Part shown: in pieces, positions 1 through 35,846 of the stretch | Layout of the letters: every line of letters begins with the position of its first letter | Position numbering within the stretch: position 1 is the stretch's first letter | Origin: a virus | DNA length: 35,846 bases | Reading direction: 5' to 3' (one strand) | Virus record (IMG/VR): IMGVR_UViG_3300031885_000062 | Span: 1 to 35,846 of that record | The notes under the pieces: generated by a model | What the model was told of the DNA's origin: nothing | Database searches by the model: none | What the model saw: the letters and a program-made list of their open reading frames with translations, nothing else | Made by a program: the position numbers and the translations under genes

Positions 1-127
1 CGCGCCGGAGTGGAACTCCCGGTACACGCGCGTCGTGTCGCCCTCGTTGGTGTACGTGAACACGCACATGAGGACGCGGGCCCCCGGGTGCCGGACCCGG
101 CCGGCCAACTGCGTGTACGGGTCGCGC
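1..127. repeat. Terminal redundancy, left copy (assembly overlap)
   Basis: Positions 1-127 are identical to 35720-35846. The copy lies inside the terminase large subunit gene, and the reading frame continues correctly across the joined ends. A length of exactly 127 matches a widely used assembler k-mer, so I read this as the overlap of a circular or circularly permuted contig rather than a biological terminal repeat. Confidence 0.9.
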
Positions 128-621
128 TTCGGGTCGTTGACGCACTCCGGCCAGCGCGCCGCCTCGTCGCCCCACGCGGCGCCGGCCTGCCAGCCGGTTA
201 TCGTGTCCGGCGAATCCGCCGTCCTTATCAGTACCACGCTCGGACGGCGCCGCGTGCTGAAATCGGGGAACAGCAGGAGCGGGGCCGAGAACTGCCCGCC
301 GGCCGCGCTGCCGGACGCCCGGTACTCGAAACGCAGGCCGCACTCGTCCGCCGCGTTCTCGAGCTCCGGGACGACGTAGTCCTTGGCGCTGCCGTACGTC
401 GGCGCCACCACGGCGCTGGGGACGAACGTGGCCCGCCCCTCCCCGTCGAACGCGTTCACCACGTGCAGCGTCAGGAGCTTCCTCGCCCCGGCCCACGTCT
501 TGCCGGCGCCCCAGCCGCCCTCTAGCGCGACGTAGCGGTGCGACCAGTCGACGGCGAACGCGGCCTGCCCTCCCGGGTTAGCCGTGCACGCCGGCGCGGG
601 GTCTACCTGCAGCACGCTCAT
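1..621 (-). CDS. terL: Terminase large subunit, N-terminal ATPase part (gene split by window ends)
   Basis: This is the first 207 codons of the packaging motor, which pumps DNA into the prohead; the rest is at 34964-35719, giving 458 residues when the circle is closed. The Walker A motif GGWGAGKT is at residues 35-42. The Walker B segment GAAWGDEA is at about 147-154, with catalytic Asp152 and Glu153. A likely coupling segment, VFTYTNEG, follows at about 187-194. The ATG at 621 overlaps the TGA of the upstream small subunit gene as ATGA, which suggests translational coupling. The next part of the gene carries an RNase H-like nuclease, as expected for this family. Identification is firm; only the split is artificial. 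Confidence 0.93.
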   Translation of the reverse strand, partial: MSVLQVDPAPACTANPGGQAAFAVDWSHRYVALEGGWGAGKTWAGARKLLTLHVVNAFDGEGRATFVPSAVVAPTYGSAKDYVVPELENAADECGLRFEYRASGSAAGGQFSAPLLLFPDFSTRRRPSVVLIRTADSPDTITGWQAGAAWGDEAARWPECVNDPKRDPYTQLAGRVRHPGARVLMCVFTYTNEGDTTRVYREFHSGA

Positions 622-1082
622 ACCGGCGCCTCCAGCGGCGTTTTCACCACGCGCGGGGCCTCGTCGGCATCAACCACCTGCCGCTCTGGGTCGACGCGCT
701 TCAGCACGAAGTCCGCCCACCGCGAGTCGCGCTTGTCGAGCATCTCTTCGAGCATGACGAACGCCACCTTCTCGGCGAGCGTGCACGCCTTCCCGAGGTG
801 CTCCGTCTCCACGCCCATCAGCCGGCGCAGCACCGTCGACACCTCCATGCGCCCCTTCGGCCGGCCCTTCGGGTTCCCGCTGACGCCTTTCGGCCAGGGC
901 CGCATGCCGGGGCGATAGTGCGGGTCGTCTGGGTCCATGTCCAAGAACAGCCCGTTCTCCATGTACTGGTTGATGACCTGCCGGTTGACCGCGGTGAGCT
1001 TCGCCCCGCGATGGTACGCCTCCATGGCGCGCCGCAGCAGTACCAGTTCGCGTTCCAGGTCGGCTGTAGTCTTCTTCTTCAC
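618..1082 (-). CDS. terS: Probable terminase small subunit (DUF5681-like)
   Basis: A protein of 154 residues immediately upstream of terL and overlapping it by four bases (ATGA). Residues 66-77 carry GVSGNPKGRPKG, the hallmark of the DUF5681 family, which is common next to phage terminases. The N-terminal 45 residues are charged and helical, as expected for a DNA-binding or oligomerising segment. The start is GTG at 1082, overlapping the TGA of the preceding gene as GTGA. Small terminases recognise the packaging site and regulate the large subunit. That role is inferred from position and size, since DUF5681 alone does not prove it. Confidence 0.7.
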   Translation of the reverse strand: MKKKTTADLERELVLLRRAMEAYHRGAKLTAVNRQVINQYMENGLFLDMDPDDPHYRPGMRPWPKGVSGNPKGRPKGRMEVSTVLRRLMGVETEHLGKACTLAEKVAFVMLEEMLDKRDSRWADFVLKRVDPERQVVDADEAPRVVKTPLEAPV

Positions 1083-1396
1083 TCTCTGTTCTCGAGCAGC
1101 GCTTCCAGGCGCGCCTGCGCGACGGCGATGTCTCTCAGCGACTTCCTTATTTCCTCGAGGGCCGCCTCGGCCTTCTCGCGCTGGCGGTCCGCCGCCTCTA
1201 CACGCTGGGCGAGGACGGGCAGCGCTTCCACCTTAGACGTCAGGAGTTCTACCGTCTGTGAGAGCCGGGCTATCTGTTCGGTGTGCCGGACCGACGCAGA
1301 GCGCATGTCCCACCACGAAGACGCGGTCACGCCCGACGTGGCGAGTATCACCATGACGAGCCCGACAGCGCCCAGCTTCTTCAAGGTCCCGTTCAT
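1079..1396 (-). CDS. Membrane-anchored coiled-coil protein, possible inner-membrane spanin
   Basis: A protein of 105 residues. One hydrophobic segment lies at about residues 7-24 after a short Lys-containing N-terminus, followed by a long charged heptad-like helix rich in Glu, Arg, Leu and Ala. This topology (one N-terminal anchor, periplasmic coiled coil) is that of inner-membrane spanins, which help fuse the membranes at lysis. I chose the ATG at 1396 because it overlaps the TGA of the upstream lipoprotein gene as ATGA; an upstream in-frame start at 1438 would add 14 residues inside that gene. It could equally be a holin-associated or structural membrane protein. The lysis role is inferred from topology and its position before terminase. 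Confidence 0.6.
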   Translation of the reverse strand: MNGTLKKLGAVGLVMVILATSGVTASSWWDMRSASVRHTEQIARLSQTVELLTSKVEALPVLAQRVEAADRQREKAEAALEEIRKSLRDIAVAQARLEALLENRE

Positions 1397-1899
1397 TTCT
1401 TGGTCTGCCCCGCGGCGAACGACCGCTTCGACGCCCACACGGCGAACGGCGTCCCGGACAGCAGCGAGAAGAGGCCGCCGAGGATGAACTGCGACGTCTC
1501 GGGCGGCACGCCCACCAGCGCGCCCGCGGACTGCGCCATCGGCAGCACGCTGTCGTACACGGCGGCTATCAGCGACTGGCGAGCCTCGGCCTGCGCCTGC
1601 AGGTCTGCGCGCCCCGCCTCCACGAGCCGGTCTTTGGCCACTATGGCTGCGTTCACCCTCTGGACGTCCAGGTTAGCGTCCGCCACCTTGCGCTGCGCCT
1701 CGGCGGCGGCGTTCTCGAGGTCGCGCTCGAGCACTATCACGGCGCTGTTGAACGACACGGCGTCGAGCGGCGCGCCGCCGAGCGCGGACGTCTTCGGCGT
1801 CGGCAGACAGCCGACGAGCGCGAACACGGCCGCGAGCAGCACGACCGCCACCACAATGGGCGCCTGGTGGCGCAGGCCCGCGAAGAACTTGTCTAACAT
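1393..1899 (-). CDS. Lipoprotein with C-terminal membrane segment, unimolecular-spanin-like
   Basis: A protein of 168 residues. The N-terminus has a lipoprotein signal: basic residues, a hydrophobic stretch at about 14-30 and a lipobox LVGC with Cys31. The +2 residue is Leu, consistent with outer-membrane sorting. The middle (about 50-115) is a charged Ala-rich coiled coil. Residues about 137-157 form a second hydrophobic segment followed by a basic tail. An outer-membrane lipid anchor plus an inner-membrane C-terminal anchor is the layout of u-spanins such as T1 gp11. The start is an ATG at 1899 with a strong ribosome binding site (GGAGAGGTG). The lysis role is inferred; no sequence identity to a named spanin is claimed. 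Confidence 0.6.
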   Translation of the reverse strand: MLDKFFAGLRHQAPIVVAVVLLAAVFALVGCLPTPKTSALGGAPLDAVSFNSAVIVLERDLENAAAEAQRKVADANLDVQRVNAAIVAKDRLVEAGRADLQAQAEARQSLIAAVYDSVLPMAQSAGALVGVPPETSQFILGGLFSLLSGTPFAVWASKRSFAAGQTKK

Positions 1900-1902
1900 T
1901 CT

Positions 1903-2361
1903 TCACCTCTCCTTCAAAATTGTTCTGCAGAATTTCAACGTCCGCTCGACCCTGCGGCTGACGTCGGCCCGGTTCAGGCTCACTATCGCCGATATCTGCG
2001 CGTAGGTCATACCCTCCCAGAAACGCAGCCGCAGGATGACGCGGTCGTACGCGTCTAGCCTACCCATTATATAGGATATCGTATCCCTGGCCTCGATGTC
2101 ATCTTTTTCTGACGCCGTCGGCTCTTCCACGTCCTCCAGGCTCACCGTGCTGCGGGGCGGACGGCGGCCACGGCAACAGGCCGCGAGGTACGGCTCCAGC
2201 GGCCGGGCGCCGTCCCAGTTGTCCAGCGCCCGCAGCAGCGCCTCTACCCCGGGCTCGTGTCCGCCGGCGCACTTGACCGCGTACGGGTAAGCATCCAGCA
2301 CGCGCGACACGACTTCGCGGGGACGACCCACTGCCGGCTTCTCAGGATCACGTTTCCGCAC
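1903..2361 (-). CDS. Sigma-70 region 4-like transcription regulator (putative late-gene activator)
   Basis: A protein of 152 residues. Roughly residues 100-150 resemble sigma-70 region 4: a helix with LDAYDRVILRLRFWEG, then the turn helix MTYAQISAIVSLNRADVSRR. Region 2 is absent, as in the late-transcription regulators of many siphophages (ArpU/RinA/LtrP type) that sit just before the lysis and packaging genes. I place the start at GTG 2361, because the ribosome binding site AGGAGG at 2370-2375 is correctly spaced for it and lies too close for the GTG at 2370. It overlaps the zinc-ribbon gene in another frame. A role in activating the late operon is inferred from fold and position. Confidence 0.65.
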   Translation of the reverse strand: MRKRDPEKPAVGRPREVVSRVLDAYPYAVKCAGGHEPGVEALLRALDNWDGARPLEPYLAACCRGRRPPRSTVSLEDVEEPTASEKDDIEARDTISYIMGRLDAYDRVILRLRFWEGMTYAQISAIVSLNRADVSRRVERTLKFCRTILKER

Positions 2362-2438
2362 GACGGACACCTCCTGTCGGGAAATAGTTTCTCGAGCTCG
2401 GCCTGCCTGACGGCGCGCCGGCGTTCGCGTTTACTCAT
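2244..2438 (-). CDS. Small zinc-ribbon protein
   Basis: A protein of 64 residues. A basic N-terminus (KRERRRAVRQ) is followed by CPSC and, about 20 residues on, CRAC, a four-cysteine zinc ribbon. The ATG at 2438 has a good ribosome binding site (CAGGAGATAAAA). An in-frame start 15 codons upstream lacks one. The last 40 codons overlap the sigma-like regulator in a different frame by 118 bases, and the C-terminal 15 residues look compositionally random, so the functional part is probably residues 1-50. It is likely a nucleic-acid-binding accessory protein. It is the first gene after the regulatory region and may be the first gene of the late transcript. Confidence 0.55.
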   Translation of the reverse strand: MSKRERRRAVRQAELEKLFPDRRCPSCGNVILRSRQWVVPAKSCRACWMLTRTRSSAPADTSPG

Positions 2439-2756
2439 TTTTATCTCCTGTTGGTAATTGGACGGGCGGTAACTGGAAAACAAATGCGCGGTAGATAGAG
2501 TTCGCGCGTAGACGTATTACTCCGTAGTACCCGTATTCTCTTCGTAAAGGACTGGGCCCTTCACAAGTCTTTTCCAGTTATCACGGGACAGTTATCAAGT
2601 ACGTTGGCCGCATCTCCCGCGCGATTATCGCGCACCCGGCGTGGTAGGCCCGGTCGTCCGGCGCACGTGGCCGTCGCGGGGGTGCCGAACGCCCCGGCCG
2701 CGTTATGGCGCGTCTACGATGGCCGCGAACCCTTCCGAGAGGGCGGTAGAGCCCGT
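2439..2756 (-). promoter_or_regulatory. Non-coding regulatory region with inverted repeats and iteron-like sites
   Basis: I find no supportable gene in these 318 bases. The region holds an 11-bp perfect inverted repeat, TAACTGGAAAA at 2470-2480 and its complement at 2570-2580. The nonamer CAGTTATCA occurs twice in direct orientation (2575-2583 and 2589-2597), the first overlapping the right arm. GCGCGATTATCGCGC at 2619-2633 is a perfect palindrome around one base. The zone between the arms is more AT-rich than its surroundings. It precedes the zinc-ribbon, sigma-like, lysis and packaging genes, so a late operator/promoter or a replication origin is plausible. I found no convincing paired -35/-10 boxes. 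Confidence 0.5.
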
Positions 2757-2845
2757 TCAGCGGGCGGGCCCGTGGGTAACACCGGGCCCGCGGGTTTCGC
2801 TGGCGTCTCTAAGGGCCTTAAGCCGCCTGGCCACTTCGCAGAAGT
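2721..2845. repeat. 125-bp perfect direct repeat, copy 1
   Basis: Identical over all 125 bases to 4398-4522, same orientation, 1677 bp apart. Bases 2757-2845 encode the C-terminal 28 residues and stop of the small gene at 2757-2870; bases 2721-2756 are beyond the stop. Read on the minus strand the element is rich in potential stems: ACTTC/GAAGT, GCGGGCCCG/CGGGCCCGC with a 10-base loop, and GCCCG/CGGGC. Together the two copies bracket the glycosyltransferase-like and VRR-NUC genes. Confidence 0.95.
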
Positions 2846-2870
2846 CGAGCGCCGTCCCGACGACTGTCAT
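2757..2870 (-). CDS. 37-residue ORF sharing its C-terminus with the 104-residue protein
   Basis: The ATG at 2870 overlaps the TGA of the VRR-NUC gene as ATGA and has GAGGAG upstream, so translation is plausible. The first nine residues are unique. The remaining 28 are identical to the end of the protein at 4434-4748 because they lie in the 125-bp repeat. This could be a real small protein or a by-product of the duplication that placed a gene tail after the nuclease gene. The shared segment begins with a short amphipathic helix (FCEVARRLKALRDA) and ends in a Gly/Pro-rich tail. No function is recognised. Confidence 0.4.
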   Translation of the reverse strand: MTVVGTALDFCEVARRLKALRDASETRGPGVTHGPAR

Positions 2871-3172
2871 CTCAGCAGCTCCTCTAAGCCTGGGTCTCCG
2901 GCCGGCTTTCCGTCCCACGTCTCGGGGCCGGACGGCCGCATCACGTACGCCTTGGCCCCGCGTTCCGACAGGGCGCGGAGCACTATTTTCTGCGCGGGCG
3001 CCAGCCGCCCGCGCGCCGTCTTGAATTCCAGCCACCCCTGCCACGCCGGGTGCGCGACGTAGCGGTCCGGCCAGCCGGGCGCCTGCATCGGCCCGCCCAC
3101 CACGGCGAACACCAGCGCGCCGCGCGCCCGCAGCCGGGCGCAGACTTTCCGCGTGAACCCGGCCTCGTTCAT
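2867..3172 (-). CDS. VRR-NUC domain nuclease
   Basis: A stand-alone nuclease of 101 residues with the PD-(D/E)XK core of the VRR-NUC family. The motif GWPD has Asp36, and WLEFKTARGRLAPAQ carries Glu49-x-Lys51 followed by the conserved Gln61. An early Glu at residue 3 could be the additional acidic residue. Family members cut branched or structured DNA, and phage versions are thought to resolve replication intermediates. The ATG at 3172 overlaps the TGA of the glycosyltransferase-like gene (ATGA). Both genes lie between the two 125-bp repeats. Family identification is strong; the substrate in this phage is inferred. Confidence 0.85.
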   Translation of the reverse strand: MNEAGFTRKVCARLRARGALVFAVVGGPMQAPGWPDRYVAHPAWQGWLEFKTARGRLAPAQKIVLRALSERGAKAYVMRPSGPETWDGKPAGDPGLEELLR

Positions 3173-4314
3173 CGGAGTCTGTAGCCGCCGAACCTCTCCC
3201 AGTCCCTGCGGCCGGCGAGCGTCGCGTCGACGCAGTCGTCCAGCGTGCCCCAGCGCGGCGTCGTGTCTATCTCCGCGAAACGGTTTCCGGCTACAGCGCG
3301 CCGCAGTTCGCGGGCGTTCTGTACGCGGAACGGCGAGCCCAGCGGCACGTGCCTGCCGTAGGGGTCGCAGGTGTACGGCTCGCCCCGGCCGTACGGTATG
3401 GGGCGGCACCCGAGGGAGAGGTACATGAACATCTTGGGGCCGGTGTTGTGCAGGTGCGACTCGACTATCGGGCCGCAGCGGGCGCGCGCCAGCGCGCCCA
3501 TCACTTCGGCGTGGGGGCGCTCGCCCACCATGACTTCGGGGTCATAGCCGCCGTACGCCTCCCAGCCCCCGCCGTATATCTTCAGCCCGAGGTCCCTCAG
3601 GAGGTCGCCTCCGAACAGCGCGTCGAAGGCCGCGGCGCGCGCCGGCTGCCGGAACCCGTCGGCCAGGTGCGCCCGCGCTACCATGGTCACCGGGTCGGGC
3701 CTGGGGCCGGCCGGGGCGCGCGGGAACGTCGGCCACGTCTCCGCGCCGGAGTACACCTCGCGCATGACGACCTCCCGCCCGTGCCAACGCTTCCGGCGCT
3801 CTCGGTCCACCTGGCACAGCATGGCGACGGGCGCCAGCCACGGGTCGTCTAGCATCTCGCGGTTCAGGGGGTACGCGCGGATGTCTGCCGACACCACTAT
3901 GCGCGGCATCTTGAAGTGCGAGGTGGCTGCCAGCTTCGGGGCTATGTGGCGCACGGCGGTCTGCCGAAGCAGCGTGCCGTAGCGGGCGTAGTTGGTCGCG
4001 TCGGACATGCTGCACACCTCGAGCGACAGGCGCGGCTCGTACGGCGCCAGCGTCGCCCAGTCGTTCTTCCACCGCGCCTCCTGCTCCCTGGCCGTGATGA
4101 GCGGGTCTATTTCTTCGACGTCCGGCACCACTTGTATCACGCCCGGCACGTCTACGTCGCCCTGCCCGAAGTAGACTACGGTCAGGTCTCCCCTGGCGGA
4201 CAGGTGGCGCATGATGCCCTCCGCCATCCCGTTGTCGCTGCCGCGTTTCCGGGGCGTGTTCTGTCCGCGGTAAATACGGCCCTCCTGCCACATCATGACG
4301 CACGGCTTAGTCAC
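3169..4314 (-). CDS. Putative glycosyltransferase (GT-B-like)
   Basis: A protein of 381 residues with no signal peptide or membrane segment. The C-terminal third resembles the nucleotide-sugar-binding half of GT-B enzymes: an N-terminal-to-C-terminal turn at about 285-310 with HLHNTGPKMFMYLSLGCRPI, then Glu-Pro-Tyr and a conserved Arg. The N-terminal half has alternating beta-strand and helix segments (DLTVVYFGQGDVDVPGV). The start is GTG at 4314 with AAAGGAG. The target could be hydroxymethylated cytosine in phage DNA, a virion protein or a host glycan; the sequence does not decide. A precise family is not recognised, so the call rests on pattern and could be wrong. The gene lies inside the segment bracketed by 125-bp repeats. 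Confidence 0.5.
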   Translation of the reverse strand: MTKPCVMMWQEGRIYRGQNTPRKRGSDNGMAEGIMRHLSARGDLTVVYFGQGDVDVPGVIQVVPDVEEIDPLITAREQEARWKNDWATLAPYEPRLSLEVCSMSDATNYARYGTLLRQTAVRHIAPKLAATSHFKMPRIVVSADIRAYPLNREMLDDPWLAPVAMLCQVDRERRKRWHGREVVMREVYSGAETWPTFPRAPAGPRPDPVTMVARAHLADGFRQPARAAAFDALFGGDLLRDLGLKIYGGGWEAYGGYDPEVMVGERPHAEVMGALARARCGPIVESHLHNTGPKMFMYLSLGCRPIPYGRGEPYTCDPYGRHVPLGSPFRVQNARELRRAVAGNRFAEIDTTPRWGTLDDCVDATLAGRRDWERFGGYRLR

Positions 4315-4397
4315 GTCGTTCTCCTTTAGTTTTGTACGTGGTTTGTCCTGTGTGGTGTGCCTGAATGGCCGCGAGGCGGAAGCCGGACAGCCTAGCC

Positions 4398-4522
4398 GGC
4401 CGCGAACCCTTCCGAGAGGGCGGTAGAGCCCGTTCAGCGGGCGGGCCCGTGGGTAACACCGGGCCCGCGGGTTTCGCTGGCGTCTCTAAGGGCCTTAAGC
4501 CGCCTGGCCACTTCGCAGAAGT
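4398..4522. repeat. 125-bp perfect direct repeat, copy 2
   Basis: Same 125 bases as 2721-2845. Here bases 4434-4522 encode the last 28 residues of the 104-residue protein, and 4398-4433 follow its stop. Sequence identity ends abruptly on both sides (base 4397 differs from 2720, and 4523 differs from 2846), so the boundaries are sharp. Confidence 0.95.
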
Positions 4523-4748
4523 TACGCACGGCTGCGTTGCTTTTAGACTGCCGGAACGCCTCGAGTTTCCGGCGGGCGTTGCGGGTGTTGGCTGGAGCGT
4601 TGTGGAGTACGCGGAGGAACGCGCGCACCTCTTTGCGCGCGACGTTCTCGGCGGCCTTGAGGCGGATGAGTCTCTCCCGGCCCCATTGCCCGAGCAAACT
4701 CTCGTAGTAGTGCAGCAGCGACGTGAGCATCTTCTCCTCGTCTGGCAA
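4434..4748 (-). CDS. Hypothetical helical protein, 104 residues
   Basis: The start is TTG at 4748, preceded by AGGAGG with five-base spacing, immediately after the stop of a 25-residue ORF. The protein is nearly all charged helix (an N-terminal acidic helix, then several Arg/Lys-rich amphipathic helices) and ends with the 28-residue tail encoded by the 125-bp repeat. No family is recognised. Because the tail here joins smoothly to a helical body while the copy after the nuclease gene joins a nine-residue stub, this is probably the ancestral location of the tail. A DNA-binding or regulatory role would suit the charge but is not shown. Confidence 0.55.
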   Translation of the reverse strand: MPDEEKMLTSLLHYYESLLGQWGRERLIRLKAAENVARKEVRAFLRVLHNAPANTRNARRKLEAFRQSKSNAAVRNFCEVARRLKALRDASETRGPGVTHGPAR

Positions 4749-4751
4749 AGG

Positions 4752-4829
4752 TCACCTCCTCCGCCCGACGGCGCCCACGTTGAGCTTTCCGTCGATTAGC
4801 GCGCTGCTGAGCATGAGCACCTTTTTCAT
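4752..4829 (-). CDS. 25-residue ORF behind structured leader A
   Basis: ATG at 4829 with the ribosome binding site AGGAGACAGGAC, identical to those of the genes at 5528 and 5851. It encodes MKKVLMLSSALIDGKLNVGA plus a five-residue tail, GRRR-ended, and stops three bases before the TTG of the next gene, whose ribosome binding site lies in its last codons. It may be a translated leader peptide coupling to the 104-residue gene, or a small protein of its own. No homologue is recognised. Confidence 0.4.
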   Translation of the reverse strand: MKKVLMLSSALIDGKLNVGAVGRRR

Positions 4830-4919
4830 GTCCTGTCTCCTTTCGTCCGATGGGGCCTGCCATCGTCAGCGCCGGGCGGCCACTCCCGGTCGGTCGGGGG
4901 CCCGCGCCCCCGATTCGGC
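4830..4919 (-). promoter_or_regulatory. Structured 5' leader, copy A
   Basis: About 90 bases directly after the stop of the 141-residue gene. They closely resemble leader B at 5852-5938, with only scattered substitutions and small gaps. On the minus strand it can form three successive stems: a 7-bp stem with GGGGGC/GCCCCC arms (4895-4912), a central CCGGG/CCCGG stem, and a 6-bp CGATGG/CCATCG stem (4848-4865) just before the ribosome binding site. The loop of the first stem differs between copies while the arms are identical. It is a candidate cis-regulatory RNA or processing site. Confidence 0.6.
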
Positions 4920-5345
4920 TTACTCCTTCGCCTCCTTCTCCATCATCTTCTCGATGGCTTCGACGTCGACGCCCTGTTCGACGAGCTGCTCGCGGAGTTC
5001 GTCGTACTTGGCCTGGAGCCGTATGAGCCTCTTGGCCTTGGCGCGCTGGGCCTTGTCGCCCATCGCGGAGCTCTCCGTGGCGCGGCTGCGCCAGTGCTCC
5101 GCGCGGAACTCGCACTCCGCGGCGCGGTGCTCGAAGAAGAGCGCCTCCGTCTTGAAGACGCCGCGCTTGAGCATCTTGTACTTCGTGAAGTCGAAGCCCT
5201 CAGGGACGCAGATTTCGTAGGGCGGCTTGCCCCTGAACTCGACACGTTTCTTGTCGGGCTTCGCGTCCACGTCCGCGGGGGCCTGCGTGCCAGCCGTCTT
5301 CTTTCCCGCCGGGCTGGTCTGGGCGGGGACCTGTCCTTTACCCAT
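4920..5345 (-). CDS. Hypothetical protein with C-terminal coiled coil, 141 residues
   Basis: The start is an ATG at 5345 with ribosome binding site CAGGAGAAATAAG. Residues 1-35 are Lys/Ala/Pro-rich and probably disordered. The middle contains PPYEICVPEGFDFTKYKMLK. The C-terminal half is a long charged helix (Arg/Lys/Glu) ending in an acidic KMMEKEAKE. No signal peptide and no known domain. The high predicted abundance suggested by a strong ribosome binding site and structured leader, and its place among small early/middle genes, would suit a phage host-takeover or DNA-associated protein, but nothing in the sequence fixes a function. Confidence 0.6.
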   Translation of the reverse strand: MGKGQVPAQTSPAGKKTAGTQAPADVDAKPDKKRVEFRGKPPYEICVPEGFDFTKYKMLKRGVFKTEALFFEHRAAECEFRAEHWRSRATESSAMGDKAQRAKAKRLIRLQAKYDELREQLVEQGVDVEAIEKMMEKEAKE

Positions 5346-5444
5346 CTTATTTCTCCTGTGTCCGGTGTCCGCCGGACGTCGGCCAACGGCCTAGTGCCGC
5401 CGGGATGCCGCCGTCTGAGACGGCGGGCACCCGGGGGCGCTTCC
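5346..5444 (-). promoter_or_regulatory. GC-rich structured leader of the 141-residue gene
   Basis: The spacer between the 27-residue ORF and the 141-residue gene holds an 8-bp perfect stem (5408-5415 with 5419-5426, three-base loop) and a 6-bp GTCCGG/CCGGAC stem (5360-5365 with 5372-5377), the second close to the ribosome binding site. The sequence is not recognisably the same as leaders A and B, but the arrangement of stems before a strong ribosome binding site is similar. Confidence 0.4.
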
Positions 5445-5528
5445 TTATATTAGGTCGCGCAGCGCTGAGGCCAGCACGGCGCGCCCGACGCTCCTGGTGA
5501 TGGTCGCCGTCGACTTGAGGTACGCCAT
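5445..5528 (-). CDS. 27-residue ORF
   Basis: ATG at 5528 preceded by AAGGAGACAGGACA, the same ribosome binding site as the neighbouring small genes. The product begins MAYLKSTATITRSVGRAVLA and ends SALRDLI. It is basic and amphipathic. No family is recognised. Translation is supported only by the ribosome binding site and the lack of any alternative gene here. Confidence 0.35.
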   Translation of the reverse strand: MAYLKSTATITRSVGRAVLASALRDLI

Positions 5529-5599
5529 TGTCCTGTCTCCTTAACTGAGGTCCTGTGTTCGTAAGAGCCATGCGGATGCCCCGGGGACACCGGAAGGCT

Positions 5600-5851
5600 T
5601 TACAGCCCGAGGCGCAGCAGGCCGGCCGTAGTGTGGCGGAGGTCGTCGTAGTCATAATCGTCGCGGAAGATGTAGGAGGTCAGCCACTCGGCTGCGCCCG
5701 CCAGCGAGTCGAAGGCGACGGTCTTTATCGGGCGGACCTGGCTTTTGCGGAAGAGGCCCACCGTTACCGTGTCGCGCTTCACGCGGGTCACCACGTACCG
5801 TACGTCTCCGTCTTCGATTACTACGCAAGATACTGCCCTGTACGTCTTCAT
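5600..5851 (-). CDS. Hypothetical small protein, 83 residues
   Basis: The start is an ATG at 5851 with ribosome binding site AGGAGACAGGAC, following structured leader B. The N-terminal 50 residues alternate hydrophobic and polar residues as in a small beta-sheet (SCVVIEDGDVRYVVTRVKRD), followed by a helix and an acidic Asp/Tyr-rich segment (FRDDYDYDDL). No cysteine cluster, signal or known motif. It is the first gene downstream of the DNA polymerase, separated by about 350 bases, and so may start a new transcript. Confidence 0.6.
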   Translation of the reverse strand: MKTYRAVSCVVIEDGDVRYVVTRVKRDTVTVGLFRKSQVRPIKTVAFDSLAGAAEWLTSYIFRDDYDYDDLRHTTAGLLRLGL

Positions 5852-5938
5852 GTCCTGTCTCCTGTACGATGGGGCCTGCCATCATCAGCGCCGGGAGGCC
5901 ATTCCCGGCGGTCGGGGGCTCGTGCCCCCGATTCGGCT
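5852..5938 (-). promoter_or_regulatory. Structured 5' leader, copy B
   Basis: Related to leader A (4830-4919). The first stem (5913-5930) has the same 7-bp arms but a different four-base loop. The central stem is longer here (GCCGGGA/TCCCGGC). The third stem is GATGG/CCATC (5868-5883), directly before the ribosome binding site. Keeping the stems while the loops change supports an RNA-level function over a chance DNA repeat. Confidence 0.6.
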
Positions 5939-6201
5939 GTCAAAGATTCGCGGCCGGCAGGGTCTGTTCTGCTCGGTTCGGTTGTCCGGTCGGTCGGCTC
6001 CGCCTCTTTATCTGCGGCGGGCGACTGGCTCGTGCTAGCTCCCAGCCGGGGCGCGCAGTTCGGTAAACGCCTTTGCGGGCGTTTACGTCGACCTTTCAGT
6101 TGTCAAGTGTCGCATACTACTATACGTATGGCGACGAAGTTTACCACTAAAATAGCAAAAACAATTAGAGAATAGTCGTTAAATCCTTGCTAGATAACGG
6201 G
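5939..6201. other. Intergenic region between DNA polymerase and the small-gene cluster
   Basis: No gene is supported here. The right half (about 6100-6200) is markedly AT-rich for this genome. A perfect 9-bp inverted repeat (GTAAACGCC at 6063-6071, complement at 6078-6086, six-base loop) could be an operator or hairpin; it has no T-tract on either strand, so it does not look like a standard intrinsic terminator. A promoter for the downstream genes is expected here, but I could not identify a convincing one. Confidence 0.5.
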
Positions 6202-7998
6202 TTACGATTCCCATATTTTCGACTTCTTTCCGTGCTTCACCACTATCGGGACGCGGAATGCGACCTTAGGCGCTTCCAGCGTGCGCTTTATCAGCCCGTA
6301 CGCGCGGAAGCGTTCGGGCACGTCGAAGAGTATTTCGTCGTGCACGTTAGCCGCTATGCGCGCGCCGGCCTCGCGCGTCTCCCGATTATACCTCGGGGCC
6401 ACGGCTACCAGCCGGTCCTTGATGACGTCTGCCGCCGACGCCTGCATGACGGTGTTGAACGCGCGCCAGGTGAACTCTCTGCGAAGATGGCGCCGCCGGC
6501 CGTAGGCGTCTTTCACGTACCCGCGCTGGCGGGCTGTTACCGCAGCCTTGTGAGACGTCCGTTTGAGCTCGGGGAGGCGGGCGTGGTACGTGTCGTAAAC
6601 AGCGTAGGCCAGCGCGACGAGGCCCTTTTCCGTGTTCACGCTTTTCGCGAGCTCCTCTTCCTGTCGTAACATGCTGACACATAGGTCGCGCCCTCCGCCG
6701 TACCCCATCATGAAGTTCACGTTCTTGGCCGGCCGCCGGCTGATGTGGCACAGGTCGGCGACCCACTGGTGGAAATCGGTGTCGGGGTTCTCGAGGTACG
6801 CCCGTATCGCCTCTTCGTTCTGTATGTAGTGTACGATGATACGGAACTCTATCTGCGAGTAATCGTACGACAGAAACCGTCTGCCGGCGGGGGCGTGTAT
6901 CAGCGCCTTGGCTTCGGTAGATATCTGCTGGGCATTAGGCGTGTGACAGGCGAGACGGCCCGTGCGGACGCTCTGATTATACTCAGGATGAAGCAGGCCG
7001 TCGACCTGCAGCTTCAGGTACTGTTCGACGAACAAGCCGTTGAACGTGTGTATCTTTCGGTACGCGAGAATTTTATCAATCAGGCCGGTGAGCTTAGGGT
7101 CGTGGCGCACGTAGTAGAAGTACCGCGCGAGCGCCTCTTGGTCGAAGCTCGGGTCGCCCTTCTCTGTCCGGCCGAGCACGGGAAGGCCATACCGGTTACA
7201 CAGCACGTCGAAACAGTCTTCATTGGTGTGCGGGCGCATCGGCCCGCCCACTATGTCCGATATCTTTTCTTCGAGACGCAGCAGCCGGTACAGACACTCT
7301 AGCCGTTTCTTCTGAAGCTCTTCTACGTCTACGCGTAGGCCGTTCTCTTCTATGTCGTACAGGACCGGCGTCAACAGACGTTCTGTGTCGTAAACGTCTC
7401 TGCACTCTTCGGGCAGGCGTCGTCCGATACACCGGTACAGGTCTCTCGTAACCGACACGTCGAGACAACAGTACTCCCCGAGCACGTCTGCGGGAAGCCA
7501 CGAATAATTCTTAGCCTTGTCCCTGACGCTGCCCAAGAACCCGGAGACCCGTTTCTCGGCCCACGATATATCGGCGTTGAGCCAGTCTTTGGCCAGCGAC
7601 GTGAGGTCGTACTTGAACCGGTCGGAGTCTATCAGTTTAGCCGCGGTCAGCGTGTCGACTACAGACGTCCAGTTGTCTACGCCGTCGCGCGCCAAGAAGT
7701 GCATGTCGAATTTCACGTTGTGGTTTACGACGCGGCCGGCCCGCCGCACCAGTTCGCGCGTCCACAGGAAGGCCGGCTCCGGGGCCAAGTTCGCGGACGC
7801 GTCTCGGTGGCGCACCGGCAGGTAGTAAACTTTCTTCGAGTCGTCCCACGTCGCGCCGATTCCGCAGACGCGGTCGCCCTTCCACGGGCTCAAGCCGGTG
7901 GTCTCTACGTCGATGAACGCTTCAGCGGGCGCCTTCGGCAGCGGCGGCAGCGCGTCGCCCGGCTGGAGAATCTGTGCGCCATTTTTCAACGAAAGCAC
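6202..7998 (-). CDS. polA: DNA polymerase, family A, with 3'-5' exonuclease
   Basis: The replicative polymerase, 598 residues; no 5' nuclease domain. Exonuclease motifs: DVETTG (about 30-35), NHNVKFDMHF, and YCCLDVSVTRD. Polymerase motifs: RTGRLACHTPNAQQIS, motif A DYSQIEFR (Phe replaces the common Leu), motif B RRPAKNVNFMMGYG with Lys, Phe and Tyr in place, and motif C NVHDEILF. I chose GTG at 7998, five codons inside the longest frame, because GGAGGGG is properly spaced for it. It overlaps the end of the deaminase gene by 77 bases and is the last gene of the replication operon. Identification is certain. Confidence 0.97.
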   Translation of the reverse strand: MLSLKNGAQILQPGDALPPLPKAPAEAFIDVETTGLSPWKGDRVCGIGATWDDSKKVYYLPVRHRDASANLAPEPAFLWTRELVRRAGRVVNHNVKFDMHFLARDGVDNWTSVVDTLTAAKLIDSDRFKYDLTSLAKDWLNADISWAEKRVSGFLGSVRDKAKNYSWLPADVLGEYCCLDVSVTRDLYRCIGRRLPEECRDVYDTERLLTPVLYDIEENGLRVDVEELQKKRLECLYRLLRLEEKISDIVGGPMRPHTNEDCFDVLCNRYGLPVLGRTEKGDPSFDQEALARYFYYVRHDPKLTGLIDKILAYRKIHTFNGLFVEQYLKLQVDGLLHPEYNQSVRTGRLACHTPNAQQISTEAKALIHAPAGRRFLSYDYSQIEFRIIVHYIQNEEAIRAYLENPDTDFHQWVADLCHISRRPAKNVNFMMGYGGGRDLCVSMLRQEEELAKSVNTEKGLVALAYAVYDTYHARLPELKRTSHKAAVTARQRGYVKDAYGRRRHLRREFTWRAFNTVMQASAADVIKDRLVAVAPRYNRETREAGARIAANVHDEILFDVPERFRAYGLIKRTLEAPKVAFRVPIVVKHGKKSKIWES

Positions 7999-8434
7999 GG
8001 TCACCCCTCCCAAGTTCTTCGCGCGATAGGCACGGTATTCCGCATTTTTCTAGCAGACGGATGCCAGCGCGCGAACGATACACCTTATCGTACACTACAG
8101 CCACTATGCAGCCGACGTTCACGGCGAGGCGCGCGCAGTACAGGCACGGGGCGCGCGTCGTAAGCAGCACGCACGGCTCCGGCGTGCGGCCGAGTTTCAC
8201 CAGCGCGTTAGCCTCGGCGTGTACGCACCCGCAGCGCCCGCGCTGGCCGCTGCACGAGTCGTTGGGCGCGCCGCGCACGGGCCCGTTGTAGCCTATCGCC
8301 AGCGCTGCCGAACAGTCGACGGGCACCACTATCGCCCCCACGCGGTCGCGCTTACAGGTAGACAGCGTAGACAGCTTTCCGGCGCACGCCAGCAGCACAC
8401 GGAGCTTAGTCCTATAGCGTTTCGTAATGTTCAC
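7922..8434 (-). CDS. dCMP deaminase
   Basis: A zinc-dependent deaminase of 170 residues converting dCMP to dUMP. The zinc site is complete: HAEANAL (His, catalytic Glu) and APCLYCAR (PCxxC). The N-terminus (RDRVGAIVV, IGYNGPVRGAPND) matches the dCMP deaminase/ComEB branch rather than cytidine deaminases. The start is GTG at 8434 inside the end of the kinase gene. In T4-like nucleotide metabolism this enzyme supplies dUMP for thymidylate and drains unmodified dCMP. Here it lies beside a putative hydroxymethylase and kinase, which fits that role. The last 25 residues are Ala/Arg-rich and overlap polA. Confidence 0.88.
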   Translation of the reverse strand: MNITKRYRTKLRVLLACAGKLSTLSTCKRDRVGAIVVPVDCSAALAIGYNGPVRGAPNDSCSGQRGRCGCVHAEANALVKLGRTPEPCVLLTTRAPCLYCARLAVNVGCIVAVVYDKVYRSRAGIRLLEKCGIPCLSREELGRGDRAFVEKWRTDSPAGRRAAAAAEGAR

Positions 8435-8972
8435 GGCACAGCCCCAATCTGTCGATTATCGCCTGTCGTTTGGTGTATTCGTTCACTACATGTTCTACGT
8501 CGACCTCGTCAGCGAACGGCTTAGTGGAAGACAGTTCTATTACGTAATCGACGTCGAGCGCGAACACTGTCGACGAGGTCACGTACGTACTCATGGTTGA
8601 CAGACGGTACAGCGCATTTACGCGATGAAGAATTCCGGCCGGGTCTCCGGCGTGCGGGTGAAGGTGTTCCACGCTCATCCCGTATATCACTACGGTGTAC
8701 CCGCCCACTAAGCGCACCTTGGCGTCTAACAACTTGTACGCGAACGGATCCAGGTTCTGCGGCTCGTCGTGCGCCTCGCGGTACACTATTTCCGACAGGT
8801 GGAAACGGTCCATCACTACGTTTCGCGCGATGAATGGCAGGTAGCTGCGCCAGTAGTCCCACTTACTGGGCAGCGGGCCGAAGTGCCCGTACACGTGTTC
8901 TGGAAGCCTTTCCAGAAGACGTCTCGCGAACGTGGTCTTACCTGCGCCGTCTGGCCCCTCGATAATTAGCAT
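8412..8972 (-). CDS. Deoxynucleoside monophosphate kinase-like P-loop protein
   Basis: A protein of 186 residues resembling thymidylate kinases. The P-loop GPDGAGKTT is at residues 6-14, the substrate-binding DRFHLSE segment at about 55-61, and the rest is predominantly helical. The start is an ATG at 8972 with a perfect ribosome binding site (AAAGGAGG). In T4, gp1 phosphorylates hydroxymethyl-dCMP along with dTMP and dGMP, and an analogous role is inferred here because the upstream neighbour is the putative hydroxymethylase. An alternative is a P-loop kinase acting on hydroxymethylated bases already in DNA, as in 5-hydroxymethyluracil phages. The sequence alone does not separate these. Confidence 0.78.
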   Translation of the reverse strand: MLIIEGPDGAGKTTFARRLLERLPEHVYGHFGPLPSKWDYWRSYLPFIARNVVMDRFHLSEIVYREAHDEPQNLDPFAYKLLDAKVRLVGGYTVVIYGMSVEHLHPHAGDPAGILHRVNALYRLSTMSTYVTSSTVFALDVDYVIELSSTKPFADEVDVEHVVNEYTKRQAIIDRLGLCREHYETL

Positions 8973-9927
8973 GATACGCCTCCTTTAACAGTAGTGAAGA
9001 CACAGCGTCTGTGACGGACACGCCCGTCCAGTAACACGCGCACAGATTGGCTACGTCGGTTAACAGGCTCGACGGCAAGTCAACGGTAGCGCTGAGAAAT
9101 GTTTGGCGCTCGCGCGCTACTCTTTCGGCAGACAGGGCAGAGTTTATCGAAGAATCGAGACTGAATCGCGACCTCGTGACGGCGTGCGTCAGGTGCCTCC
9201 CGCGGTCTAGCGCTTCTTGAACAGCGTGCGCCAGCGCCGCCCCGGTAGCCCGTTCCGCGTCTCTAGAGTAGAGGTGCAGGCTGCCCACCTGGTGGACGTA
9301 TCTGCCGAGGTTCAGCCCCAGGCTCTGCGCGATAATCTGCTGCAAAGACGAAAATGCGAACAGGTCGTATGGCAAGCCTAGCCACGCGTCTTCGCTGCGC
9401 ATGGTGATTATCGCGTGCAGAAACCCGCCGCGCACGAGGAACTGGAGGGACAGTGTGCACGGCACGTCTCTCGGGTTCTCGTCTACCGCGCGTACCAGGT
9501 CGCCGGCGTTCCAGCAGACCATTACGGCCTGTCGCGTCTCCGGCTTCAAGGTCAGCAGTCGCATGACGTCTTCGAGTTGGCCCGGGCCGTTGGGCTTCCG
9601 CTGCCGATAGGCCGGGTCGGCCCACCAGCGTTTTCCGTAGGCGCCTGCGGCCGTGTCGCCGTCTGCGAATCGTCGGTAGTGTGGGGCGTAGGCGGCTATC
9701 ATCGATACGTCGTCGCTGCCCGACAGGTACCACAAAAGCTCTGCGCAGGCGTAGGCGGGGTCGAGACACCGGTCCGCATTCAGCACGAAATTGCGGTCGA
9801 TGTTCGACAGAGTCAGGCTAGCGCCTAGAATTTCCCGGGTCGCGCCGGCCCTGCTGTTGTGTCGTTCGCCGCGCAGCAGCTGGCCGAGCGCGTAGGCCCA
9901 CAGTTCATCGGCGGAGTTGAATTCCAT
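8938..9927 (-). CDS. Thymidylate synthase-family protein, probable dCMP hydroxymethylase
   Basis: A protein of 329 residues with thymidylate synthase fold motifs: AELLWYLSG with the folate-site Glu, the catalytic Cys157 in RDVPCT, then QF, and RSEDAWLGLPYDLF, which aligns with the RSxDxFLGLPFN nucleotide-binding motif. At the position where thymidylate synthases have Asn, this protein has Asp188, the change known in T4 dCMP hydroxymethylase to favour cytosine. The predicted reaction is dCMP plus methylene-tetrahydrofolate to 5-hydroxymethyl-dCMP. The ATG at 9927 has GGGAGGATAAC. A kinase, a deaminase and a dNTP pyrophosphatase-like gene surround it. The family is certain; substrate choice rests on one residue and context. 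Confidence 0.82.
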   Translation of the reverse strand: MEFNSADELWAYALGQLLRGERHNSRAGATREILGASLTLSNIDRNFVLNADRCLDPAYACAELLWYLSGSDDVSMIAAYAPHYRRFADGDTAAGAYGKRWWADPAYRQRKPNGPGQLEDVMRLLTLKPETRQAVMVCWNAGDLVRAVDENPRDVPCTLSLQFLVRGGFLHAIITMRSEDAWLGLPYDLFAFSSLQQIIAQSLGLNLGRYVHQVGSLHLYSRDAERATGAALAHAVQEALDRGRHLTHAVTRSRFSLDSSINSALSAERVARERQTFLSATVDLPSSLLTDVANLCACYWTGVSVTDAVSSLLLKEAYHANYRGARRRR

Positions 9928-9928
9928 G

Positions 9929-11038
9929 TTATCCTCCCGGCACGTAGTGCCTCATATCTAGTATTGTCACACGGTTTTCGGGGAATTCGACGTGTATGCG
10001 GTCGTCATCGGCCGGAGACGCGCCGTATTTTCCGTAGTCGGCTATAGCGCGCGCCAGCCATTCGGCTACGGCTGGCACGACGCCTTTAACGATTTGGCCT
10101 ACGGGATTTTCGCCGCGCGGAATTACCGGGACGCCCATTACGGCAGCCAGTTCTTGTAACATAAACCCGCGGTCTTGAAACGGGTGTACCCAGCACCGTG
10201 CGCCAGAGTGCATGGTAGGGCTGTGCCTGTGCGGGTAAATTCGGTACGGGGTGTACAAGCCGAACGGAATGTCCGACAGGCGCGCGTCCCACATGTCAGC
10301 GTATTTAGGCGACACCTTAGCTAACGTGTCGTAGTCGCGTTTAGCGAAGGCGGTGAGGCTCCAGCCTAACTGAAGGTACGGAATAATCTTTGACGGTTCG
10401 GGCTTAAATTCCTTGTAACACGTTTTGTCGTACGGCACGTCCCAGTTTTTAACGGGCCGCGCTTTAGTGTACCGAAACTCTTGTATACGGTCCCATACGG
10501 TAGCCTGTCGTTCGGGCAGTGCGGGGCGCGAAGGCCAGAACTGGCCGGAATCTGGAAGGTATGCTATGAAGAAATATCGTCTTCGTTTTTGCGCGTTGTT
10601 GAACGTCGCCGCGTTCACGAACAGGTGTAGAAGCCGGTACCGTTTCGGCCTGAAATAGTCTCTCCACAGTTCTTCGACGAGGGCGCGCCCCGTAGTGTAC
10701 GCGCCACAGACGCTTTCCCACACCACGAAACGCGGCCTTCGTTTTAGACTGAGGGCGTATTTGCACAGGTCCCAGATATCGATGTTCTGCTTAGCCGCGG
10801 CTCCGTGGCTTTTTCCCGAGAGGCGGCTGGTGAGCGAAGAGAAGCCCGTGCACCGCGGGTTGCCGAAGACTACATCGACCGCGAACTGCGGCCACGGCGG
10901 CGGCAGCGTGAGGATGCCCATGGACGAAGCCGTCTCGAGACCGAACCCATGGCTCTCGAGCTGGGCGCAGACTGTCATCGCCTCACGAAATCCGTACGTC
11001 TGCCATCCGGCAAATACGTGTACGCCTACGGCGTTCAT
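9929..11038 (-). CDS. C5-cytosine DNA methyltransferase homologue
   Basis: A protein of 369 residues with most C5-methyltransferase motifs: I (HVFAGWQTYGFREA, SAM loop), IV (GNPRCTGFSSL with catalytic Cys63), VI (VVWESV in place of the usual ENV), and VIII (NNAQKRRRYFFIA). It would transfer a methyl group to carbon 5 of cytosine or act on a related base. The ATG at 11038 overlaps the TGA of the pyrophosphatase gene. No restriction enzyme is nearby. Co-occurrence with a dCMP hydroxymethylase is odd because position 5 would already be occupied. It may protect DNA before substitution, or may have been reassigned to another modification step. Motif X and the target recognition region were not analysed. 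Confidence 0.82.
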   Translation of the reverse strand: MNAVGVHVFAGWQTYGFREAMTVCAQLESHGFGLETASSMGILTLPPPWPQFAVDVVFGNPRCTGFSSLTSRLSGKSHGAAAKQNIDIWDLCKYALSLKRRPRFVVWESVCGAYTTGRALVEELWRDYFRPKRYRLLHLFVNAATFNNAQKRRRYFFIAYLPDSGQFWPSRPALPERQATVWDRIQEFRYTKARPVKNWDVPYDKTCYKEFKPEPSKIIPYLQLGWSLTAFAKRDYDTLAKVSPKYADMWDARLSDIPFGLYTPYRIYPHRHSPTMHSGARCWVHPFQDRGFMLQELAAVMGVPVIPRGENPVGQIVKGVVPAVAEWLARAIADYGKYGASPADDDRIHVEFPENRVTILDMRHYVPGG

Positions 11039-11550
11039 CTAGACTGCCTCCTTGGCCCCCTAGAGCCCGTTCTTGGCACTTCAACTGCCTCGCCCGTGTG
11101 TCTGTACAACTGTGTCTTTTTCAGCACCTTCTTCAGGTCTGGGGGCCAGTAACTGGCGCCTTTATTCCGCAGTCTCGGGTCGTAGACAATCCGTTTAGCC
11201 TTAGTCATGTTCGACCAGTGTACTTCCCAGAACGCTTCGTACAGCGGAAGGCCGAAGGCGACAGCCGTTCCGATTACCACGTACAACAGGTCTGCCAGGC
11301 TGTCAAGCGTTTTCAGCGGGTCTCCGGCGGCCAAGCCGTCGAGCGTCTCAGACAGTTCTTCTATCATCAAGTGCGCGCGCACGTGCCGGTCGTCGTTGTG
11401 CGGAAGCAGGCTCTCCAGCTTATCAGATATTTCGCGCAGAGACGTAGAACAGTACAACAGGAACGGCTGAGCGCAGTCCGGCAGCTTAGCATCGACAGCG
11501 AAACGGTGTTTGACCATAAACTCGCGTATCACTTTCATCTCTTCTTTCAC
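11035..11550 (-). CDS. All-alpha NTP pyrophosphatase-like protein (possible dCTPase)
   Basis: A helical protein of 171 residues. Residues about 78-118 carry the metal-binding pattern of the MazG/dUTPase superfamily: EELSETLDG, then LDSLADLLYVVIGTAVAFG. Such enzymes hydrolyse dNTPs to dNMPs. In T4, a dCTPase of this superfamily (gp56) removes dCTP so that only hydroxymethylated cytosine is incorporated. Position one gene from the putative dCMP hydroxymethylase makes that role likely. The start is GTG at 11550, nine bases after AAGGAGG and one base past the stop of the primase-helicase gene. The basic C-terminal tail (SRGPRRQSR) lies at a GGCC-rich gene end. Substrate is inferred. Confidence 0.75.
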   Translation of the reverse strand: MKEEMKVIREFMVKHRFAVDAKLPDCAQPFLLYCSTSLREISDKLESLLPHNDDRHVRAHLMIEELSETLDGLAAGDPLKTLDSLADLLYVVIGTAVAFGLPLYEAFWEVHWSNMTKAKRIVYDPRLRNKGASYWPPDLKKVLKKTQLYRHTGEAVEVPRTGSRGPRRQSR

Positions 11551-11551
11551 G

Positions 11552-14413
11552 TCAGAAATCCTCCTTCACGTACGGCGGCCTGTTAGAGTCGCCTAGTTTC
11601 TTAGATGCCTGTAACGTCTTGAGAAAATCTATGAACGCCGACGACTTCCGGTACGACCGGCCTTCGCGGTACATCGCATGTTTGCGCACCAAGAAAGACA
11701 CGAGCTGTAGGCCGGCAGTCCGGTCCCACCCGCACCAGTCGCAGACGTCTCGCAGCTCTATGTCGTTGGTGTACAGGAATTGTTCCACGACGTCGGCTGG
11801 GAACGGGGTCTGCAGTAACAGTTTTTCTATCTCAGCGGCGTCGGTCAAGCAGCGCGTGGTCATTATCGCGGCCGAGAAATCGGCGTAGCCGAATGTCGGC
11901 TCGGAGTACACGCGGTCCAGCGTACGGTAAACATACTCGGCGTGACACGGCCGCACTATCACGCGCGAACGGTCTTCGTCGCACGAGAACGTCCGCGCCG
12001 CGAGCGCGGCAGACAGGCGCGCGAGCTTGTACCGCATAGAGCCTTTGTCGACTATGGGCACTATGTCACTGAATTTATCGCACAGTATTATCGCCTGTCG
12101 CAGTATCATGGACGTGGTCGCCTTTTCAAAGCGCACCCCGTTCTCGTCGCGGGTCCAGGCCCACAGTATCAGTCCGCGACACGCTTCCGATAGGTACGTA
12201 GGTTCTACCGTCGGCCGGTCAATCTGCAACCGGTTTATCACGGCCGCGTCTATTTGGCTCGCCGCGAGAACGAGACACGCGTCGAAACGGCGTATGTCTT
12301 CGAGGCCGCCCACGAGTTCTTTGATAGCGTCTACGCCGAAATTGTAGGCAGATATCGGCCGGTCGCTGCGAGGGTTCGACAAACCTATGAGACGCGTGCG
12401 CGCGTGCGTCCGGCGTTTCTCTATCTTCGGTATCTCGGCTACGCCCGACGAGCGCATATCGGTCAGTTTGCTAATCACTTCTGGGCTGGTGCCCTTGAGC
12501 TCTTCGAGCACGACGAGACGCCGGTCGTGCGTAGGTATGACGCCCCACGTCACCATCCATCGGCCGCCTATCTGCTGAAGGCCGCCGAGCAGGCCGGCTA
12601 CGCTGGCGTTCTTGCACTCCACCTTCTCGCCGAGGCCGTAGTGCCGCATCAGCCCGGCGGCTGTGTCCGATTTGCCCTGCGAGCTGTCGCCGACTATCAG
12701 CACTTCTACCCAACCCTTGACAGTCTGTCCGTCAAAGGCTATAAGCAGCGGGCTGTGCCAGGCGAAATCCATGAACAGGTGCAGGTCGGTTCTCTGGTAA
12801 ATGTGCGTCACGTTCGCCGACAAGTCGGCGTATATCGATTCGAGACGAGACGACACCGACTCAACCGTCCACTTCTTAGGCTGGAACACGAGTAACTGGT
12901 CGAGTTCTTCTTGCGTGGGCGAGTATACCGACAGTGCGTCTCGCACCGGTGTCGCAGAGCTGGAGAGCATTATGGCCTGTTGAGTCTTGGGGTCTGGCAG
13001 CACGCGGCCCTTGAATTCGTACGCGGTATTCAGCTCGAGGTCCGTGCCGACGAAATATGCCGGCTGCATCGTAGATTCTCCAGAACGGTTCGCTATTTCT
13101 AACTGCGGGGTCAGCCGTACGTCCGTGACAGAGAAGTACTCGATTGGGCTGAACGTAACCGACTTACAGACCGGAAGCCGGAGCGCCGCCGCGAGCGCGT
13201 CGCGCATCTGTTTCTTAGGCGCCGCTATGGTTTCCAGAAGGCCGGCCGCCTCCGGCGAAATTTCGGCGAACGAAATGCCTTCCTCGTTGGGCGGCTGGGG
13301 AAAAAGCGGACATATCTGACAGTTCTTCTGGGCCCTGTCGCACTTACAAGCCAGCCGTTTGGGGACGACATACGGCACAGGGTCCACGGCGGCTACGACT
13401 CCCTGAACGGCTATACGACGATTGATGAACTCGCCTCGCGTAGCTTGCACGAGGCGCAGCGGGACTATCTCTTTGGTAGACAGGTCTACGTCTACGTCCC
13501 GCGGGACCCACGCCTCGGTAGCGTCTAACAGTTTTTTGAAGTCTTTGGCTGTCGCGCGCTCGCGGCCCACCCAGTCATTGACGTCTCCGTGCGGGTACCG
13601 TTCGACAGACAGCGGCAGCCGGACTATCCCGAGCCACGAGGCCTCGTTGTACAGGTACGTACACAGCCGGTACGCCGCGACGCTTCCCGCCCGGTCTACG
13701 TCCATGCACACGTAGACGCGTTTGTCTCTAAATTTGGGCGAGAACTCGGGGCTCCAGCCGCCCTCCCCGCCCGTGGTACATACGGCGCCTATCTTGTAAT
13801 CGTTGAGCAAGGCCGCGGCGACTATGGCCTTAAGTTCGCCTCCGCACAGAACGACGGTGTCGTGTTTAAGTTGCTGTACGGGGTACAGACGAACGTGGCC
13901 GCGCCCGCGAAGACTTCGCATCTTGTCGGCCGACGGGGCGCCCGGCAGGTACCGTCTGACGTTCACGTACGCCCCGTTCTCATCCACGACGGGTATAGTT
14001 ATGCGGCCCTGTCCGTAACCTATCCGGTGTTCGCGTATCATGTCGTCTGTCAAGCCGCGCGCGTACAGTTCTCGCAGGAACGGCCCAGAGCCCCATATCG
14101 CTTTGTGGTACCGCTCTACCACCTCTGCGTCTATTCGCCGTTCTTCCGATATGCCGTACCGCGCGCTTACGTCTTCCCACAGCACGGCTCTCGTGGTCTT
14201 AAGCATGCCGGCCAAGAGAGTCAAGATATCGCCGCTCCGGCCGCAGCCGGCGGCGAAACACTTGAACACGCGCTTGTCCACGTTGACCGAACAGGACGGG
14301 ACGACGTCATCGTGAAACGGACACACGCACTTGATTTCCGAGGCGCTGATTATCTGAAACGCCCACCCGGCGCGTTCCAGTTCGGCGAAAACGCTGACGT
14401 TTTGAAGGTCCAT
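11552..14413 (-). CDS. DnaG-type primase fused to MCM-type replicative helicase
   Basis: 953 residues in one chain. Residues 28-62 form a CHC2 zinc finger (C31, H34, C52, C57). A TOPRIM domain follows at about 185-290 (CGGELKAI with Glu193; MDVDRAG with Asp238 and Asp240). Residues 315-490 resemble the MCM N-terminal OB fold with a four-Cys cluster (C356, C358, C365, C368). The AAA+ module has Walker A GDSSQGKS (575-582), Walker B LVVLEE (633-638), a sensor-1 Asn at 680 in LIGLSNPRS, and the MCM-like arginine finger IRRFD (707-711). A helical lid follows. It should unwind DNA and prime the lagging strand with the family A polymerase. The fusion is unusual; domain calls are by eye but several signatures agree. 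Confidence 0.85.
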   Translation of the reverse strand: MDLQNVSVFAELERAGWAFQIISASEIKCVCPFHDDVVPSCSVNVDKRVFKCFAAGCGRSGDILTLLAGMLKTTRAVLWEDVSARYGISEERRIDAEVVERYHKAIWGSGPFLRELYARGLTDDMIREHRIGYGQGRITIPVVDENGAYVNVRRYLPGAPSADKMRSLRGRGHVRLYPVQQLKHDTVVLCGGELKAIVAAALLNDYKIGAVCTTGGEGGWSPEFSPKFRDKRVYVCMDVDRAGSVAAYRLCTYLYNEASWLGIVRLPLSVERYPHGDVNDWVGRERATAKDFKKLLDATEAWVPRDVDVDLSTKEIVPLRLVQATRGEFINRRIAVQGVVAAVDPVPYVVPKRLACKCDRAQKNCQICPLFPQPPNEEGISFAEISPEAAGLLETIAAPKKQMRDALAAALRLPVCKSVTFSPIEYFSVTDVRLTPQLEIANRSGESTMQPAYFVGTDLELNTAYEFKGRVLPDPKTQQAIMLSSSATPVRDALSVYSPTQEELDQLLVFQPKKWTVESVSSRLESIYADLSANVTHIYQRTDLHLFMDFAWHSPLLIAFDGQTVKGWVEVLIVGDSSQGKSDTAAGLMRHYGLGEKVECKNASVAGLLGGLQQIGGRWMVTWGVIPTHDRRLVVLEELKGTSPEVISKLTDMRSSGVAEIPKIEKRRTHARTRLIGLSNPRSDRPISAYNFGVDAIKELVGGLEDIRRFDACLVLAASQIDAAVINRLQIDRPTVEPTYLSEACRGLILWAWTRDENGVRFEKATTSMILRQAIILCDKFSDIVPIVDKGSMRYKLARLSAALAARTFSCDEDRSRVIVRPCHAEYVYRTLDRVYSEPTFGYADFSAAIMTTRCLTDAAEIEKLLLQTPFPADVVEQFLYTNDIELRDVCDWCGWDRTAGLQLVSFLVRKHAMYREGRSYRKSSAFIDFLKTLQASKKLGDSNRPPYVKEDF

Positions 14414-14429
14414 TGCCCCACGCGAAAGA

Positions 14430-14458
14430 GGCGGGGAGAACAGATATTTCTCCCCGCC
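14430..14458 (-). terminator. Perfect 11-bp hairpin, terminator or attenuator candidate
   Basis: Arms GGCGGGGAGAA / TTCTCCCCGCC with a seven-base loop, in the 59-bp gap between the ssDNA-binding-like gene and the primase-helicase gene. On the minus strand it is followed by TCTTTCGCG, a weak T-rich stretch. The primase-helicase start is 17 bases further on. It probably reduces or tunes read-through into the large helicase gene, or protects the 3' end of the abundant upstream message. Confidence 0.6.
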
Positions 14459-14472
14459 ACAGGCCCCCGAAT

Positions 14473-15279
14473 CTACATATCTTCTGCGCCCTGTTCTTCG
14501 ACGTCGATGTCTGCGCGCAAGCGCATCTGGCCGTGCAGCTTAACGAACGCTTCGTGCATGGCTTTGAAACCGGCGTACTTCGCCTCCGGGACCCACGGAT
14601 TATCGCGCGGGTTTTCGCACTCGAGGCCGTACCACGAGCCTTTGTTGTTGACGCGCAGACGGATACTCGTGTAAAACCGGCACGCGTAAATAGGCGCCCG
14701 GCGCATCTGTATCAGGCCGGCCAGTTTGGCTCCGGCCACGAATTCGCCTCGCGCGAACGTCAACAACACTGGTACGTCGTTAGACGCAGCCAGGTCTTCT
14801 GCGACTATGAGATAGTTGAGGTGTTCGCAGTGCCGGACCACGAACCCGTCGATCTCTTCTTCCCGCATCCGGGGGTTGCGGGCCTTTTTGGCGATGTCGC
14901 TCTTCGGGTCGAGCGAACGTTCGCGCACGGCCGGAAGCTGTCCGCGCGTTTCGAGCGGGTTCCACGTCACGTATTCCGGCCAGAAGAACACCGGCGTGAA
15001 GTGAAAGCCCGAGTCTTCCGGTTTCACGGGGGCGTTCTTGGCATCGCGGTTGAGTGCCACCACCGCCACGTTGAGCGGCGACAGCAACACGTCTCCGGGG
15101 TTGGCTATCTCGAGCAGAGATTCGCCAGACTGCCTCTGGACGATTTTGAGGCGCGGCGGCATTACGTACTGGCCCAGCGTCTCAGTGCCCACGACGTCTG
15201 TTTCCACGTACGCCGGCCGTTTCAGTACGGCCGGGCCCGCTGGCACCAGCACGGGCAACGAACTGTTTCTCTTTTTCAT
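14473..15279 (-). CDS. Conserved replication-module protein, candidate ssDNA-binding protein
   Basis: A protein of 268 residues. The region TLGQYVMPPRLKIVQRQSGE, followed by a Pro-Gly-Asp turn and FHFTPVFFWPEYVTWNP, matches a phage family regularly found beside polymerases and primases and often annotated as single-stranded DNA-binding. The C-terminus is acidic (DIDVEEQGAEDM), as in ssDNA-binding proteins that recruit partners through an acidic tip. I chose ATG 15279 with GAGGAGACGCAG; a GTG 20 codons upstream sits directly against its ribosome binding site and is less likely. The ssDNA-binding role is from memory of the family pattern plus the acidic tail, so moderate confidence. Confidence 0.6.
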   Translation of the reverse strand: MKKRNSSLPVLVPAGPAVLKRPAYVETDVVGTETLGQYVMPPRLKIVQRQSGESLLEIANPGDVLLSPLNVAVVALNRDAKNAPVKPEDSGFHFTPVFFWPEYVTWNPLETRGQLPAVRERSLDPKSDIAKKARNPRMREEEIDGFVVRHCEHLNYLIVAEDLAASNDVPVLLTFARGEFVAGAKLAGLIQMRRAPIYACRFYTSIRLRVNNKGSWYGLECENPRDNPWVPEAKYAGFKAMHEAFVKLHGQMRLRADIDVEEQGAEDM

Positions 15280-15316
15280 CTGCGTCTCCTCTACAATCAC
15301 GGTAAATTTACGGGAC

Positions 15317-15325
15317 AGTATACCA
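15317..15325 (-). promoter_or_regulatory. Possible extended -10 promoter
   Basis: TGGTATACT on the minus strand (extended -10 TGn plus TATACT, one mismatch to TATAAT), about 38 bases before the ATG of the ssDNA-binding-like gene. No good -35 box is present. A strong Shine-Dalgarno-like AAAGGAGGTGA just upstream has no well-spaced conventional start, which may mark an RNA feature rather than a gene. Confidence 0.3.
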
Positions 15326-15403
15326 GTTCGTCTGTTCACCTCCTTTCGGCGATGTGCAGCCCTTCGTCCCGACCCAGAGCTTCAAGCGGCCCTTCGTCGC
15401 GCG

Positions 15404-15481
15404 TCACAAAAGTAGAAACGCGTATAGGACTATCGCGGCGAGACACGCCAGAACGAACAAGGTTTCATACGCCGTTTTCAT
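15404..15481 (-). CDS. 25-residue single-span membrane peptide
   Basis: ATG at 15481, GGAG ten bases upstream, overlapping the end of the deoxyribosyltransferase-like gene by 17 bases. After MKTAYETL the chain is one continuous hydrophobic helix (FVLACLAAIVLYAFLLL) running to the stop. This is the composition of a small phage membrane protein, but too little sequence exists to identify it. The 64 bases between its stop and the next leader contain two GACGAAGGGC repeats. Confidence 0.45.
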   Translation of the reverse strand: MKTAYETLFVLACLAAIVLYAFLLL

Positions 15482-15929
15482 TAGTAACTTCTCCATAAGC
15501 CGCGCGCATCTTATTTATTTCGAAAAGTAGGCTATCCAAGTTGTCGACCACGGCGTCGGCCATCAGGTACATCAGTTCGGCCGGCGCCGTTTCGCTCCGG
15601 GACAGACAGACTATCACGCGCTTGCCGGCGCCCTTGCACCAGCCTGCCTCCAGGTGCGCGCTGCGCCCGCACGAAAGCAGCAACACGCACACGTCGCACA
15701 GCTGCAGGGCCGCCATGTCCGCGCGAAAACCGACGCGCGCGCGCGCGTGTCGTAGGGCCGCCATGAACGTACGGCTGTCCCACGTCTCCCAGTTCGCGTC
15801 TACCTGTGACCACTTGAAGGCGTCGTTCCTGCGGAAGTCGTACACCCGGTACAGGTTTTTTTCTAACAGGTTCACTACAGCCGTTATCCGGTTTTCGTTC
15901 TTCCACGACGAGGCGACGTACACGTTCAT
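15465..15929 (-). CDS. Nucleoside 2-deoxyribosyltransferase-like protein
   Basis: A Rossmann-like protein of 154 residues. The N-terminus VYVASSWKNE, the central VYDFR and FKWSQVDANWETW segments, and CDVCVLLLSCGRSAHLEAGW with an active-site-like Glu match the deoxyribosyltransferase/DUF4406 superfamily, which transfers or hydrolyses the base of deoxynucleosides or deoxynucleotides. In a phage with altered cytosine metabolism it could clear or salvage particular nucleotides; this is inference. The start is an ATG at 15929 with AGGAG six bases upstream. A GTG one codon earlier is less well spaced. Confidence 0.75.
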   Translation of the reverse strand: MNVYVASSWKNENRITAVVNLLEKNLYRVYDFRRNDAFKWSQVDANWETWDSRTFMAALRHARARVGFRADMAALQLCDVCVLLLSCGRSAHLEAGWCKGAGKRVIVCLSRSETAPAELMYLMADAVVDNLDSLLFEINKMRAAYGEVTNENGV

Positions 15930-15938
15930 CACGGTCTC

Positions 15939-16205
15939 CTATCGTATGTGTATGACGTTCACCAGATGTCGAGGCCTCGGCGGCGTCGGCACGTAGCGCA
16001 CGGAGGCGCCAGCCGCTATCGCGGCCGCGCGGCTGCCGGCCGTCAGGCTGAAGTGCGGCGGGTCTTCGTCCGCGTGCAGCCACGACCTCTGGAAGCCGAG
16101 CCACGCCGCGAACTCCAGCAGTTCTTCGGTACTGTCGGCTGCCAGACGGCTGCCTATCACGCAGCCGGTGTCGCCCAGCGGTTCTTCGTACACGTACACC
16201 GCCAT
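15939..16205 (-). CDS. DUF4031 family protein
   Basis: A protein of 88 residues beginning AVYVYEEPLG, with LAADSTEELLEFAAWLGFQR in the middle, then SWLHADEDPPHFSLTAGSRA. The order (N-terminal beta strand, a loop, the DS-x-EEL helix, then a His followed by a small helix with Ala-Ala-Gly-Ala) is that of DUF4031 proteins, common in phages and actinobacteria with no known function. The start is an ATG at 16205 with GGAGGG in the final codons of the upstream gene. It lies between an unknown and the deoxyribosyltransferase-like gene in the replication operon. Confidence 0.7.
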   Translation of the reverse strand: MAVYVYEEPLGDTGCVIGSRLAADSTEELLEFAAWLGFQRSWLHADEDPPHFSLTAGSRAAAIAAGASVRYVPTPPRPRHLVNVIHIR

Positions 16206-16206
16206 C

Positions 16207-16821
16207 TCAACGCCCTCCAGGCCCTCTACGGGGCCGTCTGTGCCCTTTCGGCGCCGTAGGTAAGGGTTTCCTACGGGCCTTAGTAGACGCGGGCTCTAAG
16301 GGGCTCCGCGTTTCTCTAAGCCTGAGGACGTACACGGGACGCGTCGTCTCAGAGCCGATTCCCGGCGGAAGCGACTGCCCTTCGGTTACAGCCTTTGATA
16401 TCAGTTCTTGGACCGATGGCCAGTGAAACCTGAACAGCGTTCGCAGATCGTGTGGCAGGCCGGCGTAGTCGGCGAACTTTTCGTACTCGGGTGTCCCGGG
16501 GCGCGGTAACACCGTTTCCATTTTGACGTCTACCGAGCCGGTGGCAAATTTGCCGTGTACGGTTGCCGGGTCTTCGCAGCCCGTCTGCACCGCTAACGTG
16601 GCGCACCGGAAACCTATGACGCGGGCCAGACGCTCGTTAGCGCGGTTGCACTCTTTCCTGATTTCGTCGGCTGTCGCGCCGATTTCTCTCAACAAATAGG
16701 CTACGTCTACCAGGCGTTCCAGCGGCGCTGCGTTCTCGTCTACGTCGCGGATGACGTTCAACAGTCGCCGATACTTCTCAAAGAACAGCCGGTACATCTG
16801 GATTAGTGCACGGCTCTGCAC
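16207..16821 (-). CDS. Conserved hypothetical phage protein, 204 residues
   Basis: Mostly helical in the first half: RLLNVIRDVDENAAPLERLV leads into YLLREIGATADEIRKE. The second half contains ATVHGKFATGSVDVKMETVL, a pattern I associate with replication-module proteins of unknown role. The C-terminal 40 residues are strongly basic and Pro/Arg-rich, probably disordered. I chose GTG 16821 because GAGGAGGG is well spaced before it; the longer frame upstream overlaps the next gene completely. Location between the helicase and nucleotide genes suggests a replication accessory function, but nothing more is supported. Confidence 0.65.
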   Translation of the reverse strand: MQSRALIQMYRLFFEKYRRLLNVIRDVDENAAPLERLVDVAYLLREIGATADEIRKECNRANERLARVIGFRCATLAVQTGCEDPATVHGKFATGSVDVKMETVLPRPGTPEYEKFADYAGLPHDLRTLFRFHWPSVQELISKAVTEGQSLPPGIGSETTRPVYVLRLRETRSPLEPASTKARRKPLPTAPKGHRRPRRGPGGR

Positions 16822-16835
16822 GGCGCACCCTCCTC

Positions 16836-17174
16836 TCAGTGGAACGCGAGCCACGCGTCTCTGTCGAGCGTTCTCTCGACGTACGCCTCGGCAGATGTAT
16901 TGTAGAACAACATGGTCACTTTGCCATAGTACGCTACCATAGCTGCCGCGGATATCATCAGCGGAACTATACGGCCCGTCACACAGAAAGCGTCTTGTGT
17001 CGGAGAGAATTTCAGTTCTCTCAGCCGGGAGAGAACAGCGTTCCCAAACTGTTCGCTGTCGAAAATGCTGCACCGGCGGGTAGTCCGGTCAAACACGAAG
17101 ACAGTCTCGCCGTACGCCTTAGCTTTACTGATGTCGATGTAATCAGGCTCTTCCAATAGGAATACGCGGCTCAT
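16836..17174 (-). CDS. Conserved hypothetical protein, 112 residues
   Basis: The ATG at 17174 overlaps the TGA of the helicase gene. The N-terminal 55 residues are beta-rich. Residues about 58-95 (PTQDAFCVTGRIVPLMISAA, then a hydrophobic VAYYGKVTMLFYNTSAEAYV) look like a buried helix-strand unit rather than a membrane span. No motif is recognised. Together with the downstream 204-residue gene it forms a tightly linked pair behind the helicase. Confidence 0.65.
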   Translation of the reverse strand: MSRVFLLEEPDYIDISKAKAYGETVFVFDRTTRRCSIFDSEQFGNAVLSRLRELKFSPTQDAFCVTGRIVPLMISAAAMVAYYGKVTMLFYNTSAEAYVERTLDRDAWLAFH

Positions 17175-19135
17175 TCTTCGTCTCCTTCCGGAAAGACTTC
17201 GAGCAGCCGATTGAGTATGTCGTGGATGTCTTGTAACTGGTACGCGGATATCCGTTTCTGTAAGACGCGTGCCCGTATCTCTTCATCGATGGTGCCGGGC
17301 ACTACCAGGTCTGTGTAGTGGACCGGCTCGCGGGTTCCGCGACGGTGAGTCCGGTCTTCGCTCTGCGCGCGCGCCGTCATGCTCCAGTTCTGCGAGTAGT
17401 ACACGACGTGCTGGCAGCCGGGCCCCTCGCCGGTTTCCACGTTGTACCCGAGAAGGTTCACGCCTATGCCTCCGGCCACCGGGTTGCCGATGAGCACGCG
17501 CGTGTCGGGGTCTTCGTTGAACGCCTTCACGTTAGCCGCGCGCTGTTCATCGTCCGTGGCCCCGTAGAGCGTGACGCACTTAACGCCCTCGAGCACAAGC
17601 GTCTCGACTATCAGTTTGATGTCGTGCACGAAACAGCACCAGACGATGACTTTTTCTTCGCGCAACCGGTCTTTAAGCAGGGCCATTAGCGCGTCGAGTT
17701 TCGGGTTCGGTATGAGCGTCTCCGTCGCCCCCGGCTTTAGCGTTTCGTCGTCCCAGCGGTCGTCCCAGCGGACGAACCCGCTCGTGATTTGTGCCAGGCG
17801 CAGAAGTTTAGTCAGCACGTTGCTGACGGAGAGCGTGTTCGGTTCGCGAAGCTTGTCGCGTATTTCTACGGCCAGCCGCGTGGCCAATTTGATGTAGAGG
17901 TTCCGTTGCACCGGGGTCATCGCCACTTCCACGATGTCGTAGAGTTTATCGGGAAGGTCCGGCAGCGCTTCTTTCTTCTGTATGATGAACGCCAGCCGCG
18001 CCAGCCGCTCCTGTAGCAGCGGGACGTTCGTGTAGCCGGTTAGAATTTCGCCGTACCGCGCCTTCGCCCACCGGCCGTAGTAGTACCTGAACGATTTGAA
18101 CGACGCGAACCCGCTCAAGCCTTCTCCCAGAAACTCTAACTGCGTGTAGAGGTCAAAGAGCATGTTCGTCGTCGGCGTGCCCGTTAGGCACATTCTCTGC
18201 GCGCAAATTTCCCTGAGCTTCTGCGCCTGTCTCCACCGTCTCGTGTAAGACGCCTTAATGTAGTGCGACTCGTCTAACACGCACAGGTCCCACTGCACGG
18301 CGCTGAGCACGTCCCACGCGCAGGTCATAGCCTCGTAGGAACAGATGACAGCTACCCAGCGGGCGTCGTCTCCGTTCTTCTTGAACGCTTCGACGAGCGT
18401 ACGAACGCGATTGAACTTTCCGCCGCGCAGCACGGCGACCCGCCCGGCCACCGTGCTGAACCGGCCGAACTCGTTGCGCCAGTTGAGGCGAACATTCTTG
18501 GGGCAGACTATCAACGCGCGATACATCCGCGAAGAAGAGTAGTTAGGGCCGCTGGCTTCATTACAGATGCGGGCGATTACCACCGGTGTCTTGCCGGTGC
18601 CCTGTTCCATGAACAGCGCCGCGCTCTCCTGCCTGAGACACCCGTACAGCGCCACGGTTTGGTATGGAGACAGCGGGAGGTTCGCGTTATCGAGATGTTC
18701 GAATTGAGGGACGATTTTCTCGGCGCGGTACTTGGCGCGGGCGCGGGCCTTGAAAGACTGCGACATGAACCTGGCAAGAAGATATTTGAAGGTCACCGTC
18801 GCTGCCTCGTCTTCGAACTGCATCTGTCCAGACGGCCAGAGCGTGTAGACGAGTAGTACCGTGAAATCGGTAGCCGGCACCGCGTAACCTAACGCGCCGT
18901 TATCTTCATTGATTACTACGTTCTGGCGTTCTGGAAACCGTCCGAAGAAGTAGTGGCGCGCGTCGTAACTCGCGAAACGAGTGGGCTTGTTAGAAGTAAC
19001 CCACAAGACGAACTTCTTTTCGGGAAGAGAAACGTGAAGCACGTCTTCGGGTTCGAGGTCTAATTTGGCGAAGACTTTCGCCGACGCGTCACACAACGGC
19101 TCAAAAAATTCTCTCGTATTTTCCTGTCCAATCAT
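17171..19135 (-). CDS. SNF2-type superfamily 2 helicase
   Basis: A protein of 654 residues, the first gene of the replication operon. Helicase motifs in order: Q-like SPYQTVAL, I MEQGTGKT, Ia ALIVCPKNVRLNW, II VLDESH, III LTGTP, then the C-terminal domain with IVWCCFVHDIK, VLIGNPVAGGIGVNLLG and VI QSEDRTHRRG. The first 150 residues are not conserved helicase sequence. Phage homologues translocate on duplex DNA and help start replication or remodel protein-DNA complexes. I chose ATG 19135 with AGAGGACATAGAA; the longest frame begins 25 codons earlier, upstream of which lies the promoter at 19188-19216. Family certain, start likely. Confidence 0.9.
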   Translation of the reverse strand: MIGQENTREFFEPLCDASAKVFAKLDLEPEDVLHVSLPEKKFVLWVTSNKPTRFASYDARHYFFGRFPERQNVVINEDNGALGYAVPATDFTVLLVYTLWPSGQMQFEDEAATVTFKYLLARFMSQSFKARARAKYRAEKIVPQFEHLDNANLPLSPYQTVALYGCLRQESAALFMEQGTGKTPVVIARICNEASGPNYSSSRMYRALIVCPKNVRLNWRNEFGRFSTVAGRVAVLRGGKFNRVRTLVEAFKKNGDDARWVAVICSYEAMTCAWDVLSAVQWDLCVLDESHYIKASYTRRWRQAQKLREICAQRMCLTGTPTTNMLFDLYTQLEFLGEGLSGFASFKSFRYYYGRWAKARYGEILTGYTNVPLLQERLARLAFIIQKKEALPDLPDKLYDIVEVAMTPVQRNLYIKLATRLAVEIRDKLREPNTLSVSNVLTKLLRLAQITSGFVRWDDRWDDETLKPGATETLIPNPKLDALMALLKDRLREEKVIVWCCFVHDIKLIVETLVLEGVKCVTLYGATDDEQRAANVKAFNEDPDTRVLIGNPVAGGIGVNLLGYNVETGEGPGCQHVVYYSQNWSMTARAQSEDRTHRRGTREPVHYTDLVVPGTIDEEIRARVLQKRISAYQLQDIHDILNRLLEVFPEGDEE

Positions 19136-19187
19136 TTCTATGTCCTCTGTATTCGAGTCGTATGTCCTGTCCAATTCCACGCAACAT

Positions 19188-19216
19188 ATTATAACGTACA
19201 CCAGTCCCAAAGTAAA
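19188..19216 (-). promoter_or_regulatory. Sigma70-type early promoter
   Basis: On the minus strand: -35 TTTACT (4 of 6 consensus), 17-bp spacer, -10 TATAAT (perfect). It lies in the AT-rich gap between the GT2 gene and the helicase, about 45-50 bases upstream of the helicase ATG. This is the best promoter match I found by eye in the window, and it fits the start of the replication operon after the end of the tail genes. Confidence 0.7.
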
Positions 19217-19230
19217 CAGGAAAGTTCAAA

Positions 19231-20484
19231 TTATTTTTTCACGGGTTGAGAGAGACGGGACACAATTTCTGCGTACGTAATCGGGCGGCCTTCGCGCTTT
19301 TTCTCCTCTACGTCACAGTCTGGGCACCATTCCAGCAAATCGCTCTCCTCATCGTCGCCCCAACACCGTTCTCTTTTCGTGTGGTGGCCGCGCCGAGCGA
19401 GAGCCTGAGCGCGCTGATTTTTCGTAAAACCTGCGCGAGTAGTGCAGAACCGTTCGAAGAATCGTTGCCAATTCTGTGGCGAAAACAGCGCGCCTGAGGC
19501 GTAACAGATATTCATCAGCTTATCATCGGCGACGTTCTTCACGGGATTAGACGCACGATAGAAGTGCCGCGTGAAGTAATCGCGCGACACGTAGACGGGG
19601 ACGCGCATCAGCGTCGCCTTGAAAGCCATGGGCTCGAGCAGCCAGCCCCAGCAGCCGAGCGAACTTTCCCAAAGAAGGCCGGTGGGCCTACGAAGCTCTT
19701 CTATCGTTTCGCGGCTGTAGGTGTAACACGCGCCTATCATCGCCTGCACGCGCGCCCACGGCTCTTCGGGGCGCCTCCATTTTTCGCCGTCGCGGTGGGG
19801 CCACTTCTCACCTATCCACCGTACGGCGAAACAGTCTCTCGGCTTCTTCACCAGGTACCCGCCCCACTGGCGCATTTTAGATTCGTTCTCCCAGCCGTAC
19901 GACGCAGAACACGCGAGACACTTCTCCACGGCGGCGCGCCGCGCCACGTTTTCTAGAACACCTTTCGGTATTCTCATGTGCGAATCAAGCACCCCTACCA
20001 CGTCAGCGCCGTTCTGTAGCGCGATGTCGGTGCCCGCGTTGAGGTTAGCGCCTATGCCGCGCGGCTTTTCGTTCCGCACGACGCGCCCGAACGGCACGCG
20101 CGCCGGCGAATCAGAGCCGTCGTCTATCACCAGTAAATCGAGGTCGACGTTCGGGTCGACGCGGCTATCTTTCACGGCCTGGCACGTAGACGCCAACAGC
20201 GGTTCGTTGCGCGTGCTTATTACGTACGTGACTTTCAGCCGACGCAGCCACCCCGGGTGGAACACCCCCCACTTGTCGTGCCGGCACACGACCCCGTTGT
20301 TGCCGGTCAGCTTCTTGAACAGGCACTCGCGGTGCGTCGACGCCCACCTAATCGTGCAGGCCGGGTCTACGTCACACGCTTTACAGGTGGCCCGCCGTTC
20401 GGCAATCAAGACGCTGGCGTGCGTCGGAAACGCCGGGTCTCGCGGCCGCGCCCACGCCGCGCGTATCGCGTCTTCTGCGTTCAC
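19231..20484 (-). CDS. Family 2 glycosyltransferase, GT27-like, with N-terminal Cys-rich zinc-like domain
   Basis: A protein of 417 residues. Residues about 25-70 contain five to seven Cys in a CxxC-type arrangement (CKACDVDPAC, then ECLFKK and VCRHDKWG), as in cysteine domains often attached to phage glycosyltransferases. The GT-A domain follows: VTYVISTRNEP, LLVIDDGS, NLNAGTDIALQNGADVVGVL and then DSHMRIP. The DSH triad is the metal/UDP-binding motif seen in polypeptide GalNAc-transferases, and the later GCWGW and FTRHFYR segments also resemble that family. It would transfer a sugar from a nucleotide sugar. It lies one gene from the Thr-repeat protein, making a virion protein target plausible. 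The start is GTG 20484, overlapping the upstream TGA. Confidence 0.83.
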   Translation of the reverse strand: MNAEDAIRAAWARPRDPAFPTHASVLIAERRATCKACDVDPACTIRWASTHRECLFKKLTGNNGVVCRHDKWGVFHPGWLRRLKVTYVISTRNEPLLASTCQAVKDSRVDPNVDLDLLVIDDGSDSPARVPFGRVVRNEKPRGIGANLNAGTDIALQNGADVVGVLDSHMRIPKGVLENVARRAAVEKCLACSASYGWENESKMRQWGGYLVKKPRDCFAVRWIGEKWPHRDGEKWRRPEEPWARVQAMIGACYTYSRETIEELRRPTGLLWESSLGCWGWLLEPMAFKATLMRVPVYVSRDYFTRHFYRASNPVKNVADDKLMNICYASGALFSPQNWQRFFERFCTTRAGFTKNQRAQALARRGHHTKRERCWGDDEESDLLEWCPDCDVEEKKREGRPITYAEIVSRLSQPVKK

Positions 20485-21008
20485 CGTACCGCCTCCGCCA
20501 GTGCGTCCAACAGGCCGTGCTTTTTCGCCAGCCGTATTCCGTCGTCCTGAGACAATCGCCCCCGGTCTACCAGCGTGTTGATGAGCGCCGCCGCATCTGC
20601 GTCTGTGGCCAGCGCCTTCAGCGTCTCTATGCTCTTTCGCACGTGCTCTTCCGTGGCGAACTTATCGGCCGGCATCAGCAGCACGCGCGCCGCGCTCTGC
20701 CAATATACCACGTACCGCAGCCACGCGTTATCTCTCGGGTCTGTAGACGTCCCGTTGAAACGACAGACCCGGCACAACGGCCTGTCGCACCCGTAGCCAC
20801 CCACTAGCCACGCGCCCACGGCAGAGCATCCGGCCGCTTCTATCGTGTACGTCTGGCCCGTATCGTACTTGCCGGTTATCGACACCGGGGCCCCGCGCGC
20901 CGGACACGCGTCGACGGCTGCGTCTGCGCCGGCTGCGTCGAGCTCAGGGGTGGTCGCGCCGACGTGGCCCGCTCGCGCGGCGAATTCGTCTGGGTCTATA
21001 GTCGTCAT
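20481..21008 (-). CDS. Hypothetical protein, 175 residues
   Basis: The ATG at 21008 overlaps the stop of the Thr-repeat gene. Residues 35-90 contain six Cys (including GYGCDRPLCRVCRFNG). The second half is helical and acidic (PADKFATEEHVRKSIETLKA). The mix suggests a Cys-bearing beta domain followed by a helical bundle. It shares the Cys richness of its neighbours on both sides. No lysozyme, peptidase or fibre motif is visible. A chaperone or structural partner for the Thr-repeat protein is one possibility, from position only. Confidence 0.6.
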   Translation of the reverse strand: MTTIDPDEFAARAGHVGATTPELDAAGADAAVDACPARGAPVSITGKYDTGQTYTIEAAGCSAVGAWLVGGYGCDRPLCRVCRFNGTSTDPRDNAWLRYVVYWQSAARVLLMPADKFATEEHVRKSIETLKALATDADAAALINTLVDRGRLSQDDGIRLAKKHGLLDALAEAVR

Positions 21009-22057
21009 ACGCAGTGCCTCTGGGGATAACAGTTGTCATTGATATACTTGTACTTGTAAGGCGTGCCACCGGCGCACGGCTTATCGGGGTTTATCGCGTG
21101 GAAGTGGCACATGAGGTCTTCGTTTTCCATAAAACACTGCGACACGTACCCGTCGATACAGGCCTTGTCCATCGTCGCCCAGTTATCCGCGGTACAGTCG
21201 TATGGCGGAGTAGCCGTGCATTGGGCGGCGGCATAGAAACAGCACTTATCGGGGTGCGGATTAACCCACTCGGTTGTCGTCGCGACTTTCGTAGTGGTCG
21301 GTACTTTCGTTGTCGTCGCGACTTTCGTAGTGGTCGGTACTTCCGTTGTCGTCGCGACTTTCGTAGTGGTCGGTACTTCTGTAGTAGTCGGGACTTCCGT
21401 AGTGGTCGGTACTTCTGTAGTAGTCGGGACGCCCGTTGTCGTGCCGGGCGCTTCCGTTGTCGTCGCGACTTCCGTAGTGGTACTGGGGCCGGTAGTTGTC
21501 GGTTCGCAAGAACACGTCCCGACGACTTCGAGCGTCATCGGGAAGTCGCAACCCACGGCGCGCTCGCGATGGTACGTGCCGACGGGGCTCGATAGACTGG
21601 GGTCCTGAGACATCGGGCAGTCGTAACTGAAGTCGCTCCAGTACGCCGCGTCGCCGAGCCCGTGACAGTCGATAATCACCCGCCAGTAACACCGGCCGTC
21701 TCCCCAGTAGTTGGCGAACGGAGTGAGAAACGCGTGGTAGACCATCGGACACGGGTACTGCGGCGCGCCGCAATCCGCCCAGCCTTCCGAGCCCGGCGTG
21801 TACCGCCACCGGCACAGAACGCCGTTGTCCCACTTCTGTACGCAGATGTCACAGTCGTCTACGCAGTGACAGAAACCGGTCATCTCCGACAGTGGCCAAC
21901 GAATCAGGTAACAGTCCGGCCAACCGGAACAGGGGTACTCTACCCAACAGTCCCAACAGATTTCGGTAGTGGTGCAACAGCACTCGTCGGATACGGCGAC
22001 CTTGCCGTCTACTATAAGGAGTTTTCCGCCGTACGTCATTGCTCCGTAGTCTGGCAC
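21005..22057 (-). CDS. Cys-rich distal tail protein with mucin-like Thr repeat
   Basis: 350 residues in three parts. Residues 1-185 form a Cys/Trp-rich domain with 20 Cys. Residues 186-263 are a mucin-like linker with 13 TTT triplets in a mostly 6-residue period (V-P/A-T-T-T-E/K). Residues 264-350 are a second Cys-rich domain with 10 Cys. No signal peptide. As one of the last tail-operon genes it is a candidate receptor-binding or tail-tip protein, with the Thr stalk separating two disulphide-capable domains. The adjacent GT2 enzyme could glycosylate it. The start is taken as GTG 22057 (GAGGG upstream); ATG 22039 is an alternative. No homologue is recognised. Confidence 0.75.
   Translation of the reverse strand: MPDYGAMTYGGKLLIVDGKVAVSDECCCTTTEICWDCWVEYPCSGWPDCYLIRWPLSEMTGFCHCVDDCDICVQKWDNGVLCRWRYTPGSEGWADCGAPQYPCPMVYHAFLTPFANYWGDGRCYWRVIIDCHGLGDAAYWSDFSYDCPMSQDPSLSSPVGTYHRERAVGCDFPMTLEVVGTCSCEPTTTGPSTTTEVATTTEAPGTTTGVPTTTEVPTTTEVPTTTEVPTTTKVATTTEVPTTTKVATTTKVPTTTKVATTTEWVNPHPDKCCFYAAAQCTATPPYDCTADNWATMDKACIDGYVSQCFMENEDLMCHFHAINPDKPCAGGTPYKYKYINDNCYPQRHCV
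21269..21502. repeat. Tandem ~18-bp repeats encoding the Thr-rich stalk
   Basis: In-frame tandem units of about 18 bp, each encoding V-P/A-T-T-T-E/K, with silent and Glu/Lys or Pro/Ala variation between units. Such arrays change length by slippage or recombination, so the stalk length may vary between isolates. Confidence 0.9.
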
Positions 22058-22067
22058 GGCGGCGCCC

Positions 22068-22718
22068 TCACGTTGCCGTAGTAGTCGGCGGCGTCACGCA
22101 CTTCGTAACCCCGACCCACTTAGGCGTATGGCTGCCGACGAACCCGAGGTCGCCGTCGGCGTCGTGGTCGAACCCCAGAAACGAGTTGACCGCTGGCGCG
22201 GCGAGACGCACTATCCGGTCTCCGTCGTGGTAATACGTGTCGCCGCTCGTCCCATACCACTGGTTGGGCACGCACACCCAGTACTCCGTGACGCCTATTC
22301 CATCGCCGTCTACGGTCTGCACCCGCAACGCTGGGGCCACGAGGTCGGCCTGCAGGGGCGCGAGGTCTGGGGTGGCCGTGGCGGACGCGAGCTCGAACCC
22401 GTTGTAACCGTAGTCCGAAGACAAGAGGCTCCTGTGATTTACCCACACCTCTGGCTCGGTTTCGAGCTTCTCGAGCGGCTGCACCGTGTACCGCCACCGT
22501 CGACGGCTCGTTATTTCCTCGTGCGCGTCTACGATTTTAACTACCACGAGGCCTTCGAACCGTAACGGCTTTCGGAAACCGAGAAATCGCCCAGCCGCTA
22601 CCCCGTCTATACCGAGGAGCGACGCCATCTGGGCCAACAGCCCACGCATCTGGCTCTCTTCGCTGGCGAGTATCGGGTCGCCGGGCTTAACCGGCTTGAA
22701 ACTGCGGTCGGGTCTCAT
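22068..22718 (-). CDS. Putative virion/tail protein with short Thr-rich tail
   Basis: A protein of 216 residues. The N-terminal 55 residues are helical and basic. The remainder is beta-rich with Asp/Gly/Tyr segments (NQWYGTSGDTYYHDGDRIVR) typical of phage fibre or tail-tip proteins. It ends in a short Thr run (TPPTTTAT) like those on the capsid protein. The ATG at 22718 overlaps the TGA of the upstream tail gene. Its position between a tail gene and the Thr-repeat protein supports a distal tail role; no family is recognised. Confidence 0.65.
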   Translation of the reverse strand: MRPDRSFKPVKPGDPILASEESQMRGLLAQMASLLGIDGVAAGRFLGFRKPLRFEGLVVVKIVDAHEEITSRRRWRYTVQPLEKLETEPEVWVNHRSLLSSDYGYNGFELASATATPDLAPLQADLVAPALRVQTVDGDGIGVTEYWVCVPNQWYGTSGDTYYHDGDRIVRLAAPAVNSFLGFDHDADGDLGFVGSHTPKWVGVTKCVTPPTTTAT

Positions 22719-23542
22719 GCCATCAACCCCAGTAAATCGGCGAGTGGGTAAGGCTTGTACAGTATTCCATTATAGTAGATGTCTTCTGGGTCTGTAGAAC
22801 CGTGGCGCCGGTACTTGTTCCAGCCCGTCGGCTTTATTGTGAAGCGGTACGTCAGATTGAAGCGCGACGCCCCGTCGGCAGTTATCGTCCGGTCGAACGT
22901 CGGCTGCGTGTACAGCACCGTCTCTGGCCCCACGGCGACGCTAATCGCATTGATCGTCATGGCCGCGCTGTTCACGCAACCCATGTAATCGAGCGCGGCC
23001 GCCGGGATGACTTCTACCAGGTGACGGGTGTACGTGTAGTCGAGCATTCTGTAGAGAATGCCGGGCGCTTCTGCCTCTTCGAGAGGCGTATTGTCGCCCC
23101 ACGTCATGCCTTTGTTGGGCAGCGTCAAGAATTCGCCAGCGCCTTCGAACGTCTCTTCGACGAGCGGCGTAGTCTCTCCATCTCCGCTAAACGTGTACTG
23201 CGGCACCTCGTACGTCACGTCCAGCACGGCGTGCAGGTAGTTAGACTGTTGCCCCAAGCCGCCGTCGGAAATACGCCCGAACGGGCTGACGCTAATCTTT
23301 AGCGCTATGGGCTTGCGCGACGTGAGGGCGGGGTCCCAGTAGGGGTAGACGTGCGGCTCTACGTTAGTCTTAGAACCGGGCAGCTTGTAGCCTAACAGCT
23401 CTTTGACTAACTGGGCCCGGTCGGCCCACGCGCACTTCAGTTTGCGCGCGGCAGAGAATATCGGCTCCCAACTCTCGGTAGGATAGCCGTCCAATTCTTC
23501 GTGCGCGACAGTGAGCGTGCAAAGTATCGTTTCGCCTATCAT
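22715..23542 (-). CDS. Tail protein downstream of tape measure, 275 residues
   Basis: Beta-rich protein: alternating strands such as LHAVLDVTYEVPQYTFSGDG, and near the end FNLTYRFTIKPTGWNKYRRH, a pattern common in siphovirus tail structural proteins located after the tape measure. No signal, coiled coil or enzyme motif. The start is an ATG at 23542, four bases after the tape measure stop, with only a weak ribosome binding site, consistent with coupling. It probably forms part of the distal tail or baseplate. That role is inferred from gene order. Confidence 0.65.
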   Translation of the reverse strand: MIGETILCTLTVAHEELDGYPTESWEPIFSAARKLKCAWADRAQLVKELLGYKLPGSKTNVEPHVYPYWDPALTSRKPIALKISVSPFGRISDGGLGQQSNYLHAVLDVTYEVPQYTFSGDGETTPLVEETFEGAGEFLTLPNKGMTWGDNTPLEEAEAPGILYRMLDYTYTRHLVEVIPAAALDYMGCVNSAAMTINAISVAVGPETVLYTQPTFDRTITADGASRFNLTYRFTIKPTGWNKYRRHGSTDPEDIYYNGILYKPYPLADLLGLMA

Positions 23543-23545
23543 AGT

Positions 23546-25411
23546 TTACCCGTATTTAGCCGTGGCTGAAACCCGTTTAGAAATTATCGAGAGGTAAGAC
23601 CGACTGTCGTCGAGTATGTCCCGCTGCTGACGGTTCAGCGCCACGAGTTCTTCGTCTTCGGACGACATATCTACGGCGGTCTTCAGCGGCTTGATGATAG
23701 CAGCCTGGAATTCTTTCCACGCTTCGACTAGGCCCACGAACTTCGGTTTCACCTTTACGGTAGAAACGGTATCGGGCTCTACGAAATTAGGCTTTACCGG
23801 TATCTCCGGTTCTTCGCCGCCGAACAGCGCCGAAAAATCGGGCCACGCGACTTTACCGAACTCGAACGTGCGCCACTTCTCGAGAAGTTTATCGCCGACT
23901 TCGTCGACCGCGTTCCACAGCGCGGCTTCCGTGTCGTCTATCTCGCGGTCGAGCCCTGGCGGGCGGGCGACAGCCCTCCACAGGTATTCGCCGGCAACAT
24001 CGGCCTGGCCTTTCATCCGGTAGTACCACACGGTAAAGTTCGCTCCGACGTCTTCCCAGAACGAGAACCAGACTTCGCCGTAATATTTCAGATAGTCTCC
24101 GAGGTGCGTGGCTGTAAAGATAATCTGATTCACCATCGTACGCCACGCCGCCTGCACGTAGAGTATCGTGTACACGGCAATTTCTTCCCAATTTATGAAC
24201 GCGAAAGCGAGGCCTTTCAGCGTAGTTACTATAACATCGCGCAGACCTGTTAGCGCCGATTCGGTGCCCGGACCCACGACTCCCCAGAATATTTTGAATT
24301 GTTTTACGACGGCTTCGAAAAAGATGACAGCCGTGTTCCACAGCACGCGAGAAAAATCGACTATTGCGCCGACGAGTGGAGACAACCACGCCCAGAGTTC
24401 GGCGAGCCCCCGTCTAATAGTAACCAGTTTATCGGCGAACGTCTGGCCCGGCCCGGCCGCCCTCCACAGCGCCTTACCTAAAGCTGCGATGACCGCTAGA
24501 ACTAAGCCCAGCGAGCCTATCAGCGGCGCTATGACGCTCCACAGCGCGCCGACCGCGAAGCTTACCGCGCCGAACGCAACGCCCAGGCCCGTCGCTGCGA
24601 GAGCGAGGCCCGTGAACATCGACACCAGCGCTTTATGGCCTTCTATCCATTTCGTCACGGCGACCAGTGCCGGCCGTACGCCCTTCTCGATGAAGTTGAA
24701 TAGCGGTACCAGCGCCATTCCCCAGTCTTCGAACAGATGTCCGAGGTCTCTGCGAAGTCTAGTCAACCGGCCGAATAGCGAAGAGCCGATAGCTTTAGCT
24801 GCGCCGCCGAACTCTCGGTTCAGTTCGGCCAGTATGTACCGTTGCGCCTTTAACACGTCGCCTTGTTTAACCCAGTTCGCTATCATCTTCTGCTGGTCGC
24901 GCGTGATGTTCACGCCCACGCGGCGCATCATCATCATGCCTACGGTCGGGTCTTGCATGGCCTTGCCTATCATTATCACAGAAGTCTTGATATCGCGGTC
25001 CATCACTGCAGCCATATCTACAGAAGCCTCGTACGCCGCTTTGAACATATCGCCGGTAACTTTCGGGAATGTTAACATGATAGACAGCCCGCGATAGAGT
25101 TCTTCTCGCCCGTAGGCCGTAACGGCTTTAAGACCGTTGGCATATTCTATCAGTTGTTCGGCCGAAAAGCCGGCAGCCCCGCCCGTCGCGCGAACCTGGC
25201 TCGCTAAGAGGCTCGTTTCTCGCTGCATTTCCGCCGCTGCGTGCAGCGCGTACCCGGTCTTTGCCGCGAGAATGCCGAACGCCCACGCAGACCGGTATCC
25301 GATATTAGACAGCGCGGCCCCGAGACGCTGACGTATCGACGCGACAGACGCGTTCAGGCCCGCGGCGTTCCCGTTGAACTGGATTGTCGCCTGGCCGAGC
25401 GTGAAACCCAT
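23546..25411 (-). CDS. Tape measure protein
   Basis: 621 residues, the longest gene of the tail module. The N-terminal 230 residues are helical with Gln/Ala heptads and contain a segment (AYEASVDMAAVMDRDIKTSV) typical of minor tail/tape measure proteins. A strongly hydrophobic stretch lies at about 260-315, then further hydrophobic and amphipathic helices. It sets tail length and is ejected into the host envelope. At about 1.5 angstroms per residue it would predict a tail of roughly 90 nm. The start is an ATG at 25411 with GGGAGAG. It directly follows the frameshifted tail chaperone gene, the standard order. Confidence 0.88.
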   Translation of the reverse strand: MGFTLGQATIQFNGNAAGLNASVASIRQRLGAALSNIGYRSAWAFGILAAKTGYALHAAAEMQRETSLLASQVRATGGAAGFSAEQLIEYANGLKAVTAYGREELYRGLSIMLTFPKVTGDMFKAAYEASVDMAAVMDRDIKTSVIMIGKAMQDPTVGMMMMRRVGVNITRDQQKMIANWVKQGDVLKAQRYILAELNREFGGAAKAIGSSLFGRLTRLRRDLGHLFEDWGMALVPLFNFIEKGVRPALVAVTKWIEGHKALVSMFTGLALAATGLGVAFGAVSFAVGALWSVIAPLIGSLGLVLAVIAALGKALWRAAGPGQTFADKLVTIRRGLAELWAWLSPLVGAIVDFSRVLWNTAVIFFEAVVKQFKIFWGVVGPGTESALTGLRDVIVTTLKGLAFAFINWEEIAVYTILYVQAAWRTMVNQIIFTATHLGDYLKYYGEVWFSFWEDVGANFTVWYYRMKGQADVAGEYLWRAVARPPGLDREIDDTEAALWNAVDEVGDKLLEKWRTFEFGKVAWPDFSALFGGEEPEIPVKPNFVEPDTVSTVKVKPKFVGLVEAWKEFQAAIIKPLKTAVDMSSEDEELVALNRQQRDILDDSRSYLSIISKRVSATAKYG

Positions 25412-25412
25412 T

Positions 25413-25616
25413 TCATCTCTCCCTGCGCCGAATCGGGCCTATCTCGTGGCCCAATGCTATCTGCGTCTGAAGCGGGGTCAGTTCTGTCACTTGTTCGAGG
25501 GTCCATCCGTAACTTTCGCAGAGCTGTTTGCAGAGCCGGCTGAAGCTCCAGCTTCGCCCCGGGTAGGGCGCGCCCCTTCGTCTCCCAATAGGCCCGACAG
25601 ACGAAACGTCTCTTCG
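25413..25616 (-). CDS. Tail assembly chaperone, -1 frameshift extension
   Basis: In the -1 frame relative to the chaperone gene, the sequence is open from 25617 (after a TAG at 25618-25620) to a TGA at 25413, just before the tape measure ATG. The translation contains SFSRLCKQLCESYGWTLEQV followed by TELTPLQTQIALGHEIG, the typical second domain of siphovirus tail chaperones (lambda G-T type). There is no start codon of its own, so production by programmed frameshifting from the 25487-25978 gene is expected. I could not identify a canonical XXXYYYZ slippery heptamer in the overlap, so the slip site is unassigned. Confidence 0.65.
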   Translation of the reverse strand, partial: RRDVSSVGPIGRRRGAPYPGRSWSFSRLCKQLCESYGWTLEQVTELTPLQTQIALGHEIGPIRRRER

Positions 25617-25978
25617 ACTACCTGCATTAAACTTTCGCGCGTGACGAACATATCAGATACCTTGGCGGGCGTCAGGTCGGACTGATGACGACGAAGTGCT
25701 AAATACGCAATTTCTAACAGTCCACCTAGTGGTATGGTGACAGCATCTTCTACCACGAACGTGAGCGATGCTGCAACCCGAAACGCTTCGGAGAAAATGA
25801 GTTTCTTCTCTTCTTTCGACGCAGCGTTTTGCGCGGCTGTACGAGCCGCTTCTACGATATTGGACCGCATCCATTGTTCGAAAATGCCGAGGTCAGCCCA
25901 AGACAGTCCCGTAATTTTAACCTCGTGGCCCCCGATGACCTGAGAAGATGGGGCGTTACTCGCGTTCGCCAGTTCCAT
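25487..25978 (-). CDS. Tail assembly chaperone, short form
   Basis: A helical protein of 163 residues directly upstream of the tape measure. After a flexible N-terminus it has LSWADLGIFEQWMRSNIVEA and several helices. The last 35 residues are Gly/Ala/Ser-rich. Position, length and composition match lambda gpG-type chaperones that bind the tape measure during tail assembly. The ATG at 25978 has GGAGG. A second domain follows in the -1 frame. The spacer before it (25979-26113) holds no gene and ends in a GGCC-rich motif. Confidence 0.75.
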   Translation of the reverse strand: MELANASNAPSSQVIGGHEVKITGLSWADLGIFEQWMRSNIVEAARTAAQNAASKEEKKLIFSEAFRVAASLTFVVEDAVTIPLGGLLEIAYLALRRHQSDLTPAKVSDMFVTRESLMQVVEETFRLSGLLGDEGARPTRGEAGASAGSANSSAKVTDGPSNK

Positions 25979-26113
25979 TGCACGGCCTCCAAAAATACGT
26001 TCTTAAGGTTCGCGCGCCCGTCTAACCCCTTGAAATCGGCCTACCCGTATAAACCCATTGCCGGGCGCCTCGAATGGCCTCTACCGGCCCCCTAGGCCCG
26101 TTCTACGCGTATT
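25979..26113. other. Spacer between tail tube and tail chaperone genes
   Basis: 135 bases with no supportable gene. On the minus strand the part nearest the tail tube stop contains AGAACGGGCCTAGGGGGCC, nearly the same as AAGAACGGGCTCTAGGGGGCC at about 11053-11073 at another gene end, followed by further GGCC-rich palindromic sequence. It could be a processing or attenuation site after the highly expressed tail tube gene. Confidence 0.4.
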
Positions 26114-26506
26114 CTACGCAATAGTAAACTCGCCGTCTCCCGAGAAATTGACCGTAGCCGCCGTCGGGTCGCCGCCTTCTACCTGTACGTCCTCGTCGAT
26201 GCTGTCGATTATAGCCGGGCCAGTCAACGTCATCCCGGTATCAGACAGCAATTCAAGGGTGACCTTGTCGCCCTCATCGAACCCTAGAGCGAGGTCGCCG
26301 TCTTGTGTGTACACCTCGAACGACCCGTTCCAGTCGCGGTTTCCGGCTACTCGTTTCTTCCAGCCAGCCGTGCTCGAAGACGCGTACTCTTTGTTATCTG
26401 ACAGCCGCGAAACTTTCCACGACCGCACGTCGAGCACCTCAGTCTTCGCGCCTCCTTCCGGCGTGTAGTACGCCTTGCCGCTTTTACCGCTTATCGGACC
26501 CGCCAT
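26114..26506 (-). CDS. Major tail (tube) protein
   Basis: A protein of 130 residues, beta-rich. The segment SWKVSRLSDNKEYASSSTAG followed by WKKRVAGNRDWNGSFEVYT is characteristic of single-domain tail tube proteins of siphophages. It lies between tail terminator-like and tail chaperone genes, as expected. Hexameric rings of this protein form the tube. The ATG at 26506 has GGAGGG. No Thr-rich tail here, unlike the neighbouring 186-residue protein. Family assignment is from pattern and position. Confidence 0.78.
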   Translation of the reverse strand: MAGPISGKSGKAYYTPEGGAKTEVLDVRSWKVSRLSDNKEYASSSTAGWKKRVAGNRDWNGSFEVYTQDGDLALGFDEGDKVTLELLSDTGMTLTGPAIIDSIDEDVQVEGGDPTAATVNFSGDGEFTIA

Positions 26507-26536
26507 TGTTCAGCCCTCCATTTTTCGAGTTCAAGT

Positions 26537-27097
26537 CTACACCCCGGTCGTCGTAGTTGCCCCGGCCGTAGTGGTAGTCGGCGCTATGTACGCGTCGCCG
26601 ATGACTATGATGTTGACGTCGACCGCGCCGGCCCCGTCATTGTTGTTCGTGAACCGCAGGGTAGCTCTGGCGGCTAACACCTCCCAGCCCTCTGCTGTAT
26701 CGCAGACGAATATGGCCGCGCCGCCCGGCTTAACGTTGAGAGCGTCGCCGGAGAGAAACGGCCCGTACCACGGGTCGGCAACGCCGCCATCGACTTTGAG
26801 ACTAGACCCGGTCGTCCGGCTCGAAGCGCTCTGCACGATGAGAACCTTCACCGAGCCGAACACTACGGCGTTCCCGTTGAGGTCTTTCAGCGAACCGTCC
26901 TGCAAATCGATAGTCTGCGGCGCGCCTATGGCTACCGATACGTCGTCGTGCCACATTAGGTTCGCTTGCTGTTCGCCGTTGCCGTCGGAGAACGCGAAGT
27001 TTATCTGCTTGGTAAGCGGGTTGATGACGGTGCCTAAACCGTACGCCAAGGTCCCGGTCATCTGCACAGACGTTTTTATGTTGCCTGTAAGGTCCAT
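26537..27097 (-). CDS. Virion structural protein with Thr-rich C-terminus
   Basis: A beta-rich protein of 186 residues. Segments GNGEQQANLMWHDDVSVAIG, DLQDGSLKDLNGNAVVFGSV and GGVADPWYGPFLSGDALNVK form a pattern recurring in phage structural proteins near head-tail genes; its exact place in the virion is unknown. The C-terminus ends APTTTTAGATTTTGV, closely resembling the capsid protein's tail. The ATG at 27097 has AAAGGAG. It lies between tail terminator and tail tube genes, so it may decorate the head or tail tube. Confidence 0.7.
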   Translation of the reverse strand: MDLTGNIKTSVQMTGTLAYGLGTVINPLTKQINFAFSDGNGEQQANLMWHDDVSVAIGAPQTIDLQDGSLKDLNGNAVVFGSVKVLIVQSASSRTTGSSLKVDGGVADPWYGPFLSGDALNVKPGGAAIFVCDTAEGWEVLAARATLRFTNNNDGAGAVDVNIIVIGDAYIAPTTTTAGATTTTGV

Positions 27098-27570
27098 TCT
27101 TCCATCTCCTTTCGGCTTATCTTGAGCCGGTAGTTGACCGTCAACAGTAAGGCCCAGCCCCGTATTTCGCGGGGCAACACCTGTTCTCCGCCGTCTGGCC
27201 TAAAGGCGCCCACGTCGAGTTCGCACCCGTACACGTACGACAGGCCTAGACTCGGGTTACTGGCAATAGCCGCGAGCACAGCCCACGTCGCCGGGAAGAG
27301 CATGAACGGCGCCCGGTAATCTGTGGTCGACAGCAGCGCGCCGAACGACGCTATTACCTCGTGGTGCGTAGACGTTTTGCCTACGTGAACGACCCCGCCG
27401 ACTGGCACTACCACGAGCTCCGGCGCATCTCCCGGCTGAAGCGTTTCCTTGAACGGCGAGTACCGGTTCAACTTTACGCGGTTCCCAGGCTGTATTAGGC
27501 CGGCCACGGCCGGCGACCGCTCGAGCGCGTCCCACAGCGCGTCGTACACGTCTGTCAGCGGGTTATTCAT
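27076..27570 (-). CDS. Tail terminator-like protein
   Basis: A protein of 164 residues. The N-terminus NPLTDVYDALWDALERSPAV, a central beta region and a late TVNYRLKISRKEMEEW suggest the alpha/beta fold of lambda gpU-type terminators. Tail terminators cap the tube and fix its length together with the tape measure. The ATG at 27570 overlaps the TGA of the gpG-like gene, and the gene's end overlaps the next start by 22 bases. The role is inferred mainly from gene order (after connector proteins, before tail tube). Confidence 0.6.
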   Translation of the reverse strand: MNNPLTDVYDALWDALERSPAVAGLIQPGNRVKLNRYSPFKETLQPGDAPELVVVPVGGVVHVGKTSTHHEVIASFGALLSTTDYRAPFMLFPATWAVLAAIASNPSLGLSYVYGCELDVGAFRPDGGEQVLPREIRGWALLLTVNYRLKISRKEMEEWTLQAT

Positions 27571-28109
27571 CTCGACCTCTTGCCGTACCGGGCCATCGTC
27601 TTCTGCGCCATCGCCACGGCGTCGGCCTTCATGCCTTTAGCCGTCTGTGAATCGGGCAACACTATTATCTGTCTTCGGGGGACCGGCGGCAGCCCCTGGT
27701 TGTGGATGGCAGCGAGCCTGGCTATGGTGAGCCGGCCTTTGGGGTGGCGCGCCGGCCCGCCGAACCCCACTTCGAACCCGCCCGAAGTCCGCCGGTAGAG
27801 ATTCCCCGGCGCGCCGATATCGAGCGCGCCGAACAGCGTGCCGGTGTCTACGAGAATGGCGTGTTTCCGCGGCCCGCTCCAGGTAGGCCTGGCCACCCGG
27901 CGCCGTGCTCGCCGTAATGGCGGCCAGTCCCCTCCGCCGCGAGAAAACGTCGAAAAGCGTCGTTTAGCGAAGGCCAAGTACCGCACCCCCCACAGAGAAA
28001 ATAACCGGTCCATCGGTTCTATGGTGCCGGCGCGCTGACACGCGGCGCGCACGTCGCGCACTACGCGGTCCAACGGTCTCAAATCGAGCTTATACGATAT
28101 CGGGCGCAT
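27567..28109 (-). CDS. Mu gpG-like virion morphogenesis/tail completion protein
   Basis: A protein of 180 residues, basic. The N-terminus YKLDLRPLDRVVRDVRAACQ, the central Arg-rich loop and LVDTGTLFGALDIG (the conserved V/L-D-TG-xL motif), then RLTIARLAAIHNQGLPPVPR with the IHNQG...PxR signature, match Mu gpG-like tail completion/head-tail joining proteins. I chose ATG 28109, which overlaps the upstream gene by 20 bases; the longest frame would overlap it far more. Ribosome binding site weak (GGAAG). Confidence 0.75.
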   Translation of the reverse strand: MRPISYKLDLRPLDRVVRDVRAACQRAGTIEPMDRLFSLWGVRYLAFAKRRFSTFSRGGGDWPPLRRARRRVARPTWSGPRKHAILVDTGTLFGALDIGAPGNLYRRTSGGFEVGFGGPARHPKGRLTIARLAAIHNQGLPPVPRRQIIVLPDSQTAKGMKADAVAMAQKTMARYGKRSR

Positions 28110-28470
28110 GCGCTCTACTTCCCGGTAAATTTCGACAGCCCGAAACGAACGCGGCCATCTCGTTGCGTACACCTTCTTCCATCGAAGCCATCTTGTCGTC
28201 GGGCGACTCTGTCTCACGGAGGCCCCGTTTCTTGTAAAGGTAAACTCCAGCCAGCCGGACCGACCAGTTCTTCACCGTGGCGCTGACTGTCAGCGGAACC
28301 TCGTAACGGGTGCCCTCGAACGTCGAGTCTATTTCGGCGTCTGCCCAGTCGAGCGCCTCAGTTACCGCGTCCGAATCGACGGCTGGCACGCCTGTGTTCT
28401 CCGGGTCGCTCCAGCGGGCTACGTTGCTTTCGCCGAAATAACTAGTTACGTCTGCTTCCGCGGCGTACAT
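28090..28470 (-). CDS. Head-tail connector, Mu gp36-like (DUF1320)
   Basis: A protein of 126 residues. The N-terminus YAAEADVTSYFGESNVARWS, central ALDWADAEIDSTFEGTRYEVP and helical C-terminus are diagnostic for the DUF1320/gp36 head completion family. It is expected at the portal as an adaptor between head and tail. The ATG at 28470 has GGAGACGCAG. A hairpin separates it from the capsid gene. Confidence 0.82.
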   Translation of the reverse strand: MYAAEADVTSYFGESNVARWSDPENTGVPAVDSDAVTEALDWADAEIDSTFEGTRYEVPLTVSATVKNWSVRLAGVYLYKKRGLRETESPDDKMASMEEGVRNEMAAFVSGCRNLPGSRAHAPDIV

Positions 28471-28485
28471 CTGCGTCTCCGTAAA

Positions 28486-28521
28486 GAACAGGGAGAAACG
28501 ACTCGTCGCCTCTCCCCGTTC
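28486..28521 (-). terminator. Hairpin after the major capsid gene
   Basis: An interrupted stem: GAAC/GTTC, GGGAGA/TCTCCC and CGAC/GTCG with small mismatches and a two-base loop, between the capsid stop and the DUF1320 ribosome binding site. On the minus strand it is followed by TTCTTT, too short for a strong terminator. Stabilisation or partial termination that raises capsid expression over downstream genes is plausible. Confidence 0.5.
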
Positions 28522-28535
28522 GCCGGTACCTGCTG

Positions 28536-29663
28536 CTATGCAGCGGTAGTCGTAGTGGCCGCTTCGGTAGTGGTCGTAGGCGCCACGAAACAGGTGTCCG
28601 CGATGAACACCGCGCCGGGCACCTTTATGACAGGCAAGAACGTGTCGCCCGCCATGTGCTTAACGCCCACGGGGTCCGCCGTTATCTCGGCGTAACTGAA
28701 CATGCCCTTCGCGAGAGATATGTTCATCAGCGCCGCTTCGCCCGTCGAACCGCCGAGGCCCAGCGTGTCGGGCACGGGGTACGTGCCTTCGATGAGGTCC
28801 CACCAGTCGGCAGACGGGGCGGGGGTGAACGTCACCTGGTCCGCCGGAAACAGCGTCTGCACGACGCCGTCGTTGTCTGTGAAACCGAATGCCGCAGCCG
28901 AGATCCACGTGAACCCGAGGAAGCCCTGCGGTATCGTGCCCTGCCCGACCGCGTTGGCGTAGGCGGGGTTGCCGTTGATGACCCCGGCCAGCGTGGTGTT
29001 GTTGAATAGGTAGCCCGGGATATTCTCCCCGTAGAACGCGTATGCCAGCGGGTACCCCGTGTTGAGAAGCGACGTGCGCTTCAGCGCCTCTACCTGTCCG
29101 ACGATGTCCGTGTCGGGGTCGTCCCACGACCCGTCGATGAGGCCGTCGAGTTGGCCGAGATTGTCGGCGGGCACGCCGAAATCTATCTCGTAGGCCGCGC
29201 CGACCGCCGACGCCAAGAGGTTGCCCTCGGCGTCAACGTACACGTGCCCGAGCGCGATGGCCGACTGTATGGCCGCCTTGCGCAAATTCTCGAACAGCGC
29301 CGAGAACTCGCGCGTCTGCCTGGCGACTTCTTCTTCTCCGAGCCGCTGCTTGGCTTCGCTCTCCATAGACTGGAGGTTGATGAGCGTGGCCGGCAGGTGG
29401 TTGATGTGCTCGAACGTGTGGATTAGGCGTATCGGCACCTCGGTCACGCCTCTCTGCGCCCGCCGCTCCGACGGCGAGCCGTACTGGACAATGCGCGCCG
29501 TCTGGCGCGTGCCGTTCACCTTGAAATACGAACCTGTGTTGCCCTCGACGGTACGGGTAGCGGTCAGGAAGGCCGGAGGCACCACGTCGGGCAGCCCCGT
29601 TTTGACTCCCTGAATCACACCCGTTAAGTTCCGCCCGCCGAGGATTTGAAGAAGCGTCTTCAT
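28536..29663 (-). CDS. Major capsid protein (lambda gpE-like) with Thr-rich tail
   Basis: A protein of 375 residues. The order of elements (N-terminal ILGGRNLTG, NGTRQTARIVQYGSPSERRA, VPIRLIHTFEHINHLPATLI, then the central helix MESEAKQRLGEEEVARQTRE) fits the lambda gpE-type HK97-fold capsid family. The last 16 residues are APTTTTEAATTTTAA preceded by Val, a mucin-like tail not expected in the family and probably surface-exposed. The ATG at 29663 has GGAGGACGGAGA. It follows decoration and protease/scaffold genes in canonical order. Confidence 0.88.
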   Translation of the reverse strand: MKTLLQILGGRNLTGVIQGVKTGLPDVVPPAFLTATRTVEGNTGSYFKVNGTRQTARIVQYGSPSERRAQRGVTEVPIRLIHTFEHINHLPATLINLQSMESEAKQRLGEEEVARQTREFSALFENLRKAAIQSAIALGHVYVDAEGNLLASAVGAAYEIDFGVPADNLGQLDGLIDGSWDDPDTDIVGQVEALKRTSLLNTGYPLAYAFYGENIPGYLFNNTTLAGVINGNPAYANAVGQGTIPQGFLGFTWISAAAFGFTDNDGVVQTLFPADQVTFTPAPSADWWDLIEGTYPVPDTLGLGGSTGEAALMNISLAKGMFSYAEITADPVGVKHMAGDTFLPVIKVPGAVFIADTCFVAPTTTTEAATTTTAA

Positions 29664-29702
29664 TCTCCGTCCTCCTCCGTCAGTTCCACGAAAACGACGA
29701 CA

Positions 29703-30395
29703 CTACGATATGTCGTCGAACGTAACGTACAACCCGCGCACCACCATCCACGTGCGCAGGTACGCGTTGAGCCCCGTGTCGGCCGGGTAGTTGACCACCG
29801 TGTCGTGGTCGAGGTACCCGCCTATCACCACGCTCGGGCACTGCGCGTCGATGTTAGCGCTGTCTTCGTCGGTGACCTTCACGCCGTAGCCGTCGCCGAC
29901 GAACCCCGCCGGGACTTCCGAGCCGTCTTCTGGCATGAGATACGAACCGGCGATCCGCGCCGCGCTCAGCGCGCTGCAGGTGATGACGCCCGTTACGGTG
30001 TCCACGGCGCTGTACGTCACCTGTATCGTCGAACAATCGCCGCCGGCTGTCGCGTTCCCGTAGAGACCGAAGGTACCCGAACTGCCGATGCGCCGCACGA
30101 GCTCAACGGCCACCGCGGGGTCTACCTCCAGCGCTACCGAGTTCAGCGCTTCGTCGTGCAGCAGCACGCCGATGATGCTGGGCGCGTAGAGGCCAGAAGC
30201 CATCACTTTCCCGATGATGAGACCGGCGCGGAGCACGTCTACGTCGCCCGTGTTCCCGGGGTCTCGCGACAGGGAGCCGTCGACCACTACGCCGCCGGGC
30301 TTCAGCACCGCGCCCCTGTCGGTCTTGAGCAGCGCGCGGTAGCCGGCTTCGCGTTCCGTTCCCATACCGGGAACGGCATTGTAATCAGGACTCAT
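29703..30395 (-). CDS. Head decoration protein
   Basis: A protein of 230 residues. The N-terminal half reads GGVVVDGSLSRDPGNTGDVD, then VLRAGLIIGKVMASGLYAPS, the lambda gpD-type decoration fold pattern; the second half is beta-rich and longer than in gpD. Decoration trimers stabilise the expanded capsid. The ATG at 30395 has GGAGGATAGAAC. Location between scaffold and capsid genes supports the call. No Thr-rich tail. Confidence 0.8.
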   Translation of the reverse strand: MSPDYNAVPGMGTEREAGYRALLKTDRGAVLKPGGVVVDGSLSRDPGNTGDVDVLRAGLIIGKVMASGLYAPSIIGVLLHDEALNSVALEVDPAVAVELVRRIGSSGTFGLYGNATAGGDCSTIQVTYSAVDTVTGVITCSALSAARIAGSYLMPEDGSEVPAGFVGDGYGVKVTDEDSANIDAQCPSVVIGGYLDHDTVVNYPADTGLNAYLRTWMVVRGLYVTFDDIS

Positions 30396-30436
30396 GTTCT
30401 ATCCTCCGTGTACCTGGCCCGTGTTTTCCGGCGCCG

Positions 30437-30916
30437 CTACGTCTTGGGTCCGCCGGCTAAATCTATCATCTCCTTCATCGTCTCGGGGTCGTGCAGCGCT
30501 TCGCCATCGGGCACGGCCCGGGAGAGGTCCTGCACGCCGGTCCGCCCGCCGGCGGGCCTCTCGTCTTTCAGCGCAAGAGAATCGAGCACCGATCTCGCGG
30601 GGCTCGAGTCGCCCTGCCGCGCGAGCGACCACGTCGCCCGCTTTTCCGCCGTTCCCACCAGCGCGACTTTCAGCGCGTCGGCAGCCTTGCGGCCGATCCT
30701 CCCAGAAGTGAACAGCGACTCTACGCGCTCCTCGACCGTGGCAGCCGCGAGCTCGACCGTGTCGGGGTCGATCTTGGCCTCGAGAGCCGTGAGCCGTTTG
30801 CCGAGGTCATCTTTGTCGCGCTGAAGAGACGCAACGAACTCGCGCACGGTGTCCACCGCGGTCTCGTCGTCCAGCGTGTCCTTGCCGATAATCTTCGCCA
30901 ATGCGTTCAGGTCCAT
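30437..30916 (-). CDS. Nested scaffold protein from an internal start
   Basis: An in-frame ATG at 30916, inside the protease gene (codon 264), has a perfect ribosome binding site AGGAGG eight bases upstream. It would give a 159-residue, highly charged helical protein (DLGKRLTALEAKIDPDTVEL) matching the scaffold part alone. Internal starts of this kind produce the scaffolds lambda Nu3 and Mu Z. Use of this start is inferred. Confidence 0.6.
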   Translation of the reverse strand: MDLNALAKIIGKDTLDDETAVDTVREFVASLQRDKDDLGKRLTALEAKIDPDTVELAAATVEERVESLFTSGRIGRKAADALKVALVGTAEKRATWSLARQGDSSPARSVLDSLALKDERPAGGRTGVQDLSRAVPDGEALHDPETMKEMIDLAGGPKT

Positions 30917-31705
30917 GATATCATCCTCCTCAGTCTCTGTTACGCGAGAGGCAGCGTAGCCTATCGCCTGAAATTCTTCTTGGCCGGGCACTATTGGCTG
31001 CTGCGCCAGGGAGACGTGCGAAATAGCTTCGCCGTACGAGTTGCCCACACCGTCTTTGTAGTTAGGCACGACAGACACCGACACGTTGCGCACCCGTTTC
31101 GCGAGCTCGATGCCCTCGCCCACCATTTCGACGCGGGCGTACAGCACGTCGTTGTCTCGGAAGAGGTCCCTGACGTAGCCGAAGATCTTCTCGGCCGACG
31201 ACTTATGGTCCACCACGACCTCGACGTCAACGCCGTTGTCTCTCATGCGCCTGAAAGCCGCCACCCAACAGTCAATTCTCTCTTGGTCTACCGCGAGGTA
31301 CCAGCCCTCTTCGGGATGGTAGAACGTACCTACCCGTATCACGTCTTTGAAGAAGGACTGCACCGGCGCCCCGGCAGCGTTCTTAGTCCGCTCGGCGCCT
31401 TCGCGAAAGGCGCTCTCGCCGGCCGGAAAATCGTAACGGTCTCGCGCCGCGTTCTTCGCCGGCTCGAAAAGCAGGTACTTGACGCCGTTGTCCCTGAGCC
31501 ACTTTTTCGCGGCGGAAACCGTCCAGTGCTCGACGGGGAAGCGCAGGGCTTGCGGCACTACGCCCTCGGGCACCTTGGCCCACAAAATAGACACCGTCTT
31601 CGGCACCCGTATCTTGTCGTACAGTTTGCCGCCGTCGGTGCGCCGGTAGTCCCGATACTTGCCCGGCGGCTGAAGTCGAGCCGCGTGTTCATTCGCGTAC
31701 GGCAT
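30437..31705 (-). CDS. Prohead protease with C-terminal scaffold (Mu gpI-like)
   Basis: A protein of 422 residues. The region from about 130 to 260 matches Mu I-type proteases: VVVDHKSSAEKIFGYVRDLF with the likely catalytic His, RVRNVSVSVVPNY with the likely nucleophile Ser, and EAISHVSLAQQPIVPGQEEF. Residues 264-422 are a charged helical scaffold. The protease matures the head and degrades the scaffold. The ATG at 31705 has GGAGGG. Its unusual length in front (about 120 residues) includes a DUF-like region EHWTVSAAKKWLRDN of unknown role. Catalytic residues are read by motif, not by structure. Confidence 0.8.
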   Translation of the reverse strand: MPYANEHAARLQPPGKYRDYRRTDGGKLYDKIRVPKTVSILWAKVPEGVVPQALRFPVEHWTVSAAKKWLRDNGVKYLLFEPAKNAARDRYDFPAGESAFREGAERTKNAAGAPVQSFFKDVIRVGTFYHPEEGWYLAVDQERIDCWVAAFRRMRDNGVDVEVVVDHKSSAEKIFGYVRDLFRDNDVLYARVEMVGEGIELAKRVRNVSVSVVPNYKDGVGNSYGEAISHVSLAQQPIVPGQEEFQAIGYAASRVTETEEDDIMDLNALAKIIGKDTLDDETAVDTVREFVASLQRDKDDLGKRLTALEAKIDPDTVELAAATVEERVESLFTSGRIGRKAADALKVALVGTAEKRATWSLARQGDSSPARSVLDSLALKDERPAGGRTGVQDLSRAVPDGEALHDPETMKEMIDLAGGPKT

Positions 31706-31723
31706 TCCATGCCCTCCATCCTA

Positions 31724-31751
31724 TTTATATAGTACGTCTAGAACGGGCCAA
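31724..31751 (-). promoter_or_regulatory. Possible promoter before the head-maturation genes
   Basis: Minus strand: -35 TTGGCC (4 of 6), 16-bp spacer, -10 TATAAA (5 of 6), overlapping the end of the minor head protein gene. The transcript would start only about 12 bases before the protease ATG, which is very short but includes the ribosome binding site. Moderate match only. Confidence 0.3.
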
Positions 31752-32654
31752 TGTAAGGACATCTTCAGACACCGCCGAAAATTTTACGCCGCGCGCGCCC
31801 AGCGGCCGGAAAGCGTTCCCGGGGCTCCAGGCCCACCCGTCGTCTGGCCTCGGCGCGGTCATCACGCCGTCTATCTCCATGTCTTCGGGGGCCCGCGTCT
31901 CTTCGGCGTCGAACACCGGTATCTTCTGACAGCGACAGTTGAACCCGTTAGGCGGCGATATACTGTCCCACAGCAGGTCATCTTTCGGCAGCGTCACGCC
32001 GTCTAAGGCTGCATGGTTCGGCCGCACGCGGTCGTCCCCGGCCGTAACGTACACGAAGCCCCACAGCGCCGCGTCTACGTCGGGCTGCGCGTACATCTCC
32101 TCGCGGCCCGCCGCGTACGCCAACTGTATTTCCGTCCTGGCGAGCGTCTCGAAGAGGTACGGCCTGTGGTCTGAGAACCCGGCAGCCGCGAGCCTGTCGC
32201 GCAGGTACGCCGTCGCCTCCGAGACGTGCATCTGTTTCTCCACTATTTCGGCGACCGCCTTCTGGGCGGCCCGTTCTACGCTGGCCGAAGCTGCCCTCAG
32301 CACGCGCGCCGCCTCGTTGCCGTACGCTTCTGCGACCCGTTTAAGCTCGGCGTCGGTGAGCCGCATTCTCGCGCGGGCTATCTTGGCGGCGTCGCCGTAC
32401 AGACTCAGCGTCTTTTCGCGAACGCCCCGCGCCGCCCAGAACCCGTACAAGTGTCCGGCCGCGAGGATCTCGTGCAGCTCCTCTTCCACGCTTGGCCAGC
32501 CGGCCCGCAGAGTCTCGACGGCGACAGCGGGTTCTCGCAGCACGCGCGGGAGAACGCGCCGTATCGTCGCCTGAAGTTCGGCCGAGGCGCGCGCCTCGAG
32601 CCTCCGCAGCTCGCCCACGTTTTTCCTCGCCGACAGAGTATAAGCCGGATTCAT
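31725..32654 (-). CDS. Minor head protein, Mu F/SPP1 gp7-like
   Basis: A protein of 309 residues. The C-terminal signature DDRVRPNHAALDGVTLP followed by SISPPNGFNCRCQKI is diagnostic for the Mu F-like minor head protein family. The N-terminal half is helical. These proteins accompany the portal inside the head and may enter the host with the DNA. The ATG at 32654 overlaps the portal stop as ATGA, so the longer upstream frame is not needed. Confidence 0.9.
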   Translation of the reverse strand: MNPAYTLSARKNVGELRRLEARASAELQATIRRVLPRVLREPAVAVETLRAGWPSVEEELHEILAAGHLYGFWAARGVREKTLSLYGDAAKIARARMRLTDAELKRVAEAYGNEAARVLRAASASVERAAQKAVAEIVEKQMHVSEATAYLRDRLAAAGFSDHRPYLFETLARTEIQLAYAAGREEMYAQPDVDAALWGFVYVTAGDDRVRPNHAALDGVTLPKDDLLWDSISPPNGFNCRCQKIPVFDAEETRAPEDMEIDGVMTAPRPDDGWAWSPGNAFRPLGARGVKFSAVSEDVLTLARSRRTI

Positions 32655-33946
32655 CTCAGCGACCTCACCGCGCGCTTCGCCCCGCGCCAAAGTTCTTCCG
32701 TCCCGTCGCCCTCCGGCTGCGGGAGCCCCACACCATCGAGCAGCGCCCTGAGGTCCACGTGCGACAGGAGCAGGTCTACGTTCTGCGGGTTGCCGAATAC
32801 GGCGAGAGCCAGCGCTCGGAGCGTCTCGCGCTCGCGCTCGCCGAGGCCGGCCGGAACTATCTCGACCGACCCGCGCGCTTCCTCGCCCCAGTTGGCGGCG
32901 AGCACGTCGTCTACCACGTACCAGTTGATAGCCCGCACGATGTCTTGGAACTCTAGGTCCGCTATGGTGATGGCTACGTCTCCGTGCGCCTCCGCCTCCG
33001 CCTTAGTGCCAGCCTGGCCCTCCGTTACCGCCCGCTCCGGGACGAGCCACCCGCGGAACATCAGCGACTCTTTGTGGCGAAGGCCCGATATGAACTCGTC
33101 CCCGTGGGCAATCTTCGGCTCGAGAAACGATATCTTCCAGGCGCGGAACCCGCCGGGGTCGCCGCCGCGCCGCATGAACTGTTCCGCGAACGCGGCGAGC
33201 GTGTTCGGCATGACGACGCCGTCCCCGCTGCCCAGTTTGGCGAGGACGTTCTTGGCCACGTCGAAGTTGTCCATCGTGCCCGACTGCGTCTCGCTCTCCC
33301 CGGGCGGGTACTCCACCAGCGGGATCGTCCCGGCTACGCGCTTCCGGTACTGGCCCTGTTTGACCATGTCCTCGAGCCACTGCCCGTAGACTGCCTTGAC
33401 GTTCTCGTGGCGCGAGCGCCCGTAGAAATTCCCGGCCTCTTCGTCGTACGTGTACACGAAACACTTCTCCGGGGCGAGGCCGACGCTTAGATTCTTCACC
33501 CCGGCGAACCGCCCCGAGTCGTCTACGCGTACCGTCGTCAGGTCCGGCAACAGCGGCTTTAACTTAGCCAGCGCGTACAGGCCATCCGCGTACTTCCATA
33601 TCTTCTCGAAGGCCTGGAACCCGTAATCGAAGGCGAACAGCGTGTTGCGTATTAGCTGCGGCCACAGCGCGACTAGCATCTTCTCGATGAACTCGCGGCG
33701 GGTTTCGTCCGACGACGCCACCGTCCAGTTGGCGCCGCGTATCGGGGCCGTGGCCGCGGCGCGCGCCAGCGCTATGCTCGGGTTAGACCGCATCTGCCGG
33801 TACAGCGAGAACGTGCCCGGCAGCGCCTTCGCCGTCGGGGCGCTCCCCGCGAGGCTCAGGCCGATAAACTTGAACTGCCCGCGAGTCTGTTCGCCAGCGT
33901 CCACACGCTCTCCGGCAGTACGTTCTGGCACTGCAGGTTCTGACAT
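32651..33946 (-). CDS. Portal protein (DUF935/Mu gp29-like)
   Basis: A protein of 431 residues. ANWTVASSDE, then ALWPQLIRNTLFAFDYGFQA followed by FEKIWK, and later GEFISGLRHKESL-like helical segments (here GDEFISGLRHKESLMFRG) match DUF935 portals of Mu-like heads. The dodecameric portal is the DNA entry channel and docks the terminase. I chose ATG 33946 with GGAGGG; the longest frame begins 13 codons earlier. It overlaps the end of the GT9 gene by 91 bases in another frame. It is separated from terminase by two genes, an interruption of the usual order. Confidence 0.85.
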   Translation of the reverse strand: MSEPAVPERTAGERVDAGEQTRGQFKFIGLSLAGSAPTAKALPGTFSLYRQMRSNPSIALARAAATAPIRGANWTVASSDETRREFIEKMLVALWPQLIRNTLFAFDYGFQAFEKIWKYADGLYALAKLKPLLPDLTTVRVDDSGRFAGVKNLSVGLAPEKCFVYTYDEEAGNFYGRSRHENVKAVYGQWLEDMVKQGQYRKRVAGTIPLVEYPPGESETQSGTMDNFDVAKNVLAKLGSGDGVVMPNTLAAFAEQFMRRGGDPGGFRAWKISFLEPKIAHGDEFISGLRHKESLMFRGWLVPERAVTEGQAGTKAEAEAHGDVAITIADLEFQDIVRAINWYVVDDVLAANWGEEARGSVEIVPAGLGERERETLRALALAVFGNPQNVDLLLSHVDLRALLDGVGLPQPEGDGTEELWRGAKRAVRSLR

Positions 33947-34710
33947 TTTCGCCACCCTCCGTTTCTCTGACAGTCTGCCTGGCACGGCAGGCCAACGCTG
34001 ACAACAGTAGCCGTGCGATGGAACTCGGGGTCCCAGTTCTTAACCGTCGACGTGAAAGTGAACACTACGACGGTAGGCACGCCGAGGGCGCACGCCGCGT
34101 GGTACATGCCGCAGTCGGTGGCCACCACGCACCCGGCGCCCGCCAACAGGTTCAGCGACGCCGACATGGGCAGGCCCGTCTTGTCGACGACGCCCGGGAC
34201 CCGTTCTCCCGCGGCCGCGCCTATGCAGCAGGCGCGCGAGCCCGCCATCTCCCCCAGCGCGGCGAAACCCGGCCACGCTTTCAGAGACCAGCGGCCGTCG
34301 AACCGGCCGGCGGCGAAAACAAACTCGAACCGTTCTCCGTCGGCAGCGCCGTTCACCAGCCCGCGCGCCGGAGGCCTGGGGACTCCCAGGTCGTCGAGCG
34401 CAGACGCGCACACGTCGACCTCAGACCGGTCGAACGACATTCGCTGTCTCGCGGGGTCGTTAAGCACCGGCAGGCCGTTCCACCTGCGCCCGCCGACGAG
34501 CGCACCAGCCCACCCCACCGCCACGACGCCCTCGTAGCGCCGCGTGGTAGTAGCGTACCGGTGGAAGAGGCTCTTCCGGACCGCCGGCGGATACAGGCAA
34601 CCGACGAGGTGGAACTCGGCCGTCTCCCCCGCGTCCGACAGGGCGCGCTGCACGCACGTAGCCTGGACGCCGTTGCCGAGGCCGCCGCGCGCTAACACTA
34701 AAACTCTCAC
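33856..34710 (-). CDS. Family 9 glycosyltransferase (heptosyltransferase-like)
   Basis: A GT-B protein of 284 residues. The N-terminus VLVLARGGLGN matches the GT9 acceptor-binding loop. The C-terminal part has the donor-site signature CVVATDCGMYHAACALGVPT followed by VVVFTFTST, and a terminal four-Cys cluster (LPCQADCQRNGGWRKCQ and NLQCQ) seen in many GT9 enzymes. GT9 enzymes normally add heptose to lipopolysaccharide; phage copies may modify the virion, phage DNA or the host surface. The start is GTG 34710 with GGAG. It interrupts the terminase-portal order, so it looks like an acquired gene. Confidence 0.82.
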   Translation of the reverse strand: MRVLVLARGGLGNGVQATCVQRALSDAGETAEFHLVGCLYPPAVRKSLFHRYATTTRRYEGVVAVGWAGALVGGRRWNGLPVLNDPARQRMSFDRSEVDVCASALDDLGVPRPPARGLVNGAADGERFEFVFAAGRFDGRWSLKAWPGFAALGEMAGSRACCIGAAAGERVPGVVDKTGLPMSASLNLLAGAGCVVATDCGMYHAACALGVPTVVVFTFTSTVKNWDPEFHRTATVVSVGLPCQADCQRNGGWRKCQNLQCQNVLPESVWTLANRLAGSSSLSA

Positions 34711-34712
34711 CT

Positions 34713-34967
34713 CTATTCTCCCACGACTCCGACGCGCGCCGCGCCGTCGTTCAACGTCTTCTCCCTACGACACACGACATCGGTCTCCGGCAGGCCGGCG
34801 ACGTGGGCCAACTCTTCCCGCAAACGGACCGCGTCGCCATAGAAACATTCGAACCATATCGCCGTCGGCCGTGCCGGCCACAGGCCCCTGAACCGGTTAC
34901 GTTCTTCGGCGAACCGGGCCGCCAGGTCTTCTGAGAACGGGGCCACCGTGAACACTATCTCTTTCAT
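34713..34967 (-). CDS. Hypothetical protein, 84 residues
   Basis: The ATG at 34967 overlaps the terL stop as ATGA. Composition is ordinary soluble alpha/beta (KEIVFTVAPFSEDLAARFAE, then IWFECFYGDAVRLREELAHV). No motif, signal or Cys cluster. It lies between terL and the GT9 gene and may belong with either; a partner of the glycosyltransferase is possible but unsupported. Confidence 0.6.
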   Translation of the reverse strand: MKEIVFTVAPFSEDLAARFAEERNRFRGLWPARPTAIWFECFYGDAVRLREELAHVAGLPETDVVCRREKTLNDGAARVGVVGE

Positions 34968-35846
34968 ACGCCCACCTTCCCCGGACGGACGCGCAGCGAC
35001 GATATCGGACGCAGGAAGTGTACGCGGTAGCCTTCGGCGTCTGCCGCGTGGCTGAGCCTCGCGTCCGCCTTGTCTATCTGGCCGTCCCTGTCTCGCCGCA
35101 TCTCCCGCAGGTCGTTGACCAGCTCGCGGCACGACGGGTGACAGGCCCAGTGCGGCCGCCCGCGCAGGTCCGACAGCGCGATGTTGAACGCGTTGACGCG
35201 GTCCACCACCGGCGGGTTGGACAGCGGCACCAGCGACCGCGCCGGCACGCCGGCGTCCGACAGGCCCTCGAAGAAAATATCGTAACAGGTCTCGCCCGTC
35301 CCGGCCCACTGCGCGCGGCCGGCCGCGTCGCCGAACACCCGGACCTCGGGCGCCTTCAGCCCGAGCGCCACGAAACGCTGCACCAGGCCGCGGACATCGA
35401 GGCGGGGCGCGTATATCTCGTGCACCACCACGAACCGGTCTGCGGCCGTGTCGTACTGGCCGACCTCGGCGTGCATGCCCGGCGCGATGTTGAAGTCGAG
35501 CGACACGTCGACCGGGGCGCCGGCCGCGAGCCGCAGCGCGGGACTGACGTGGACGCGCTCGTCGAACACGGGGTAGACCTTCTGCCCGCGGAGCGACGCG
35601 GCCACGCCGTCGAAGTACTGCGCCGCGAGCTCGGGCGGAAGGCTCCCGCGCACCGACTCGGCCCACGACCGCGCGACCGGGTTCTCCGCGGTCGGCACCG
35701 TGTAGAGCGCGTGGTCCGGCGCGCCGGAGTGGAACTCCCGGTACACGCGCGTCGTGTCGCCCTCGTTGGTGTACGTGAACACGCACATGAGGACGCGGGC
35801 CCCCGGGTGCCGGACCCGGCCGGCCAACTGCGTGTACGGGTCGCGC
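34964..35846 (-). CDS. terL: Terminase large subunit, C-terminal nuclease part
   Basis: Continues the gene at 1-621 (bases 35720-35846 duplicate 1-127). The RNase H-like nuclease carries its acidic residues in the usual settings: SLDFN (Asp282 in full-length numbering), VFGDAAG (Asp338), and near the end SHAADAEGY (Asp434). This domain cuts the concatemer during packaging. With residues 1-207 from the left end the full protein is 458 residues, normal for the family, with no frameshift at the junction. Confidence 0.93.
   Translation of the reverse strand, partial: RDPYTQLAGRVRHPGARVLMCVFTYTNEGDTTRVYREFHSGAPDHALYTVPTAENPVARSWAESVRGSLPPELAAQYFDGVAASLRGQKVYPVFDERVHVSPALRLAAGAPVDVSLDFNIAPGMHAEVGQYDTAADRFVVVHEIYAPRLDVRGLVQRFVALGLKAPEVRVFGDAAGRAQWAGTGETCYDIFFEGLSDAGVPARSLVPLSNPPVVDRVNAFNIALSDLRGRPHWACHPSCRELVNDLREMRRDRDGQIDKADARLSHAADAEGYRVHFLRPISSLRVRPGKVGV
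35720..35846. repeat. Terminal redundancy, right copy (assembly overlap)
   Basis: Identical to 1-127. See the left copy. Collapsing one copy gives the 35,719-bp circular map. Confidence 0.9.

Follow-up and report, generated by a model that had tools for sequence, protein, structure and literature searches.

The minus-strand gene that runs from position 14413 to position 11552 of the 35,846-nucleotide viral sequence analyzed here (IMG/VR record IMGVR_UViG_3300031885_000062, the whole of which is called the window) encodes a 953-residue protein (P0001) that joins a DnaG-type primase to an MCM-type helicase. In the reading that we favor, with a probability of about 0.75, this protein is the phage's own primase-helicase, in which a CHC2/TOPRIM module placed before an MCM ring would allow one chain both to unwind the fork and to prime the lagging strand. 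The assignment draws on the open reading frame, Pfam profiles, an AlphaFold2 model, and Foldseek searches. The frame begins with an ATG and extends for 953 codons, and the plus strand across 11552-14413 is broken by stops. An initial annotation of this DNA had reported such a fusion; the 953-residue chain is real, but rather than being an isolated case it is one member of a widespread phage family, and its gene lies on the minus strand, as do all other features of the window given below.

The N-terminal half has the elements of a DnaG-type primase. Residues 25-74 (14192-14341) form a CHC2-type zinc finger (PF01807, E = 4.4e-10) with conserved ligands C31, H34, C52, and C57, and a TOPRIM primase core occupies about residues 100-300 (13514-14116). 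The Pfam TOPRIM match of the window protein alone was sub-threshold (0.038), and the family profile matched both DnaG (2au3, 1e-19) and the primase part of T7 gp4 (1nui, 9.5e-9). A DNA primase family was also the PHROG match of this half. Both domains had been proposed in the initial annotation, and these matches bear them out. Relatives were gathered from cultured phages and viral contigs; 62 full-length proteins were aligned, with the helicase halves aligned separately, and conservation was counted over 98 distinct members that carry the DnaG-type primase-MCM fusion.

The catalytic site of the TOPRIM core is altered. Two motifs are described for TOPRIM primases, a DxD and a first motif whose conserved glutamate is taken to be the general base (PMC4538821). 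In the window protein the DxD residues D238 and D240 (13694-13702) are present and, like E193, are invariant in 98 of 98 members, and the zinc ligands are kept. The first motif reads CGGELKA (residues 190-196, 13826-13846), and the position of the canonical glutamate is held by G191. Glycine is found at this position in 53 of the 98 members and alanine in 4 (57 in all, window included); by motif, the census consists of 52 GGExK, 32 EGExD, 9 EGExK, 4 AGEx(K/D), and 1 GGExD. As a check of the register, a profile of the GGE members alone was aligned to S. aureus DnaG, and G191 fell opposite the glutamate of its EGFMD motif. The register is therefore sound, and an alignment slip is ruled out as the cause of the absent glutamate. 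On the helicase tree described below, EGExK groups lie between the EGExD and the GGExK members, an order which suggests that the change of D195 to lysine came first and that E191 was lost afterwards. We think that E193, two residues further on, replaces the canonical glutamate. T7 gp4 has a residue matching E193 as well (motif EGE).

Because the canonical glutamate is absent, the primase half of the window protein may be inactive. In that case the primase module, like that of animal Twinkle, would have lost catalysis and would now serve the MCM helicase as a DNA-binding or loading domain, while primers come from the host. The glycine and alanine substitutions at the position of the described general base fit this explanation, as does one family member from which the primase half is gone (L205:4725-6887, in IMGVR_UViG_3300017971_000101). 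Its protein consists of the MCM half and a short N-terminal stretch, which may be a primase remnant, and a search of its 44.9-kb record found neither CHC2 nor TOPRIM, so the helicase can apparently do without a fused primase. However, R153 and K164, both basic, are invariant or nearly so in the window's clade, as are the zinc ligands, E193, and the DxD pair D238 and D240, which is unexpected for a dead site, and the glutamate is also absent from two members outside the main clade (L092 and L119) in which the rest of the site shows no decay. We regard a dead primase as unlikely, though the chief contender, and continue with the reading in which the phage's own primase-helicase primes as well as unwinds.

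Scans of viral contigs gave 186 confirmed candidates with a first alignment and at least 281 with a second. Among the matches listed, the retrieved ORFs, some of them from overlapping loci, comprised 139 with a DnaG-type half, 51 with an archaeo-eukaryotic primase (AEP) half, and 6 with neither, of which five were cut by contig ends. Cultured members with the CHC2/TOPRIM-MCM architecture of the window, at 24-33% identity to it, are carried by the phages Krampus/Hager (Microbacterium), Wollypog (Arthrobacter), BSTP12 (Bacillus), Youna2 (Weizmannia), and SV21 (Paenibacillus). Unlike the window protein, most of these retain the EGExD glutamate, and SV21 has alanine there; also unlike the window, the actinobacterial members (Microbacterium and Arthrobacter) lie near DnaE-like polymerase genes. 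The cultured-phage homologues are annotated only as "primase" or "primase/helicase," and in MW202657 (27488-30334, from Manatee Spring) the fusion is mis-annotated as "DNA directed DNA polymerase." When 27 records, some of which may be fragments, were searched whole with HMMs for a separate primase or DnaB, neither DnaB_C nor Prim-Pol was found, and CHC2 genes numbered at most one per record, this being the fusion itself. The fusion is the sole ring-helicase candidate found in 27 of 27 records. The DnaB or DnaG of the host could still serve phage replication. One record (G011) contains, besides its fusion, a second MCM-like AAA+ match (E = 1.7e-6) at 66906-67439, in a separate 477-residue frame.

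In the window the gene sits within a compact replication cassette. The order of genes is SNF2, a gene of unknown function, a Pam3 gp34-like gene, primase-MCM, nucleotide pyrophosphohydrolase, thymidylate synthase, thymidylate kinase, dCMP deaminase, and PolA, and from SNF2 to PolA it is kept, all on one strand, in most close relatives. A family A polymerase working alongside the fusion had been claimed initially, and a family A DNA polymerase with a 3'-5' exonuclease is indeed encoded downstream on the same strand (6202-8013; PF00476, 8.8e-47), syntenic in relatives. Directly downstream of the fusion is the nucleotide pyrophosphohydrolase gene (11035-11550), also syntenic, and directly upstream is the Pam3 gp34-like gene (14473-15339; PF23977 at 2.4e-5, under its cut-off), which adjoins the fusion in 64 of 90 relatives. 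The upstream end of the cassette is marked by the conserved SNF2-type helicase (17171-19210; PF00176, 1e-27). Genes for thymidylate synthase (8938-9927), a thymidylate kinase-like protein (8412-8972), and dCMP deaminase (7922-8434) adjoin the replication genes. The phage DNA may contain a modified base, as one relative has in its homologous region a gene labelled "pyrimidine hmase." A C-5 cytosine methyltransferase gene (9929-11038) lies within the cassette and was found in the flanks of only 22 of 90 relatives.

Other genes of the window were noted in passing. A nucleoside deoxyribosyltransferase-like gene (15465-15932; phrog_12607, 2e-41) has no counterpart in the flanks of the 90 relatives, and a family 2 glycosyltransferase gene (19231-20484; PF00535, 3.3e-8), which separates the SNF2 helicase gene from the structural genes, is likewise not found beside the fusion in relatives. 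Among the structural genes, the predicted proteins at 21005-22057 and 26537-27097 contain threonine-rich runs (TTTEVPTTTE..., TTTTAGATTTT), and the former has no Pfam match. The protein encoded at 1903-2370 has a sigma-70 region 4 match (6e-8) and may be a sigma factor of the phage or a regulator of transcription.

The protein might also be an accessory enzyme of restart or recombination, with bulk replication carried out by host DnaB-DnaG. A precedent is BcMCM, an AEP-MCM fusion encoded by a prophage of Bacillus cereus (McGeoch and Bell 2005; Samuels 2009; Sanchez-Berrondo 2012; all cited in PMC4538821), for which PMC4538821 reports 3'-5' helicase, primase, and polymerase activity and suggests a role in restart. 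Against an accessory role are the placement of the gene in a cassette with PolA and nucleotide genes that is kept across many phages and the standing of the fusion as the only candidate for a ring helicase in all records searched whole. We regard an accessory role as improbable.

The C-terminal half has the domain order of an MCM protein. An OB-fold domain with a zinc-binding insertion, of the MCM N-terminal type, covers about residues 314-490 (12944-13474) and was assigned from Foldseek alignments to MCM spanning about 550-680 columns and from strands in the AlphaFold2 model (333-343, 348-357, 420-435, 450-455, 464-473, and 480-489). The Cys cluster noted initially in this OB region is a second zinc cluster (C358, C365, C368, and C416; 13166-13342), conserved in 95-98 of 98 members. 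Profiles, Foldseek, and Pfam matches in relatives place an MCM-type AAA+ domain at about residues 500-730 (12224-12916), with Walker A GDSSQGKS (575-582, 12668-12691), Walker B VVLEE (634-638, 12500-12514), the sensor-1 asparagine N680 (12374-12376), and the arginine finger R709 in IRRFD (12287-12289). The Walker A, sensor-1, and arginine-finger motifs named in the initial annotation hold up; K581, N680, and R709, like E638, are invariant in 98 of 98 members. The model adds a C-terminal winged-helix-like domain at about residues 857-925 (11639-11845), consisting of helices 859-867, 872-881, 887-894, and 898-910 and a hairpin at 914-917/920-923. Residues 314-858 match phrog_18685, a family listed as "unknown function" (6e-70).

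Structure and profile searches both point to MCM. The AlphaFold2 models had a pLDDT of 90.0 and a pTM of 0.69 for the full-length protein and of 91.2 and 0.85 for the helicase half. With either model the top 50 Foldseek matches in the PDB were all MCM (best 8.6e-24 for the full model and 8.8e-24 for the helicase half alone); the alignments spanned about 550-700 columns, OB/zinc domain included, with TM-scores up to about 0.6. When the helicase-half alignment was used for a profile search of the PDB, 21 MCM sequences were matched, the best at 2.6e-5, the next non-MCM match had an E-value of 0.95, and no DnaB or RecA match was obtained. A profile from nine diverse members reached MCM2 in the PDB at 5.4e-7, and family profiles matched MCM PDB chains at 5e-7 to 3e-5. 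Matches in a library of viral structures were mostly partial and to primases. Hairpins of the model at residues 610-623 and 658-670 are, by their order along the chain, candidates for the helix-2 insert and the pre-sensor-1 hairpin. Based on the sequence profiles and the predicted structure, the C-terminal half is an MCM helicase with an OB/zinc domain, an AAA+ module, and a winged helix. This agrees with the initial proposal of an MCM-like rather than DnaB/RecA-like motor, for which the best structural match was the stated test: a RecA-fold DnaB/T7 helicase or another AAA+ clade would have spoken against it, and every one of the top 50 matches is MCM.

Membership of another pre-sensor-insert clade, such as Mg chelatase, YifB, or MoxR, is very improbable for the AAA+ half. 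The window protein alone scores 16.5 bits against Pfam MCM, under the curated cut-off of 23.3, and one divergent member also matches Mg_chelatase (0.0016), yet the cut-off is passed in 10 of 27 related records, an AEP-fused relative scores 3.4e-13 against PF00493, and the PDB profile and Foldseek searches, in which the OB/zinc domain lies within the alignments, returned MCM only and led us to reject this candidate. The usual phage arrangement, in which a RecA-fold motor drives a primase-helicase of the T7 gp4 type, is hardly credible here and was rejected by the same searches. The primase half does resemble that of T7 gp4, but the C-terminal half matches no RecA or DnaB protein by profile or fold.

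The same helicase is found behind a different primase. Bacillus phage vB_BboS-125 (MH884509), whose depositors remarked on a likeness to an MCM family protein, encodes a 1027-residue protein with an AEP primase (PF01896, 3.9e-10; FDLD acidic motif present) ahead of an MCM half (PF00493, at the score given above) that is 28% identical to that of the window over 639 residues (E = 1e-66). This protein is phrog_18685 (end-to-end match, 1978 bits). The AEP-MCM architecture recurs, at 56-73% identity, in some twenty more viral contigs and in one Bacillus velezensis plasmid record. In a tree of 119 helicase halves, which is unrooted and was built without an archaeal MCM outgroup, the AEP fusions are all set apart from the other members by a single branch (SH-aLRT 98), and one primase exchange, between AEP and DnaG type, is therefore enough to account for these sequences within one helicase lineage. 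The longest-branched DnaG-type members on this tree are L092 and L119, whose placement may be wrong.

Comparison with known systems suggests how the fusion may work. Like the window protein, archaeal MCM and MCM2-7 have an OB/zinc N-domain, an AAA+ module with an arginine finger, and a winged helix, at about 12-16% identity to it; the Walker B of the window's clade differs from that of cellular MCM in ending in EE. Cellular MCM also has a helical A subdomain, which was not found in the model of the window protein and appears to be missing: the stretch between the end of the TOPRIM core and the first OB strand is only about 30 residues long. The primase would therefore occupy the place of this subdomain. 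The MCM half would assemble into a hexameric AAA+ ring with the primase half fixed to its N-tier and, by analogy with MCM biology and BcMCM, would travel 3' to 5' along the leading-strand template as it unwinds the fork. On the displaced lagging strand, the primase half would synthesize RNA primers for use by the phage family A polymerase. MCM translocates 3' to 5', with its N-tier first in the eukaryotic replisome, so a primase attached to that tier would sit at the fork front beside the excluded lagging strand. In T7 gp4, too, a single chain carries a CHC2-type and TOPRIM primase ahead of a ring helicase, but its motor has a RecA fold and moves 5' to 3', and its ring encircles the lagging strand beside which the window's primase would sit. 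A fuller scenario is tentative, and we hold it to be possible rather than probable: the TOPRIM catalytic glutamate would have moved two positions on (GGExK), the bacterial-type primase at the front of a 3'-5' MCM ring would prime the excluded lagging strand from a position like that of Pol alpha at the N-tier in the eukaryotic replisome, and the helicase lineage would have traded one primase for another from an unrelated superfamily.

Earlier publications describe MCM helicases from phages and from plasmids of bacteria, as well as fusions of MCM to AEP primases (PMC5862659, PMC4538821). BcMCM and the vB_BboS-125 protein are, like the window protein, phage MCM helicases with an N-terminally fused primase, but theirs is archaeo-eukaryotic (PriS-like) and that of the window is of the CHC2/TOPRIM, DnaG type. 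Along its whole length, the vB_BboS-125 MCM half is homologous to that of the window, and kinship with BcMCM rests on this phage. The AEP-MCM combination being already known in phages, the DnaG-type primase on an MCM helicase is what is added here; we found no paper on such a fusion, and surveys of viral replication proteins may contain an earlier mention. Records labelled "primase" or "DNA polymerase" could be re-annotated as primase-MCM, and the absent TOPRIM glutamate probes the role of that residue in primases. MCM is the textbook helicase of archaea and eukaryotes, and in this broad set of tailed phages it is the sole ring helicase found, joined to a bacterial-type primase. Because one helicase lineage carries both primase types, what a primase must do on a 3'-5' as opposed to a 5'-3' helicase can be asked directly, and cultured members on Microbacterium, Arthrobacter, and Bacillus subtilis make this question of primase-helicase polarity testable.
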